Shown piece after piece: positions 1 through 64,000 of a stretch of DNA of 64,000 bases (positions are counted from its first letter, which is position 1; the number at the start of each line of letters is the position of its first letter). A model generated the notes under the pieces. The model saw nothing but the letters and a program-made list of their open reading frames with translations, did not search any database and had not been told where the DNA came from. The stretch comes from Planctomycetota bacterium (GTDB lineage Bacteria > Planctomycetota > Planctomycetia > Planctomycetales > Planctomycetaceae): positions 1-64,000 of the forward strand of contig QQVO01000016.1 in the NCBI GenBank assembly GCA_003388505.1, given 5' to 3'. The translations under genes were made by a program, and so were the position numbers.

Positions 1-412
1 GGGAGTTGTGTGGTGGACTGGTGCTGTTCGCTTCGCTGTCGTAGTCTTGCTCATGGCGTATCCTTGTGCCCGCGTCGGGCCGCTGGAGAAATAAAATCCC
101 TCAGCAGGATACGCCGCCTTTCTTCAACTCGCGAGAACACGACTTTTGACAATATCTCTCCTCCAACTTGTCGGACCTCGAGATTCCCCGTCCAGGGCAC
201 TCCTTGGTGTTCTTTGTGCCTTGGTGGTCGTCCAATTGAGCACTCGAAGCTAGACGGGCTGGCAGATTTTTCGCCCGACGCGAAGATTCTTGCCGTGAGT
301 CGCACGAACCGGGGCTTCGCTTCGCTCAACCCCAGCCACCCTGAATCGCGCACGTGCCACTGCCGGCTTGCCCAGCAGTGCTTCCCTCGACGCTGGTCGA
401 CTCTCAATGACG
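1..412. other. Gene-free left margin with decayed repeats
   Basis: Open frames occur on both strands here but none has a recognisable domain or sensible composition, so I see no gene. Positions 308-341, read on the minus strand, resemble a repeat found again at 7411-7455: a GGGTGGC-(C/T)-GGGG head, a GAGCGAAGCGAA core and a GCCCCGGT tail. Positions 200-236 are a T/G-rich decayed stretch like that at 7790-7850. The rest shows nothing I can name. Confidence 0.5.
308..341 (-). repeat. Copy of the GGGTGGC...GCCCCGGT dispersed repeat
   Basis: Read on the minus strand, the element runs GGGTGGCTGGGG, then TTGAGCGAAGCGAA, then GCCCCGGT. The copy at 7411-7455 differs by an insertion of about 9 bases. 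The GGGG and CCCC ends can pair, so it could fold as a short hairpin. It is a small dispersed repeat of unknown function. Confidence 0.6.
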
Positions 413-2011
413 TCAATTCAGCCCGTCCGCATCGAGCGGCCCGAAGTAGGTTCGCTCCGCCATGCGGAGCTGATTGAACCGGTCGACCGTCTCCTGCGAA
501 GCGACGTACGGCAGATTCGCCGCCAGCGCGCACGTCTCCAGAGCCCACAGCAGCCGCTGCGTCTTGACCCAGTTCCTTTCCTGATCGAACTTGGCCTCCT
601 CGACGTCGTCGATCTGTTCCCGCAGCTCGACGAAACGGTCATAGCGCGGCGTCGATTCGATCAGTTCGACCAGTTCGTCGGCGTGATTCGCGAGAACGTC
701 CACGGTCACCGGATGCCAGCGGTTGTCGAGTTCCGGCCAGCGGCCGATGACGCGCCGCTTGATCCGATTGCGGATTCCGTTGTACTCCCCCTGCAGCTTC
801 TGCTGGTCTTCCCCCAGTTCATTCATCCGCTTCTGGAACTCGTCTGCTTTCGCCCGCGCTGCTGCCGCCCGGTTCGGTTCGGTAATCGCGAGTTCTTCGG
901 AGAGCCCGTCGATGATCGCACGGTCGATCGGGTCGGCGTTTTCGATCAACCGATCATAAGGCGACTCCGCGGTCAGCAGTTCTCCTTCGTCGGCCGTGAG
1001 CTGTCCGCCTATTCCTTCCACGGCCGAGTCACTCTCCGCGGCTGCGACATCCTGGTCGGCGGCGGGCTTGTCCCCCTCTGAATCGCTCGCTTGCGTCACG
1101 CTGAATTCACGCAGCAGGGCGTCCGACGTGCAGACCGGGATGTCGATCGTCACCGAAGACAGGATCACCGCAGCGTGCGCTTCGGCCAGCGAGGTGAGCC
1201 CGTCGCCGTCGTAGTCGGGCTGAGGCGCCGGCGCGTCAAACCGCGTACGGCCCCGCAACGCTTCGAAGAAATAGGTGCTGTACTCCCGGTAGTTCGCTTC
1301 GTTGATGTCGGCCGTGCATCCCGCCGCCACGCGATCGTGCACGGTCGCAAAGAATCCGCAGCGGTTGGCGGCCGCCAGACCGTTCTCCGGATCCCCGCCG
1401 TTGAAAATCGTATGCGAGTATCCGCCGCTGTAGCACTGCACCATGACGATGACGACCGGCACGTCCCCCGGCACCTGGTCCAGCATTCCGACGAAGTCGC
1501 GCATGCGGATCGTCTGACGGTTCCACAGATAGAGCAGCGTGTCATGCGGCTGCTCTTTGTCGGTCGATCGCCCGCCGTGCGCCGTGACGTAGATGAACAG
1601 GCGGTCGCCCTCTGCCAGCGCGGACCCGGTCTCGTCAAACCACGTCTGCAATCCATTCCGCGCGGAAGGACCGGAGATGTCGGGCACTTCGTGGTTGCGG
1701 TACTGATAATCGATGTCGTCGTCCTGATCGTGCAGTTCGGCCAGCAGGCGGAGCGCGGCAGGGATCTTTTCCCCGGGATCGACGTACTGCAGATCACGTC
1801 CCGGCGAACCTCCATCGGCGAAGAACACATCATGCCGGACGTCGGCCCCGTAATCCTGTTCCAGCATCCGTTGAAAGAGCAGGACGTTCTTCTCGAGAGA
1901 GATCTGGTTGCCGTGCGCGTTGTACCCTCCGCCGATCGTCAGGAAGACGTCTTCGCCGTGAGCCGTCCCGCACGTGGTCAGCAGGAGGAGTGTCAGCAGG
2001 CAGGCGCGCAT
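413..2011 (-). CDS. Exported caspase-like (clan CD, C13-like) cysteine peptidase with EF-hand loop
   Basis: A 532-residue protein beginning with a Sec-type signal peptide (residues 1-19, hydrophobic run CLLTLLLLTTCGTA). The catalytic pair of clan CD cysteine peptidases is visible: His145 in YVTAHGG and Cys193 in VIVMVQCYSGG, each after a hydrophobic strand. Residues 266-277 (DYDGDGLTSLAE) match a calcium-binding EF-hand or dockerin loop. The last 150 residues are charged and probably helical or coiled coil. The start at 2011 was chosen because the open frame upstream lacks any domain and this Met opens the signal peptide. The family includes legumain- and caspase-like peptidases; the substrate cannot be inferred. 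It is divergent from the Tat-exported gene at 2249. Confidence 0.75.
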   Translation of the reverse strand: MRACLLTLLLLTTCGTAHGEDVFLTIGGGYNAHGNQISLEKNVLLFQRMLEQDYGADVRHDVFFADGGSPGRDLQYVDPGEKIPAALRLLAELHDQDDDIDYQYRNHEVPDISGPSARNGLQTWFDETGSALAEGDRLFIYVTAHGGRSTDKEQPHDTLLYLWNRQTIRMRDFVGMLDQVPGDVPVVIVMVQCYSGGYSHTIFNGGDPENGLAAANRCGFFATVHDRVAAGCTADINEANYREYSTYFFEALRGRTRFDAPAPQPDYDGDGLTSLAEAHAAVILSSVTIDIPVCTSDALLREFSVTQASDSEGDKPAADQDVAAAESDSAVEGIGGQLTADEGELLTAESPYDRLIENADPIDRAIIDGLSEELAITEPNRAAAARAKADEFQKRMNELGEDQQKLQGEYNGIRNRIKRRVIGRWPELDNRWHPVTVDVLANHADELVELIESTPRYDRFVELREQIDDVEEAKFDQERNWVKTQRLLWALETCALAANLPYVASQETVDRFNQLRMAERTYFGPLDADGLN

Positions 2012-2248
2012 AACGTTCGGCTCCGTGAATACCAGAACTGATTCCCGCAGGTCCATCATCGCTACATCGTCGCTCGGGGGCAAACGACTCGCGTCAGGCT
2101 GCATTTCGTCAGGCCCTGACGCCTGCGGACTCTCAGACAGCCGTGGCGCCTGGTCGAAAAGCGCCGAAGACATTAACGGCAGCGTCGACAGCGCGTACAA
2201 TGATTCTGCGGGGTCGCAGCCAATCGCAACCGGGCAGGGAGACACATC

Positions 2249-3778
2249 ATGTCGACGTCGCCGAATCGACGGATTTTTCTGAAAAGCAGCGCTGCGGCCG
2301 TCGCAACGGCCGGCCTGGGAGACCTCGCGTTTCTTTCGGATCTCCGGCCTGTTTCGGCTGGGGAAGCCGCGCAGGCTTCGCAGTCCGTACGGCTCGACTC
2401 CGGCGTCGAACCGCTCGTCACCCTGATCGAGCAGACGCCGCGCGACCGGCTGCTGGAAGAAGTCGCCGCCCGCATCAAGGCCGGTGCGAGCTACCGCGAG
2501 GTTCTCGCGGCGCTCCTGCTGGCCGGCGTCAAGAACGTCGAACCTCGCCCGTCGGTCGGGTTCAAGTTCCACGCCGTGCTGGTCGTCAACTCCTGCCATC
2601 TCGCCTCGCTCTCCTCGCCCGCCGAGCATCGTTGGCTGCCGATATTCTGGGCGCTGGACTATTTCAAATCGGCCGCTCAGCGGGACGTCGAGGAGCGCGG
2701 CGACTGGGTGATGCCGGCCGTCGATGAGTCGGCCCTGCCGAGCGGGCACGCGGCCCGGGACGAGTTCGTCACGGCGATGGAACACTGGGACGAATCGGCC
2801 GCCGACGCCGCCGTCGCGCAATACGCGCGAACGGGCGGCCTGAACGAAATCTACGAGGACTTCTTCCGCCTCGGAGCGCGCGACTTCCGCTCGATCGGAC
2901 ACAAGGCGATTTACGTCGCCAACAGCTACCGCACGCTGCAGTGCATCGGACGCGAACACGCCGAACCGGTGCTGCGGTCGCTGGCGTACGCCCTGTTGAT
3001 GCACGAAGAAGGCAATCCCGCCGAGCGGGACGCCGAGGCGGATCGGCCCGGGCGACGCAATCAGGAACTGGTCGGAACCATCCGTTCCGAATGGCGGAAC
3101 GGCGACCTCGATCCCGGCGGCACACAGGAACTGCTGGCCGTGCTCCGCAGCGGATCAAACGACGACGCGAGCGACGTCGTAGTGGAGTTGCTCAACCGGG
3201 GCGTCTCGCCGCAATCGGTCTGGGACGGATTGCAGGTCGGCGCGGGCGAACTGTTGATGCGGCAGACCGGCATCATCGGCCTGCACGCCATGACGACCAC
3301 CAACGCCATGCACTACGCCTACATGGCCAGCGGCAGCGACGAAACGCGGCGAATGCTGATGCTGCAGAACGCCGCCTTCCTGCCCATGTTCCGCGAGCGG
3401 ATGCACGACCGCGGCGCGGTCAGTGACGTCACCGTCGACGATCTTCAGTCCGAATCGGCCGGCGCCGATCCGGCCGCCGCGCGGGAGCGAATCTTCGGAG
3501 AAATGGGCAAGAGCCCGCAACAGGCCGCCGCCCTGACGCTGGGGTATCTGCAGCAGACCGGTCAGGCTCGCGAATTCATCGATGCAGCCCGCGTGCTGGT
3601 CTACCTCAAGGGGAACGACGCCCACGACTACAAGTTCAGCTCCGCCGTTCTGGAGGACTACAGCCACGTTTCACCGGAATGGCGCGACCTCTACATGGCG
3701 CTCAGCACGTTCAATCTGCGGCACAGCGGCGAGCCGGACAGCGGCCTCGTCGAGCGAACCCGCGCCGCACTCGGTTAG
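2249..3778 (+). CDS. Tat-exported protein of unknown function
   Basis: A 509-residue protein whose N-terminus carries a twin-arginine signal (NRRIFLKSSAAAVATAG, residues 6-22) ending near residue 37, so it is probably folded with a cofactor before export. The mature part is alpha-helical in composition, with several His residues in conserved-looking settings (VNSCHLASL, IGLHAM, MHYAYM) that might bind metal or heme, but there is no CXXCH motif and I do not recognise the family. The last residues overlap a TTAGAGCAAATT motif in which TAG is the stop codon. It is convergent with the lipid kinase at 3795, with only 16 bases between them. Confidence 0.7.
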   Translation: MSTSPNRRIFLKSSAAAVATAGLGDLAFLSDLRPVSAGEAAQASQSVRLDSGVEPLVTLIEQTPRDRLLEEVAARIKAGASYREVLAALLLAGVKNVEPRPSVGFKFHAVLVVNSCHLASLSSPAEHRWLPIFWALDYFKSAAQRDVEERGDWVMPAVDESALPSGHAARDEFVTAMEHWDESAADAAVAQYARTGGLNEIYEDFFRLGARDFRSIGHKAIYVANSYRTLQCIGREHAEPVLRSLAYALLMHEEGNPAERDAEADRPGRRNQELVGTIRSEWRNGDLDPGGTQELLAVLRSGSNDDASDVVVELLNRGVSPQSVWDGLQVGAGELLMRQTGIIGLHAMTTTNAMHYAYMASGSDETRRMLMLQNAAFLPMFRERMHDRGAVSDVTVDDLQSESAGADPAAARERIFGEMGKSPQQAAALTLGYLQQTGQAREFIDAARVLVYLKGNDAHDYKFSSAVLEDYSHVSPEWRDLYMALSTFNLRHSGEPDSGLVERTRAALG

Positions 3779-3794
3779 AGCAAATTCGTGTCGA

Positions 3795-4700
3795 TCACGC
3801 CGACGAAGTCATCACCTCCACCGCCCCCCGTCGCACTTCCACCTCAACCGAGCCCTCTCCGATCAGCTTGCCGTCGGCTCGCACCGGAACGTCCCCCGAT
3901 GTCTCGATCCGGATGCTCTGGTGAACCGGCAGGTAGTCGATCGCCGGATCATCTTCCGGCCGCCCCCGCAACGAATGCCACGCCAGCCGGCCGTACTCAC
4001 CGACGGTGCGCCCGCTCACAATGCACAAATCAAGATGCCCGTCGTCGATTCGGATCTGTTTTCCCCATTGCATGTCGGCGATCCCGGCGTCGCCGATGTT
4101 CGCCAGAATCACCAGCGACGACCGCACTTTCGATGTCTCTCCATCCACCTGGATCTTGAACTCCCACGAATTCTTGTGCCGCAGTTCTTTGAACAGGTTC
4201 CACAGATAAACCCCCCGCCCCATCGCCTTTTTCTGCGCCTCCGTCTCCATTTTGGCGATCCGCGAATACACCCCCATGCTGATGTGCGAAAAGTACGTCT
4301 TGCCCGTCTCCGGGACGTGCATCCCGTCGATCGTGACGGTTCGCGGCGGATCCGCGATCAATCGCATTGCTTTCGCGATGTCCAGCGGCAACCGCAGCGA
4401 CCGGGCGATCAGATTCGCCGTCCCGGTGGGGACCACGCCGAGTCGAACCCCGCTCCCCTGCAGTTCATCCGCCACCCTCGAGACCGTGCCGTCTCCTCCC
4501 GCCGCGACAACCAGATCAAACCCCTCTTCAATCGCCCGCCGCGTCGCCTTCCGCCGGCTCATCCCTTTCTTGCGCCGTACGAAGAAATGACACTCCACCC
4601 CCAGCGGCTTGAGAATCTCATCAGCCGCTTTGCGCACGGCCTCCTCATTGGCGCCGCCCGACTTGTTATTGACGACAAACAAAGCCCGTCGCTTGGACAT
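3795..4700 (-). CDS. Diacylglycerol/lipid kinase family protein (DagK/YegS type)
   Basis: 301 residues, the usual length for bacterial DagK/YegS/BmrU proteins. The nucleotide-binding signature GGDGT is at residues 68-72, after the strand FDLVVAAGGD. The second family block, PTGTANLIAR, is at residues 91-100. The C-terminal part is the beta-sandwich typical of the family. It is predicted to phosphorylate a lipid such as diacylglycerol or a sphingoid base at the inner membrane face. The start at the Met 301 codons from the end (MSKRRALFVVNNKSGG) fits the conserved first strand. It is the last gene of a minus-strand run that includes the hydrolase at 4728 (27-base gap). Confidence 0.9.
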   Translation of the reverse strand: MSKRRALFVVNNKSGGANEEAVRKAADEILKPLGVECHFFVRRKKGMSRRKATRRAIEEGFDLVVAAGGDGTVSRVADELQGSGVRLGVVPTGTANLIARSLRLPLDIAKAMRLIADPPRTVTIDGMHVPETGKTYFSHISMGVYSRIAKMETEAQKKAMGRGVYLWNLFKELRHKNSWEFKIQVDGETSKVRSSLVILANIGDAGIADMQWGKQIRIDDGHLDLCIVSGRTVGEYGRLAWHSLRGRPEDDPAIDYLPVHQSIRIETSGDVPVRADGKLIGEGSVEVEVRRGAVEVMTSSA

Positions 4701-4727
4701 TCCTGGTTCCGCCGGAGTTGGCCGCCG

Positions 4728-5855
4728 TTACCTGCCCGAATCAGACTGTGACGGATGGGCCCCGATCAGCCGCCGCACGAACTCGTCGATACAGTGGTCG
4801 TGCCACGACCCATCCAGACCGGCCGCCTGAAAACCGCAGTGCCCCCCGCTCGGAACGATCAACGGCTGCAAGCACGGCAGCGACGACCAGTCGACCTCGT
4901 GATACTGTTCCGACGGAACAAACGGATCGCCGGCCGCGTAGATCAGCAGGGTCGGAACCTCGATTTTCGACAACACCTTTCGCGCCGAATACGCCTCGTA
5001 GTAATCGGTGACACAATCGAAGCCGCACCGCGGCGCGGTAAACTTCTCATCGAACTCCCACACCGATTCCGCCTTCTCGACCACGGCCCGCTCTGCGGCG
5101 CTCACGTTCGCGTCTCCCGAAAGCGCCTGCTCCCGCATCCGCCGCAGCAGATACTCCTGATAGATCCACCGGCTGGGCCGTCGCAGGCACTTCGACGTCG
5201 CCTCCAGGTCGAGCGGCGCGGAGATCGTCACCGCCCCCAACACGCCCACCGTCGTCTCCCGATCGCGGTTGTCGCCCGATCCGACTGCCTCATCCACGCT
5301 CGCCCCGGGCGCCTTCAGGTCGGACTCCCCCAGGTACTTGAGCAGCACGCTTCCTCCCAGCGAATAACCCACCAGCACCACCCCCGCCTCCTGCAGCTTG
5401 GCGGCCGTCTCCTCTTTCACCGCCGTCAGCAACCGGGCCACGTCCTCCGCCCGTCCGGGGTGATGCAGTTCCGAGCAGACCCCTGCCGACTCCCCCGCCC
5501 CGCGAAAGTTGATCAACAACACGCGATGCCCCTTCCGCAGCAGGCAGTCGGCGCTGAGCTGGATGTAATTGCTCTGCGACGTCCCCCCCAGACCGTGCAA
5601 CAACACGATCAACGGCGACGGACGATCTTCCACCGAAAAAACCGACTCGCGAGGCTCATACAACACCGCCGCCAGGCAGTCGTCCGTCCCGTCATTCAGC
5701 GGCAGCAGATGTTCCGTCGACTCGAATCGGTTGTCGAGCGGCTCCGGACGGTGAAATCGCTGCCCCAACGTCTGCAGATGCCCGCCCCACCACGGAAACC
5801 GCGAGCGGAACTCCGGAACCCAATCCGGCAAGCTGGTCTCGAATTTCTCTGGCAT
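4728..5855 (-). CDS. YheT-family alpha/beta hydrolase
   Basis: 375 residues, matching the UPF0017/YheT esterase family in length and layout. Family features include an N-terminal segment with WWGGHLQTL (residues 22-30), where YheT proteins have a similar 'GGHLQT' block, then the oxyanion-hole region LIVLLHGLGG, the INFRGAGES block, the nucleophile elbow GYSLGG (Ser165), the acid in YAAGDPFVP and the catalytic His in PSGGHCGF. It is probably a cytoplasmic carboxylesterase acting on acyl chains. The start at 5855 was preferred because the open frame upstream is basic and low in information. It lies between the lipid kinase and DedA genes on the same strand; a shared role in lipid turnover is an inference. 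Confidence 0.9.
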   Translation of the reverse strand: MPEKFETSLPDWVPEFRSRFPWWGGHLQTLGQRFHRPEPLDNRFESTEHLLPLNDGTDDCLAAVLYEPRESVFSVEDRPSPLIVLLHGLGGTSQSNYIQLSADCLLRKGHRVLLINFRGAGESAGVCSELHHPGRAEDVARLLTAVKEETAAKLQEAGVVLVGYSLGGSVLLKYLGESDLKAPGASVDEAVGSGDNRDRETTVGVLGAVTISAPLDLEATSKCLRRPSRWIYQEYLLRRMREQALSGDANVSAAERAVVEKAESVWEFDEKFTAPRCGFDCVTDYYEAYSARKVLSKIEVPTLLIYAAGDPFVPSEQYHEVDWSSLPCLQPLIVPSGGHCGFQAAGLDGSWHDHCIDEFVRRLIGAHPSQSDSGR

Positions 5856-5946
5856 CAGCGCTCGGCCTTGCAAACGACGGCCCACAAGCGTAAGCCCGGC
5901 GGCGTGCGTCTGCGACGTCTGCGCTTTCCGTCGTGAAGAATCCGCT

Positions 5947-6813
5947 CTATCCCTGCTTGGCGCTTTCCGGTTTTCTCGAACCGGCCCCCGTCTCCGTGAT
6001 TGGCCGGCCGGCGGCGTCTGGTCGATCAACGGCCAGTGCTTTCGCCTTCTTCAGTCGCGTGCGGCGCCAGTGAATCACAATCCACGTCAACACCGCAGTG
6101 ACGAGCGCCACGATGACCCAGAGCTGCAGAGTATGGTGGACGTCCATGATCTCCCTGAGCTTGTCGGTGAACAGGTACGCCAGCCAGAAACTGAGCGGGA
6201 TGCTGAGCACGGCGGCCCCGCCGTCCATCGCGATGAACAGCCAGAACGAAACCCCCAGCGTTCCTGCGGAGAGAAAGATCGGAGCGCGGATGCCCGGCAG
6301 AAAACGGGCGATGAAGATGATTCGCGCGCCGTACCGGGCGAAATACTTTACGACCCTCTTCTGCCGCTCGGGAGTCAGCAGCTTGCGAGACAGCTTGTGA
6401 TCCAGCACATGCGTCCCCCAGCGGCAGCCCAGGTAATACATGATCAGGTCGCCGGAGAGCACGCCGAACATGCAGGCCGCCAGCGCCCACCAGGGATCGA
6501 GGTGGCCGCTTGCCGCCAGCACGGCGGAGGTCACGATCGGGATCTCCTCCGGCAGCGGCAGCCCCATGCCGCATAGAAACAGAACCAGAATGATGGCGGC
6601 GTAGGTGAACCGCCGGATCAGCGCCGCCACGCGGCTGCTGCTGATCTCCTCGACGAGTTGCTCGTTCTCATCAAGCGGGGGAGGCGGGGCCGTGGGGACA
6701 GACTCGACTCCCGTCGCCTGCGCATGAATCAAACCGGGGCTCGCGCACAGCCCGGCGGCCGTGACGGCAATCAGGAGCACGTAGATTAAGGCCGGTCGTC
6801 GAGGGCCGGACAT
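5947..6813 (-). CDS. DedA-family membrane protein
   Basis: 288 residues. A signal-like hydrophobic N-terminus (residues 8-30) precedes the SNARE-associated/DedA (VTT) domain. Family marks include GMGLPLPEEIPIVTSAVLAASG at the first re-entrant helix, the GDLIMYYLG block and the FIARFLPGIRAPIFLSAG block with the conserved Arg residues. The protein ends with a short basic, Pro-rich tail. DedA proteins are inner-membrane proteins linked to phospholipid (undecaprenyl phosphate) flipping and membrane homeostasis. The extra N-terminal hydrophobic segment before the domain is longer than in E. coli DedA. The start at 6813 was chosen since upstream sequence is repeat-like. Confidence 0.9.
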   Translation of the reverse strand: MSGPRRPALIYVLLIAVTAAGLCASPGLIHAQATGVESVPTAPPPPLDENEQLVEEISSSRVAALIRRFTYAAIILVLFLCGMGLPLPEEIPIVTSAVLAASGHLDPWWALAACMFGVLSGDLIMYYLGCRWGTHVLDHKLSRKLLTPERQKRVVKYFARYGARIIFIARFLPGIRAPIFLSAGTLGVSFWLFIAMDGGAAVLSIPLSFWLAYLFTDKLREIMDVHHTLQLWVIVALVTAVLTWIVIHWRRTRLKKAKALAVDRPDAAGRPITETGAGSRKPESAKQG

Positions 6814-7131
6814 GCCGGAATTCCTTGAGTGCCGCGCGCACTGGAGTGCGGCGTCGACGGACGACTGTCCCCCGAACTTCGAGAGACTCGATCCCGTCAC
6901 ATCCACCGCACTCGGCCGCGCACCATGATCGTCGAACCCAGGAGTTGGGGCGATCGGCAGAATCTGCCGCAGGGCCGTTCTGCACAAAGGTTTGGAGGAC
7001 GCTCCCGGTGCGATTATTGTTGAACATCGTCAGTTTTCACCGTCGATGCAAGACGAAATCTGGAGAATCGAGGGAAGCAGCGCGTGTCGATTCCGGCAGT
7101 TGCCACACACGCGAGGCACTTTCTTTCGCAG

Positions 7132-7152
7132 GACAGGGATGACATGCTGTCC
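7132..7152 (+). repeat. 21-bp repeat, left copy
   Basis: A 21-base sequence starting GACAGGGATGACAT and ending GCTGTCC is found again, identically, at 7937-7957. GGACAG at one end and CTGTCC at the other are complementary, so each copy is a quasi-palindrome. The two copies bracket most of the repeat island. Confidence 0.8.
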
Positions 7153-7280
7153 TTTACACAAAAAACTCGATCTCCGATTGAGTGACTCTTCGAGAGATTC
7201 GAAATGGAACGCGGATGACGACGGATGGGACCGATTTTCGCTGATTGCCTTCTGTGGAGTGCAGAGTATTCACGCCTGGA

Positions 7281-7383
7281 TCGATGCGGTCTCGGCGCTG
7301 CCGCGTCTTGAGGAAGACCAAGCGAAATCCGTGCTGATCCGTCAAATCCGCGAAAACCTGTGTCCTGTTCGAGAATCCCCTGG
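7281..7383 (+). repeat. 103-bp direct repeat, copy 1
   Basis: This stretch, beginning TCGATGCGGT and ending AATCCCCTGG, is matched by 7521-7623 at a constant offset of 240 bases with no gaps. I count about 20 differences. It includes the decayed phrase TGATCCGTCAAATCCGCGAA. Confidence 0.8.
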
Positions 7384-7410
7384 GCTCTGTCGTTTACACA
7401 CATCCTGACC

Positions 7411-7455
7411 GGGTGGCCGGGGCTGGACTGAGCGAAGCGAAGGAAGCCCCGGTCC
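7411..7455 (+). repeat. GGGTGGC...GCCCCGGT repeat with far inverted partner
   Basis: The 20 bases at 7411-7430 (GGGTGGCCGGGGCTGGACTG) are repeated exactly, in inverted orientation, at 7882-7901. The whole 45-bp element resembles 308-341 on the minus strand. Confidence 0.75.
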
Positions 7456-7460
7456 TGTAG

Positions 7461-7480
7461 CCGAAGTCGTGAGACTTCGG
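7461..7480. repeat. Perfect 8-bp hairpin between the direct repeats
   Basis: CCGAAGTC, loop GTGA, GACTTCGG form a perfect stem. It lies between the two direct-repeat copies. There is no T-run after it, so it is not a convincing terminator. Confidence 0.7.
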
Positions 7481-7520
7481 ACGACCGCTTTCTTGCGAGT
7501 CGATGCCATCCGGGCCTGAA

Positions 7521-7623
7521 TCGATGCGGTCCCGGCGCTGCCGCCTCTTGGGGGATACCACGCAAAATCCGCGCTGATCCGCCACATCCGCGAGAATCCG
7601 CGCCCTGTTCGACAATCCCCTGG
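7521..7623 (+). repeat. 103-bp direct repeat, copy 2
   Basis: Second copy of 7281-7383, offset exactly 240 bases, with the same head TCGATGCGGT and tail AATCCCCTGG. Confidence 0.8.
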
Positions 7624-7634
7624 CCCGGATTATT

Positions 7635-7708
7635 CGTAGCGCACGCAGCCTTGCGTGCGTGCCGCTGATCGCAGAGGCGGCCGGCGCACGCTGGCAGCGT
7701 GCGCTACG
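7635..7708. repeat. Palindromic element with CGTAGCGCACGC arms
   Basis: CGTAGCGCACGC at 7635-7646 is the exact reverse complement of GCGTGCGCTACG at 7697-7708, with imperfect pairing continuing inward (TTGCGTGCGTGCCG against the CCGGCGCACG side). It could fold as one long hairpin of about 74 nt. Confidence 0.75.
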
Positions 7709-7820
7709 GACAAACGCGACAATTTGCGCAGGACGACAAGATTCTGCACGTTAGTAGCACAAAAAGTAAAGCCGCGAGATCGTCTCTTTTTCGTGTCTCT
7801 TTGTGTATTTCGTGGCCATT

Positions 7821-7847
7821 TTCCGTGGCTTCCGTGCATTCCGTGGT
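7821..7847 (+). repeat. Nine-base tandem triplet TTCCGTGnn
   Basis: Three consecutive units (TTCCGTGGC, TTCCGTGCA, TTCCGTGGT) follow a related unit at 7808-7816. It is a short decayed tandem repeat; no function is visible. Confidence 0.7.
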
Positions 7848-7881
7848 TGTTCACTGATCTGAAATTGTGGGTAATGCTAAG

Positions 7882-7901
7882 CAGTCCAGCCCCGGCCACC
7901 C
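7882..7901 (-). repeat. Inverted partner of 7411-7430
   Basis: Exact reverse complement of the 20 bases at 7411-7430. The pair could act as terminal inverted repeats of a 491-bp unit containing the two direct repeats' second half and the palindromes. Confidence 0.75.
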
Positions 7902-7936
7902 CGATCAGGCGGGCCGCAGCCGAGTTGTGTGTAACT

Positions 7937-7957
7937 GACAGGGATGACATGCTGTCC
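7937..7957 (+). repeat. 21-bp repeat, right copy
   Basis: Identical to 7132-7152. It lies about 100 bases before the 3' end of the minus-strand cytochrome c'-like gene. Confidence 0.8.
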
Positions 7958-8055
7958 CGCGACGGCCATTCCCGGTGCCGTCGACAGCAAAAACAAAGCC
8001 TCAACTGGGCTCTTCGGCTCGTCTGTGCAGGATGCCGGGCCGCGCGCAGCGACAA

Positions 8056-8805
8056 TCACTCGGCGTCGCGGAACTTCTCGTGGCAGCGGTCGCAGGTTTC
8101 GTTGGCTGCGTCGAAGAGTTCCCGCGCCCCCTTGCCGTCCTTCTCGCGGACTTTCGCGGCGACCTGAATCATCAGTTCGCGGTACTCCTTTGACATCTCA
8201 TGCCAGGCCGGGATCTCGTTCTCGTCCTTGACTTCGTGCGTATCGGCGTCCATGGCGAGGGCCAGCAGGGCGATCGTCGTGGCGTGCACCGGCTCCTCGG
8301 GCTTGCCGCGCGGTCGGCGGAAGACCGACAGCAGACGCGCGTTGCGGGCGTTGATCTCTTCCATCATCGGGTGCATGTTGATCAGCTTGCTCCACTCATG
8401 GTCGACCGCGGCCTCGGTGTCGCCTCCCCCTTCATACGCTTCCTTGACCGCCGCATACGCGGCCTGGGCTTCGTCGTAAGTCGCATCGCGCTTGAAACCC
8501 AGCGCCGCCTCGCGGAGCGCCGGTCCCGAGAACGACGCTTCGCCGCCTTCCGGGTGCTCGGCGACCGCCTGTCCCATCACCGCCAGCACGCCGAACGCCT
8601 GGCGGACCTTGCCCTCTTTCTGGTCGTCGTACGTCTCCTCCGATTCGAGCAGTTTTTCCAGCTCCTCGACGCGCGCGTCGACTTCGATCAGAATGTCGCC
8701 GATCGGCGCCACCTCTTCCACGCCTTGCGGCGCTTCTCCCTGCACCGGAAGAAGCAACAGGCCGGCCAGACCACCAGCAGCGATGACGGGCAAGTACCGT
8801 TTCAT
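8056..8805 (-). CDS. Cytochrome c'-like heme protein
   Basis: 249 residues with a Sec signal peptide (MKRYLPVIAAGGLAGLLLLPVQG). A single heme c motif CDRCH sits at residues 238-242, eleven residues from the C-terminus. That is the position expected in class II (cytochrome c') four-helix bundles, and the preceding 220 residues are helix-rich and charged. The family binds NO or CO or carries electrons in the periplasm. Length is about twice that of classical cytochrome c', so an extra N-terminal helical domain is present. It is divergent from the CydA-cytochrome c gene at 9145, and the two may work in the same NO/O2-related pathway, although this is only inferred from proximity. Confidence 0.75.
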   Translation of the reverse strand: MKRYLPVIAAGGLAGLLLLPVQGEAPQGVEEVAPIGDILIEVDARVEELEKLLESEETYDDQKEGKVRQAFGVLAVMGQAVAEHPEGGEASFSGPALREAALGFKRDATYDEAQAAYAAVKEAYEGGGDTEAAVDHEWSKLINMHPMMEEINARNARLLSVFRRPRGKPEEPVHATTIALLALAMDADTHEVKDENEIPAWHEMSKEYRELMIQVAAKVREKDGKGARELFDAANETCDRCHEKFRDAE

Positions 8806-9144
8806 GTCGTGTCCCTCGTGCGTTGGATGTCGATCGAAAGGAGGCGGAGACGGATCTGACGTGACCAGACTGGTCGGATTCCGGTTTCATTGGCGGGCCG
8901 TGTGTTCACGCCCCGACTCAGGATAGTCCGCGTCTCCACAACGAGGCAACTGTTGACCATTCGACAACCCCGCACCACAACCTTCCACATGCCCGTAACC
9001 CGAACCCCGATCGTACTCCTCGCCTTCGTTCAACCTCGTTCCCGAACTTCCGTTTAGGACCGCCCTTCACCGACAAATGACCACTGACCACTGACAACTG
9101 AAAACTGAAAACCAACCACCCGCAACCAATCACCCCCTCTCTCC
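8806..9144. other. Divergent promoter region with heptad repeats
   Basis: This spacer separates the minus-strand cytochrome c'-like gene (start 8805) from the CydA-like gene (start 9145), so it must hold promoters for both. I cannot place -35/-10 boxes with confidence. Its right part contains the 7-base repeat array at 9078-9112. Confidence 0.5.
9078..9112 (+). repeat. Five-unit heptad array before the CydA-like gene
   Basis: Five exact 7-base steps: TGACCAC, TGACCAC, TGACAAC, TGAAAAC, TGAAAAC. It ends 32 bases before the ATG at 9145. It is the cleanest member of the heptad family seen upstream of most respiratory genes in this window. Confidence 0.9.
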
Positions 9145-10563
9145 ATGGACTCCCCCTTCCCCCACTACCCGGTCAACGACTTCGGCCCCTTGATGAAGGG
9201 GATCGCGATCGGCGTGTTGGGGATCGTGCACGTGTTTCTCGCACAGTTTGCAATCGGCGGCGGGATGCTGATGTGCTACTTCCAGTGGCTCGGCCAGACG
9301 GGCCGCGAACCGCTCGCCCGGAAGTTCACCGACGGCTTCTTCAAGTTTGTGGTGCTGGTCAGCTTCGTGCTCGGCGCGGTGACGGGCGTCGGGATGTGGT
9401 TCGCCACCATCCAGGTCAGCGCCCGAACCATCGGCACGATGGTGGGCGAGTTTCACTGGTTGTGGGCGGTCGAGTGGACGTTCTTCTCACTGGAGATCAC
9501 GGCCGGATACTGCTTCTACCGGTACGGCACGAAGCTGCCCGACCGGGAGCGGATGACGCTGCTGGTGATCTATGCAGCCGCGTCGTGGTTCAGCCTGTTC
9601 TGGATCAACGGCATTCTCTCCTGGCAACTGACGCCGGGCGACTTCTACGAAACCGGAAACATGTGGGACGGCTTTTTCAACCCCAGCTTCTTCCCGTCGG
9701 TGATCTTCCGGACCGTCACCTCAATGGGCATCGCGGCGCTGGCGGCGTGCCTCGTCGTCAACCTGATGCCGGAGATGGATCGTGAGCAGCGGAACACCCT
9801 GATTCACCGCGCGGCCTACTTTCTGACGCCCGCGCTCGCCATGCCGTTGCTCGGCGTCTGGTATTTCTGGGCGATCCCCGCCGACAGCCGGTCGTGGACT
9901 CTCGGCGGGAACGTGCCGATGATGATGTTCTTCGTGCTGGCGATCGTCTGCTCGATGTTCATTGCCGTCTATGCGCTGTTCGGACTGATCCGGGCCCGGC
10001 TCTACATCAACGGCATGACGGCGTCGCTGCTCGTCTCGCTGGCGCTGCTGGCGACCGCCTTCGCCGAGTTCGTCCGGGAGGGAGTCCGTAAGCCGTACAC
10101 GCTGCGGGGATATCTCTACTCCAACTCAATCACCGAAGACGAAGTCGCCCGCCTGCGGGAGGTAGGCTGCACAACGGATGATCCGTATCCACTGCGCGCC
10201 GCGGACCGCTATCCGAACGAGCAGGTAGCGAAAGGGGCCCTCGTCTATCGCAACCTGTGCAGCGTCTGCCACACGCCCGACGCCGCCAACGGCCTTACGC
10301 ACGTCACCGGGACGTGGACCGTATCGCAACGACGAATGAACATCGCCAAGCTGCAGCGGACGAAGCCGTTCATGCCTCCGTTCGCCGGGACGCCGGACGA
10401 ACTCGAAGCACTCGTGCAGTGGATCGGCTGGATCAACAGCGGCCGGCCGGAGACGTGGCCCGAATCGAACGACCCCGAAACGCTGCGCGAGATTCAGCAG
10501 TGGCTCGATGAAGTGGGCACGAAATCGGGGCTCGAGCTGCTGGCGGAAGAGGGGGCCCACTGA
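9145..10563 (+). CDS. CydA-like membrane protein fused to a C-terminal cytochrome c domain
   Basis: 472 residues with about nine membrane segments. The N-terminal 300 residues follow the cytochrome bd oxidase subunit I pattern: IVHVFLAQF in the first helix (candidate heme ligand His), GAVTGVGMWF where CydA has GVATGLTMEF, HWLWAVEWTFFSLEI where CydA has the conserved Glu residues, and FWINGILSWQLTPG. The long quinol loop of CydA is not evident. A soluble tail after residue 340 carries one heme c motif, CSVCH, at residues 372-376. The stop overlaps the next start (TGATG). It is likely a divergent bd-type oxidase or NO-reacting enzyme that accepts electrons through heme c rather than quinol; this is an inference. 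Confidence 0.8.
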   Translation: MDSPFPHYPVNDFGPLMKGIAIGVLGIVHVFLAQFAIGGGMLMCYFQWLGQTGREPLARKFTDGFFKFVVLVSFVLGAVTGVGMWFATIQVSARTIGTMVGEFHWLWAVEWTFFSLEITAGYCFYRYGTKLPDRERMTLLVIYAAASWFSLFWINGILSWQLTPGDFYETGNMWDGFFNPSFFPSVIFRTVTSMGIAALAACLVVNLMPEMDREQRNTLIHRAAYFLTPALAMPLLGVWYFWAIPADSRSWTLGGNVPMMMFFVLAIVCSMFIAVYALFGLIRARLYINGMTASLLVSLALLATAFAEFVREGVRKPYTLRGYLYSNSITEDEVARLREVGCTTDDPYPLRAADRYPNEQVAKGALVYRNLCSVCHTPDAANGLTHVTGTWTVSQRRMNIAKLQRTKPFMPPFAGTPDELEALVQWIGWINSGRPETWPESNDPETLREIQQWLDEVGTKSGLELLAEEGAH

Positions 10564-11666
10564 TGGACGCGCTCTTCCCGTTCGGCTTTCCGGAACCGAC
10601 CCGGTTTTATCTCGCCCTTTACGTCGCCACGCTCGTGCTGCATGTGGTGTTCATGCATTACGTGCTGGCCGGGACGGCGTTCCTCGCGGGACGCGGGCTG
10701 CTGGCAAGGCTCGGGATCGACACCGAGCGGCCGGCTTACCTGCTGCGGGAATGGATGCCGCTGATGCTGAGCGCCGCCATTACCGCCGGCATCGCACCGC
10801 TGCTGTTCGTGCAGATCGTCTATCAGGAACGGTTCTACACGGCCAACCTGTTGCTCTTCAATCGCTGGATGGCGATCCTGCCGACGCTGCTGATCGGCTT
10901 CTACATGCTCTACCTGCTGAAGGTGAACGCGGACGTCCTTAAGCGGCCGCTCATCCGGCAGGCGATCCGTGTGCTCACGTTCGTCTGCTTCGCATTCGTC
11001 GCCTGGTCTTGGACGGAGAACCACCTGCTCAGCGTGCAGAGCCTCGGCGTCTGGACGGAGCACTATGCCTCGGGGGCCCTGATGTTCAAGACCCCCGAAC
11101 TCGCCCCGCGCCTCGCGCTCTGGTTCTGCGGCTCGTTTCCCACTCTGGCCGCCTGGCTGGCCTGGCAGATCAGGCTGACAGCGACCGACGACGAGCACCG
11201 TGAAATCGACCACCCCAGCGTCGCGCGGCTGCTGGCCGGAATCGGCCTCGTGGGACTGTTGTCCGCCGCCCTCTGCGCGGCCGCGTACTACGCCATGCTC
11301 GGCGATGCCGAACGCGAGTTGATGACTGGACCGCCGGCCGGCCCCTGGTTCATCATCGCAATCGTCGGCGCGGTGATTCAGTCCGCAGGCTGGATCGTCA
11401 TCTGGAAGCAGAACGCCCTCCCCCGCGGCCTGCTCCTGATCGTCTCCATCGCACTCCTCGTAACGCTCTGCGGCACCGCCGTCGTCCGCGAAGCAATCCG
11501 CCTGGCCCGCGTCGACATCACGACCCTCTACAACGCCCACACCCAGGCCGCCGCCGTCTCCGGACTGGGGGCATTCGTCTTCTTTCTGGTCGTAAACACA
11601 GCCCTAATGCTCTTCTGCATCCGGCTCGTGCGGACGAAGGTCGAGAGTCGAGGGACCAGGGTCTAG
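10563..11666 (+). CDS. Multi-pass membrane partner of the CydA-like protein
   Basis: 367 residues with eight or nine predicted membrane helices. Its ATG overlaps the stop of the CydA-cytochrome c gene by one base, so the two are translationally coupled and probably form a complex, as CydA does with CydB. I see no clear CydB sequence motif. The first helix contains His residues (LHVVFMHYVLAG) that may ligate heme. The last codons (from 11640) are formed by a reverse-oriented heptad repeat, so the C-terminal residues VESRGTRV are repeat-derived and probably not conserved. Confidence 0.7.
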   Translation: MDALFPFGFPEPTRFYLALYVATLVLHVVFMHYVLAGTAFLAGRGLLARLGIDTERPAYLLREWMPLMLSAAITAGIAPLLFVQIVYQERFYTANLLLFNRWMAILPTLLIGFYMLYLLKVNADVLKRPLIRQAIRVLTFVCFAFVAWSWTENHLLSVQSLGVWTEHYASGALMFKTPELAPRLALWFCGSFPTLAAWLAWQIRLTATDDEHREIDHPSVARLLAGIGLVGLLSAALCAAAYYAMLGDAERELMTGPPAGPWFIIAIVGAVIQSAGWIVIWKQNALPRGLLLIVSIALLVTLCGTAVVREAIRLARVDITTLYNAHTQAAAVSGLGAFVFFLVVNTALMLFCIRLVRTKVESRGTRV

Positions 11667-11669
11667 AGA
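11640..11669 (-). repeat. Reverse heptad array forming the 3' end of a gene
   Basis: GTCGAGA, GTCGAGG, GACCAGG, GTCTAGA run in 7-base steps. Read on the other strand they match the type seen before the subunit II gene (TGAGTCC, ATAGTCC, CTAGTCC, CTCGACC at 52271-52298). The array overlaps the last eight codons of the gene ending at 11666 and supplies its TAG stop. Confidence 0.7.
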
Positions 11670-12154
11670 CAAACAAACGGCGAGCGGCGCAGCGTCAACC
11701 CGCCGATCCGTCACAAGCAGGCGACCTCTGTCCTCGAGTCGCTTGCCCGCTCGCGTTTCATAGCCCTCCTGCTTTTCATGATCGTTGTCCTCCGAAACCC
11801 CTCTCCGTGCCCCCTCAGTGCGTCCTCCACCCCTCTGTGGTGAGTTCGTTGCGCCGGCAACCAAGAGCCTCCCGCGCAACCAATCCCCGTGATACGGAAC
11901 ACCAAGCTCCCTCGCCGCAGACACCATCCCCCCCGAAAACGACAACCCACCACCCATGCTCAAACACGAATCAGCTCACCACCGGGCACGCATCCTTCTA
12001 AGGAGTTAAAGACTTGCCCCAATCCCCCGAAAAAACGAAGGTCAACCCTTTACAGGAGCGCCCGAACCCCAAACACGAACACCCGCACTCTTCGCCGCCC
12101 AGCGCAACTCCCAGCCAACAGCCATCAACCGCAGTGGAACGACTTCCTGCCCGC
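11667..12154. other. Convergent spacer without genes
   Basis: This spacer lies between the plus-strand membrane gene and the minus-strand glycine-zipper gene. It contains decayed, C-rich direct text such as CCGTGCCCCCTCAGTGCGTC followed by CCTCTGTGGTGAGTTCG, similar in style to the repeat islands. I see no stem with a T-run that I would call a terminator and no gene. Confidence 0.5.
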
Positions 12155-12790
12155 TCACCAGTGCCAGTGGAAATGACGGTATCGGCGGCGCGGGCGGCGG
12201 CCGAAGGAGAAGTGCACCCGCGGGCCGGGGGGAGGGACAACGACGACCGGAGGCGGTTCGGCAATGACGGTCGTAATCGGTGGCGAAATCGTGTCGTAGT
12301 TCTGCATCTCGAGAATCACGCGGTCGCTGACGCCGCTGTTCTTGAGCGTGATGATGGCCTGCGGGCTGAGATCAAACCGTCCCCCCTGGGAGCGAATCGT
12401 GCTGATGATCACGTCGTCGCTGATGCCGCTGCCGGCCAACTGGAGGATGTCGATATTCGTGACCGACTGCTGCGTCTGCTGAGCGTAGGCGGCCTGGGCG
12501 ATCGCCGCGTCCCGTTCCTGCCGGGCGTCCTCGGCATCGCCGATGATTCCGCCGGCCAGAGCGCCGGTCGCGGCGCCGATCAGAGCGCCCCCCTCGGCGT
12601 GGCCGCTGTTCGACCCGACCATCGCGCCGGTCAAAGCGCCGATTCCAGCGCCGGCGAGCGCTCCCGACTGCGCGTTGTTCATCGACTGGCAGCCGGTCAG
12701 CGAGAGGAGCAGTCCGCAGAAGACTGCCAGCGACCGCCGCGACGGCGTCCAGCTTGCCGGAGATGTCCGAGAATCACGGAACTTCCGCAT
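12155..12790 (-). CDS. Glycine-zipper lipoprotein
   Basis: 211 residues. A basic leader and hydrophobic run end in the lipobox LTGC, giving acylated Cys34. Residues 40-90 are a glycine-zipper region (GALAGAGIGALTGAMVG, GALIGAATGALAGGIIG), the kind of repeat found in outer-membrane lipoproteins such as the YMGG family. The next segment (about 105-155) contains ISDDVIISTIRSQG and SGVSDRVILEMQ, a duplicated helical motif. The tail is Pro-rich and then Arg/His-rich. It probably sits in the outer membrane; the function is unknown. It is divergent from the L25 gene. Confidence 0.8.
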   Translation of the reverse strand: MRKFRDSRTSPASWTPSRRSLAVFCGLLLSLTGCQSMNNAQSGALAGAGIGALTGAMVGSNSGHAEGGALIGAATGALAGGIIGDAEDARQERDAAIAQAAYAQQTQQSVTNIDILQLAGSGISDDVIISTIRSQGGRFDLSPQAIITLKNSGVSDRVILEMQNYDTISPPITTVIAEPPPVVVVPPPGPRVHFSFGRRPRRRYRHFHWHW

Positions 12791-13135
12791 GAGTCATCCT
12801 TGCTTCCTGCCCGCATCAGCGCCCGCCTGCGGTGCAAATGGATCCATCCACTTCTCAATTCGGATCGACGGGGCGGGTGCAATCAAAAAATCCGGCCGGA
12901 ATGTGGGGGCGGGAAGATAGCAGGCGCAGACCGATCGGAAAATGTCTGTTCACTGCAGAGAATCCGGGCAATTTGAGCCGCCCGCGTTGCCCTGCGGCCT
13001 GATTTCCGGCAGCTTGCAGCGTTTGGGAGCAGTCGATACTCTGTGGCTTGCGCACGATCAGGAGAGGGTCCGGGTCGGGCGGGGAATTGATCGCGCCCGA
13101 TTTCAGCGACCGACAGACGACATAAGGTTTTGAGA
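12791..13135. other. Divergent spacer before L25
   Basis: This region separates the glycine-zipper lipoprotein start (12790, minus) from L25 (13136, plus) and should contain both promoters; none can be pinned down. An AAGG at 13123-13126 lies nine bases before the L25 ATG and is its likely ribosome binding site. Confidence 0.5.
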
Positions 13136-13798
13136 ATGGCGACAATTGAAAGGCTGGCGGCTCAGAAGCGCGACGAAATCGGGACGACCGCCTGTCGTCG
13201 ACTGCGCCGCAACGGCCAGATCCCGGCGAACGTCTTCGGACACCAGCAGGATCCTGTCGCGGTGAAGATCGTCGCGGATGATTTGAGGCCGATCATTCAC
13301 GGGCGGGCGCACGTCGTCGACCTGAACATCGACGGCGCCGTCGAGAAGGCTCTGATTCGCGAGGTGGCGTGGGACACGTACGGAAAATACGTGCGACACG
13401 TCGATTTCCTGCGGGTGAGTGAGGACGAGCGGGTCACAGCCTCCGTTCCGCTGCAGTTCGTCGGAACTCCCGTGGGTCTGCAGAACGGCGGGATCATGGA
13501 ACAGCCGCTGCACGCCGTCGAGGTGGAATGCCTGGCGATCGCCATCCCGGACGTTTTCAAGGTGCGCGTCAACGAACTGGACGTGGACGACTCTCTCTCG
13601 GTCAGCGACATCAAGGACATCCCGGAAGGCGTGACGATCCTTGATCCGCCGGAGTCGGTGATCGTGCAGGTCGTGCCGGCGCCGACGGAAGAGGAACTGG
13701 AGGCGGAACTGGAAGAGGAAGGCGCCGTCCCGGCCGAACCGGAACTGATCACGCGGGAGTCGGACGAAGACGAGGAAGAATCGTCCTCGGACGACTAG
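13136..13798 (+). CDS. rplY: Ribosomal protein L25 (CTC/TL5 long form)
   Basis: 220 residues: an N-terminal 5S-rRNA-binding L25 domain (MATIERLAAQKRDEIGTTACRRLRRNGQIPANVFG...) followed by the TL5/CTC beta domain (LQFVGTPVGLQNGGIMEQPLHAVEVECLAIAIPD) and an acidic tail after residue 185. This is the long form that binds 5S rRNA in many bacteria. The ATG at 13136 was chosen over an in-frame TTG at 13130 because of AAGG nine bases upstream. Its TAG stop is part of the 14-bp terminal repeat of the hairpin element at 13795-13917. Pth follows, and the L25-Pth pairing is common across bacteria. Confidence 0.95.
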   Translation: MATIERLAAQKRDEIGTTACRRLRRNGQIPANVFGHQQDPVAVKIVADDLRPIIHGRAHVVDLNIDGAVEKALIREVAWDTYGKYVRHVDFLRVSEDERVTASVPLQFVGTPVGLQNGGIMEQPLHAVEVECLAIAIPDVFKVRVNELDVDDSLSVSDIKDIPEGVTILDPPESVIVQVVPAPTEEELEAELEEEGAVPAEPELITRESDEDEEESSSDD

Positions 13799-13917
13799 TG
13801 CTTTGTCAATTGAGAATCTTCGGGTTGAGCGGTTCGCTCGGAAGCACGAATCCCGCAGGGTTTCGTGCGGTTTTGCGGTTCAGCCAACCCGAAAATAAGG
13901 CCCTGACAGGGCACTAG
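13795..13917. mobile_element. 123-bp MITE-like nested hairpin with 14-bp terminal inverted repeats
   Basis: CTAGTGCTTTGTCA (13795-13808) pairs with TGACAGGGCACTAG (13904-13917) with two mismatches. Inside, TTCGGGTTG (13819-13827) pairs with CAACCCGAA (13885-13893), and GCACGAA (13844-13850) pairs with TTCGTGC (13862-13868). Spacer lengths are symmetric on both sides (10 and 10, then 16 and 16), so the whole element folds as one long hairpin. The outer repeat contains the TAG stop of the L25 gene. No transposase is encoded. The element looks like a small non-autonomous mobile element or a fixed intergenic hairpin. Confidence 0.75.
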
Positions 13918-14107
13918 CCGCGACACGGGACGGAGCGGCAGCGGCGGTTCGCTGCGGTCGAATCGTTCGGCGGCGGAGGTCTCCCGAGGCGTTTCCTGCA
14001 CCCGGCGAATTTCGGGGGCCCTCAACGCAGCCATCCGAATTCGACGAATCGGTTGACTTCTCGCCGCTGGGCCGTCCGGAAATGCCTCTCATCAACGCGC
14101 CGGACCA
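13918..14107. other. Spacer upstream of pth
   Basis: Together with the hairpin element this makes a 309-base gap between L25 and Pth. Apart from the hairpin element I see nothing recognisable here, and there is no clear Shine-Dalgarno before the Pth ATG. Confidence 0.4.
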
Positions 14108-14695
14108 ATGAAGCTGGTTGTTGGACTCGGAAATCCCGGCCGGAAGTATGCCGGGACGCGGCATAACGTCGGCTTTGAAGTGCTGGCGGACCTCGCGCGG
14201 CGGTATTCCGCGACGACGAGTTCGATGAACGACGCCGAGGTGGCGGACGTTGTCATCGGCGGCGAGCGGGTCTTTCTCTGCGCGCCGCAGACGTTCATGA
14301 ACCTCAGCGGTCGGGCGGTCCGCCAGATTGCCGACTTCTACAAGATTGAGGCTGATGATCTGCTGGTGGTGTGCGACGATCTGAATCTTCCGTGCGGCCG
14401 ATTGCGGCTGCGCGGAAAGGGGTCGGCGGGGGGACAGAAGGGGTTGGCAGACATCATCCAGCGGCTGGGCACCAACGAGTTTGCCCGGCTGCGAATCGGC
14501 ATCGGCTCGCCCCCGCCCCGGATGGACGGCGCCGCATTCGTGCTGGCGAAGTTTCTTCCGGAGGAACGGAGCGTGATCGACGAGGCTGTTTTGCGGGCGG
14601 CCGACGGCGTTGAGGCCTGGGTGCGGGACGGAACCCAACGGGCGATGAATACGGTCAACGCTCCGGAACCGGACACCGAACCGGAGAATCTGTGA
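14108..14695 (+). CDS. pth: Peptidyl-tRNA hydrolase
   Basis: 195 residues, the normal length. The protein hydrolyses the ester bond of peptidyl-tRNA dropped from ribosomes. Family motifs are present: VGLGNPG with Asn9, TRHNVGF with catalytic His19, APQTFMNLSG, and VCDDLNLP with the conserved Asp. The substrate-binding block usually written GGHNGL reads GGQKGL here, so the Asn equivalent to E. coli Asn114 is Lys. This needs checking against other planctomycetes, since it may be a lineage variant. It is downstream of L25, a common arrangement. Confidence 0.95.
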   Translation: MKLVVGLGNPGRKYAGTRHNVGFEVLADLARRYSATTSSMNDAEVADVVIGGERVFLCAPQTFMNLSGRAVRQIADFYKIEADDLLVVCDDLNLPCGRLRLRGKGSAGGQKGLADIIQRLGTNEFARLRIGIGSPPPRMDGAAFVLAKFLPEERSVIDEAVLRAADGVEAWVRDGTQRAMNTVNAPEPDTEPENL

Positions 14696-15443
14696 GAAGG
14701 CGATGCCTGGGGACTTGCGCGTTGGCGCGCGCTGGCGGAACCCGCTTCCCGTTCGTCGCTGAGACTCAATTCTCGTGCGACAAACTCGGGGAGAAGCGCA
14801 ACCCGAGTTCTCGCCCGTTCGTCGAAGAAGCGGCCCGTCAAAAAAGCCAGGACCTGCCCGCCGTGTGACGAACAGGTCCCACCGTGTCTCGGGGATGGTA
14901 GGGAAAAAGGAGCCGGCGAATAGAATAAGGCCCCGGTGACGACACGGGATCAACGGGATAACGCCTCCCATTGTAGCAGATTTTGTGCCGGATTCGGGTG
15001 TTGCAGATCGAATCATCCCGTTGCGGGTCTGCGCAGCTTATTTCAGGCTGACCGACGCAGATTCTCAGAGTTCCGCCGAGGGGCGCCAAACCGCGCAAAC
15101 TGCCGCAATCTGAGTCGGTGCTGCGGGCCGCGATATTGCGTTTCGCAGCAGTGGCGTTGCAGGGCTGGTGAACCTCGAGTACCACGACCGAAGCGGGCGG
15201 CGAGGACGCAGAAACGCGGCTTAAAGCGCAACTCCTTTTCTGGTTGATTCTTACAGGCGTACGGACGGCGGGGGACCAAGTGGTGCGGAGGAAGCTCCAA
15301 CCAATCGATGAGTGAGCGGCGCGCGATTCGCAATTTGAGACAGCAACTCGAGCGAGGAGACGGCCCGCACTTGCTCGAACGCACAGCGAAAAGCGTTTCC
15401 AGAGTGTTTCTGGAAACGCTTTCGTTGTTTTGTATGCTGTATT
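14696..15443. other. 750-base gap without a gene, ending in a strong hairpin
   Basis: A minus-strand open frame spans much of this gap, but its translation is Arg/Ser/Cys-rich, matches nothing and runs through the hairpin, so I reject it. The only clear structure is the 13-bp stem at 15391-15421 just before the sigma-54 activator gene. Confidence 0.5.
15391..15421. promoter_or_regulatory. Perfect 13-bp stem-loop upstream of the sigma-54 activator
   Basis: AAGCGTTTCCAGA, loop GTGTT, then TCTGGAAACGCTT, followed by CGTTGTTTTG. It ends 22 bases before the ATG at 15444. It could be an intrinsic terminator of upstream transcription, an attenuator, or a dimeric operator (TTTCCAGA/TCTGGAAA). The T-run is interrupted, so an operator or mRNA structure is as likely as a terminator. 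Confidence 0.65.
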
Positions 15444-17642
15444 ATGCAGCAGGGTACTCCAGTTTGTCCGCGTCGAACGGTTCGGACGCAGTGTCACGAG
15501 ATTCACCGACTCCTCGCCGAGATGCACGACCTTTCGATCGGGCGCGCAGGCGTTCATGGGGCGAATCTCTGTCGAGCGAACCGTGAGGGTTCATTGCCGA
15601 ATTCCAATCCTTCCGGGGACGCCCCGAACGGTTACGTCGTGGTGCAGCGCGGATCGGCCCGGCTTGAGGTTGTCCCTCTGACGTCGGGTGGACGCGTCAC
15701 CGTCGGACGTGCGCCGTCGAACCGGATCATCCTCAACGACCCGAAGTGCAGCCGCCAGCACTGTGAGTTCTTCGCCCGCGAGGGACACTGGTTCGTCCGC
15801 GACCTCGACAGCCGGAACGGCCTGACGGTCGACGGGCTGACCGTCACCGATGACTGGGAACTGGAAATCGGACAGACAGTCGGCATCGGCGGGTGCGCAC
15901 TGCTGTATACAGACCGGGAACCGCGAGACGACGACGCGGTGGACCGTTCGGAGGGGTCGGCGGCGGCTCCGTTCGCGGTGATCGAACGCAAGACCGGCAC
16001 GCGTTTCGACGCCCCCCCCGCCGGACAGACTGCGCCGCCGAGCGGACGGCACGGCGTGGCGGAACTGTTTCGTCTCGCGCAGGCGATGACGTCCGCGAAG
16101 GACGAAGCGACCCTCACCGGGTCGGTGCTGGACGGATTGCTGAGCGGCACCAGTGCGGACGTGGGGGCGATCCTGTTGTTCCCGGGGAGCCGGGAAGACG
16201 ATGATTACACGTCGCTGGAACCGCGCGCCGTTCGCGCGCCGGCCGATACCGAGACGCCCCATTTCTCCGGATATCTCTCGCAACTCGTGCTGGCGGACCG
16301 GCAAGCGTTGCTGGTGCACGACATCGCGAAGGACGATTCCCTTTCGCATCGGGAGAGCCTGAACCAACTCGACGCGACCAGCGCGATCTGCGCGCCGATT
16401 CGTCATCACGACGATGTGTTAGGGCTGATTCACCTGTACTCGACAAGCGCGACGGAACCTCTCGACGGCGAGCAACTGGAGTTCACGCTGGCTGTGGCCG
16501 ATCAACTGGCCGGACATCTGGCGGCCCTGGCAGAGAAGCAGCGGTTGATCTCGACGGCGACGGAGGCGCAACAGACGGCGCGGGAACTGCGCGATCAGTT
16601 GCAGGTGGAAACCGAACTGATCGGCGCCAGCAAGGCCCTGGAGGCGGTGCGGAGCCAGGTCGCCCGGGTGGCGCCGACCGACGCCACGGTGCTGATTCGC
16701 GGTGAAAGTGGAGTTGGAAAGGAACTCGTTGCGCGAGCGGTGCATTTCAACAGTCGGCGCAAGAAGGGCCCGTTCGTCTGCGTGAATTGCGCGGCGCTCA
16801 CGGAGTCGCTGCTGGAGAGCGAACTCTTCGGCCACGAAAAGGGCGCGTTCACCGGCGCGGCGGGGCAGAAGGCCGGGAAGTTTGAACAGGCCGATCAAGG
16901 GACATTGTTTCTCGACGAAATCGGCGAGATGAACCCCGACCTGCAAGCCAAATTCCTGCGGGTGCTGGAGGGCCAGCCGTTCGAGCGGGTCGGCGGCGGG
17001 AAGGCGATTACGGTTGATGTCCGCGTGGTGACGGCGACGAATCGTAATCTCGAAGAGGCAGTGCGTGCCGGCGAGTTTCGCAGCGACCTTTACTTTCGGC
17101 TGCAGGTGATCGAGATCGTGGTGCCGCCGCTGCGCGAGCATGCGGGGGACGTGCCGATAATCGCGCAGCACTTTGCCCGGCAATTCGCCCGGAAGGCGCA
17201 ACGTCCGATTCACGGCTTCAGCGATGAAGCGCTGCGAGTTTTGAGCGAGCACCACTGGCCGGGGAACGTACGCGAGTTGCGGAACGTCGTGGAGCGCGCG
17301 GTGATTCTGAGCGACAGCGACGTGCTGACTCCGCGGGACATCTCGCTCTCGAAGATCGCTCCCGACCGATCCCAGGCAGAACCGGACAGTTCCGAATTCA
17401 ACGGAGAGCGGCCGACCGAACCGGGATCGCGAGCGGCATCCAGTCCGCCCCGCGACGAGGACGTTCTGAAGCGATTCATGGAGGAAGAACTGACGCTCGA
17501 CGAACTCGACCGGCGCTATATGGAAGCCGTGCTTGAGCAGTGCCGCTGGAACAAATCGCAAGCAGCGCGGTTGCTGGGGATCGAGCGGACAACGCTCGAC
17601 CGTCGGCTCAAGAAGTACGGCATGCAGCGGCCTGCGGTGTGA
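15444..17642 (+). CDS. FHA-GAF sigma-54-dependent transcriptional activator
   Basis: 732 residues. Domains in order: an FHA phosphothreonine-binding domain (about 63-145, with [16 protein letters not shown] and [10 protein letters not shown]), a GAF domain (about 205-375), an AAA+ sigma-54 interaction domain (about 390-620, Walker A GESGVGKE at 420-427, the sigma-54 contact loop GAFTGA at 467-472, Walker [11 protein letters not shown]) and a Fis-type HTH at the C-terminus ([24 protein letters not shown]). It activates RpoN promoters, presumably in response to Ser/Thr phosphorylation read by FHA and a ligand read by GAF. The first 60 residues are poorly informative, so the true start may be later (Met27 at 15522 or beyond). 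It is preceded by a strong stem-loop. Confidence 0.92.
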
Positions 17643-17766
17643 GGTGAGAAGGCTGATGACAGTCGTTGGTTGTGCCCGGTCCCATGATCGTCGTTGAATC
17701 GCACTGACGGAACGCCAGTGGCACGCGGCGGAGGGTTTCTTGTGGCGGGGTTTGAGAGATACAGCG

Positions 17767-18750
17767 TCAGGCGAGCAGTTCCCGCATCTCCTGGGCGGTG
17801 AAGGGCTGTTTGAGGCGGGCGCCGAGTTGGCCGACGATGCGGGCGGCGGCGTGGGATGCGAGACGTCCGGCCTGTTTCCAGGACAGGCCGTTGGTGATGC
17901 CGTAAAGCACGCCGGCCGCGTACATGTCGCCCGCGCCGGTGGTATCGACCGCCTTGACGCTGACCCCCTCAATCGGAATCACTTCGCCCTCGTGCATCAG
18001 CAGGGAGCCGTCCGCTCCCATCGTCAGCGCGACGTTTTCGGTATGGCTGTGGATCTCGTGGGCGCACTCAATGGGGTCTTCTTTTCCAGTCAGCGCGCGG
18101 GCCTCCTGAAGATTACAGAACAGCAGGTCGACGGGGCCTTCGATCAGTGACCAGAATTCGTCGCGGTGATGCTCGATCAGGAACGGATCGGAAACAGTAA
18201 AAGCCACCTTAACGTTGTGTTTGCCGGCGAGTTCGATGGCTCTGAGGGCGGCCGACCTCGTCGGTTCGCCGCCGAAGAGATAGCCTTCGACGTAGACGTA
18301 TTTCGAGTCGGCGATGTGCTCGGACTCGATGTCGTCGGGACTGAGCGTGGCGGAGGCGCCGAGGCAGGTGAGCATGGTCCGCTGGGCGTCATTGGTGATC
18401 AGGACGACGCAGGTTCCCGTCGCGTTGGGCATTCCCGGGACGTCGATCGTGACGCCGGTGTTTCGCATGTCGGAGAGGAAGAACTCTCCGAGGGAATCGC
18501 TGCCGACCTTGCCGGCGTAGGCCGCGGAGCCTCCGAAGTCGACGACTCCCATGATGGTGTTCGCTGCGGAACCGCCCGCACACCGGGTGACGCTGGCGCC
18601 GTGCAGCCGGCTGAGGACCGACAACTGCGTCGGTTCGTCGACGAGCGTCATGATTCCTTTCTGAAAGCCGATGGAATTCAGGTCGGCGTCCGAGACGTGG
18701 GCCTGAATGTCTACCAGCGAGTTTCCTACTCCGTAAACGTCAAAGGGCAT
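17767..18750 (-). CDS. PfkB-family kinase, adenosine-kinase-like
   Basis: 327 residues of the PfkB/ribokinase family. The N-terminal signature with GVGNSLVDI, the substrate-binding [12 protein letters not shown] region and the ATP/anion-hole motif DTTGAGD (269-275, catalytic Asp275) are all visible. The N-terminal pattern and length resemble bacterial adenosine kinases and related sugar kinases, so adenosine or another nucleoside or sugar may be the substrate. The start at 18750 was chosen because it begins [14 protein letters not shown], the family's first strand, with GAGG about 13 bases upstream. A perfect 22-base palindrome lies just upstream at 18774-18795. It is convergent with the sigma-54 activator gene. 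Confidence 0.88.
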
Positions 18751-18773
18751 CTGTTCTCGTTCCTCGTAGGTGT

Positions 18774-18795
18774 CCCGCCGGTTGCAACCGGCGGG
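18774..18795. repeat. Perfect 22-base palindrome upstream of the PfkB kinase
   Basis: CCCGCCGGTT, GC, AACCGGCGGG forms a perfect self-complementary sequence 24 bases upstream of the kinase start codon on the minus strand. Its GGTTGCAACC core suggests a member of a GC-rich intergenic palindrome family or an operator in the kinase leader. I see only this copy here. Confidence 0.75.
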
Positions 18796-18938
18796 CGTTG
18801 TGGGATGCGACGGGTGAGCCTCTTGCACTCACATCGCTTGATCCGGCGATTCGAGCGCTTTGCGAATCATTGTGGGCGATCTGTCTCGCGGATTCTCATC
18901 CTCGACAATTCCAATACCGCTCGACGCGGACACATGGC

Positions 18939-18953
18939 AGAGCAATTTGCTCT
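18939..18953. terminator. Possible short terminator hairpin at the oxidoreductase stop
   Basis: AGAGCAA, T, TTGCTCT is a perfect 7-bp stem that, read on the minus strand, immediately follows and includes the TAG stop of the oxidoreductase gene. The same TTAGAGCAAATT core occurs at the stop of the gene ending at 3778. There is no long T-run, so termination is uncertain. Confidence 0.45.
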
Positions 18954-20277
18954 AAACAACGTCGGGCAGGGTGTAGGGAGCGCGGTATTCTTTGTTCAAC
19001 AGGGCGTTGGCTTCGTCGCAGTCGATGAACTGCTGGGTCTCGGCGTCGAATTCGAGCCGGCCGCGGGTGCGATACGCGATGTCTCCGAAGTGGACCAGTG
19101 AGCAGGAGCGGTGGGCGATTTCGGGCGTGGCCCGGGCGGGCTTGCGGGTGCGGACGGCCTGCAGGAAATCCTCCATGTGCTCGTCGTAGCCGCGCTGGCC
19201 GCGGATCTCTTTGCCTTCGGTGGGGCCGGCCTTGGCCTTCGGTCCGAGAAAGGTGCTGAACGCGCCCCGGCGGGAGAAGACCATGTAGCCTTCGGTGCCG
19301 TAGAAGACGTTCCCGTTGTCGAAGCCGTGCATCCCGTAGCTGGTGAACGGGTAGTTCTCGTAGATGAGGAGTCTGCCGTCGGGGAACTCGAACGCGACAT
19401 TGAGGTTATCGGGGTATTCGCTGACATGTCCGTGGAGCATCATTTCACCGCCGCGGGCGGTGACGTGTCTGGGGAGGGAGTCGACGCGGAGTCCCCAGGC
19501 GGCCATGTCGAGGTCGTGGATGCCGTCGTCGCCGATTTCGCCGTTGCCGTAGTCGTAGAAGAGCCGCCATGTCCGGTGGAAGCGATGGCGGTTGAAGGGG
19601 CGTTCGGGGGCCGGGCCGAGCCAGCGGTCGTAGTCGACTCCGGCCGGGGGATCGGAATCGGGAACGGGCGGGAGCACGCTGCGGACTTCGGCGGTCCAGG
19701 CGCGGGCGACTTTGACTTCCCCGATGACGCCTTCGGCGAGGAGTCGTCCGGCCTTCTCGGTCACCGGACTGCTGCGCATCTGGCTGCCGTGCTGGACGAT
19801 GCGGCCGTACTTTTCGGCGGCGGCGATCATCGCGGGCCCCTCGGCAAAGACGTGGGAGAGGGGTTTCTCGCAGTAGACGTCTTTGCCGGCGGCCATGGCG
19901 GCGAGACCGATCGGTGCGTGCCAGTGATGGGGTGTGGCGATGACGACGGCATCGACGTCTGCATCGGACAGGACGTCCTCGTAGTCGAGCGTCCGTTTCG
20001 GATCGGCGGATTGAAATCCACCCAAGTGCCCGGAGATGCGATCGATTTGTGCGGGGTCGACATCGCACAACCAGGCGACCGACGCGGCCGACTTGCGACG
20101 CACCAGTCCCTGCACGTGATGGGTCATAATGCCGCCGCAGCCGATGATGCCGAGGCGAACTGTATCCGGCTTGTCCTGCGCGGCGACGTGCGCTCCGGCG
20201 AGGGAGGCGAGTGCCGCGGCGGCGGAGGCGGCGCTTGACTGTTCGAGGAAGGTGCGACGGGTGGGATGTTCCGGCAT
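18952..20277 (-). CDS. Tat-exported Gfo/Idh/MocA-family oxidoreductase
   Basis: 441 residues. A twin-arginine signal (TRRTFLEQSSAAS) is followed by a Rossmann fold (RLGIIGCGGIMTHHV, nucleotide-binding GxGxxG), the conserved EKPLSH block with the catalytic Lys, and a C-terminal domain with the GDDGIHDLDMAAWGL segment that contains the His and Asp characteristic of the family. These enzymes oxidise or reduce sugars and their derivatives with NAD(P). Tat-exported members are very numerous in planctomycetes and probably carry bound cofactor to the periplasm. The start at 20277 opens the Tat signal. The gene is divergent from the STAS gene at 20658. Confidence 0.92.
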   Translation of the reverse strand: MPEHPTRRTFLEQSSAASAAAALASLAGAHVAAQDKPDTVRLGIIGCGGIMTHHVQGLVRRKSAASVAWLCDVDPAQIDRISGHLGGFQSADPKRTLDYEDVLSDADVDAVVIATPHHWHAPIGLAAMAAGKDVYCEKPLSHVFAEGPAMIAAAEKYGRIVQHGSQMRSSPVTEKAGRLLAEGVIGEVKVARAWTAEVRSVLPPVPDSDPPAGVDYDRWLGPAPERPFNRHRFHRTWRLFYDYGNGEIGDDGIHDLDMAAWGLRVDSLPRHVTARGGEMMLHGHVSEYPDNLNVAFEFPDGRLLIYENYPFTSYGMHGFDNGNVFYGTEGYMVFSRRGAFSTFLGPKAKAGPTEGKEIRGQRGYDEHMEDFLQAVRTRKPARATPEIAHRSCSLVHFGDIAYRTRGRLEFDAETQQFIDCDEANALLNKEYRAPYTLPDVV

Positions 20278-20657
20278 GGCGCGTCTCCGGAAAGTCGGTG
20301 TGCGTGGAGTGGAGTCGTCTGCCGGATTGTAACGGAGAACCGGTTGAGTTGCTGCGGCAGCGAACCGATTGGACCGGGTTGTCGGTTGTTTCACTCTGAG
20401 CTGCGCGGCTCGGCCGGCGCCTCGCCCTCCCGAGACTGGCTTTGTCATCCTGGCGGCGGGACTTCGTGGCGGGGATGCGCATCTCTTGACATCGATGTGC
20501 GTTCGGATGATGATCTTTAGCGGCAAGAATCGTGAATCACTTCCACGCGGGAGCGTTTCCGTCGCGGGCGAACGGTTCTTCGCAGAGTCCTCATCGCCGC
20601 GATTCCGGGTCGGTTTCCGCTCCGACGTTGTACGACGCTGACAGGGCAGGATCACAT
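20278..20657. other. Divergent spacer between oxidoreductase and STAS genes
   Basis: 380 bases with no gene; it must carry the promoter of the minus-strand oxidoreductase and possibly that of the STAS gene. I could not identify boxes or a strong hairpin. Confidence 0.4.
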
Positions 20658-21011
20658 ATGGCTGGAGAGAGACGACTTGACATCGAGGACGTCGGCGACG
20701 TCACGGTTGCGCGGTTCATCGACAAGAAGATTCTTGACGAGAACAACATCCAGAAGATCGGCAATCAGCTCTTCGGGCTGATCGATGAGGACGCCCGCAG
20801 AAAGATTGTGCTCGACTTTTCAAACGTCGAGTACCTCTCCAGCGCGGCGTTGGGAAAGTTGATTACGCTGAACAACAAGATGAAGAAGGCGAAGGGCAAG
20901 CTGCGCCTGTGCGGCATCCGGCCGGACATCTACGAGGTCTTCGCAATCACCAAACTGAACACAGTGTTTGACATCTACGACGATCGGGACCAGGCCCTCA
21001 CCGGCTTTTGA
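20658..21011 (+). CDS. STAS-domain anti-anti-sigma factor (RsbV/SpoIIAA-like)
   Basis: 117 residues, a stand-alone STAS domain. The RsbV-type pattern is clear: an N-terminal beta strand, IVLDFSNVEYLSSAALGKLI with Ser61-Ser62 (Ser62 aligns with the phosphorylated Ser of RsbV) and the second half GKLRLCGIRPDIYEVFAITKLNTVFDIY. When unphosphorylated, it should bind an anti-sigma kinase and free a sigma factor. The next gene, 146 bases on, encodes an RsbW-like kinase, so the pair is a likely partner-switching module. The start at 20658 is the ATG after ATCACAT; the preceding frame is not conserved. Its sigma target is not in this window. Confidence 0.9.
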   Translation: MAGERRLDIEDVGDVTVARFIDKKILDENNIQKIGNQLFGLIDEDARRKIVLDFSNVEYLSSAALGKLITLNNKMKKAKGKLRLCGIRPDIYEVFAITKLNTVFDIYDDRDQALTGF

Positions 21012-21157
21012 AGCAATTCCGTTTCCGCACTCCACTCAGCGCGCAACGCCGATTCTCCGTGGGCCTTTGAGTTTCTCAGGTGTTGCCGGTTCCGAAGCGA
21101 TCCAGCGCCGGCAACGTTCGGCATTCCGGTTCTCTCACCGCGACCTGACGGCGAGAC

Positions 21158-21589
21158 ATGGCGACACCTGAACGATTCCGCGAAACGATCCCCAGCGATC
21201 TGCAGGAAGCAGAGCGCGTGCAGGAACGAATCATCTCCCTCCTGGAAACGATGGAGTTCGGGGCGCGCGACGTGTTCGGGATGCGGCTGGCGCTGGAAGA
21301 GGCGATCGTGAACGCGATCAAGCACGGGAACGGGATGGATCCGTCCAAGTCGGTGGAGATTCTGTGCGAGATCGGGGACGAGCGGGCGCTGGTGGTGATC
21401 ACGGACGAGGGGCCCGGGTTTGATCCGAAGGACATTCCCGACCCGACCGACGATGATAACCTGGAGAAACCGGGCGGGCGCGGAATCATGCTCATGAAAG
21501 CATTCATGACGCGCGTCGAGTACAACGAACGGGGGAATACGGTCACGTTGGAGAAGCTCCGTGAGAACGGAGAGGAGTCCGAAGACTGA
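21158..21589 (+). CDS. Anti-sigma factor / RsbW-like serine kinase (HATPase_c)
   Basis: 143 residues of the GHKL ATPase superfamily. N-box EEAIVNAIKHGN (49-60), G1 box DEGPGFDP and G2 box GGRGIMLMKAFM are all present. The family binds and inhibits a sigma factor and phosphorylates the STAS antagonist on Ser. It lies just downstream of the STAS gene in the same orientation. No gene for a PP2C phosphatase (RsbU) or a sigma factor is nearby. Confidence 0.93.
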   Translation: MATPERFRETIPSDLQEAERVQERIISLLETMEFGARDVFGMRLALEEAIVNAIKHGNGMDPSKSVEILCEIGDERALVVITDEGPGFDPKDIPDPTDDDNLEKPGGRGIMLMKAFMTRVEYNERGNTVTLEKLRENGEESED

Positions 21590-21732
21590 TCGTCCGCCGC
21601 TTCCCAACGGTGCGCCGCGGTTTCCCACTCTTCGAGAAAGCCTTCGGTCGATTTTCAATGCGTCGTGTCGACGCGGACCGATGAAGCCCGGAGGCGGCTT
21701 TCTCCAATCCGCAAATTGTTGAGGGATCTCTG

Positions 21733-22782
21733 TTGCCGGTGCTTTCTCCAGAACTGCAGAACTGCCGATTTCTCAAGGCCGCCCGGTGTGAGCCGGTCGA
21801 TACGACGCCGATCTGGATCATGCGGCAGGCGGGCCGGTACATGCCGGAGTACATGGCGGTTCGCAGCAAGGTGACGTTCCTTGAACTGTGCAAGAGTCCC
21901 GAACTGGCGGCGGAGGTGACCGTCACGGCTCAGCGCGTGCTGGGCGTCGACGCGGCGATTCTGTTCGCTGATCTGTTGCCGATCCTCGAGCCGATGGGAT
22001 TCGAACTGGAGTACCAGCCGAACGAAGGGCCGGTGATTCACAACCCGGTTCGCAGCGGGGACGACGTGGAGCGGGTTCGCTCTGTGGACAACATGGAGGA
22101 ACTCGGTTTTGTCTTCGACACGGTGCGGCTGGTGCGAAAGGAACTCCCCGGAGACATCCCGTTGCTGGGCTTTGCGGGCGCGCCGTTTACGCTGGCGTCC
22201 TATGCGATTGAGGGAGCGGGTTCGCGGAACTACATCCACACCAAGAAATTCATGTACGCCGATGCGGGCGCCTGGAACGCATTGATGGAGCGGTTGGTCG
22301 AGAGCCTTGCGGAATACCTGCGGCAGCAGATTGCGGCCGGGTGCCAGGCGGTGCAGGTGTTTGACAGTTGGGCCGGTTGCCTGTCGCCGGCGGACTACCG
22401 GGACTACGCGCTGCCGCATACTCAGGCGCTGCTCAATCAACTGCCGGACGATGTCCCGGTGATTCATTTTCTTACGGGGAATCCCACACTGCTGGCCGCG
22501 CAGGCAGGACTGAAGGCGCGGGTGATCGGTCTCGACTGGCGGTGCGAACTGGCGGAGGCGTGGCGAACGGTGGGGTACGACCGGGCGGTGCAGGGCAACC
22601 TCGATCCGGTGACGCTGTTCGCTGAGCAGTCTGTGATCCGGGAGCGCTGCCGCTCGATTCTTGCTGCCGCAGAGGGGCGAGCCGGGCACATCTTCAATCT
22701 GGGGCACGGGGTTCTGCCGGGGACGCCCGTTGAGCATGTGAAGGCGCTGGTTGAAATGGTGCATGAGATGGGGGCGGCTTGA
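21733..22782 (+). CDS. hemE: Uroporphyrinogen decarboxylase
   Basis: 349 residues; decarboxylates the four acetate side chains of uroporphyrinogen III to coproporphyrinogen III in heme synthesis. The UROD signatures are clear: [15 protein letters not shown] near residues 26-40 with Arg31 and Arg35, the active-site Asp80 in ILFADLLP, and the [16 protein letters not shown] block. The start is TTG at 21733, supported by GAGGGA six bases upstream; GTG at 21739 is an alternative. Heme supply is plausibly relevant to the many cytochromes encoded elsewhere in the window, but nothing shows co-regulation. Confidence 0.95.
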
Positions 22783-22796
22783 GCACGGATTCTTTG

Positions 22797-22832
22797 ACGC
22801 TGAGTCGCGAAGGCGCAGAGAGGGACGTGGTG
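22797..22832 (+). repeat. Decayed 'GCGCAGAG' repeat
   Basis: Contains GCGAAGGCGCAGAGAG, related to the GCGGAGGCGCAGAGACGCAGAGAG stretch at 26533-26556 read in 7-base steps. It is a second, weaker heptad-type intergenic text. Confidence 0.5.
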
Positions 22833-23001
22833 GCGTTTGGATTGTCGGCTGATTATGCTGCAGTTGGTTGTTGAGCGTGTGTCAATTCACGCCGGAGTCA
22901 TCCGCGGGCTGACGCCGCGCGGCTCGCGATCCCTGTCGGACTGTGTCCGAATCCTCGCTTGCCGCTCCCACCCTCCTGCCTCGCCTCGAAGAGAATCCTC
23001 C

Positions 23002-26000
23002 ATGCCACGACGTCAATCAGCGCTCATTTTGTGTTCTGCTCTGTTGCTGGCTGGCTTCACGGGGCTCGCGGTCTCGCAGGTGAGTGACACCGACCCGGCC
23101 GGGGAGTACGGGGAGAAGTGGCATATTCTGACTGTGCCGGGGACGTGGGACGAACAGACTGAGGGGAAGCTCGACAACTACGACGGCATCGCGTGGTACC
23201 GCTGCCTGATTACGATTCCGGGGGGGTGGCGCGAGAAGGAAGTGCTGGTCCGGATCGAGAACGTCGATGACGCGTATGAGGCGTTTTTCAATGGAACTCC
23301 GATCGGCGGGTCGGGCGCGTTTCCGCCGGATTATCAGCCGGGCGATCCGGAGCCAGTGGAACTGGCGGTTCCTGAGGAGGCAGTGAAAGCGGGCAAGAAT
23401 CTGCTGGCGATCCGCATCTTCGATCACGACGGCCGGGGCGGGTTCAAAGGGGCTGCGCCGGTTGTCTTGTCAGGCGATCAGGGAATTAACCTCAACGGGC
23501 TGTGGGAATTCCGGACGGGAGACGACGAAGCGTGGGCCGAGGGTCCGGTGGCGATTACCAATACGGGAATCTTCTGGCGGACGATGGCCAAAGATGCCGC
23601 CATTGAGTTGGCGAAGGTCGAAAGCACGGCGCTGGAACCGGCGGAGGCGGCGGCAACGCTGGTGGTTCCGGACGATCTGGAAGTCGTTCAGGTTCTGTCG
23701 GAGCCGGAAGTGCGGCAGCCGCTGTACATGAACTGGGACGAACGGGGGCGGCTGTGGGTGATGAATTACATTCAATACCCGTACCCCGCCGGGCTGACGA
23801 TGGTCAGTAAAGACGAATACTGGCGGGCCGTTTACGACAGGCTGCCCGAGGCTCCTCCCAATCACTTCCCCGGTGCGGACCGGATCACGATTCACGAAGA
23901 CACCGACGGCGACGGCCTGTTCGATGCGCACAAGTCGTTTGTCGAAGGATTGAGCATTGCCACGTCGTTTACCAAAGGGCGGGGCGGGGTGTGGGTGCTC
24001 AATCCGCCGTACCTGCTGTTCTATCCCGACGCCGACAACGACGACGTTCCCGACGGCGACCCGGAAGTGCACTTGCAGGGCTTCGGTTTCGAGGACACGC
24101 ACTCGGTCGCGAACAGTCTCCGCTGGGGACCGGACGGCTGGCTCTACGCTTGCCAGGGGAGCACGGTGAGCGGGAACATTCTGCGGCCGGGAATCGACAA
24201 GCCGGAGCAGTCCGTGCATTCGATGGGGCAGTTGATCTGGCGGTATCATCCGGAGTCGCGGACTTACGAGATCTTCGCGGAAGGGGGCGGCAATTCGTTC
24301 GGCTGCGAGTTTGACGCCAAGGGGCGGGTCTACTCCGGCCACAATGGAGGCAACACGCGCGGGTTCCACTACGTGCAGGGGGGGTATTACCAGAAAGGCT
24401 TTTCGAAGCACGGCCCGTTGTCGAACCCGTATTCGTTCGGGTACTTCCCGTATATGCAGCATCACGACGTGCCGCGGTTTACGCACAACTTCATCATTTA
24501 TGAAGGGGGCGCGTTGCCGGAGCGGTACAGCGGCAAGCTGTTCGGGGTTGAGCCGATGCAGGGGCAGGTGGTGCAGGCGGAGATCTTCCCCGATACGTCT
24601 ACATTCGCCACGCGGGACATCAATCGCCCGATTCTGACCGACGACAAATGGTTTCGGCCGGTCGACATCAAGGCGGGGCCGGACGGGGCCATCTATGTGG
24701 CCGACATGTATGAACCGCAGATCAGCCACCGGGAGCACTTTTCCGGGCAGATCGACAAGTCGAACGGGCGGATCTACCGCTTGCAGGCGAAAGGCGCCGA
24801 GCCTCACGTGGTTCCCGATCTCGGCGCACTTTCCGCGCGGGAGTTGATCGAGGTGCTGCGGCATCCGAACAAGTGGTATCGCCAGCGGGCGCTGGTGCTG
24901 TTCGGCGATCGCAAAGACGGAAGCGTGGTTGAAGAACTAAAAGCGCACATTCGTGAAGAGACCGGGCAGTTTCCGCTGGAGTGCCTGTGGGCCCTCAACC
25001 TGAGCGGCGGATTCGACGAGGAGTTTGCAGCCGAGGCGCTGGAGCATGCAGACGAGTTCGTGCGGATGTGGACGGTGCGACTGCTGTGCGACGATCACAC
25101 GGTCTCCGACTCGATCGCCGATCAACTGGCCTCGATGGCGGCGGGAGAGCCTTATGCACAAGTTCGCAGCCAATTGGCGTCCTCGGCCCGCCGACTGCCA
25201 GCGGAACAGGGGCTTCCGATCGTGGAGGAATTGCTCGCCCGCAGCGAGGATCTGGCGGACGTGCATATTCCATTGCTGTTGTGGTGGGCGATCGAATCGA
25301 AGGCGGGCGAGTCGCGCGAGATGGTGCTGGAACTGCTGAGTGAACCGGAGACGTGGGAACTGCCGATTGTGCGGCAACACATCCTGTCGCGGCTGATGCG
25401 GAGATACGCGGCCGCCGGTTCCCGACAGGATCTGATCACGTGCGCGAAGCTGCTGCGACTGGCGCCGTCGAAAGAGCACACGGACCAGTTGATGAAGGGG
25501 TTCGAAGAGGCGTTTCAGGGGCGCTCGCTGGCGACGTTGCCGGAGGAACTGGTGAAGGCGATCGATGAAAGCGGCAGCGCGTCGCTGGTGCTGCAGGTTC
25601 GGCAACTCAAACCGGAGGCGGTGCAGGAAGCGCTTTCGATCGCGGCCGATGGGGGGGGAGACGCCGCCCAGCGATTGGCGCTGCTGCAGATCTTTGGAGA
25701 GGTCGACCTGCCGGAGTCGGTCGACGTGTTGTTGGGAACGATCTCGGGAGACGCCGGGGACGAGCTGAAGATGGCGGCGCTGACTTCGTTAATGCGGTAC
25801 GATCAACCGCGCGTTGCGGAGGCGATCGTCGCGGCGTTCCCCTCACTCTCGGCCGATGCCCAGGCCGCCGCCTTGACCGCACTCTCCAGTCGCGCCGCAT
25901 GGTCGAAGGCGCTGCTGCAGGCGATCGCGGGGGGACGGATTGCGGCCGAATCGATCCCGCTGGACACGGTGCGATTGATGACGTTCCATCAGGACCAGGA

Positions 26001-26523
26001 CGTGGCGGAACTGATTGGCGAACTCTGGCCGGACGTGCAGGGCGCTTCCAACGCGCAGATGCAGGCGGAACTTGCGGACGCAACCGAACTGCTCAAGACC
26101 GGCAGCGGCGACCCGTATCGCGGCAAGCAGCTGTACCAGAAATCGTGCGGGAAGTGCCATCTGCTGTTCGGCGACGGCGGACGGATCGGGCCGGACCTGA
26201 CCTCCTATCAACGGAAGGATCAGTCGCGGCTGCTGGTGAACATCGTGAACCCGAGCGCCGAGATTCGCGAAGGATTCGAATCGTACATGGTGCTGACCGA
26301 GGACGGACGGGTGCTGAGCGGGTTTCTGTTCGATCAGGATGAAAACGTGATCGTCCTGCGAGGAGTGGACGGCCAGAACGTGACGATCCCGCGCGAGACG
26401 ATTGAGGAGATGGCCCCGCAGAAGAAATCACTGATGCCCGAAGGCCTGCTCAAGGATTTGAATGAGCAACAGATCCGGGATCTGTTCGCATTCCTGCAGG
26501 CGTCGCAGCCGTTGAATAATTGA
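23002..26523 (+). CDS. PVC-type membrane-bound dehydrogenase with HEAT repeats and cytochrome c
   Basis: 1173 residues. A signal peptide (1-25) is followed by a beta-sandwich like the sugar-binding domain of glycosidases (about 35-190), then an NHL/glucose-dehydrogenase-like propeller (about 205-600: LVVPDDLEVVQVLSEPEVRQPLYMNWDERGRLWVMNY, KAGPDGAIYVADMYE), HEAT-like helical repeats (about 620-1010) and a C-terminal heme domain with CGKCH at 1049-1053. The last 100 residues (RQ-like 'ESYMVLTEDGRVLSG' and 'LMPEGLLKDLNEQQIRDL') match the PVC-specific family end. The family is abundant in planctomycetes; it is thought to oxidise a sugar or organic substrate and pass electrons to heme c. The start at 23002 opens the signal peptide. 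Confidence 0.92.
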   Translation: MPRRQSALILCSALLLAGFTGLAVSQVSDTDPAGEYGEKWHILTVPGTWDEQTEGKLDNYDGIAWYRCLITIPGGWREKEVLVRIENVDDAYEAFFNGTPIGGSGAFPPDYQPGDPEPVELAVPEEAVKAGKNLLAIRIFDHDGRGGFKGAAPVVLSGDQGINLNGLWEFRTGDDEAWAEGPVAITNTGIFWRTMAKDAAIELAKVESTALEPAEAAATLVVPDDLEVVQVLSEPEVRQPLYMNWDERGRLWVMNYIQYPYPAGLTMVSKDEYWRAVYDRLPEAPPNHFPGADRITIHEDTDGDGLFDAHKSFVEGLSIATSFTKGRGGVWVLNPPYLLFYPDADNDDVPDGDPEVHLQGFGFEDTHSVANSLRWGPDGWLYACQGSTVSGNILRPGIDKPEQSVHSMGQLIWRYHPESRTYEIFAEGGGNSFGCEFDAKGRVYSGHNGGNTRGFHYVQGGYYQKGFSKHGPLSNPYSFGYFPYMQHHDVPRFTHNFIIYEGGALPERYSGKLFGVEPMQGQVVQAEIFPDTSTFATRDINRPILTDDKWFRPVDIKAGPDGAIYVADMYEPQISHREHFSGQIDKSNGRIYRLQAKGAEPHVVPDLGALSARELIEVLRHPNKWYRQRALVLFGDRKDGSVVEELKAHIREETGQFPLECLWALNLSGGFDEEFAAEALEHADEFVRMWTVRLLCDDHTVSDSIADQLASMAAGEPYAQVRSQLASSARRLPAEQGLPIVEELLARSEDLADVHIPLLLWWAIESKAGESREMVLELLSEPETWELPIVRQHILSRLMRRYAAAGSRQDLITCAKLLRLAPSKEHTDQLMKGFEEAFQGRSLATLPEELVKAIDESGSASLVLQVRQLKPEAVQEALSIAADGGGDAAQRLALLQIFGEVDLPESVDVLLGTISGDAGDELKMAALTSLMRYDQPRVAEAIVAAFPSLSADAQAAALTALSSRAAWSKALLQAIAGGRIAAESIPLDTVRLMTFHQDQDVAELIGELWPDVQGASNAQMQAELADATELLKTGSGDPYRGKQLYQKSCGKCHLLFGDGGRIGPDLTSYQRKDQSRLLVNIVNPSAEIREGFESYMVLTEDGRVLSGFLFDQDENVIVLRGVDGQNVTIPRETIEEMAPQKKSLMPEGLLKDLNEQQIRDLFAFLQASQPLNN

Positions 26524-26830
26524 GATGGTGTCTCGCGGAGGCGCAGAGACGCAGAGAGCGTTGGGGTGTGCCGGTCGCGCAGGACGAAACGAAGCTGTTC
26601 GGGTTTGTTGCCAGAATTGACCCAACGGCGGCCGGCCGGAGTGCGTAAGGCTGAGGAGCATCTGTTGAGATATGCGCTGGTGCGGAACCGGGGTCTGCGA
26701 CTTGCTGCCAATGGCACTTAATCCTCGCGGCGGTTGGTCGCGTTTTCGTCACTTGACGCGGCATTTTCCGCTGCCAGACCCGCTAAGATTGAATCAAATG
26801 CGATCCAGGTCTAAAGAGTGAACACTGGAT
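26524..26830. other. Spacer before the type II secretion operon
   Basis: 307 bases without a gene. The first 35 bases hold GCGGAGGCGCAG and AGACGCAGAG in 7-base steps, like 22797-22832. The rest should hold the promoter of the gspF-like operon; I cannot identify boxes. Confidence 0.5.
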
Positions 26831-27928
26831 ATGAGCACGAATCCGTCGCGCCGGGCCGATCGGGGCGGGTCGATTTCGCTGGATGAGTTCATCCTGCTGA
26901 ACGAGGAGATCCGCAGTCTGATTCGGGCGGGCGTGCCGCTGGACCTGGGATTACGCGGGACCGCATCGCGGGTGGGGGGCCGGCTGAGCGAGATTGCGGA
27001 CCGCCTGGCGAGGCGGCTGGAAGGGGGCGCGTCTCTGGAAGATGCGCTCGCCGCCGAAGGGGATCTGGTTCCCGCCGTGTACCGCTCTTTGATCGCGGCC
27101 GGTTTTCGCAGCGGACGGATCGAAGAGGTGTTGGGCAGCGTGTCCCGCTTCGCGGCGTCGATGCGCGATCTGAGCGCCGAGATTCGACGCATGCTGATCT
27201 ATCCGGGTGCGGTGGTCGTGATTGCGTACACGCTGTTCGTGGGGCTGAATGTGTACGTCACGCCGCGGCTGATGACGACCTATGAACTGTCCCGCCTGCA
27301 GACGTCCTGGTGGATCCGGGTCATCGAGATGCTGCAGGCCACAGTCGGCTGGTGGGGACCGGGAATCCCGATTGCGGCGGCGACGATCCTGCTGGCCGAA
27401 TGGCTCTGGAGTTGCTCGACGTCAGCGTCCGCGCGAGGCGGCGGTCCGGCGGCGATTCAACCGGGACTGCTGCGACTGATCCCTGGGTTCCGGGGCGTGG
27501 TCGGCAATGCGCGCTTGGCGCGGTTCGCACATTTGTTGTCGGTCCTCACCGAATTCGAGGTGCCGTTTCCAGAAGCGCTGCGTCTGAGCGCGGCGGGGAC
27601 GGGCGATGCGCGCCTGATCCTCCTTGTGGAACGAGCGGCCAAGTCAGCCGAGGCGGGACAACCTCCAGACCGCGCGATCCCGGAAGGCCGTGCGCTGCCG
27701 CCCTTGTTGCGGTGGCTGCTGCTGCTGAGCCTGGCGCAGGGGACGCTGCCCTCGACGATGCGACACGCCGCCGATGTCTACGAACAGCGGGCTCTAACGC
27801 GGGCGGAGTGGATCCAGCGGTTGCTGCCGTCGGTGCTTGTCATTGTCTTGGGAGGCGGAATGGCGCTGTTGTACGCCCTCAGCCTGTTCCTCCCCCTGCA
27901 GTCGGTGTGGCGCAGTCTGAGTACATGA
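26831..27928 (+). CDS. GspF/PilC-like type II secretion membrane protein (1 of 3)
   Basis: 365 residues with T2SSF character: an N-terminal helical domain (LDEFILLNEEIRSLIRAGVPL, where GspF has the conserved LxxGxxL pattern), then a membrane segment (LIYPGAVVVIAYTLFVGL), a second helical domain with ARFAHLLSVLTEFEVPFPEAL, and a C-terminal membrane helix (LPSVLVIVLGGGMALLYALSLFLPL). The protein would be an inner-membrane platform component of a pseudopilus or type IV-type pilus. It heads a run of three related genes. Confidence 0.85.
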   Translation: MSTNPSRRADRGGSISLDEFILLNEEIRSLIRAGVPLDLGLRGTASRVGGRLSEIADRLARRLEGGASLEDALAAEGDLVPAVYRSLIAAGFRSGRIEEVLGSVSRFAASMRDLSAEIRRMLIYPGAVVVIAYTLFVGLNVYVTPRLMTTYELSRLQTSWWIRVIEMLQATVGWWGPGIPIAAATILLAEWLWSCSTSASARGGGPAAIQPGLLRLIPGFRGVVGNARLARFAHLLSVLTEFEVPFPEALRLSAAGTGDARLILLVERAAKSAEAGQPPDRAIPEGRALPPLLRWLLLLSLAQGTLPSTMRHAADVYEQRALTRAEWIQRLLPSVLVIVLGGGMALLYALSLFLPLQSVWRSLST

Positions 27929-27954
27929 TGTCTTGAGAGTCGAAGGCCGAATCC

Positions 27955-29031
27955 GTGATCTCTCCTGCCGACCGAGAATCCGATCCGCGCACGTCCGGGC
28001 CGGGCGTCGAAGGCGCCGCAGCCAGCGCGATGGCACGGCTGACGGCGGCGGGAGTTCCGCTGGCCGGCGGACTGGCGGCCTACGGGAGAGAAGCGCCCTC
28101 GAGACGAGTTCGGCGGGCGCTGAAGGACATCAGTCGGTCACTTTCCAGAGGCGCCAGCTTGGAGGAAGCGCTGGCGAGGGCGACGCCGAGCGGCGCGGCC
28201 TATGTGAGCGGCCTAGTCGCCGCCGGCGTCCGTAGCGGACGACTGGCCGAGGCGCTCGAGCGGCATTTGTTCGTGATGCAGAGAACGCGGCAGATCCGCT
28301 CGCGAATCTTGCTCAGCCTCGGTTACCCGCTGCTGCTCGGTCTGTTTGCGTTGACAATTTTGTGGGCCATTCTCGTCTGGCCAGTGCAGGATTTCAAAGA
28401 GATCTTTGAAGACTTTCAGGTTCCGCTTCCCTCGGCGACAATCACGTTGATTGGACTTTCAGACGTCGCTGTCCGGACGGGTGAGCACTTCGAGTGGTTC
28501 CTGCTGACACTGGTGACGCTCGCGGCCGCCGTCTGCTCGTTGCGGTTTCTCCCCGGTCGCGCCTGGCGGGTTCGAATGTTTCAGTGGATTCCGTCGATCG
28601 GGTCGGCGTCCCGCCATGCGGCCGTATCGGAATTCTGTTCGCTGCTCTCGATCCTCACCGCCTGCGACGTCCCGTTGCCCGAAGCGCTGCGGATGACCGC
28701 CTCCGCCCTGCGGGACGCCAACCTGCGAGAAGGAGCCGCCCGGCTGGCGGACGAGGTCGAAAAAGGGGCTTCGGCCGAAGACGAGGTCCGCGCGCTGCCA
28801 TATTTCTCCAAGGCGTTCTCGCCGCTGTTCCGCTGGGCCGATCGCCATACCGTCTTTTCGGAATCGCTCCGCACGGCGGGCGAACTGCACGCCGCACAGG
28901 CCCGACTGCAGGCAGGCGTGGTCGGCGTGATTGTCCAACCGTTTCTGTTATTCCTGATCGCCGTCCCGGCAATCGGCGGGACGTACGTTCTCTTTATGCC
29001 TCTGGTCGCATTACTCCAATCGCTGACCTGA
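27955..29031 (+). CDS. GspF/PilC-like type II secretion membrane protein (2 of 3)
   Basis: 358 residues, starting with GTG at 27955, 26 bases after the previous stop. Two GspF-like halves are visible: 'MARLTAAGVPLAGGLAAYG' and 'FCSLLSILTACDVPLPEALRM', each followed by membrane segments; a long middle hydrophobic stretch is LLLGLFALTILWAILVWPV. It is a paralogue of its neighbours, and may be part of a heteromeric platform. Confidence 0.82.
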   Translation: MISPADRESDPRTSGPGVEGAAASAMARLTAAGVPLAGGLAAYGREAPSRRVRRALKDISRSLSRGASLEEALARATPSGAAYVSGLVAAGVRSGRLAEALERHLFVMQRTRQIRSRILLSLGYPLLLGLFALTILWAILVWPVQDFKEIFEDFQVPLPSATITLIGLSDVAVRTGEHFEWFLLTLVTLAAAVCSLRFLPGRAWRVRMFQWIPSIGSASRHAAVSEFCSLLSILTACDVPLPEALRMTASALRDANLREGAARLADEVEKGASAEDEVRALPYFSKAFSPLFRWADRHTVFSESLRTAGELHAAQARLQAGVVGVIVQPFLLFLIAVPAIGGTYVLFMPLVALLQSLT

Positions 29032-29058
29032 CCCTACAGCCACACAGCCCCGCGAATC

Positions 29059-30543
29059 ATGCCGGAGATTTTTGCAACCCTGCTGCTGCTTCCCTCGCTA
29101 GGCGGCGCGATGCTGCTTACGGAGTGGCTCAGCCGCACTGCCAGCGGCCGGGAGGAGCGCGTGCGGTGGCGGACCGGGCTGTACGTCATGGGGATGATGG
29201 TCCTCGCTCTCACGCCGGCGATCTGCTACTTCGCGGCGCAGCGGTTCGTCGCGTTCGACTGGAAGCAGGCAGTGCTGTTGACCGGCCGGCTGCTGTTAGT
29301 CGTCGCCATGCTCGCGGCGGGCGTCTCGGCGATTCGCGTGGCGCGGGCCGGCGAACCGGACGAGCGGACGACCCGCCTCTCGGCGATCTACAGCCGGGAC
29401 GTCGATCGTCTGAAGCTCTCGGCCGGGGTTCTGGCACTGTTTCCGCTGCTGTGGTTCGTGTTCACGGGGATCATCTTCGTGGCCCCGATCGCCTACCTCG
29501 TGGCGGTCGTGGTGACGGTGGGACGCGGGCGCGAGACCCGCCTGTTGTGGCTGCTGGCGGTCTCGGTGGAGAATGACCTGTCGCTGCCGGAAGAACTCGA
29601 CGCCTTTTCGGAGGGGCGGCGGTGGCGGGAGGCGTACCGGCTGCAACATCTCGCCTCGCGGCTCCGCGACGGGGCCGGGCTGGCCGAGGCGCTCGAATCC
29701 CAGCCGGGAGTTCTCCCCCCTTCGACGGTTTCGGCGATTCGAGCCGCCGAACGAACGGGAACCCTCGCCGCGCAATTGCGGAGCGAGGCGACGCGGCAGA
29801 TGAACGGGCTGCAAGGGACGCATCTCGACGGTCCGCTAGCCGCTTTGGCGTTTTATTACTGGTTGCTGATGATGTTTCTGCTGCTCGTGCTGAGCGGGCT
29901 GGGCAAATGGATCGTCCCGAAGTACCGAGAGATTTTCGAAGGGTTCGAAACGCCTCTGCCGGCAATGACGCGGGTAGTCATGGCGGCGGCCGACTGGATC
30001 GAAAGCTACGTCTTGCTGGCGATCCCGCTGCTGGCGGCGCCGGCGGCGCTGTTGCTGCTGCTGAGTTACGTCTATCTGGTCGGCTGGCCGAACTTCAATC
30101 TGCCGCTGTTGATGCGGTGGTTTCCCCGCCGTGATGCACCGGGGGTGCTGCGAAGCCTGGCCGCGGCGACGGCGGCCGGGACGGCTCTTCCGAAGCTGCT
30201 GGAGAACATGGCGGAACATCATCGGCGACCGGATCTGGCGGAGCGACTGGACCGGATTGGTCAGTCGGTGAGCGCCGGGGACGACGCGTGGAATTGCCTT
30301 GTTGCGGAAGGACTGCTGACCCGGCGGGAGGCGGCGGTCGTCGTCTCGGCGTCGCGCGCCGGTCATCTGCCGTACGCGCTGAATGCGCTGGCCGACAGTA
30401 TTGAACGCGCGCAACGACATCGAAAGCTGTGGTGGATCGAGATTGCAAAGCCGCTGGTTGTGCTGTCGATCGGACTGCTGGTCGCGGTGTACGCGGTGGG
30501 GATGTTTGTCCCGCTGATCGCGCTGTTGAGCGCCATCAGTTAA
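29059..30543 (+). CDS. GspF/PilC-like type II secretion membrane protein (3 of 3)
   Basis: 494 residues, longer than the two preceding paralogues. It has an N-terminal stretch of four membrane helices, then a helical domain with LLWLLAVSVENDLSLPEELDAF and RLRDGAGLAEALE, further membrane helices, and a second domain with LRSLAAATAAGTALPKLLENMAEHHRR. It is a third, diverged T2SSF-type protein in the same operon; only 27 bases separate it from the preceding gene. Confidence 0.8.
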   Translation: MPEIFATLLLLPSLGGAMLLTEWLSRTASGREERVRWRTGLYVMGMMVLALTPAICYFAAQRFVAFDWKQAVLLTGRLLLVVAMLAAGVSAIRVARAGEPDERTTRLSAIYSRDVDRLKLSAGVLALFPLLWFVFTGIIFVAPIAYLVAVVVTVGRGRETRLLWLLAVSVENDLSLPEELDAFSEGRRWREAYRLQHLASRLRDGAGLAEALESQPGVLPPSTVSAIRAAERTGTLAAQLRSEATRQMNGLQGTHLDGPLAALAFYYWLLMMFLLLVLSGLGKWIVPKYREIFEGFETPLPAMTRVVMAAADWIESYVLLAIPLLAAPAALLLLLSYVYLVGWPNFNLPLLMRWFPRRDAPGVLRSLAAATAAGTALPKLLENMAEHHRRPDLAERLDRIGQSVSAGDDAWNCLVAEGLLTRREAAVVVSASRAGHLPYALNALADSIERAQRHRKLWWIEIAKPLVVLSIGLLVAVYAVGMFVPLIALLSAIS

Positions 30544-30569
30544 AGAGAAATTCGGGAGTGGAGTGACGA

Positions 30570-31034
30570 ATGGTCGGACGCAGTTCCAACCGGCGATACG
30601 ATCGCTTTCGAGAGGAAACTTCGTGCCGGCGTTCGCGGATGCGGCGCGGTGTGACCCTTATGGAGGCGGTTGCGGCCATCACGTTGCTGTCGGCGATTGC
30701 AGCCGGCCTGTTGCCGTTGATCAGCCGGACGGCCGAACTGAGGGACGAAGCCGCGCACCACTCGACGGCCGTCACCGAGACGGCCAACCTGATGGAGCGG
30801 ATTGCGGTGCTGAGAGGGGACGGCCAGCTCGATGACGCACAACTTCAGGAGTTGGAACTTTCCGACTGGGCCGCAGCGGAACTGTCGGAGCCGGAACTCG
30901 AGATCACAATCGCCGACGAGCGCGACGGATTGCCGCACCGGAGATTGACGGTCTCGCTGAGCTATCGCAACGCGGCGGGAGAGCGGAGCGCCCCGGTGGT
31001 GGCGACGGCGTTTCTGTACGGAGAGAGCCCATGA
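30570..31034 (+). CDS. Minor pseudopilin (GspI-like)
   Basis: 154 residues. The prepilin signal is MRRGVTLMEAVAAITLLSAIAAGLLPL, with cleavage expected after the Gly before VTLMEA and the Glu at mature position 5. The start at 30570 gives a leader of 27 residues; GGAG seven bases upstream supports it, while the internal ATG at 30639 would give a short leader with no clear ribosome site. The rest is a small soluble domain. It overlaps the next gene by four bases (ATGA), indicating translational coupling. It is likely a minor subunit of a type II secretion pseudopilus. Confidence 0.82.
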   Translation: MVGRSSNRRYDRFREETSCRRSRMRRGVTLMEAVAAITLLSAIAAGLLPLISRTAELRDEAAHHSTAVTETANLMERIAVLRGDGQLDDAQLQELELSDWAAAELSEPELEITIADERDGLPHRRLTVSLSYRNAAGERSAPVVATAFLYGESP

Positions 31035-31603
31035 GAACTGTGCAGCGAAACTGGCGAACGTCGCGGGGCGGATTCACACTGGCGGAAATGCTTGTGGCGA
31101 TCTCGGTGCTGTTTGTCGTTTCGGTGACGAGCGCCCTGACGATCGGAATGCTGATGGCGGCCGACGCGCGGTCGGGTGAGGCGTTTCTGGTGCAGAACTC
31201 GCTGGTCCGGCTGGGACGCCAGTTTCGCGACGACGTCCATGCGGCGCGTGCGGTGAGCGTTGCGGCGGAGGACGGCGTTCCTGACGGACGGATGGTGCTC
31301 GAACTCTCCGACGGCGGCGGTGTGACCTACCGGACCGCGGCGGACGGGGCGGTTCGAGAGGCCGCCGGGACGGCTGATGGGAACGCGCGGGAGGAATTTC
31401 GACTCCCGGAAGGATCGTCGCGGTTTTCGGTCATCGACAACGGGCGGCTGGCCGTACTGATTCATGAGCGGCCGTATCTGACTCACACCGACTCGTATGC
31501 GCGCGGCTCGGACTCCGTGCCGATGAGGGAAGTGCGATTCGAGGCGGCGACGGGATGGAGCGTTCGAGATTTCGTGGAAGGCAACGGCGATGAAGGCGAA
31601 TGA
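31031..31603 (+). CDS. Minor pseudopilin (GspJ-like)
   Basis: 190 residues. The prepilin motif is RGGFTLAEMLVAISVLFVVSV, with cleavage between Gly and Phe and Glu at mature position 5. The soluble part contains repeated short strands (GRMVLELSDGGGVTYRT) as in GspJ-type proteins. It overlaps its neighbours at both ends: four bases upstream and 14 bases downstream, with the next start at 31590. Confidence 0.82.
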   Translation: MRTVQRNWRTSRGGFTLAEMLVAISVLFVVSVTSALTIGMLMAADARSGEAFLVQNSLVRLGRQFRDDVHAARAVSVAAEDGVPDGRMVLELSDGGGVTYRTAADGAVREAAGTADGNAREEFRLPEGSSRFSVIDNGRLAVLIHERPYLTHTDSYARGSDSVPMREVRFEAATGWSVRDFVEGNGDEGE

Positions 31604-32066
31604 TCGGAAATACCGGTGGAGGGGGGCGCCTTCTCGCGTAACACCAGCGCGCGGCGGCGCGGTGCTGGTGATTGCGCTGATGTGCTTGCTGCTGGCGGGA
31701 GTCTTCGCAGTGAGCATGGTGCAACACGCGCTGCGGCAGAGAAAGCAGGTGCTGCGCGACGAGTGGCAGATGCAGGCGGTCTGGCTGGCGGACTCCGCCA
31801 TTGACCGGGCGGCGTCTCAGATCCGCGTTGATGACGAGTATGCGGGGGAGGTCTGGCGTCCGGGGGCGGGGGCGACGCCTGCGTCTGACGGCGACGAGGC
31901 GAACGGAGTTCTGGGGCGCGTGGAGATTCGCGTCGAATATGAAACGGGCGATGACGAGGTCCGACTGGCACGGGTGCAAGCGATGGCCGACGTTCCCGAC
32001 GATCCCGAGGAGCGCGCTCGCGTGCGGCGGGAAGTCACGCTGGAACTGACGTCTGGAGAGCCGTGA
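31590..32066 (+). CDS. PilX/GspK-N-like small membrane-anchored protein
   Basis: 158 residues. One hydrophobic segment (AVLVIALMCLLLAGVFAVSM) follows RGG and lacks the Phe-Thr of prepilins, as in PilX/GspK-like N-termini. The body is acidic (RIDRAASQIRVDDEYAGEVWRP, VEIRVEYETGDDEVRLARVQ). It starts within the GspJ-like gene, so it belongs to the same operon. Its length is half that of GspK, so the assignment is tentative. Confidence 0.65.
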   Translation: MKANDRKYRWRGAPSRVTPARGGAVLVIALMCLLLAGVFAVSMVQHALRQRKQVLRDEWQMQAVWLADSAIDRAASQIRVDDEYAGEVWRPGAGATPASDGDEANGVLGRVEIRVEYETGDDEVRLARVQAMADVPDDPEERARVRREVTLELTSGEP

Positions 32067-32195
32067 TGTGCGAACTAATCGGCGGGCTTACGCCCTGCCG
32101 CTCGCCGGGTCGCTGAAACTTGACTCAACTGCAACGACTTCCGGGAACAAAGTAACCTAACAGAAAAGCAGGAATTGAAACTCGACCGGGACGGA

Positions 32196-33104
32196 ATGAT
32201 GGCTGAACGAAAGCAAGAGTCGAACCGCGTTTCGCGACGTGCGGTGGAAATCCGCAGGGGGTTCACGCTGATCGAATTGCTGATGGTCGTGGTCATCATC
32301 GCCATCCTGATCTCGCTGCTGCTGCCGGCCGTGCAGCAGTCGCGGGAGGCGGCGCGGCGCTCGCAGTGCAAGAACAACATCATGCAGATCGGGCTGGCGC
32401 TGCAGAACTACCATGCGGCCCACCGGGTGCTGCCGCCCGGCTGTGTGAACGAGACCGGGCCGATCAAGAATGAGAGCCAGGGTTACCACATGGGCTGGCT
32501 GGCGCAGATTCTGCCGTACCTTGACGAGTCGAACCTCTACAACACGATTGACTTTTCCGCGAGCGCCCATGAGCAGCCGGATGTGCCGGCGGTTTCGCTG
32601 GACGTGTTGACTTGCCCGTCATCGCCGGCCGCCTGGAATTCGGCCCAGACGCATTACGCCGGCTGTCATCACGACGTCGAAGCGCCGATTGACGACGATA
32701 ATGACGGGGTATTGTTTCTCAACAGCCGGGTGCGGCTGCGGGAGGTGACGGACGGGCGGGCGTATACGATTTTCGTGGGCGAGTTGTCTCCGACATTGCT
32801 GCTGCCGTGGTGGAGCGGAACGGCGGCGTCGCTGCGGAACACGGGAACGCCGATTGCCCGGGGAAACAGCGCGGCAATGTTCCCTGCGGCGGCCGACGTC
32901 GTCGAAGCCAACCCGCCGGAGGGGCAGGCTGATCCGGACGAAACGATACTGCTGCAGGTGGGCGGGTTCAGCAGTTTTCACGAAGGGGGCACCCACTTCG
33001 GGTTGGGAGACGGGGCCGTACGATTCATTTCGGCGCAGATCGACGGGGAGACGTATCGACGGCTCGGCAACCGGCATGACGGGCAAGTCGTGCCGCCTTA
33101 CTGA
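32196..33104 (+). CDS. DUF1559-domain pseudopilin-like protein
   Basis: 302 residues. The N-terminus is a prepilin signal (RRGFTLIELLMVVVIIAILISLLLPAVQQSREAARRSQCKNNIMQIG) followed by the DUF1559 pattern (LQNYHAAHRVLPPG, HFGLGDGAVRFIS near the end). DUF1559 proteins are planctomycete-specific pilin-like proteins present in many copies per genome. It follows the minor pseudopilins and may be a major subunit. The start at 32196 was chosen among ATGATG; upstream TTG is unsupported. Confidence 0.9.
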   Translation: MMAERKQESNRVSRRAVEIRRGFTLIELLMVVVIIAILISLLLPAVQQSREAARRSQCKNNIMQIGLALQNYHAAHRVLPPGCVNETGPIKNESQGYHMGWLAQILPYLDESNLYNTIDFSASAHEQPDVPAVSLDVLTCPSSPAAWNSAQTHYAGCHHDVEAPIDDDNDGVLFLNSRVRLREVTDGRAYTIFVGELSPTLLLPWWSGTAASLRNTGTPIARGNSAAMFPAAADVVEANPPEGQADPDETILLQVGGFSSFHEGGTHFGLGDGAVRFISAQIDGETYRRLGNRHDGQVVPPY

Positions 33105-33304
33105 TGCGCGACTGGTTCAAGTATGCGTGGGGGAGCAGTGGGCACGGAAGGGAACAAAGATAACGGAGAAGTCGAACGCATCAGGTCGCACAACATTACG
33201 ATTCGGGCATGACTGAAGGATTTTCGATTTCGGTGAGAACTGGATGCAGTGAGGGGAGCGGGTGCGCGCCTGCGTTGCACTTCGGCGACTTCGAGACGCG
33301 TTCG

Positions 33305-35143
33305 ATGGCGATGTGCTCTGCGGCGAAGCTGACGAACATCGTCCTGCTCTCGCTGCTTGCTGTGCCGGCCTTGGCCGGTTCGACTTGCGCGGATGAGACC
33401 GGTGAGATTGTGATCGAGCGGGTGGAATGGGGGTTTGACGGAAAGGCCGTGGAGCAGACGTTTGTGCCGCTGTCGGTTCTGATGCGGAACAATTCACCAT
33501 CGCCGGTGGAAGGTACGCTGAGGCTGACGAAGTCGGTGCAATTGACGCAGCAGGTCGGCGCGGCCTACGAGCAGACGTTCTATCTGTCGGGCGAATCGAG
33601 CCGCTGGGTGCAGTTGACGCCGTACGTGATCGACGACTTCGAGAACTGGTCGCTGCGCTGGGGGGAGGGGCGCGACGAGACGATGAGCATTCCGACTCCG
33701 CGGATGGGGAAGCCGGCGACGGTGCTGGTTGTTGATCCGAACATCGTTTCGGGACGCGGGGGCGCGATCAGGCGTTTTGATCCGATGCGGTTTCCGGTCT
33801 CGGTGACGGGGACGGACGCCCTGGGGGGCGTGGTCTTCGATCGACCGCCGGGCTGGCAGGGGGCGAGAGAAGCGGCGTTTCTGGAATGGCTCATGCGGGG
33901 CGGACGCCTCACTCTGCTGCTGGACGAGAACGGAGTCTATCCCACATTCGCCGGTGACCTGGCGCCGCTGAATCGACAACGGGAGCGGTTTTTCGTCGGC
34001 GCGGGTGTGGTGCAGCGGATTCCATTGACCGCGCCGGAGATCGACGCGGAGACCATGATGACGCAGATTCTCAAGGAGGAGACTGAGGATGGCGGTCCGC
34101 CGCAGACGGCGCTCACCAGCATCTCGCTCTACGGCGGCGCGATGAGTTGGGACCGCGACCGAGACCTGTTTGACAACCTGCGGCAGGCGGTCAGCTTTCA
34201 TCGCCGCTGGTGGCTGATTTACGCCGGGGTGCTGCTGTACCTGCTGGCGCACTATCCCGGTTGCTATGTGCTGGGCCGCAAGGCGGCGCAGTGGCGCAAC
34301 TTCTATGCGGGGTTCCTTGGTGTGTCGGTTGCGTTCTCGCTGCTGTTCGCGGAGATCGGGCGGGTCGGCGGGGGAGAGGCGAACCGGATTCGAACGGCGG
34401 CAATAGCCCGGCAACTGGAGGAGGGGTTGTATGACACGACCGGCTGGTCGTGCCTGGCGGCTGTGACGGGGGACGACTACGAAGTCGCGCATGAGGGGAG
34501 CGGCAGCCTCTATTCCACATGCCAGCAGATGGAGCGGGTGAACGGCACGATTCGGCTGGATGCGGGCGTGTTCCAGGTGGAGATGCCGCCGGCCTCGACG
34601 CGAACGCTTCTGCACCGTGGCCGAGTCAAGGGACCGCCGCTGGGACTTGCGATTCAGGAGTTCCAACGGGACGAAGCGGGGCTGTCTCGATTGTCAATCA
34701 CTGTGGGCGACGACTTCCCGCGCACGGCGGCAAGCGCCTATGCGTGGCATGGCCCAAGAATCTACGAACTGGCCGTCGCGGGAGACGAACTCGTGCTGTC
34801 GAATCGAGGCGAAGACGGGCTGTCGTTCCTGACGACGCCGGACTACTCGGGACGATGGAGCTTGCGGCGAATCGGCCTGTGGGGCACTCCCCTCGCCGTG
34901 CAGGAGGAGCAGCGCGATGAAGAGGAGTTGTTTCAGGAACTGGAGCGGGTTCTGATCGGGAATTCGTTCGGCACATCGGGACGCATCGACCAGAGACAGG
35001 CTTCGCTTGCGGATCATCTGGTCCGCATGTTCGTGTACGCTCCGTTGCCCGAAGCGTTTCACGCCAGGGGGCCGGACTTCACCGACGAATACGGTTACGT
35101 GCTGTACGTCGTCGACCTGCCGGCGCCCGACGCGATTGAGTGA
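33305..35143 (+). CDS. Exported and membrane-anchored protein of unknown function
   Basis: 612 residues if started at the ATG at 33305, which begins an apparent signal peptide (CSAAKLTNIVLLSLLAVPALAG). The first part (about 25-300) is beta-rich with a block like a Rossmann or GATase-like fold ('FLEWLMRGGRLTLLLDENGVYP'). Two membrane helices follow (RRWWLIYAGVLLYLLAHYPG and FYAGFLGVSVAFSLLFAEIG), then a second soluble region. I do not recognise the family. It is directly followed by an ABC-2 permease gene and probably acts with it, but no ATP-binding protein gene lies between or next to them. Confidence 0.6.
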   Translation: MAMCSAAKLTNIVLLSLLAVPALAGSTCADETGEIVIERVEWGFDGKAVEQTFVPLSVLMRNNSPSPVEGTLRLTKSVQLTQQVGAAYEQTFYLSGESSRWVQLTPYVIDDFENWSLRWGEGRDETMSIPTPRMGKPATVLVVDPNIVSGRGGAIRRFDPMRFPVSVTGTDALGGVVFDRPPGWQGAREAAFLEWLMRGGRLTLLLDENGVYPTFAGDLAPLNRQRERFFVGAGVVQRIPLTAPEIDAETMMTQILKEETEDGGPPQTALTSISLYGGAMSWDRDRDLFDNLRQAVSFHRRWWLIYAGVLLYLLAHYPGCYVLGRKAAQWRNFYAGFLGVSVAFSLLFAEIGRVGGGEANRIRTAAIARQLEEGLYDTTGWSCLAAVTGDDYEVAHEGSGSLYSTCQQMERVNGTIRLDAGVFQVEMPPASTRTLLHRGRVKGPPLGLAIQEFQRDEAGLSRLSITVGDDFPRTAASAYAWHGPRIYELAVAGDELVLSNRGEDGLSFLTTPDYSGRWSLRRIGLWGTPLAVQEEQRDEEELFQELERVLIGNSFGTSGRIDQRQASLADHLVRMFVYAPLPEAFHARGPDFTDEYGYVLYVVDLPAPDAIE

Positions 35144-35216
35144 GGCGGGCCGGTCATCCCGCGCAGTCCAGCCGCGCGTTCGCTGAAATCGATCAACCGA
35201 AGGGCGACCACCGTCC

Positions 35217-36779
35217 ATGCTGCACGGCGCGCTGGCACTGCTGTCTCGATCGCTGCGGGAGGGGGCTCGCTTCCGCCGGGCGCATGCGTTTCGGATCATC
35301 AGTCTGCTGATCGTGCTGGGGATGCTGGCGGCGGCGCAGGCGGGCGCGGGATCGGTCGGAGCGCCGGGACTGCGATTTTTTGAGCTGATCTGTTTTCTCA
35401 TCGTCGCGCTGATCACGCTTGCGGGCTTCAGCTTCTTCGCGACTCCAATTTCTGAAGAGAAGGACGACGGGACGCTCGCGCTGTTGAAGTTGGCGGACCT
35501 GTCGCCACTGTCGATGCTGCTGGGGAAGTCGACGAGCCGGCTGGCGGCCGCGCTGCTGTTGTTCGTGGGGCTGTTTCCGTTTTCGCTGCTGGCCGTGACG
35601 CTGGGCGGTGTGACGGTGCACCAGGTGTGGTCAGCGTTCGTCGCACTGGCGGCCTACATGGTTCTGGTGGCAAATGTGGGACTGTTGTGCTCGGTGATCA
35701 GTCCGAATTCGCGAGCGGCGGCGGCCCTGATGTTCCTGATAACGCTGCTCTTTCTGGGCCTCGTTCCGCTGCTGCACTCTTCGTACGGTCTCTACCGGTG
35801 GGACGACTCGCGCACGCTGATCGGCGATCTGGCGGTTGCATGCCGGCCTGTGGTCGGGTTCGTGCACGATGCGTCGGTCATCGTGCGATTGCAGTCCATT
35901 CTGGCGACCGGATTCGACGCATCGGCCGTGAGCGTGCAGGTTCTCGCGAGTCTGGGAGGCGGTGCGGCGTGTTTCGCGGCCGCCTGGCTGCTGTTCGATC
36001 GCTGCACCGAGACGGCGGTGAGCGGTCGCCCGTTCCGATCCGGACCGACGGGAACCTCAGCGCGGTTCTTCCGCGTTCCGAGGCTCGTCTGGCGCGTCTG
36101 GCGTTGGCCGCTGGTGTGGAAAGACTACCACTTCATTGCCGGCGGTCCGCTGATCACGGCGATGAAACTGGTGCTCTATCCAGCACTGATCGTGCTGATC
36201 ATCTGGCAGGAAGACTGGCTGTTTGCGCTGTTTTATGTTTCGTCGTTCGACGCCGCATGGGGTGCGACGGCGGTGATTGCAGTATGCGAACTGATCTACT
36301 ACGCGAGCAGCATGTTTCAGCACGAGCGGCGCGCCGGCGCGCTGCCGACGCTGGTGCTGCTGCCGTACTCGACGTGGACCCTGACTGCGGCGAAAGCGAC
36401 CGGCTGCCTGCTGGGGGGCATTCCGACTGCGCTGCTGATCGGATTCCTCTCGGTCGTCCTCGTGGACGATTCTCTGGCGGCGAATCCCTGGAGGGTCGAG
36501 GGGATCGTCGCCCTGCTTGTGCTGCTGGCGGTGTTGTTGCAGATCACGGCACTGAACTCGCTGGTTGTGCGGTGGGGGGCGGCGCCGTTGGCGGTGGCGA
36601 TCCTGTTGATTGCCGGCGGCTGCCTGCTGCCGGCGCTGGGGGCGATTATGGCGCTGCTCGCCGAACCCGATGCGAGTGAATATGCTGAACTCGTGCCGGT
36701 GCTGTACGCCGGCGGCGTGTTGACCGTCATCCTGCAGTTTCTGATCGGCAACCGATTGCGGGCCGCAGCGGCGGCGTAA
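35217..36779 (+). CDS. ABC-2-type transporter permease
   Basis: 520 residues with ten to twelve predicted membrane helices in two halves. The N-terminal block RFFELICFLIVALITLAGFSFFATPISEEKDDGTLALLKLADLSPLSMLLGKSTSRL is the pattern of ABC-2 and Cu-processing/lipid export permeases, where 'EEKDDGTLxLL' is a helix near the membrane. No ATP-binding partner is seen in the neighbourhood, so it may pair with an ATPase encoded elsewhere, or the ATPase may sit outside the shown operon. Confidence 0.8.
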   Translation: MLHGALALLSRSLREGARFRRAHAFRIISLLIVLGMLAAAQAGAGSVGAPGLRFFELICFLIVALITLAGFSFFATPISEEKDDGTLALLKLADLSPLSMLLGKSTSRLAAALLLFVGLFPFSLLAVTLGGVTVHQVWSAFVALAAYMVLVANVGLLCSVISPNSRAAAALMFLITLLFLGLVPLLHSSYGLYRWDDSRTLIGDLAVACRPVVGFVHDASVIVRLQSILATGFDASAVSVQVLASLGGGAACFAAAWLLFDRCTETAVSGRPFRSGPTGTSARFFRVPRLVWRVWRWPLVWKDYHFIAGGPLITAMKLVLYPALIVLIIWQEDWLFALFYVSSFDAAWGATAVIAVCELIYYASSMFQHERRAGALPTLVLLPYSTWTLTAAKATGCLLGGIPTALLIGFLSVVLVDDSLAANPWRVEGIVALLVLLAVLLQITALNSLVVRWGAAPLAVAILLIAGGCLLPALGAIMALLAEPDASEYAELVPVLYAGGVLTVILQFLIGNRLRAAAAA

Positions 36780-36800
36780 TCGAAACGGGTGCAGGTCTGT

Positions 36801-37886
36801 ATGCCCACGAACGGATCACCGCCTGTGCGGCGTGCGTTTCGCTGGAGGCGCTGGGCGGCGGCGCTGATCGTACTGACGCCGTTTGCACTGCTGGGGGCGC
36901 GCTCTATCAACGTGCTGAGGCAACGCGCAGCGCGAGAACGGATTGAAGCGACCGGCTGGCACGTCGTGTATGACGATCCCGAGCCGACCCGGAACTTCGT
37001 TCAGCAGTGGCTGTTGCAGGTTCCGCATGTCAATAACTACGTCGCGAACTTGTTGACGGTTGAAAAGTCGAACGTCCTCCGCGTCACAATTATCGACGGA
37101 GATACGCCCGCCGTGGAGGATGACCTGTCGTTGCTTTGCAGTCTGCCGGTGCTGGAGGCGCTTCAGATTCACAAGGCGGAACTGTCCGAGGAGGACGTGG
37201 CTCTGATCGGTTCCCTGACGACGCTCAAGCGATTGAACATCACCTGCAACTCGCTCGAGGACTCCGAGGTGCAGGAATTCGCGGACCTGGAAGATCTGCA
37301 ACGGCTGACGATCTCCGCCGAGCGCGTGACCGACGAGGGGCTGGCTCATCTGCGCGGGCTGCAGCGATTGACTCTGGTCGACGTCCCGATGACGCGGGTC
37401 CATGGGACCGCGTTCCGCGATTTCGCATCGCAGAAGACTCTTGAGGCTGTGAGTCTGGGGGCGTTCGCCGACGTGGAAGGTCTGTCGGCGATCGCCGGCT
37501 GCGAGCGGCTGGAATGGCTGGTGCTGGTCGACAGCCGGCTCGACGACGCCGGGCTGAGGCCGATCGCCCGCCTGAGCAGTCTCAACAACCTGACGGTCTC
37601 CGGGCCGACGAGCGTCACCGACCTGTCTCCTCTAGTTGAGTTGCCGCGATTGACGACGCTGACGCTCGACGGCCCTCATTTGCGGTTCGATGGTTTGCGG
37701 GGACTTCAGCAGGCGCCGGCGCTTGAGAAACTCGTCCTCACAGCCGGCCGCCTCAACGACGCCGGGCTGGAGGAGTTCACCCCGCCGGCTTCACTCATGG
37801 ATCTGCGGCTGTATCATACGTCGATCTCGGACGAGGCGTTCGACCGGTTTGAGGAGCGGTATCCGGAGATTGACCTGTGGCGTTAA
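36801..37886 (+). CDS. Membrane-anchored leucine-rich-repeat protein
   Basis: 361 residues. An N-terminal basic segment and one hydrophobic helix (AALIVLTPFALLGARSINVL) anchor the protein. From about residue 90 on, leucine-rich repeats of about 24 residues run to the C-terminus (LPVLEALQIHKAELSEEDVALIGSLTTLKRLNITCNSL; VTDEGLAHLRGLQRLTLVDVPM; LPRLTTLTLDGPHL). LRR proteins are common in planctomycetes and bind protein partners. The start at 36801 was chosen over a GTG at 36789. It is 21 bases after the ABC permease and may be co-transcribed. Confidence 0.82.
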   Translation: MPTNGSPPVRRAFRWRRWAAALIVLTPFALLGARSINVLRQRAARERIEATGWHVVYDDPEPTRNFVQQWLLQVPHVNNYVANLLTVEKSNVLRVTIIDGDTPAVEDDLSLLCSLPVLEALQIHKAELSEEDVALIGSLTTLKRLNITCNSLEDSEVQEFADLEDLQRLTISAERVTDEGLAHLRGLQRLTLVDVPMTRVHGTAFRDFASQKTLEAVSLGAFADVEGLSAIAGCERLEWLVLVDSRLDDAGLRPIARLSSLNNLTVSGPTSVTDLSPLVELPRLTTLTLDGPHLRFDGLRGLQQAPALEKLVLTAGRLNDAGLEEFTPPASLMDLRLYHTSISDEAFDRFEERYPEIDLWR

Positions 37887-37952
37887 CGGCCGCGCTCCCC
37901 GATCGACGCCGCTCGGCCTTTCTGTCCGCGATGCCACCACGGAAGGGAAGTC

Positions 37953-38822
37953 ATGCACGTCACAATTACTGCCGTCGGTCCTGACAATCGCGGGCTGGCG
38001 GATCCGATCGTGCATCATGTGGCGTCGGCGGGGGCGAACATCCATGAAATCCAGATGTACGACCACGACCTGGAGCGGCTGTTTGCGATGCTGCTGCGCG
38101 TCGACTGGCCGGAGGACCGGGGTTCGATCGCTGATCTGCGTGAACGGATGGACGAGATCGGGCGGATGAAAGGGCTGGCCGTGCGGACCTGGTCGCGCGA
38201 TGAACACGATCGTGCGCCCCGGCTGGCGATCTGCACCACGTATCGGCCCGAACCGCCGCTGGCGATTCTGCGGGACATCCGGGACGGCCGACTGAAGGCG
38301 CAGGCGGCCGTGATGATCGGCAACCGGGACGCCTGCCGCGGCATTGCCGAGCAGTTCGGAGTCGACTTTCACAACATCGGCGACGGGAAAGGAGTTCCCG
38401 ACAATTCACAGCTTGAGCGTCTCTGCGACGAGTACCACGTCGACTACATCGTTCTGGCGCGGTACATGCGGGTGCTTCCGGCGCGAACCTGCTGGGAATT
38501 CGCCGGCGGGCGGATCATCAATCTGCACCACGGCCTGTTGCCGTCGTTTCCCGGATTCCGCCCGTACCATGACGCCCACAGCCGGCACATGCTCACCTAC
38601 GGAGCGACCGTGCACTTCATCGTGCCGGAACTGGATGCGGGGGAACAGATCATTCACCAGACGACGTTCACCGTCCCGCCGGGGACGCCGCTGGAAGAGA
38701 TCATCCGGCAGGGGCAATCGGACAACGAGCCGCAGTGTCTCGCCGAAGGTGTGCGGCGGGTGATCGACCGGGAAGTCGAACTGCATTTTCACCGGGTGGT
38801 GCGGCCGAGCGGAGGGGAGTGA
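37953..38822 (+). CDS. purU: Formyltetrahydrofolate deformylase
   Basis: 289 residues; hydrolyses 10-formyl-tetrahydrofolate to formate and tetrahydrofolate, balancing the one-carbon pool and supplying formate for PurT. An N-terminal ACT domain (about 1-80: ITAVGPDNRGLADPIVHHVASAGANIHEIQMYDH) precedes the formyltransferase domain (about 88-280). The catalytic triad of the family is present: Asn190, His192 (INLHHGLLPSFPG) and Asp228 (LDAGEQIIHQ). The usual HHSFLPAF reads HHGLLPSF. The start at 37953 gives the expected first strand. It is convergent with the DUF4392 gene. Confidence 0.93.
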   Translation: MHVTITAVGPDNRGLADPIVHHVASAGANIHEIQMYDHDLERLFAMLLRVDWPEDRGSIADLRERMDEIGRMKGLAVRTWSRDEHDRAPRLAICTTYRPEPPLAILRDIRDGRLKAQAAVMIGNRDACRGIAEQFGVDFHNIGDGKGVPDNSQLERLCDEYHVDYIVLARYMRVLPARTCWEFAGGRIINLHHGLLPSFPGFRPYHDAHSRHMLTYGATVHFIVPELDAGEQIIHQTTFTVPPGTPLEEIIRQGQSDNEPQCLAEGVRRVIDREVELHFHRVVRPSGGE

Positions 38823-38881
38823 AGCAGAGGGACTACGGATGCGAGGGCGGGGATGCAGGGAGTTGGCGCGCGACCAGGGAC

Positions 38882-39919
38882 TTACGTCCCCGGCTCGCCA
38901 TGTGAGTCGAGGCCGAGAGCTTCGCGGATGCCGTTCCAGGGCTGGATGTAGGTGATGAAGGGCAGGCCGTCGACGGTCGGCTGCTGGAGCCGCGTGACTC
39001 CGTCGACCGCGGGGCCCTCGTTGACAAGCAACTCGAGCAGTTCCTCGTGACGTTGTTGCGTCCAGTCTCGCAGCACGTCGACCCGAAGCTGGATCCGCGC
39101 GACCGCCGCTGCGAGAGCGTAGGCCGCCCAATTGCTTGTGCCGGCGAGAATCGTCCAATCGGTCACGGTGCGGCAGACGATCTTCGGGCCGTGTCCGCCG
39201 TTGACCAGCGGGTGCACCAGTTCCCAGGCGAAACGGCCGATCCCGATTTCGTTTCCGCCGTCGCACATTCCGATCGTTTTCAGATCGGGCCGCAGTCGCG
39301 CGGCCTCCTCGAACAGCAGGTGCAGGGGAGCGGTCGTCGCGTCCAGGGACTCGCCCCGCATGTTCAAACAACATCCCCGGCCGGACTCGGGCACGATGCG
39401 CTGGAACTCATCCGCAGGCGGGGGGCCATTGCGGTTCTGAGCGCGCATCGTGTCGAGCGTGTGGCTGGGACCGACTCGTTCCACGGCGATGAGGTGAGTC
39501 AACTGTTGCAACTCGGCGAGGAATTTTCGCCGCCACGAGTGTGCGGCGCGCGGGTCCAGGGGACACTCCAGAACGTTCGCCTCTGTCCCGAGCGCGTGTC
39601 TTGCAACCGTGCGGAGCGGAGCGACGTTGACGGAATCGGTGACGAAACTGACGGTCGCCCCGAGACGCATCAGAGCCGAGCCGAGCACGATCGCGCCGAG
39701 CGGACCGTCTGTTTCGGTGTGAAAGCCCGCGCCAGTCGGGATGGCGAAGCCGGTCACGATCGCCACATGCCGCATGTTGGCCGCAAGGTGCCGGGCCGCC
39801 AATTCGAGTTCTCCCAGTCCTAACGCGGACGCGGCGCCGCCGGCGAGCAGTCCCCGTTGTGCGGGGTCGATCCGAATCAGCGACTCGATGCGCCTGATGG
39901 CCAAAGTGACCGACGACAT
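38882..39919 (-). CDS. DUF4392 protein, D-glutamate-cyclase-like
   Basis: 345 residues from the Met at 39919. The domain matches the C-terminal domain of mitochondrial D-glutamate cyclase and bacterial DUF4392 proteins: VTGFAIPTGAGFHTETDGPLGAIVLGSAL near the N-terminus, and the family's MCDGGNEIGIG block. The human protein converts D-glutamate to 5-oxo-D-proline; the bacterial homologue may do likewise or act on a related substrate. Upstream frame continues for 75 codons but without conservation. Its neighbours (PurU convergent, Rieske divergent) do not indicate a pathway. Confidence 0.83.
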   Translation of the reverse strand: MSSVTLAIRRIESLIRIDPAQRGLLAGGAASALGLGELELAARHLAANMRHVAIVTGFAIPTGAGFHTETDGPLGAIVLGSALMRLGATVSFVTDSVNVAPLRTVARHALGTEANVLECPLDPRAAHSWRRKFLAELQQLTHLIAVERVGPSHTLDTMRAQNRNGPPPADEFQRIVPESGRGCCLNMRGESLDATTAPLHLLFEEAARLRPDLKTIGMCDGGNEIGIGRFAWELVHPLVNGGHGPKIVCRTVTDWTILAGTSNWAAYALAAAVARIQLRVDVLRDWTQQRHEELLELLVNEGPAVDGVTRLQQPTVDGLPFITYIQPWNGIREALGLDSHGEPGT

Positions 39920-40499
39920 GCGTTTGCTGTTGACTCCAGATCGATCGGCGGCGTTCAGGACATCTCGCAGAGAGAAATGCCGCGCGGCCCAGGTGGCGGG
40001 TTGGCGGCACTGTGAATAGCGTACCGCATCGGCAGGCCTCGAACACGCCCGTGCGGTGCACGGCGTGTCAGACGGCGTGATGCCGACGGTCGGCCGCGTT
40101 CGGGTCAAGCGGGCTGCGTTGTGCAGCGGGGACACGTTCTGCAATGCTTGCTCCGCCGGTGCGAAGCGGAAGTTTCCATCGCTCGTAGGGGGGGCCTTCC
40201 CACGACGACAGCCCGTTCGGCCCCATTCCCACGGCTGGGAATCGTGTTTTTGCCGCTTCCTGTATCTGAGAATCCAAATCGAGGGTGTTCGGGGCGGTTG
40301 TCACGGTCAGTTTCACCTGCCATGATTCGCTCGGCCAAAGCCGTCTGTCTGCGACTTGCGGTTCACGTCTGAACGGCGTTGCCGACCGCACGGGATGGCA
40401 ACGGCGACCGCGAGGGACGATTTTTCGATTCATCGCAACGACTTTGGCCGGCAGTCTCTGCGCCCGGTTAGCGGCGCTGCATCAGACCCCCAGTAGACG
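39920..40499. other. Divergent spacer upstream of the respiratory locus
   Basis: 580 bases with no credible gene on either strand. It should contain the promoter of the minus-strand DUF4392 gene and the promoter of the long respiratory locus beginning at 40500. I see no strong hairpin, heptad array or recognisable box; this is the largest spacer near that locus and the best place for its main promoter. Confidence 0.5.
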
Positions 40500-41627
40500 A
40501 TGGCGAAAGAGAAACTGACGACGGCTGAGATTCTCGCGCAAGCCCGCCAGCAGGGAGCGGCCGGCAGCGGAGGATCGTCCGGTGACGCGGGACAGCCTGC
40601 GGATCCGCCTGCCGCGGCCGACCCACAGGCGGAGAGTGCCGCAGCCGGAGAGGCGGCGTCTGATGCCCCCGCCGCACCGAAGGGGGCTTCTGATACCCCC
40701 GCCGCACCGAAAGGGGCGTCGGCGACCCCCAAGTCAACGGCGGACATTCTGGCTGCGGCCCGGGCCCAGGGCAGTGGTTCGTCCGAGAAGCCGGCGGCTG
40801 CGAAACCGCAAGCGGCGAAACCGGGCGGGGCTCCGAAGTCGACGGCCGACATTCTGGCCGCGGCCCGCGCGCAAGGGGCGAGTGGCGCGAAGGCGGCTCC
40901 GTCGGCGGGTGACGATGCTGAGAAACCAGCCAAGGAAAAGCCTGCTGCGAAACCGCGAGCGGCGGGGGACCGCCCGCCGCTTGAGGAAATGGTTCGGCGG
41001 ATGCATGAGGGCAAGCCGGCGGAAACCAAGCCGGCGCGTCCGAAACTCCCGTCCAAACCTCCGCTGCCTGCGCGGCGGCCGGAGTCGGCGGTTTCCCGCC
41101 GCGCCTTTCCCGCCGCGATGATCGCGTCAATTGCCGCGATCGTGATGACTCCCTTCGCGCTCGGCATGGGGCTGCTGGCTTTAATCGGGGGCCTGTGGTC
41201 GCTGCTGGGCGCCCGTTTCATGATGCCGAACATGGTTGTGGAGCTTCCGTCGCAGTTCAAAGTCGGCCCGCCGTCGGATCTTCCCCCCGGGGCCGTCTCC
41301 GAGAAGTTCAAAGCGAGCCGGGGTGTCTGGCTGGTGCGGTCCGACGCATACAACGGCGAGGACATCATCTACGCGCTGGCGTCGGTCTGTACGCATCTGG
41401 GGTGCACTCCCAACTGGCTGGAAGGCGAGCAGAAATTCAAGTGCCCGTGCCACGGGTCGGGCTTTTATATCAGCGGCATCAACTTCGAAGGTCCCGCTCC
41501 GCGGCCTTTGGAGCGAGTCGGTTTGCGGCTCGCCGAGGACGGCATGCTCGAAGTGGACAAGAGTGTGAAGTTTCAGGAAGAACTCGGGCAGTGGCAGGAT
41601 TCGAAATCGTTTGTCGCTTTGGGGTGA
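40500..41627 (+). CDS. Rieske 2Fe-2S protein with repetitive Ala/Pro-rich N-terminal arm
   Basis: 375 residues. A long disordered N-terminus (1-200) has three copies of a 13-residue helix-like motif: residues 7-19 (TTAEILAQARQQG), 79-91 and 114-126 (both STADILAAARAQG). A membrane helix spans about 203-236. The C-terminal Rieske domain has CTHLGC (Cys297, His299, Cys302) and CPCHGSG (Cys315, Cys317, His318), so the [2Fe-2S] His/Cys ligands and disulfide Cys are intact. It is the first gene of the locus and should be the high-potential iron-sulfur subunit of the quinol oxidising complex. The arm is cytoplasmic by topology and is a likely interaction or regulatory segment. Confidence 0.95.
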   Translation: MAKEKLTTAEILAQARQQGAAGSGGSSGDAGQPADPPAAADPQAESAAAGEAASDAPAAPKGASDTPAAPKGASATPKSTADILAAARAQGSGSSEKPAAAKPQAAKPGGAPKSTADILAAARAQGASGAKAAPSAGDDAEKPAKEKPAAKPRAAGDRPPLEEMVRRMHEGKPAETKPARPKLPSKPPLPARRPESAVSRRAFPAAMIASIAAIVMTPFALGMGLLALIGGLWSLLGARFMMPNMVVELPSQFKVGPPSDLPPGAVSEKFKASRGVWLVRSDAYNGEDIIYALASVCTHLGCTPNWLEGEQKFKCPCHGSGFYISGINFEGPAPRPLERVGLRLAEDGMLEVDKSVKFQEELGQWQDSKSFVALG

Positions 41628-41730
41628 ATCGGTCGTCGGTCCTCAGTTGTCGACGAAAGCAGCAGCGGCGCCGATTGTGAAACCGCGTCTGTTCACTGTT
41701 CCGGGATGGTGCAGCGCGAATGCAGAACAC

Positions 41731-41765
41731 TGATCGCTAAAAACTGACCACTGGCCACCGACAAG
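41731..41765 (+). repeat. Heptad array before the cytochrome b6-like gene
   Basis: TGATCGC, TAAAAAC, TGACCAC, TGGCCAC, CGACAAG in 7-base steps, ending one base before the ATG at 41767. No GGAG-type ribosome site is visible between array and start. Confidence 0.75.
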
Positions 41766-41766
41766 C

Positions 41767-42540
41767 ATGTCCGTCGTCGAGTACATCCGAAATACACAGG
41801 TCTGGAAAAGCGTCTTCCGCCATCCGGCGCCGTATGACCGGCGCAACCGTGCGGTGGTGATGCTGACCAACTTCTTCCTGCATCTGCACCCGGTTTCAGC
41901 GAAACAGGGGGGGATCGCGCTCTCCTACACCTGGTGCATGGGGGGGGTGACGTTCTTCCTGTTTCTGGTGGAAACGCTGACCGGCGTGCTGTTGATGTTT
42001 TACTACCGGCCGACGCTGGAGTGGGCGTTCACGGACATCCGCGCCTTGCGGGACGTGACCACGCTCGGCGTGATGCGCGAGATCCACCGGTGGGGCGCTC
42101 ACGCGATGGTGATCACCGTCTGGCTGCACATGTACCGGGTGTTTCTGACCGGCAGCTACAAGCCGCCCCGCGAATTCAACTGGGTGATCGGCGTGCTGCT
42201 GCTCGTGCTCACGCTGCTGCTGTCGTTTACAGGGTATCTGTTGCCGTGGGACCAGTTGGCGATCTGGGCGATCACGGTGGGGTCGAACATGGCGCGGGCG
42301 ACTCCGATTCTGGGGCATGAGGGGCCCGGCTTTCAATTGCTCAACATCGGGGGCTTCGAGCTGATTACCAAGGGGAGCGATGCGCGCTTTCTGCTGCTCG
42401 GCGCCCGCGAAGTGGGGGAAGAAACACTCAACCGTTTTTACATTCTGCACTGCGTGGCGATTCCCCTGGTGGTGGCCACGCTGATTGCGATTCACTTCTG
42501 GCGGGTCCGGAAAGACGGCGGCATCAGCCAGCCGTTGTGA
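41767..42540 (+). CDS. Cytochrome b6-like subunit (N-terminal cytochrome b)
   Basis: 257 residues with four core membrane helices. Four His ligands of hemes bL and bH sit in the expected pairs: HRWGAHAMVITVWLHMYRVFLTG in helix B, and the pair in helix D near FYILHCVAIPLVVATLIAIHFW. The Gly and Arg positions around the hemes (ETLTGVLLMFYYRP, FTGYLLPWDQLAIWA) fit the cytochrome b/b6 family. It takes electrons from quinol and passes one to the Rieske center and one along the b hemes. The C-terminal half is encoded separately, as in b6f-type and many bc complexes with split cytochrome b. Confidence 0.96.
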   Translation: MSVVEYIRNTQVWKSVFRHPAPYDRRNRAVVMLTNFFLHLHPVSAKQGGIALSYTWCMGGVTFFLFLVETLTGVLLMFYYRPTLEWAFTDIRALRDVTTLGVMREIHRWGAHAMVITVWLHMYRVFLTGSYKPPREFNWVIGVLLLVLTLLLSFTGYLLPWDQLAIWAITVGSNMARATPILGHEGPGFQLLNIGGFELITKGSDARFLLLGAREVGEETLNRFYILHCVAIPLVVATLIAIHFWRVRKDGGISQPL

Positions 42541-42551
42541 CGGAGGGGTTG

Positions 42552-42652
42552 GTAGTCAGTTGTCAGTTTTTGGTTGTCAGCGACAGGGATTTTTTGAACG
42601 GGTGTGTGGCTGATAGCCAATAGCCATCAGCGACTCGCCACCGGCCATTAGC
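42552..42652. repeat. Inverted and direct heptad arrays between the two cytochrome b genes
   Basis: Left, in reverse orientation: GTAGTCA, GTTGTCA, GTTTTTG, GTTGTCA, GCGACAG (42552-42586). Right, forward: TGATAGC, CAATAGC, CATCAGC, GACTCGC, CACCGGC, CATTAGC (42611-42652), ending one base before the ATG at 42654. Both arrays keep a strict 7-base step. Confidence 0.75.
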
Positions 42653-42653
42653 C

Positions 42654-44027
42654 ATGCTTGAACCGCATCCTGATCTCACGACGCACGTGATTCACGGCCT
42701 GGGATGGCTGTACACGGTGATGTTTCTGATGAACGTCGGTTGGACGGTGCGGAGCTTCAACCGGGAGGGTCACTACGACAAGATCCTCGGATTTCAGGTG
42801 CCGCACTTGCCCAAGGCGTTCGTGTGGGCCATCTACACGGCGTTGCTGGGCCTGCTGGCGGCGACGCACCTCGCCGCTGACGGGGATCCGCAGGACTTCT
42901 TTTTCCGGATGCCGGTTGCCCTGAAAGACGCGATCAATGTTGTGATCGCGAATCCGATCAGCTTCTTCCTGCTGTCGATTCTGATGTTCGCCGCGATGAT
43001 CTGGCTGCGGAAGTGGCTGGTCCGGCCGACCGTCGGCTGGGTTCTGCTCAACTTCAGCATGCTGTTTCTCGGTCTGAGCATGACCGATTACGACTTCCGG
43101 CAGATCGTCGGCAAGCCGGACAACGTGCCGATCGTGGGCATGCTGTTCATCGTGGGGTACTTCACCTGGCTGTACTTCGCCAAAGCGGTGGAGAACGACC
43201 GCCGGATCGCGGCGGGAGAACCGAAGATCGAGGACGAGCAGGCGGACCAGGTGCTCGTGTGGCCCGATCTGGTGTATACGGAAATGATCTGCATGCTGCT
43301 GCTGACGGCCGTGCTGATCTTCTGGGGTGTGGGACTCGACGCGCCGCTGGAGGAACCGGCGAGCGCGGTCAAGACGCCCAACCCTTCCAAGGCGCCGTGG
43401 TACTTTCTCGGCCTGCAGGAGATGCTGGTCTACTACGACCCGTGGATGGCGGGCGTCGTGCTGCCGACCATCATTCTGGTCGGTCTGATGGCGATCCCGT
43501 ACATCGACTTCAACAAGCTGGGGAACGGCTACTACACGTTCGATCAGCGGAAGTTCTCGGTCTCGATGTTTCTGTTCGGGTTCCTGCCGCTGTGGGTGGC
43601 GATGATCATCCTGGGGACGTTCATTCGCGGCCCGAACTGGAACATGTTCGGTCCGTACGAATACTGGGACGTCCACAAACTGGAAGTGCTCAACAACATC
43701 AACCTGTCGGACTGGTTCTGGGTCGACCAGATGAACAAGCCGCTGCCCCGTCCCGGCGCGGAGGACGGGTTCGCCGCCACGGCGCTGATCATTCTCAAGC
43801 GGGAATGGCTGGGGCTGGCGCTTGTTGCGGGGTATTTGCTGGTTTTCCCACCATTGGGAGCGATCACCGTCTTCCGCAGGTTTTTCGTCAAAATGGGGTT
43901 CGTCCGGTATATGGTTCTGGCGAACCTGATTCTGTTCATGGCGGCACTGCCGCTGAAGATGGCGGTCCGCTGGCTGTTCAACCTGAAGTACATCGTCGCG
44001 ATTCCCGAGTGGTTTTTTAATATCTGA
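42654..44027 (+). CDS. Enlarged C-terminal cytochrome b subunit (subunit IV-like)
   Basis: 457 residues, almost three times the 160 residues of plant subunit IV. The family core is the segment from about 235 to 300: TPNPSKAPWYFLGLQEMLVYYDPWMAGVVLPTII, where the APWY is the PEWY-type quinol-site motif. The N-terminal 215 residues add about four membrane helices and end with a charged block, and the C-terminal 150 residues add three. Extra helices may dock the octaheme protein encoded next. The b hemes are held by the previous subunit. Confidence 0.93.
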   Translation: MLEPHPDLTTHVIHGLGWLYTVMFLMNVGWTVRSFNREGHYDKILGFQVPHLPKAFVWAIYTALLGLLAATHLAADGDPQDFFFRMPVALKDAINVVIANPISFFLLSILMFAAMIWLRKWLVRPTVGWVLLNFSMLFLGLSMTDYDFRQIVGKPDNVPIVGMLFIVGYFTWLYFAKAVENDRRIAAGEPKIEDEQADQVLVWPDLVYTEMICMLLLTAVLIFWGVGLDAPLEEPASAVKTPNPSKAPWYFLGLQEMLVYYDPWMAGVVLPTIILVGLMAIPYIDFNKLGNGYYTFDQRKFSVSMFLFGFLPLWVAMIILGTFIRGPNWNMFGPYEYWDVHKLEVLNNINLSDWFWVDQMNKPLPRPGAEDGFAATALIILKREWLGLALVAGYLLVFPPLGAITVFRRFFVKMGFVRYMVLANLILFMAALPLKMAVRWLFNLKYIVAIPEWFFNI

Positions 44028-44028
44028 A

Positions 44029-44130
44029 GTTGTCGGTTCTCAGTCATCAGTGGTCGGTCATCTGTTTTTCGGACCGGCCAACGATCGACAGAGCGAGTTG
44101 ACTGACAACTGAAGACTGACGACCGACAAC
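44029..44130. repeat. Long inverted pair of heptad arrays before the octaheme gene
   Basis: Left arm (44029-44070) in reverse orientation: GTTGTCG, GTTCTCA, GTCATCA, GTGGTCG, GTCATCT, GTTTTTC. Right arm (44103-44130), forward: TGACAAC, TGAAGAC, TGACGAC, CGACAAC. The arms pair over about 34 bases with about five mismatches, so the intergenic mRNA could form a long hairpin ending eight bases before the ATG at 44139. Confidence 0.8.
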
Positions 44131-44138
44131 TCTCCACC

Positions 44139-47100
44139 ATGCCTGCCACCGAACAAATCTGGCGTCCGCTGAGCACGCTGCACAAGGTGTTCGCCGGGAG
44201 CGCAATTGCGCTGCTGGCGGCGACGATCGTGATGGTCGACAACGACGAAGACCGTGAATGGCGGCAGTATCAGATCGAAGCGGAGGAATTGCGCGACCGG
44301 AAACTGGCTGAGGAACTGGCCGATCTGAAGTCCGGCCCGTATCTCACCGAGCTGGAAGAATTGCGCATCACGCGGAACCAGGCCGAAACGGAATTCCTCA
44401 AGCAGGCGGACGAGTACGGAGTTCTGCAGAACCGGCTGGCGGAACTCAACGGTTTGGTGGAACTGCTGGAGCGCGAGGTGAAGTTTCAGAACGCCGAGGT
44501 CGGCGTCTCGCGCGCGAACAGGGATATCGACGTCCGCGACGCGGCCGGTGACGAGCAGCTTGTCCGGAGACAGGCGGACTTTGAATCGCAGAACCTGGTC
44601 GCCCGCAACAAGCAGCGGGAATTGGACGTCGCCAGGGCGGAACGCGACGCCGTCAAGAACCAGCTTGCCGCCCTCAAGGAGGATCTGGATCTCGCGGAAG
44701 CGGAGATCGCATCCCACCAGCAGGAGGTCGAGCGGATCGAAGAGCAGATCCGGCTGTTGCGACCCGACGCGCTGGAAGGATCCGGAGCGGGAGGATTCTT
44801 CGCCGCCCTCAAGCGAGACATGAAGCGGTGGCCGATCATCAACGGGTTCAACCCGGAGATCAAGATCGTCCAGGACTGGCTGCCCGACTTGAAGCAGCAG
44901 TTGGGCATGGCCCGCGTCGCCCGGTTCGACCGCTGCCGCAGTTGCCACGTCCACATCGACCGTTTCGCCAGCGGCAATGTTCCGGAGTTTCCGAAGGGGA
45001 CCGAAGACGAGGAGGGTTATCCGAACCCGTTCTGCTCCCATCCGCAGCCGGAACTGTTCCTGACCGCGACGAGTCCGCATCCGCTGACCGAATTCGGATG
45101 CACAAGTTGCCACGAGGGAGACGGGTCGGGTACGAGTTTTCAGACTGCCGAGCACACGCCCTCGAATCCCATTGAAGCGCACGAGTGGGAAGACGAATAC
45201 GGGTGGCATTCGAACCATTTCTGGGAATACCCGATGCACCCGTCGGTCTTCGCCCAGACGGGCTGCCTCAAATGCCACCCCAACGTGACGGAACTGGGCG
45301 TCAACGAGACGTTCGGCGCGACGGCGCCGAAGCTCTACGAAGGCTACGAACTGGTTAAAGAGTACGGCTGCTTCGGATGCCACGAGATCAACGGGTACGA
45401 CGGCACCGAGGTGATCGGCCCCGACTTGCGGCTCGAACCGCAGACTGCCGAAGAAGCCGCGAAAATCGCCGCGGATCCGAATCAGGTCGCCGGGGACATG
45501 CGGAAAGTCGGCCCGTCGCTGAGACACCTGGCTTCCAAGACAACGCCGGAATTCGTGCGGTACTGGACCGAAGAACCGAAACGGTTCCGCGAGCACACGC
45601 GGATGCCGCAGTTCTTCGACCTGACAAACCAGCAGGACCATCTGGCAGGGTTACTGCAGCCGGTTGAGCTGGCCGGCCTGACGGCGTACCTGATGGAACG
45701 CTCTGAGGAAATGCAGTTGATGCAGCCGCAGGAAGGCTACGAGCCCGATGCGGAGCGGGGCAAGATCGCGTTCTCCCGCCGCGGCTGTCTCGCGTGCCAT
45801 CAGCACGACGATCCGTACTTCGACGGAATCGACTCCGATTTCGGCCCGAACCTGACGAAAGTGCACGAGAAGATTCAGCCGGGGCCGGACGGGTTCAACT
45901 GGTTGTACACGTGGCTCAACAACCCGGAATTGCATCACCCGCGGACGAAGATGCCGAATCTGTTCCTCACCCCGGAGGGTGAAGGAGAGAACTACGTCGA
46001 TCCTGCGGCCGACATCGCTGCGTTCCTGCTGCAGGGCGGGCCGCGTGAGTTTCCCTCGATCAAGCTGCCGGGGGCGTACGTCGGAATCGAGGCGGACGAG
46101 AACTTCACCGAGGAAATGGCGATCTCCGCGGGGATCGAATCGGGAGACGGAGCGCGGGTCAAGCAGATTCTGGCAGGCAGTCCGGCCGAGCGCGCTGCAT
46201 GGGCGGATGGCGCCGTCGCTGACAACGCGCCGGCCCTCATGATCGGCGACATCATTGCAAGTTGGAACGGCAGTCCCGTGCGGAACGCTGAGCATCTTGA
46301 AGAGCTGGCCTCAGCCGCTGACGTCGGCGAACGCGTGACGCTGACTCGCGTGCGGGGCGGACGTGTTTCCGATGTGGTGCTCGTCGTCAGTACGCCCCTC
46401 GAGGATCTCGCCCGGCTGTATCTCAGCAAGCAGGCGACTGCCGAGGAAGTGCAAGCGACGCTGGAACTGGGCTATTTCGTTCGCCGGCGCGGCGTCGTGG
46501 CGCCGGATGGACAGGTCGAGTTCGTCTTCGAGGAAGCATCGGCCGATTCGATCAAGGGGGACGAGATCGAACTCGTTCACCGACCGGGTGACGGCGAAGA
46601 ACTCGACGCCGAAGAGCGGAATGAGCGACTGCTGCTCTACGTCGGTCGCAGAACGATTTCCCGCTACGGCTGCTACGGCTGCCACGAGATTCCCGGCTAC
46701 GAAGACGCCCGGCCGATCGGCACGCAACTCCAGGACTGGGGCCGCAAGGATACGTCAAAACTCGCCTTTGAACATGTGGCGGAATGGCTGCACCACCACG
46801 GCGAGCCCGACGGCGGCAGCACGCATGAGCGCATTTCCGAAATCGTGAATCCCGCCTATGAGGAGCAAGCAACGCATCAGGAGAAGACGGCCGCGTATTT
46901 CTACGAGAGCCTCTTGCATCACAAACGGCCCGGCTTCCTCTGGCAGAAGCTCAGGCAGCCGCGCAGTTACGACTATGAAAAGATCGGAACCAAGGGCTGG
47001 GACGAGCGGCTGCGGATGCCGCGATTCCCGTTCGATGAAGATCAGATCGAGTCGATTGCGACCTTCGTGCTGGGGCTTGTCGCCGATCCTCCGATTGAGC

Positions 47101-48902
47101 AATACGTTTACCAGCCGGAAGGCCCGGCCAAGGCGCGGATCGAGGGCGAGCGATTGCTTGCGAAGTACAACTGCGCCTCGTGTCACATGCTCGAAATGGA
47201 AGGGTTCCGGTTCGAGGCCGATCTCGACGAATTGATCGGTCTCACGAGAACGGAACTGGTCCACTGGATCGGCGAACGCGCCGAAGTGCTGGCAAGCGGC
47301 GATCTGCTGCAACCTGTGCTGCTGGGCCGGAGTCTGACGCCGGAGGAAGGGGACTACGCGCCGCCGCCTGGGATCCCGGAATCCCTCGCCGAGCGGTTGC
47401 AGGCTCAGGCCCAACTCGAAACCGACCGGGCCGGGGCGGAACTCGACGCGCCGAGTCTGGACGGTTTCCTGCGAGCCTACGTCGCCGAAGTCGACGCGGA
47501 ACTTTCCGAAGAGGCTGCGGAAGAAGCGGAAGCGTCCGGTCCGCCGCTGATTCTTCCCGCACTGGAAGAGTATTACCGGGAACTGTTCGGCGGCATCGCC
47601 GACCCGTCGGCGCGGAAGGCGGCGATCGAGCGCGAGCGCGAGATCGTCGACCATGTGCAAACCTTCCTGCTCAACAGCGAGGAATTGCTGGCCGGACGTT
47701 TGGTGGGCGTGAGCGATGTCACGCTCGAATTGACGCCCGTGCTCGGCGGGCTGGTCGATTCAGGCGCAAGCGATTTCACATCCAAGGTCGCAGCGCTGCA
47801 GGAGTGGCTCGATCGGCATCCGGAGGTGCTGCTGGCCGACCGGATTCCGGACCCCGATGTTCCGGAGAGCGTTCGCCGCGCACTGGAAGTCAAGCCGCCC
47901 GTCGCCCATCCTCACACGGTCGAGTCGAGCGCCGGCAGCGAATCGATCACGATTCACGGCCTGACCTTCGCCGCGCCGGATCCGGAGGAGGAAGATCCGG
48001 AGTTCCGTGAGTACTCCTTCGATCTGTGGGAGAATTACGAAGTCGGCGGCCGGTACAAACTGACGGGCGTGAACGGCCGTTACATCTTCAACGAAACGGC
48101 GGTCGAAGAGCAGATCGCGCCGCGCGGCGGAGACCTCGCGCAATGGCTCGTGCCTCGACTGGCCGACGAACTGATGCAGGGAGACCGCAGCAAGGCCTGG
48201 CAGGCCGCTCCGCCGCCGCTGTACAAGGAAGGCGTCAAAGTACAGACGCCGTGGCTGTACCGGTTCCTGAAGAATCCGGACCAGATCCGGTACACGACGG
48301 TGCTCCGCATGCCGCGGTTCAACATGAGCGACGACGAGGCGCAGGCGCTGGCGAATTACTTCGCCGCCGTCGACGGGGCGCCCTTCCCCTACCAGCGGAT
48401 TCCGGAGCAGGATGACAACTACCTCGCCGAGCGGAACGCAGAGTTTCACGAGGAGTTCCCCGACAGCGAGAACTCGTATCTCGAGGAAAGCTGGCTGACG
48501 CTTAACGGTCCGCTGTGCATCAAATGCCATGCGTTGGGGGGCCGGCCGTATCAGGCGAGCGACCCCAAGAAAGACATCCGGGGACCGAACCTGCAGCGGG
48601 TCGCTCAGCGGATGCAGCCCGACTGGCTGCACCTCTGGATCTACAAGCCGGCGGCGATTGTTCCCTATACGTCGATGCCGTCGAACTTCCCGAAGAACCA
48701 GTCGCAATTCCCCGACCTCTTCGGCGGGCAATCGAAAGAACAGACCGAGGCGGTGGTCGACGCACTGATCAACTACCATCTCATGATGGAAACGTTCGGC
48801 GAGACGGCCTACGTGCCGCCCACGCCGCCGGAAGGCGCGCCGGACGCTGAAGACCAGGATGATGCGGAAACGACCGAAACCTCTCCCGACGCCGGGGGCT
48901 GA
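44139..48902 (+). CDS. Octaheme cytochrome c with coiled coil and embedded PDZ domain
   Basis: 1587 residues. An N-terminal helix (18-34) can anchor it to the membrane. Residues 40-215 form a long charged coiled coil. Eight heme c motifs follow: CRSCH 266, CTSCH 321, CLKCH 376, CFGCH 411, CLACH 550, CYGCH 845, CASCH 1012, CIKCH 1460. A PDZ domain lies at about 646-752 (GIEADENFTEEM, ILAGSPAERAAW, MIGDIIASWNGSPVRN). Five RMP/KMP/SMP-type methionines (near 489, 605, 960, 1390, 1555) are likely distal heme ligands. The protein sits between the bc subunits and the CuA oxidase genes and is probably the wire between them. The PDZ domain is a striking addition. It has no close counterpart I know of, but a family name cannot be given without search. 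Confidence 0.9.
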   Translation: MPATEQIWRPLSTLHKVFAGSAIALLAATIVMVDNDEDREWRQYQIEAEELRDRKLAEELADLKSGPYLTELEELRITRNQAETEFLKQADEYGVLQNRLAELNGLVELLEREVKFQNAEVGVSRANRDIDVRDAAGDEQLVRRQADFESQNLVARNKQRELDVARAERDAVKNQLAALKEDLDLAEAEIASHQQEVERIEEQIRLLRPDALEGSGAGGFFAALKRDMKRWPIINGFNPEIKIVQDWLPDLKQQLGMARVARFDRCRSCHVHIDRFASGNVPEFPKGTEDEEGYPNPFCSHPQPELFLTATSPHPLTEFGCTSCHEGDGSGTSFQTAEHTPSNPIEAHEWEDEYGWHSNHFWEYPMHPSVFAQTGCLKCHPNVTELGVNETFGATAPKLYEGYELVKEYGCFGCHEINGYDGTEVIGPDLRLEPQTAEEAAKIAADPNQVAGDMRKVGPSLRHLASKTTPEFVRYWTEEPKRFREHTRMPQFFDLTNQQDHLAGLLQPVELAGLTAYLMERSEEMQLMQPQEGYEPDAERGKIAFSRRGCLACHQHDDPYFDGIDSDFGPNLTKVHEKIQPGPDGFNWLYTWLNNPELHHPRTKMPNLFLTPEGEGENYVDPAADIAAFLLQGGPREFPSIKLPGAYVGIEADENFTEEMAISAGIESGDGARVKQILAGSPAERAAWADGAVADNAPALMIGDIIASWNGSPVRNAEHLEELASAADVGERVTLTRVRGGRVSDVVLVVSTPLEDLARLYLSKQATAEEVQATLELGYFVRRRGVVAPDGQVEFVFEEASADSIKGDEIELVHRPGDGEELDAEERNERLLLYVGRRTISRYGCYGCHEIPGYEDARPIGTQLQDWGRKDTSKLAFEHVAEWLHHHGEPDGGSTHERISEIVNPAYEEQATHQEKTAAYFYESLLHHKRPGFLWQKLRQPRSYDYEKIGTKGWDERLRMPRFPFDEDQIESIATFVLGLVADPPIEQYVYQPEGPAKARIEGERLLAKYNCASCHMLEMEGFRFEADLDELIGLTRTELVHWIGERAEVLASGDLLQPVLLGRSLTPEEGDYAPPPGIPESLAERLQAQAQLETDRAGAELDAPSLDGFLRAYVAEVDAELSEEAAEEAEASGPPLILPALEEYYRELFGGIADPSARKAAIEREREIVDHVQTFLLNSEELLAGRLVGVSDVTLELTPVLGGLVDSGASDFTSKVAALQEWLDRHPEVLLADRIPDPDVPESVRRALEVKPPVAHPHTVESSAGSESITIHGLTFAAPDPEEEDPEFREYSFDLWENYEVGGRYKLTGVNGRYIFNETAVEEQIAPRGGDLAQWLVPRLADELMQGDRSKAWQAAPPPLYKEGVKVQTPWLYRFLKNPDQIRYTTVLRMPRFNMSDDEAQALANYFAAVDGAPFPYQRIPEQDDNYLAERNAEFHEEFPDSENSYLEESWLTLNGPLCIKCHALGGRPYQASDPKKDIRGPNLQRVAQRMQPDWLHLWIYKPAAIVPYTSMPSNFPKNQSQFPDLFGGQSKEQTEAVVDALINYHLMMETFGETAYVPPTPPEGAPDAEDQDDAETTETSPDAGG

Positions 48903-48903
48903 C

Positions 48904-49824
48904 ATGAGACGCTTGAATATGTTGCTGCGACTTTCGAGGACGACGACCGGTCTGATTGCCGGGGCTGCGGTCACACTCACGCTCGCAGTGGGGTGTACGC
49001 TCGAATTCGGCGGCGGCGCCAGCGTTGTTCCCGCTGTGGAGATTCTGCGCGCCGAAGGGACGGAAGAGGAAGCTGCGGGAGATGCCACGGTGGAAGTGGC
49101 CGGTTACGGCAATCTGAACGGCCGCGTGGTCCTGGAGGGCGCGATCCCGAGTCTGCCGCCCCTCGTTTCCGGATCGCTGAAGGATCCGAATGTCTGTCAG
49201 GTCGGCGTCATCCTCGAGAAAGATTATCGTCTCGTCGTCGATGAAGCGTCCGGCGGCGTGAAGAACGTGTTCGTCTACCTCGCGCGGAAGCCGCCCGGAG
49301 CGAAATCAGCCGAGGCCGGGGAAGACCAGTCGATGGTGTTCGACCAGAAGAACTGCGTCTTCCTGCCTCATGCGTCGGTCGTGCAGACGGGAGAGACCGT
49401 GCAACTGGTCAACAGCGACCCGATCGCGCACAACGTGAACCTGAAGGCGAAATCGAATGAGCCGTTCAACTCGGTGCTCAAGGTGAGCGATACGGTCGGC
49501 GTCCCGTATACCTACCAGCGTTCTGAACGGGAGCCGGTCCGGATCGTCTGCGACTTCCACTCCTGGATGCTGGCGTGGCAGCTTCCGCTCGATCATCCGT
49601 ACGGGGCCGTGACGAACGAAGACGGATCGTTTTCAATTCCCGACCTGCCGGCCGGCGAACACGAGTTTCAGGTCTGGCATGAAGGCCGCAAACTCCTGGA
49701 GCACACGGTGACGATCGCTCCCGATGAAACGGTGGAGGAGACAATCAGTGTTTCGGCCGCGAGCCTGGCTGCGATCCCGCCGAATCCACGGCCGCGGACC
49801 GTCGTGTTGTCGACTCGGCCCTAG
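48904..49824 (+). CDS. Cupredoxin-like lipoprotein (paralogue A)
   Basis: 306 residues with lipobox LAVGC (Cys31), so it is membrane-anchored outside the cytoplasm. A cupredoxin fold with type 1 copper ligands is visible: His176 (SDPIAHNVN), then Cys216, His219 and Met222 (VCDFHSWM). The end of the protein resembles a carboxypeptidase regulatory-like segment (GSFSIPDLPAGEHEFQVWHEG). It starts two bases after the octaheme gene stop. It would shuttle electrons between the octaheme protein and the oxidase. The next gene is its paralogue. The start at 48904 opens the lipoprotein signal. Confidence 0.88.
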   Translation: MRRLNMLLRLSRTTTGLIAGAAVTLTLAVGCTLEFGGGASVVPAVEILRAEGTEEEAAGDATVEVAGYGNLNGRVVLEGAIPSLPPLVSGSLKDPNVCQVGVILEKDYRLVVDEASGGVKNVFVYLARKPPGAKSAEAGEDQSMVFDQKNCVFLPHASVVQTGETVQLVNSDPIAHNVNLKAKSNEPFNSVLKVSDTVGVPYTYQRSEREPVRIVCDFHSWMLAWQLPLDHPYGAVTNEDGSFSIPDLPAGEHEFQVWHEGRKLLEHTVTIAPDETVEETISVSAASLAAIPPNPRPRTVVLSTRP

Positions 49825-49910
49825 CCGCTAAAACCAATACGGCGGCGCACTGATCTGCACTGCCGCCAGCGAACGCGCAACAGGCGTTCCTTCGGAAACA
49901 GCAACCGACG

Positions 49911-49917
49911 GGAGGAG
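49911..49917 (+). promoter_or_regulatory. Strong ribosome binding site GGAGGAG
   Basis: A near-perfect Shine-Dalgarno sequence. With three starts at 49918 (TTG), 49921 and 49924 (ATG), the spacing of six bases favours 49924. It stands out because most genes nearby lack such a site. Confidence 0.7.
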
Positions 49918-49923
49918 TTGATG

Positions 49924-50844
49924 ATGACATTCGCAGGGAAATGCTTCCGCATCACGGCGGCCATCGCCTGTCTCGGCCTGCTGGTCGGTTGCGGCGGGGG
50001 AGACTCCGCCGATCAGGGACCACCCATCACGGTCGCGAATAGCGGCAATACTTCGACCCCAGCAGAGGACTCCGCCGCGGAAAACACCGCGTCGACAGGG
50101 GAGACCGGGGATTCAACCTCCTCGTCCTCGCCGAGTTCGAGCGGGTCGGCGCCGACCATTTCGGACACCGGCGGCGAGACGGTCACGTTCAAGGGGCGCG
50201 TGACGATCGACGGCACTCGTCCGGAGTTGGCGCCCCTGATTGCCCAGGGCGACCCGAAGGTCAAAGACGAAGTTTGCACGGAAAACGCAGTGCCCGACGA
50301 CTCCGTGCGCGGTGAAGGAAACGGCCTGGCGGATGTGTTCATCTATGTGCGGAAGCTCCCCGACGATGTCGACGTGCCGCCCGCACCGACCGACCCGGTT
50401 CCCCTCGATCAGCAGGGTTGCCGGTTCATTCCCCAGGGACTGTTTGTCCGCGTCGGACAAACGCTATTGCTGAAGAACTCCGATCCGGTTTCCCACAACG
50501 TCAGAACGCAGAGCTTCTCGAACCCCATCAATCAGATCGTGAAGCCGAACGACCAGGAAGGCATTCCCGTCACCTATGAGCGCGAAGAGCGGGTGCCGAT
50601 TCAAACCCGCTGCGACATCCACACCTGGATGAGCGCTTACCATCTGCCGGTGGACAATCCCTGGCACGCGGTGACCGCGATGGACGGCAGTTTCGAGATC
50701 GCCGATCTTCCGCCGGGGGAATGGGAGTTCACCGTGTGGCACGGCGCGAAGGGGTACATCGAGAAGTCGTTTGAATTCGAAGCGAGCGCGGGACAGACGG
50801 TGGAACAGAATTTTTCGGTCCCCGCCTCCGATCTGACGAAGTAG
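49924..50844 (+). CDS. Cupredoxin-like lipoprotein (paralogue B)
   Basis: 306 residues from the third of three starts (TTG, ATG, ATG). GGAGGAG at 49911-49917 favours 49924. Lipobox LVGCGGG (Cys23). A Ser/Thr/Gly-rich linker (24-85) precedes the cupredoxin part with type 1 copper ligands His191, Cys230, His233 and Met236 (SDPVSHNV, CDIHTWM). It is a diverged copy of the preceding gene. Two such carriers in a row may have different redox potentials or partners. Confidence 0.88.
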   Translation: MTFAGKCFRITAAIACLGLLVGCGGGDSADQGPPITVANSGNTSTPAEDSAAENTASTGETGDSTSSSSPSSSGSAPTISDTGGETVTFKGRVTIDGTRPELAPLIAQGDPKVKDEVCTENAVPDDSVRGEGNGLADVFIYVRKLPDDVDVPPAPTDPVPLDQQGCRFIPQGLFVRVGQTLLLKNSDPVSHNVRTQSFSNPINQIVKPNDQEGIPVTYEREERVPIQTRCDIHTWMSAYHLPVDNPWHAVTAMDGSFEIADLPPGEWEFTVWHGAKGYIEKSFEFEASAGQTVEQNFSVPASDLTK

Positions 50845-50869
50845 ATCTGCAAACTGCGGAGTACGTGAC

Positions 50870-52261
50870 GTGTCCGGCAAGCCTCTGTTGATCATTGTTC
50901 CGCTCTGCCTCGCCGTTTTCATGACGGGATGCGGATCGTCCGGGATCGAATTCCGGGAGCGTGAAGAGACGGCCGAACTGATCCCGCCGGCGCAGGATTA
51001 CATGGAAGAGTTGCTGGCGGAACATTTCGGCTCTCCTACGGCGTCCGTCGCGTGGGAGAAGTTGCCGATCAACTACCACGCGGCGACGGCGACGGTCGAC
51101 GAGGCGGGGGAATCTGGCAGCGTCACTCTGGCCAACATCGGCCGGACTCTACCGATCAACGAAGGGCAGCAGATTTTGTGGTTCGTCGACGGGTCCGCTC
51201 ACAGCGGACAGGTGGCCGGCTTTGATGAGGACTTGAACGCGCTGACGGTCTCGCCGCCGGCCGGCGCCGACCAGAACTGGGCGCCGCCCGCGCCCGGCGC
51301 CCGGCTCACCATCGGGCCCGGCGAGACGCTGCAGCAGGGCCGCTTGCTCTACGCCGAGCATTGCCAGCATTGTCACGGCGTAACGGGCGACGGAAACGGG
51401 CCGACGGCCGAGTACCTTGAGCCGAGGCCCCGCGACTACCGGTTGGGAAAGTTCAAATTCACATCCACCAGCACGGTCCGCAAGGCCCAGCGGGACGACC
51501 TGGCCCGCATCATCGAGGAAGGCATCCCCGGAACGTACATGCCGTCCTTCAAGCTGCTGACGGAAGAGGAGTCTGCGGCGATTGTCGAATACGTGCGGTG
51601 GCTGGCGATGCGGGGAGAAACGGAACTGCGCCGCATCGAAATCCTGACCCTCGACTTTCGTGCGGCCGATGCGGAAACGCAGGAAGAACTCGATGAAATG
51701 ATCCAGGAGTTCGCCGAGGCGAAGGAGGACGATTTTCCGAACGATTTCGCCGACGAGACCGAACAGATCGCCGACTCCTGGCGGGTGGCCCAGGAAGAGT
51801 CCTCGGTTGTGCTCCCGAAAACGCCCCGGACGCCGAGTTCACCGGAATCCATCGCGAAAGGCCGGGAGATCTACCTCAGCGCGACCGCGAAGTGCGTGAC
51901 CTGCCACGGCGAAAGCGGGAAAGGAGACGGCCCGCAGACGATGCAGGTGGCCAAAGACGCCTCCGGTCAGAACTATCCCGTACCGGGCCTGCACGACGAC
52001 TGGGGGCGTTTGATCGAGCCGCGCAACCTGACGACCGGCATCTACCGAGGCGGACGCCGGCCGCTCGATCTTTACCGCCGGATTCACTCGGGGATCAAGG
52101 GGACGCCGATGACCGGGTTCGGCACATCGCTCTCCGACGAGCAGATCTGGGATCTCGTGAACTACGTGATGAGCATCCCGTTCGAAGACCGCGCGCCGGG
52201 AGAGGGCCCGTTTGTACCGTCCGAATCCGCCCCCGAAGCGACCGTTGCGAAATCGGAGTGA
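50870..52261 (+). CDS. Diheme cytochrome c lipoprotein
   Basis: 463 residues from GTG at 50870. The lipobox is FMTGC (Cys21). Two cytochrome c domains have CQHCH (165-169) and CVTCH (342-346), each with the nearby Met candidate (GTYMPSF and GTPMTGF). Residues 60-150 form an extra domain of unknown type before the first heme. Membrane-anchored diheme cytochromes of this kind often deliver electrons to CuA of a cytochrome c oxidase, and the subunit II gene follows directly. Confidence 0.92.
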   Translation: MSGKPLLIIVPLCLAVFMTGCGSSGIEFREREETAELIPPAQDYMEELLAEHFGSPTASVAWEKLPINYHAATATVDEAGESGSVTLANIGRTLPINEGQQILWFVDGSAHSGQVAGFDEDLNALTVSPPAGADQNWAPPAPGARLTIGPGETLQQGRLLYAEHCQHCHGVTGDGNGPTAEYLEPRPRDYRLGKFKFTSTSTVRKAQRDDLARIIEEGIPGTYMPSFKLLTEEESAAIVEYVRWLAMRGETELRRIEILTLDFRAADAETQEELDEMIQEFAEAKEDDFPNDFADETEQIADSWRVAQEESSVVLPKTPRTPSSPESIAKGREIYLSATAKCVTCHGESGKGDGPQTMQVAKDASGQNYPVPGLHDDWGRLIEPRNLTTGIYRGGRRPLDLYRRIHSGIKGTPMTGFGTSLSDEQIWDLVNYVMSIPFEDRAPGEGPFVPSESAPEATVAKSE

Positions 52262-52270
52262 TTGTTGTCC

Positions 52271-52298
52271 TGAGTCCATAGTCCCTAGTCCCTCGACC
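52271..52298 (+). repeat. Heptad array before the subunit II gene
   Basis: TGAGTCC, ATAGTCC, CTAGTCC, CTCGACC in 7-base steps, ending 12 bases before the GTG start at 52311. Reverse copies of this type lie at 11640-11667. Confidence 0.75.
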
Positions 52299-52310
52299 CC
52301 CACAAGTCCC

Positions 52311-53174
52311 GTGAAACGATTCTGGTGCGTCTTTTTCATGTTCTGGCCGCTGGCCGCCCTGTACCTGTGCTGGATTGCACCGGAGCGGGGCTGGTGGTTT
52401 CCCAGTGAGGCGATGTCCCCCCTGGGACAGAGGATCGACGATCTGTTCTACATGATCCTGATCGTGACGACGGTCGTGTTCATCGGGACGCAGATCGCCC
52501 TCGGCTACGTGCTGTGGACCGGCGCCAGGCGGACCGATCCGGGGAACGAGGAAACGACCTGGTTCAGCCACGGCAGCCACAACCTGGAAGTGATGTGGAC
52601 CATCGTGCCGGCCGGCATCCTGCTGTACATCGCGCTCTACCAGATCGACGTGTGGCGCGAATTCCGGATGCGGCCCTACTTTCCGCAGGAACAGATGACG
52701 GCGTCGCTGACGCGGATGGGAGTCGACACCGATGTCCCGGGTGACCGGGCGCTGGCCGAAGTCACGGCCCGACAGTTCGAGTGGCGGATCCGATATCCCG
52801 GCTTCGACGAAGACGGCAACCTGTTGCCGCTGATGACCGATCCACAGCCGACCGACCTGTACACGGTGAACGACCTGCACCTGCCGGCCGGCGTGCCGGT
52901 GATGATCAATCTCCTGTCGGGGGACGTGCAGCACTCGTTTTTCCTGCCGGAACTGCGGGTGAAACAGGACGCCGTGCCGGGCCTGGTGATTCCGGTCTGG
53001 TTCCAGGCGGAGAAAAGTCAGACGTACGACCTGCTTTGCGCGGAGTTGTGCGGCTGGGGCCACTACAAGATGAAAGCCCAGTTCGTCGCCGAGCCGGAGC
53101 AGGAGTGGCTCCAGTGGCTGCGCGAACTGCACGAGTTGCAGAACGAGGATGGAGTTGAGGAAACAGACGAGTAG
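52311..53174 (+). CDS. coxB: Cytochrome c oxidase subunit II
   Basis: 287 residues from GTG at 52311 (upstream sequence is heptad repeat; ATG at 52338 is an alternative). Two membrane helices, then the soluble cupredoxin with a complete CuA site: His in GDVQHSFFLPEL, and Cys243, Cys247, His251 and Met254 in LLCAELCGWGHYKM. No heme c domain is fused, unlike caa3-type subunit II, so the diheme lipoprotein or cupredoxins upstream must deliver electrons. The subunit I gene follows. Confidence 0.95.
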   Translation: MKRFWCVFFMFWPLAALYLCWIAPERGWWFPSEAMSPLGQRIDDLFYMILIVTTVVFIGTQIALGYVLWTGARRTDPGNEETTWFSHGSHNLEVMWTIVPAGILLYIALYQIDVWREFRMRPYFPQEQMTASLTRMGVDTDVPGDRALAEVTARQFEWRIRYPGFDEDGNLLPLMTDPQPTDLYTVNDLHLPAGVPVMINLLSGDVQHSFFLPELRVKQDAVPGLVIPVWFQAEKSQTYDLLCAELCGWGHYKMKAQFVAEPEQEWLQWLRELHELQNEDGVEETDE

Positions 53175-53272
53175 GTAGTGGGTCGGTGCAAGTGGGTCGC
53201 GATTGACTGACGACCGTCTTCACTTCCCATGACCGGCCATTCCCTGCCGACTACTGACGAACCACTACCCAC
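53171..53272. repeat. Inverted repeat pair between subunits II and I
   Basis: GTAGGTAGTGGGTCG (53171-53185) is the approximate reverse complement of CGAACCACTACCCAC (53258-53272), with two mismatches. The spacer includes GTGGGTC again and TGACGAC-like units. The arrangement resembles the paired heptad arrays of the other respiratory spacers, but the 7-base step is less regular. Confidence 0.65.
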
Positions 53273-53281
53273 GACGGCGCC

Positions 53282-55099
<1,818 letters not shown>

Positions 55100-55130
55100 T
55101 CGTTGGCGTTGACGCGACTGGTGCACATTC

Positions 55131-56087
55131 ATGAACAGTGACCAATACCATCGCGGTCTCCACCGCTTCGCCTGTGCGACCCCGATTGTCGCGCTGGTGA
55201 CGGTGATCGCCGGTGCGCTGGTCACTTCCAAGCGGGCCGGGATGGCGTTCCGGGACTGGCCTTCCTCGGACGGCCACTTCATGCTGACCTATCCCTGGCT
55301 GCGCGACTTCGCAACCAACTGGGACAAGTTCCTGGAGCATGGTCACCGGCTCGCAGGGGCGACAATCGGCTTGTGGGTGATCCTCCTTCTCTGCTGGCTC
55401 TTGAAGAGTGAATCGCGACGCTGGGTGAAGTGGGCGGGCGGTCTCGTGCTGCTGTCAGTCGTCGCGCAGGGACTGCTGGGCGGAATGCGGGTCCGTCTCG
55501 ACGCGCAGACGCTCGCAATGCTGCACGGCGGACTGGCGGCCTGCGTCCTGTCGCTCATGGCGGTCCTCGCGACTGTCCTCAGCCGGAATTGGCTTCAGGC
55601 GAAAGACCGGTTTGCGGATGTCGACGTCGGACTGGCGAAGCCGATGGCGGCGTTGATCGTCTGCCTGCTGGCGATGCAGTTCCTGCTGGGCGGCCTGATC
55701 CGACATATGGGAACCGGTCTGCACGAGCATCTCGTGATGGGAATCGCTTCGCTGGTGTTGATCGTCGCGAATGCGTTTCTCACGCGCGGCTCCGCATCGA
55801 ACTGGATCGCGCGTTCCGGTTGGCTGCTGCTCTCGGTTGCGCTGCTGCAAGTCGCGCTCGGAGCCGGAGCGTGGGTCGTCAAGTACGGCTTTGCGGCGAC
55901 CGGTTTCGTCGCCACGGCCGACTCGATCGGCCAGGTCGCGTTTCGTACGGCGCACACAGTCGTCGGCATTCTGCTGTTCATGACGGCCGTTGTGCATGCC
56001 GTCCGCGTGCTGCGGGTGGACGCGGTTTCGGAATACGTCCAAGGGCCGATCCTCTCTCAGGCGGCCGCGCCGGGAGGCGTCGCATGA
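55131..56087 (+). CDS. ctaA: Heme A synthase
   Basis: 318 residues with eight membrane helices in two four-helix bundles, as in COX15/CtaA. His residues of the heme pockets are visible: LEHGHRLAGATIGLW in the first half and RTAHTVVGILLFMTAVVHAVR in the second, with LHGGLAACVLS and LHEHLVMGIASL. It oxidises heme O to heme A for subunit I. Its stop overlaps the start of the heme O synthase gene (ATGA). Confidence 0.94.
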   Translation: MNSDQYHRGLHRFACATPIVALVTVIAGALVTSKRAGMAFRDWPSSDGHFMLTYPWLRDFATNWDKFLEHGHRLAGATIGLWVILLLCWLLKSESRRWVKWAGGLVLLSVVAQGLLGGMRVRLDAQTLAMLHGGLAACVLSLMAVLATVLSRNWLQAKDRFADVDVGLAKPMAALIVCLLAMQFLLGGLIRHMGTGLHEHLVMGIASLVLIVANAFLTRGSASNWIARSGWLLLSVALLQVALGAGAWVVKYGFAATGFVATADSIGQVAFRTAHTVVGILLFMTAVVHAVRVLRVDAVSEYVQGPILSQAAAPGGVA

Positions 56088-57028
56088 ACAGCCTCGCCAC
56101 TGACCGGGCCGCCCGACTCGACACCATCGCGGCTCCCGCGCTCGATTATCACGACAGTTCACTGGCCGCCCGCCTGGACGATCTCCGGCAGATCGTCAAG
56201 CCGCGGATTTCGGTGATGGTGCTGTTCACCGTGGCGATCGGTTACGGCCTGGGGTGCGCGGGCGACTGGCGGCCGGCCGTCTTTTTCCACGCCCTGCTGG
56301 GGATCGCCGCTGCCGCGACCGCATCGAGCGCAATCAACCAGTATCTCGAACGATTCAGCGACGCCCTGATGCCGCGGACCGCCCTGCGCCCGCTGCCCGC
56401 CGGCCGGTTGGCGCCCGGCGCCGTGCTCTTGTTCGGCCTGGTGTGCGGCGCTGCTGCGATCATCGAGCTGGCCGTTTGTGTCAACACCCTGACAGCGGTG
56501 CTCACGCTGGTCAGTCTCGTGGCGTATGTCGCTCTGTACACACCGCTGAAGCCGCTGACGTCGTTCGGAACGGTCGTGGGCGCTGTCTCGGGGGCGTTGC
56601 CTCCCGTGCTCGGCTGGACGGCGGCCGGAGGAACGCTGGATGCCTCCGCGGCGGCGCTGTTCGGAATCCTGTTCCTGTGGCAGTTCCCGCACTTCTGGGC
56701 GATCGCCTGGCTCTATCGGCGGCAGTACGCCGCGGCGGGACTGAAGATGTTGCCCTCCGTGCGTTCGCCACACACGGTGGGCGTCCTCGCCACCGGTTAT
56801 GCGATCGCCCTGATCCCGCTGGGGCTGTTGCCGCGGCAACTCGGCCTGGCGGGCGACGTTTATGCAGGCGCTGCGCTTCTGCTTGGCCTGCTGTACGCGG
56901 CGGCCTCGCTGGTGTTCGCGATCCGTGGAACGGACCTTTCGGCGCGGCGACTGCTGTGGGCGTCCCTGCTGTACCTGCCGGGAGTGTTCGGAGCGCTCGC
57001 CTTCGACCACTGGAGACTCTTGCAGTAG
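56084..57028 (+). CDS. ctaB: Heme O synthase (protoheme IX farnesyltransferase)
   Basis: 314 residues, UbiA superfamily with nine membrane helices. The polyprenyl-diphosphate site is NQYLERFSDALMPRTALRPLP, an NxxxExxxD variant of the usual NxxxDxxxD; the second motif region near FLWQFPHFWAIAWLYRRQY is typical of heme O synthases (the FPHF block). It adds a farnesyl group to heme b. The start at 56084 overlaps the ctaA stop. The open frame upstream is a shadow of ctaA. Confidence 0.94.
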   Translation: MNSLATDRAARLDTIAAPALDYHDSSLAARLDDLRQIVKPRISVMVLFTVAIGYGLGCAGDWRPAVFFHALLGIAAAATASSAINQYLERFSDALMPRTALRPLPAGRLAPGAVLLFGLVCGAAAIIELAVCVNTLTAVLTLVSLVAYVALYTPLKPLTSFGTVVGAVSGALPPVLGWTAAGGTLDASAAALFGILFLWQFPHFWAIAWLYRRQYAAAGLKMLPSVRSPHTVGVLATGYAIALIPLGLLPRQLGLAGDVYAGAALLLGLLYAAASLVFAIRGTDLSARRLLWASLLYLPGVFGALAFDHWRLLQ

Positions 57029-57066
57029 CGCTCCGCTGCGGATCGCGGTTCCACGTGTTTGATGAT

Positions 57067-57101
57067 TGATGACTGAAAACTGACGACTGATAACCGATAA
57101 C
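57067..57101 (+). repeat. Heptad array before the subunit III gene
   Basis: TGATGAC, TGAAAAC, TGACGAC, TGATAAC, CGATAAC in 7-base steps, ending eight bases before the ATG at 57110 (TTCTCCCC between). Confidence 0.85.
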
Positions 57102-57109
57102 TTCTCCCC

Positions 57110-58357
<1,248 letters not shown>

Positions 58358-58359
58358 AA

Positions 58360-58465
58360 GTGGTCAGTTGTCAGTGGTCGCTTGTCGGTTCATCGTGAAC
58401 GGGCCGTACCGGGAATCCAGCCCTCCAACAACTGAAGACTGACAACCAATTACCGAAGACTGAAA
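58360..58465. repeat. Inverted heptad arrays before the subunit IV gene
   Basis: Left, reverse: GTGGTCA, GTTGTCA, GTGGTCG, CTTGTCG, GTTCATC (58360-58394). Right, forward: TGAAGAC, TGACAAC, CAATTAC, CGAAGAC, TGAAA (58433-58465) running straight into the ATG at 58466. Left 58367-58388 can pair with right 58425-58446 over about 22 bases. Confidence 0.8.
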
Positions 58466-58909
58466 ATGTCCGATACGACAGCGGCAACACAGCATGCGGA
58501 GCACGCGGCGCATCCGCACGTGAACTACACAAAGATTTTTGTGGCTCTGTGTGTTTGCACGGCTCTCTCGTGGGTCGCCGACGAAGCGGGCGGCTGGGGA
58601 CTGATCGACAGCAAACGGATGATCGCCGTCATCGTCCTGGCGATCGCGGTGGCCAAGGCGCAGTACGTGATGCGGTACTTCATGCACCTCAAGTTCGAGG
58701 GGAAATGGAAGTACGTGCTCCTGCTCCCGACGACGATCCTGGCGTGCGGCATCCCGCTGGCGCTGGCGCCGGACATCGGCCTGCACTATTACCGGCCGAC
58801 CACGCCGCAGACCCGGGTCGAGATCGCCCCGCCGACAGAGCTTTCTCCCACAGCAGCGCCGCACGAGTCGGCCAAAGGGTCGGCCCCCGAACACGGCGGT
58901 GATCACTGA
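58466..58909 (+). CDS. ctaF: Cytochrome c oxidase subunit IV
   Basis: 147 residues with three membrane helices and the family's characteristic segment VLAIAVAKAQYVMRYFMHLKFEGKWKYVLLLPTTIL. The C-terminal tail after residue 110 is a longer Pro/Ala-rich extension than usual. The stop and the next start overlap (TGATG), so it is coupled to the ABC ATPase gene. It is an accessory subunit of heme-copper oxidases. Confidence 0.93.
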   Translation: MSDTTAATQHAEHAAHPHVNYTKIFVALCVCTALSWVADEAGGWGLIDSKRMIAVIVLAIAVAKAQYVMRYFMHLKFEGKWKYVLLLPTTILACGIPLALAPDIGLHYYRPTTPQTRVEIAPPTELSPTAAPHESAKGSAPEHGGDH

Positions 58910-59856
58910 TGCCGGGTTCCTCCGCGATTGCGGTGGCTCACCTCGCACACCGCTACGGTGAGACGCAGGCCTTGCGCGGCGTGTCGTTCGACGTTGCAGA
59001 AGGAGCGATCTTCGGACTGCTCGGCCCCAACGGAAGCGGCAAGACGACGCTGTTTCGCATCCTGGCGACGCTGCTGCCGCTGCAGCAGGGCGAAGCGACC
59101 GTGCTCGGGAACTCCGTCGCCTCGGCCCCCGATGCGGTCCGCAGATTGATCGGCGTCACCTTCCAGTCGCCGAGCCTCGACGTCAAACTGACCGTGGGCG
59201 AGAACCTCAAGTTCCACGGCTACCTGTACGGCCTGTCCGGTTCGCAGTTGCAATCGCGTTGCAGTGCGCTGCTGGATGCCCTCGGGCTTGCGGATCGTGT
59301 CAACGACAACGCCGGCGAACTCTCGGGAGGGCTGCAACGCCGCGTCGAAATCGCCAAGAGCCTGCTGCACGAACCGCGCGTCCTCCTGCTCGACGAACCC
59401 AGCACGGGTCTCGATCCCGGCGCCAGGCACGATCTGTGGCGCTACCTCAGACAGCTTCGAGAGTCTTCCGGCGTCACAATCCTTGTGACGACCCATCTCA
59501 TGGAGGAGGCCGAACGGTGCGACCGGCTCGCGATCCTCAATCACGGAGAACTGGTCGGGATCGGTTCGCCGGATGAACTCCGCGCGTCGGTCGGAGGCGA
59601 TTGCATTACGATTCAAACGGACAATCTGGAGGGACTCGCCGGGCGGATCCGGGAGAAGTTTCAACTCCAGCCGCAGAAACTCGGCGACGCCCTGCGGATC
59701 GAAATGGAGAATGGTCACGAGTTCGTCCGCGACCTGATGGAAGCGGATTCGGGCGACGTCCGCTCGATCTCGCTGGGGAAGCCGACGCTCGAAGACGTCT
59801 TCATTCACAAGACGGGCCACCGCTTCTGGGATGAGAACGAAGCGGAGGAGTCGTGA
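58909..59856 (+). CDS. ABC transporter ATP-binding protein
   Basis: 315 residues. Walker A GPNGSGKTT, Q-loop FQSPSL, signature LSGGLQRRVEIAKSL, Walker B RVLLLDEPSTGLD, then the H-loop His in TTHLMEEAERCDRL. This is the DrrA/CcmA-type subfamily that pairs with ABC-2 permeases, and a matching permease gene follows. Start overlaps the subunit IV stop. In this position it could export a copper or heme-related ligand or a lipid needed for oxidase assembly, but the substrate is not evident. Confidence 0.92.
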   Translation: MPGSSAIAVAHLAHRYGETQALRGVSFDVAEGAIFGLLGPNGSGKTTLFRILATLLPLQQGEATVLGNSVASAPDAVRRLIGVTFQSPSLDVKLTVGENLKFHGYLYGLSGSQLQSRCSALLDALGLADRVNDNAGELSGGLQRRVEIAKSLLHEPRVLLLDEPSTGLDPGARHDLWRYLRQLRESSGVTILVTTHLMEEAERCDRLAILNHGELVGIGSPDELRASVGGDCITIQTDNLEGLAGRIREKFQLQPQKLGDALRIEMENGHEFVRDLMEADSGDVRSISLGKPTLEDVFIHKTGHRFWDENEAEES

Positions 59857-60200
59857 GCGGATTGTGGATTGATGGAGCCGCAAGAAGAAAGATTCGTTTC
59901 GATGCGCACAAGAGCGTGCGGCATTCTTTGGCTGGACCCGTCGCCGCTGCGTCGTACGCCAACGGCGTACCACAGGTTGTGGAACCCCGTTGGGGTTCGT
60001 GGAAATTTCCCGGCACGCCGACCGGGGGTGCGCTCCTGCCGTCGCGACCCCCGGCTCTGCTGTTCGACGCTTTCAGCGTCGTACGCACTCGACAGCGCGG
60101 GAGCCGGATTACGGTCCTCGAAGGAACGAATACACAACGACAGCCGAAACCGCGCTCTGCATTCTCATTACCCGCTTTCGCCCCCGACATCCTTTCTGGA
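59857..60200. repeat. Cluster of four short perfect hairpins between ABC ATPase and permease
   Basis: GTACGCC-AAC-GGCGTAC (59954-59970), GAACCCC-GTT-GGGGTTC (59982-59998), CCGGGGGT pairing with ACCCCCGG (60022-60029 with 60047-60054) and GACGCT-TTC-AGCGTC (60066-60080). The first, second and fourth have 3-nt loops. The reading frame is open through this stretch but encodes no recognisable domain, so I treat it as non-coding insertion. Confidence 0.7.
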
Positions 60201-61013
60201 ATGAACCACATGAATAGCTGGCTGCTGCCGGTCTGGTCGCTCACCGTGCGGGAGATTGTCCGCTTTTTGCGGCAGCGCTCGCGCGTCACCGGCGCCTTTG
60301 CGCAGCCGATCATCTTCTGGATTCTGTTCGGCGTCGGGCTCAGCGGGTCGTTTCAGATGCCGGGCAGCGAAGACGGCGGACTCTCGTATCAGGCGTACTT
60401 CATTCCGGGCGTGGCGGCGATGATCGTGCTGTTCACATCGATCTTCTCGTCCATCTCCGTCGTGCAGGACCGTAATGAGGGGTTTCTGCAGGGGGTGCTC
60501 GCCGCCCCGGTGCCGCGGACTACGATTGTGATCGGCAAGATTCTGGGCGGGACGTTGCTCGCTCTCGCGCAGGCGGTGTTGTTCATCCTGCTCGCGATTG
60601 CGCTCCATCTCGTCGGCCTCGCGCCGACGGTGCAACTCTCGCTGGGGGCGGCGAATACGCTGGGAATCGTCGCCCTGCTCACGTTGATGGCGCTCGGCCT
60701 GTGCGGGCTCGGTTACTACTTCGCCTGGAAACTCGATTCGGTCCAGGGGTTTCACGCCATCATGAGCGTGGTCCTGTTTCCGATGTGGTTGATGTCGGGG
60801 GCGTTCTTCCCGGCCGAAGGGAGCGGCTGGCTCGGTTGGATCATCGCCGTCAACCCGCTCACCTACGGAGTGGCCGGCCTGCGGCGACTGATGTTCCCCG
60901 CGTCCTCTACTGAACTTCCTTCGCTGGCCGTCTGCTTTGCAGTCACGGTTCTGTTCGCGGTCGTCTGCATCACGATCGACGTCGCCATGACGCGTCGTCC
61001 CCGCGCTGCATGA
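60201..61013 (+). CDS. ABC-2-type permease
   Basis: 270 residues from the ATG at 60201 (MNHMNSWLLP); 60210 is an alternative. Six membrane helices fit the ABC-2 family: FAQPIIFWILFGVGLSGSF, YFIPGVAAMIVLFTSIFSSISVVQDRNEGFLQGVLAAPVPR, LALAQAVLFILLAIALHLVG, and GFHAIMSVVLFPMWLMSGAFFPAEG. It is the partner of the ATPase at 58909. The spacer holds several hairpins, so the in-frame extension upstream is not believed. The pair lies between oxidase subunits and the SCO1-like assembly factor. Confidence 0.9.
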   Translation: MNHMNSWLLPVWSLTVREIVRFLRQRSRVTGAFAQPIIFWILFGVGLSGSFQMPGSEDGGLSYQAYFIPGVAAMIVLFTSIFSSISVVQDRNEGFLQGVLAAPVPRTTIVIGKILGGTLLALAQAVLFILLAIALHLVGLAPTVQLSLGAANTLGIVALLTLMALGLCGLGYYFAWKLDSVQGFHAIMSVVLFPMWLMSGAFFPAEGSGWLGWIIAVNPLTYGVAGLRRLMFPASSTELPSLAVCFAVTVLFAVVCITIDVAMTRRPRAA

Positions 61014-61145
61014 AGCTCCGCTGGTGCGCGGCGTTCGGGCGAACGGAATCGCCAATTCGCCCGGAATGCGGCGGGAATTCTGCTTTTTTCACAACCGTTC
61101 AACCCGAACAATGGGAACTGACGCAACGCCCGATTAACACGCCAC

Positions 61146-62408
61146 ATGGCTGGAATCTTCAACACCATCGACCTCCGCCGGCACGCCCAGTTGCTCGCTT
61201 GTCTGCTCAGTCTCTGTTTTCCCGGCGCGGCAAGCGTGCGGGCGCAGGAAGCAGCGAGCGATGCCGAGGACGAAACGCAGCAGCCGATCGTCGTGGAACC
61301 GAGTTCCGACCCGCAGCCGCCCACGGTGAAGCTTGCTCCGAACGAGCCGAGCCGACCGTGGGATCCAATGGAGATCGGCGACTTCACGCTCGTCGATCAG
61401 ACCGGGGCGGAGGTCACGCGCGATGATCTGCTCGGCAAGCCCTGGGTGGCCAGTTTCATCTTTACCCGGTGCGCCTATGCGTGTCCCAAGCTGGCGGGCG
61501 AGATTCACGAATTGAACAAGACGGTCGAAGACGTCGACCTCCGCTTCGTCAGCATCACCGTCGACCCGGAGCACGACACCGTCGAGAAGATGGCCGCCTT
61601 CGCCGACATCTACGAGGCCGATCCGCAGCGGTGGCTGTTTCTGACCGGGGAGAAGGGGGAGATCTACAAGCTGATCCGGCACGGCTTCAAGGTCGCCGCC
61701 TGGGAGCAGTTCGGCACCGACCGCCTGCCCGGCTTCGAATTCGCCCACTCGTTGAGCCTGGTCCACGTCGGCGAGGACGGGAAAGTTTTCGGCATGTACT
61801 CCAGTACGGACGAGAGCGAAGTATTGACGCTGAGCCGGGTGCTGAAGGGGGACATCGAGACACCGGAGGAGAATCGTCCCGTCCCGCCGCAGGCCGTCCC
61901 CGAAGGAGAACTGCCCGAAGCCTCACTGCCGCCGGAGTTTGCGAAAGAAGACGCATCGGCGCTGCCCGAGTGGGCGGCGCGGCTGCCCACGACGAACGCC
62001 ATGCTCAACGGCCTGGCCACCCTGCTCTTGCTGGTCGGCTTCTCGGCGATCAAGGCGGGGCTCCCGTCGCTGCACAAGCGGATGATGCTGTTTGCGTTCG
62101 GGGTCTCGATCGCCTTTCTCGTCAGCTACCTCACCTACCATTTCGCGCTGCGGCATTACACCGGCCAGCACGGCAAGGAGTTTGAAGGCACGGGGTCGAT
62201 TGCGACGATCTACTATACGATCCTGATTTCCCACGTGATTCTCGCGGCCGCCGTGCCGGTGCTGGCGCTAATCACGATCTACCGCGGCCTCACGCAGCAG
62301 TGGGACCGGCACAAGAAAATCGCCCGCGTGACGTTTCCGATCTGGCTTTACGTGTCGGTCACCGGGGTTATCATTTACTGGATGCTGTACCACATGGGTC
62401 CGGCCTGA
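61146..62408 (+). CDS. SCO1/SenC copper chaperone fused to a DUF420 membrane domain
   Basis: 420 residues. A signal segment (residues 14-34) is followed by a SCO/thioredoxin-like domain (about 75-235) with the copper ligands CAYAC (Cys109, Cys113) and His201 (EFAHSLSLVH). After an acidic linker, five membrane helices make up a DUF420 domain (AMLNGLATLLLLVGFSAIKAG, MLFAFGVSIAFLVSYLTYHFAL, YTILISHVILAAAVPVLALITIY, FPIWLYVSVTGVIIYWMLYHM). SCO proteins load CuA; DUF420 proteins occur near heme-copper oxidase genes. The fusion suggests one assembly unit. Confidence 0.93.
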   Translation: MAGIFNTIDLRRHAQLLACLLSLCFPGAASVRAQEAASDAEDETQQPIVVEPSSDPQPPTVKLAPNEPSRPWDPMEIGDFTLVDQTGAEVTRDDLLGKPWVASFIFTRCAYACPKLAGEIHELNKTVEDVDLRFVSITVDPEHDTVEKMAAFADIYEADPQRWLFLTGEKGEIYKLIRHGFKVAAWEQFGTDRLPGFEFAHSLSLVHVGEDGKVFGMYSSTDESEVLTLSRVLKGDIETPEENRPVPPQAVPEGELPEASLPPEFAKEDASALPEWAARLPTTNAMLNGLATLLLLVGFSAIKAGLPSLHKRMMLFAFGVSIAFLVSYLTYHFALRHYTGQHGKEFEGTGSIATIYYTILISHVILAAAVPVLALITIYRGLTQQWDRHKKIARVTFPIWLYVSVTGVIIYWMLYHMGPA

Positions 62409-62432
62409 CCGGATCGGGAGTTGAGACGAACA

Positions 62433-62732
62433 ATGCGGCGGCTCTTGTTGATTTCCGCGATTCTGGTTGGCTCAATCGGCTTTGTGCCGAGCATGCCGAC
62501 CGCCTCCGCGTGCCCGATGTGCCAGGTCGCCAACGAGGAAGGCACAGGCTCCGCGGAGCAGAACGCCCGCCCGCGGGCCTACATGTACAGCATCCTCTTC
62601 ATGCTGGCGATGCCGGCGACCCTCTTCTCCGGCTTCAGCTTCGGCTTCTACCGGCTGTGGAAGAAACAGCAGGTGCTGGAGAGTCTGGCGAACGCGGACT
62701 CTCGAAACCAGCTTTCAAACGTCACTCCGTAG
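62433..62732 (+). CDS. Small exported/membrane protein at the end of the respiratory locus
   Basis: 99 residues from the ATG at 62433. An N-terminal signal segment ends near residue 29 (SMPTASA), then the CPMCQVANEEGTG segment, where the CXXC may bind metal, and a membrane helix (YSILFMLAMPATLFSGFSFGFYRLW). I do not know the family. Position after SCO1-DUF420 suggests an oxidase assembly role. Its 3' end overlaps the convergent minus-strand gene by 11 bases. Confidence 0.75.
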   Translation: MRRLLLISAILVGSIGFVPSMPTASACPMCQVANEEGTGSAEQNARPRAYMYSILFMLAMPATLFSGFSFGFYRLWKKQQVLESLANADSRNQLSNVTP

Positions 62733-64000
62733 CCGTCCGGAAGGTGGCGTCGTTGCCGGTGGCGGTCCCGGATTCGTTCACGCCGACCAACCGGTAATGG
62801 TAGAGCGTGCCGGGTTTCAGTCCTTCGATTGCGGCCTTCGAGAAGCGAGGCGTGATCTGCAGTCCACCGTACTGCTGCTCAGTGCGTTGCCCGTAGTGCT
62901 CATCCGGGCCGTATTCGAAGTAGAACTGTGTCGACCGCCCCATCGGCGTCAGCCGGCCGGTGAGCGTGGCGGTCTCGGGGCCGATCCGGATCGCTTCGCC
63001 CGTCACGACGTGCGGACGGTCGTCGGCCGGGACGGTGAACGACTCCTCCGGACCGGTCACCCGCCCCGCTGCGTTCTCCGCGACGAGGCGATAGTGATAC
63101 GTCGCGCCGGACTGCAGGCCGGTCAGATCGGTGTTGACGTGATACCAGTCGTCGTCCGTGCGGTGGACGGCTCCTTCGCCGAACATTTCGATTTCGCCCA
63201 GTCCCCAGTGGCGGTCCCGATACCCGGAGAGGATGCGAACCTTCACGGCCGTCGCTTTGCGTTCAAGATCTCTCTTCAGCAGGAAGGCGAAATTCGGGCC
63301 GCCCGGCGAATCCTCGGGCAGGGTCTCCTCGAAGAGCGGCGACCAGTTTTCGCCGTCGCCTGATGTCAGCACTTCCACCTGCCGGCCGGGCCATTCGGTG
63401 TGCTGGTGGATCTGGACCGTTTGGATCGTCACCGGCGTCGCGAACTCGTAAACGAATTCCTGCGGCGACTCGGGATCAGCCGCGCTGCGCCACATGCGGT
63501 GCTCGCCGTGCCGCCAGCCGTCGGTGAGTTGTGCGGGGTCGTCGGCGCTGCCCTCGGGAGACGAAGTGAGCGTCCCCCCGTTGGCCGGGTGGAGCAGCGA
63601 GTCGTTGCGGTAGGCCAGCGTGAATTCGTCGAAGTCGATTGAACCGGTGGGCCGCCGGCCTGGGTTCACGTACGCCAGCAGGTGAAAGAAGTCGCACGAG
63701 AGGCGGGCCTGAGAACTGTTGATCGAGTCGTAGGCGTAGTTCGGACGGTTCTGGGCGACGTTGTGCCCGCCGTAGGTCCAGTCGTGGGAACTGTTGTTCA
63801 GCCGGTATTCAATCTGCTCCCAGTCGCCGCTCTCCAGGCTGTCGGTGAGGCGGTATCCGGTGTAGGCCCAGTTGGCCCGCCGCCAGTCAGCCGTGAGTTG
63901 TTTGTCGATGTCGTTGTCGCTCTGCGTCCACCAGACGAGTTCGGCGCCGTTGGGTACAAAGTCATTGCCGCGCACGGCGAGTGAGACGCGCGCGTCTCGA
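62722..64000 (-). CDS. Exported multidomain adhesin-like protein, 5' end outside the window
   Basis: The frame stays open to the window edge, so the N-terminus lies beyond it and about 426 residues are visible. The first part resembles a concanavalin-like/LamG beta-sandwich. It is followed by an F5/8 type C (discoidin)-like domain (QLTDGWRHGEHRMWRS, PVTIQTVQIHQHTEWPGRQVEVLTSGDGENWSPLF). Two fibronectin type III-like repeats end it (LTGLQSGATYHYRLVAENAAGRVTGPEESFTV and IEGLKPGTLYHYRLVGVNESGTATGNDATFRT). Such proteins are surface or secreted glycan-binding or hydrolase accessories in planctomycetes. Confidence 0.75.
   Translation of the reverse strand, partial: RDARVSLAVRGNDFVPNGAELVWWTQSDNDIDKQLTADWRRANWAYTGYRLTDSLESGDWEQIEYRLNNSSHDWTYGGHNVAQNRPNYAYDSINSSQARLSCDFFHLLAYVNPGRRPTGSIDFDEFTLAYRNDSLLHPANGGTLTSSPEGSADDPAQLTDGWRHGEHRMWRSAADPESPQEFVYEFATPVTIQTVQIHQHTEWPGRQVEVLTSGDGENWSPLFEETLPEDSPGGPNFAFLLKRDLERKATAVKVRILSGYRDRHWGLGEIEMFGEGAVHRTDDDWYHVNTDLTGLQSGATYHYRLVAENAAGRVTGPEESFTVPADDRPHVVTGEAIRIGPETATLTGRLTPMGRSTQFYFEYGPDEHYGQRTEQQYGGLQITPRFSKAAIEGLKPGTLYHYRLVGVNESGTATGNDATFRTATE

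Follow-up and report, generated by a model that had tools for sequence, protein, structure and literature searches.

The octaheme c-type cytochrome encoded in the window, by which we mean the whole stretch of 64,000 nucleotides analysed, was proposed in a preliminary description to carry a PDZ domain inside its heme array, an arrangement for which no respiratory precedent was known to that description. This raises the question of whether the domain is genuine, how it came to lie among the hemes and what it may do there.

Gene cluster and heme chain of the octaheme protein

The octaheme gene belongs to a cluster (Table 1) that begins with a b6f-like gene set, in which the genes for the Rieske protein, a four-helix cytochrome b and a subunit-IV-like protein adjoin, and that continues downstream with a heme-copper oxidase accompanied by its assembly genes. 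The order Rieske, cytochrome b N-terminal subunit, cytochrome b C-terminal subunit, octaheme, cupredoxin, diheme cytochrome c, COX2 and COX1 was found at most of 61 Planctomycetota loci, a number of them truncated by the end of a contig, and from this conserved order we infer that the octaheme serves as the large cytochrome c subunit in a planctomycete Rieske/cytochrome b complex, replacing cytochrome c1 or f. All named matches among the genome contigs are from Planctomycetota, and the label "Kuenenia" on some of the matching contigs may be an artefact of binning or naming. No octaheme homologue was detected in the plasmid collection, nor did a first scan of the genome contigs with the single window protein as query give a match. 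The window has two tandem cupredoxin/CarboxypepD_reg genes, while a single such gene seems to be the rule in related clusters, and its oxidase subunit III matches Pfam COX3 in two stretches, leaving an apparent long insert.

Table 1. Positions in the window of the octaheme gene, its parts and its neighbours. Residue numbers refer to the octaheme protein; numbers after CXXCH are the first residues of the motifs.
Feature	Position	Strand	Basis
Rieske iron-sulfur protein	40500..41627	+	PF00355; NCBIfam cytochrome b6f Rieske below cutoff
Cytochrome b N-terminal (b6-like) subunit	41767..42540	+	PF00033
Cytochrome b C-terminal/subunit-IV-like, 457 aa; tail IPEWFFNI-COOH	42654..44027	+	Pfam, NCBIfam, tail comparison, hydropathy
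Octaheme c-type cytochrome, 1587 aa	44139..48902	+	ORF and CXXCH count
N-terminal membrane helix, residues 11-37	44169..44249	+	AlphaFold2 helix and hydropathy
Predicted coiled coil, residues 40-207; helix break 134-137 (probable hairpin)	44256..44759	+	AlphaFold2 helices, conservation
Heme 1, CXXCH 266, invariant	44934..44948	+	motif and family alignment
Heme 2, CXXCH 321	45099..45113	+	motif and family alignment
Heme 3, CXXCH 376	45264..45278	+	motif and family alignment
Heme 4, CXXCH 411; invariant M489-P490, likely sixth ligand	45369..45383	+	motif and family alignment
Heme 5, CXXCH 550; invariant M605-P606; PF00034 match 538-631	45786..45800	+	Pfam and family alignment
PDZ domain, residues 646-752, DegP/DegQ PDZ1 type	46074..46394	+	Pfam, NCBIfam, profile search, AlphaFold2
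Heme 6, CXXCH 845; invariant M960-P961	46671..46685	+	motif and family alignment
Heme 7, CXXCH 1012; invariant M1391-P1392	47172..47186	+	motif and family alignment
Heme 8, CXXCH 1460; invariant M1513	48516..48530	+	motif and family alignment
Cupredoxin-like protein with CarboxypepD_reg domain, copy 1	48859..49824	+	Pfam; H..C..H..M pattern from sequence
Cupredoxin-like protein with CarboxypepD_reg domain, copy 2	49918..50844	+	Pfam; sequence pattern
Diheme cytochrome c	50870..52261	+	PF00034/PF13442
Oxidase subunit II	52212..53174	+	
Oxidase subunit I (COX1)	53282..55099	+	
Oxidase subunit III	57110..58357	+	
Oxidase subunit IV	58466..58909	+	

Cooperation of a bc complex with a cytochrome c oxidase is familiar from the bacterial bcc-aa3 supercomplexes, whose bc complex has a multi-heme c subunit, the diheme QcrC; the octaheme differs from QcrC in having eight hemes instead of two and a PDZ domain that QcrC lacks. 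Anammox bacteria possess b6f-like Rieske/cytochrome b complexes in which hexa- or octaheme cytochromes replace cytochrome f (PMC12954380). Two of these, encoded by Kuste4569-4574 and Kustd1480-1485 of Kuenenia stuttgartiensis, which belongs to the same phylum, share with the window a b6-like cytochrome b with a separate subunit-IV-like protein, and a hexa- or octaheme cytochrome c in the place of cytochrome f, the octahemes being compared here by their description. Unlike the window, however, they include NAD(P) oxidoreductase subunits, one has an added HAO-like octaheme and no PDZ domain is mentioned (PMC12954380), whereas the window has a heme-copper oxidase cluster downstream.

The eight hemes and the N-terminal membrane helix claimed for the protein were both recovered. 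Apart from a few truncated homologues, exactly eight CXXCH motifs were counted throughout, and almost every complete homologue in the phylum retains them. The region of hemes 1-3 is cytochrome c7-like in the Pfam scan, while each of hemes 4-8 is followed by an invariant Met in the window-family alignment, and Pro comes next in every or almost every row; hemes 4-8 thus appear to be class-I-like cytochrome modules with Met as ligand. The Met-Pro pairs argue against an HAO-like octaheme, and no HAO-type family was among the Pfam matches (to E=1) or the NCBIfam matches (to 0.001), libraries that may not hold such a model. Between hemes 7 and 8 there is an insert of about 200 residues (1041-1237, approximately positions 47260-47850) that is found in few homologues and has no Pfam match.

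The 175-residue coiled coil of the preliminary description was upheld as to its helices, since an AlphaFold2 model of residues 1-1060 (56 sequences, mean pLDDT 80.8) predicts long helices at 40-63, 66-88, 90-133 and 138-207. Conservation peaks at 0.61 over residues 121-140, against 0.30-0.45 over most of the flanking coil, and this peak and the helix break together suggest an antiparallel hairpin with a conserved tip and not a single straight rod.

A DegP/DegQ-type PDZ domain between hemes 5 and 6

Residues 646-752 are a genuine PDZ domain of the DegP/DegQ type, as the preliminary description had proposed for this segment, and Pfam, NCBIfam, two AlphaFold2 models and a profile search against PDB sequences concur on it. 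In the full-length Pfam scan PDZ_2 (1.7e-4) and PDZ (0.0042) both remained under the gathering score; the isolated segment passed both curated cutoffs, with 28.5 bits for PDZ_2 (cutoff 27) and 26.5 bits for PDZ (cutoff 23.2). The NCBIfam model degP_htrA_DO matched exactly 646-752 (E=2.1e-9), by its PDZ part alone (model positions 236-329 of 434), and NCBIfam MamE matched the stretch weakly. A profile built from 22 homologous segments matched DegP/DegQ-like PDB chains down to 1.4e-23.

Consistent with these matches, the domain is confidently predicted in the model of residues 1-1060, where means of pLDDT over blocks of 10 residues between 640 and 760 are mostly 89-96, with one block at 83. Foldseek and VIA-align searches with this model returned PDZ domains of HtrA proteins, residues 645-763 aligning with PDZ1 of DegQ/DegP at Z ~14 and an rmsd of ~2 Å over ~105 residues, and the second model, of residues 142-1341 of a PDZ-carrying homologue (L058), gave a PDZ domain again (Z ~17). 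The insert therefore resembles PDZ1 of HtrA (DegP/DegQ) in both fold and sequence profile, but HtrA proteins have a protease domain, and the Pfam scan of the window protein found no trypsin-like protease domain.

The domain lies past the invariant Met of heme 5 and ahead of the heme 6 motif. The statement that it sits inside the heme array is correct in that it is flanked by hemes 5 and 6, but what it occupies is an inter-module linker that close homologues bridge without it: the spacing between the two hemes is ~265-306 residues in family members with the domain and ~160-185 in those without, a few proteins deviating through other or further inserts, and in PDZ-less proteins the sequence DIAAFLLxxGPxxF runs straight into the helix LDELVxLYL. 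Two homologues (L071 and L108) have an extra insert of ~80-140 residues between the PDZ domain and heme 6.

Fusions of PDZ domains and c-type hemes are already known from the magnetosome proteins MamP and MamE, the MamP dimer being stabilized by PDZ contacts (PMC3971196). As in the window protein, PDZ domain and hemes share one chain in these proteins, which differ from it in having tandem mono-heme magnetochrome domains, in having a protease present or absent, and in belonging to magnetosomes (PMC3971196). The magnetochrome MCR model, although present in the Pfam library, gave no hit to the window protein up to E=1; it matched another protein at 0.081. The claim that no PDZ domain is known within a respiratory multiheme chain stands as far as we searched: in the open-licence literature we found no description of a PDZ domain within such a protein or recurring at several linkers. 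An octaheme in the place of cytochrome f is of a kind already known, whereas a PDZ domain in a respiratory multiheme subunit is apparently new within the same search.

Recurrence of the PDZ domain at three linkers

The profile of the heme 5-6 PDZ domain also located a PDZ domain in the heme 6-7 linker of 17 further family members, where it falls within the heme-6 module after HEYLHHHG, and weakly matched the region of hemes 1-2 in a neighbouring family. Both were confirmed independently, with Pfam scores of 39.6 and 48.4 bits at hemes 6-7 and of 38.0, 30.8, 38.3, 30.5 and 32.8 bits at hemes 1-2 (cutoff 27), and with matches of the insert profiles to PDB sequences of DegQ/DegP (2.6e-17, hemes 6-7) and DegP (4.4e-12, hemes 1-2), among other PDZ proteins. 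The class-wide survey found the octaheme in 218 of 398 genomes. When complete eight-heme homologues were counted, one per genome, 95 of the 227 carried a PDZ domain, at hemes 1-2 in 57 (16 families), at hemes 5-6, as in the window, in 21 and at hemes 6-7 in 17, and none carried two. The remaining 132 have no PDZ domain at the three sites and keep all eight hemes, which argues that the domain is dispensable for the heme chain. Homologues lacking the segment, which had been regarded in advance as evidence against the proposal, do exist (68 of 106 proteins of the same family), and others have the domain in a different linker, a finding that strengthens the case instead of weakening it.

A weak PDZ-like remnant, ADPPPGSLAALAGFRAGDV, was noticed within the coiled coil of one homologue (L265, genome G564), before heme 1, and may represent a fourth site; it scored 0.00025 with a local profile and 16 bits in Pfam, against a cutoff of 27. 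In genus g3 of family f1, many complete genomes gave no octaheme match at the thresholds used, which suggests that the complex was lost or replaced there.

In a core-cytochrome tree built without the insert regions, the heme 6-7 type forms one clade and needs one change, the heme 1-2 type three and the heme 5-6 type seven. The PDZ copies themselves cluster by site, on a short and weakly resolved tree with SH-aLRT supports of 46, 91 and 95, and need four label changes in all, the minimum being three. The simplest reading of the two trees is apparently one capture per site, at least three in all, with the heme 5-6 copy being lost repeatedly afterwards; the lowest support, 46, is that of the heme 5-6 group, and a single origin of this copy is accordingly weak. 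Transfer, or relocation within the gene, may also account for the three-site pattern.

Possible functions of the inserted domain

We find it reasonably probable that the octaheme is a membrane-anchored arm in which the PDZ domain, inserted at three linkers, acts as a periplasmic docking or tail-binding module. Electrons would pass, in the presumed direction, from the Rieske centre through the eight hemes to the diheme cytochrome c, the cupredoxin and the oxidase encoded downstream. The domain, set in a linker of the heme chain, would lie outside this path, as eight-heme homologues bridge the same linker without it. A docking module could be of use at any point where it stands out from the arm, so that recurrence at three linkers points to such a function, and lateral docking is in our view the most likely role of the domain. 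Were this true, peptide-recognition domains would join the parts list of respiratory complexes. The homologues offer a rare natural series, in which one electron-transfer subunit with the same hemes either lacks the docking domain or has it at one of three alternative sites, and which makes it testable whether assembly of planctomycete supercomplexes needs modular docking; the planctomycete octaheme is thereby marked out as a structural target.

As a counterpoint, the heme linkers take other inserts too, unrecognised ones occurring at hemes 1-2, 4-5, 5-6, 6-7 and 7-8, and may simply be permissive. PDZ domains are common in the window genome (25 matches) and were lost repeatedly from the octaheme, as would be expected if permissive linkers gathered common periplasmic domains or spacers without selected function. 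We consider such neutral insertion unlikely, given that one domain type recurs at three sites, that the octaheme is the only one of the 25 PDZ matches fused to hemes, and that the heme 1-2 PDZ domain is kept in every examined protein of families f2, f4 and f105-f118. Moreover, the alignments of all three sites share an invariant glycine in the Phi-G-Phi carboxylate loop, ahead of the peptide-binding strand; this is consistent with a working peptide groove but does not prove it.

One candidate ligand is the tail in which the cytochrome b C-terminal subunit ends; by clasping it, the domain could latch the arm formed by the octaheme to the bc core. This tail has the conserved hydrophobic form PE-x-x-x-N-Phi-COOH at nearly all loci examined (of the IPEWFFNI type, or of the IPEFSLNF type in the heme 1-2 PDZ group) and, from hydropathy and homology to subunit IV, is probably periplasmic; HtrA-type PDZ domains do bind hydrophobic tails, as in DegS with YQF, according to the title of a structure. 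The tails of both cytochrome b subunits are, however, the same whether or not the octaheme has a PDZ domain, that of the C-terminal subunit being equally conserved, which speaks against the earlier suggestion that the domain holds the C-terminal tail of a neighbour. In the heme 1-2 group this tail ends in F/L instead of I/V, a difference that phylogeny confounds. No C-terminal tail motif tracking the PDZ domain was found in the Rieske protein, the cytochrome b N- and C-terminal subunits, the cupredoxins, the diheme cytochrome c or the oxidase subunits, nor a stand-alone PDZ gene replacing the insert in the 61 clusters. We regard the cytochrome b latch as quite unlikely, and take an equally doubtful view of the broader proposal that a peptide-tail latch, for instance one binding PE-x-x-x-N-Phi-COOH, joins arm, bc core and oxidase and arose independently in three or more places of the protein.

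The domain could instead serve dimerisation or packing, as in MamP, joining two bc protomers or the bc complex to the oxidase, considering that the MamP dimer is held mainly via PDZ-PDZ contacts (PMC3971196). Moreover, as is generally known, bc complexes are dimers as a rule. Three insertion sites would nevertheless put the interface in different places, and such a role seems rather improbable to us. Recruitment of a factor for assembly or quality control (protease, chaperone or heme lyase) while so large a cytochrome matures is, in our judgement, highly improbable. Although the closest relatives of the domain are those of DegP/DegQ, the other support was a faint match to parvulin between hemes 6 and 7 in one lineage (genus g7, L079), which was obtained at fragment level, lay below the cutoff and vanished in full-length scans, that of a congener included, and the parvulin assignment was rejected. 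Like L081 and L126, L079 carries another kind of insert, about 95 residues long, in the heme 6-7 linker, the PDZ site of its relatives.
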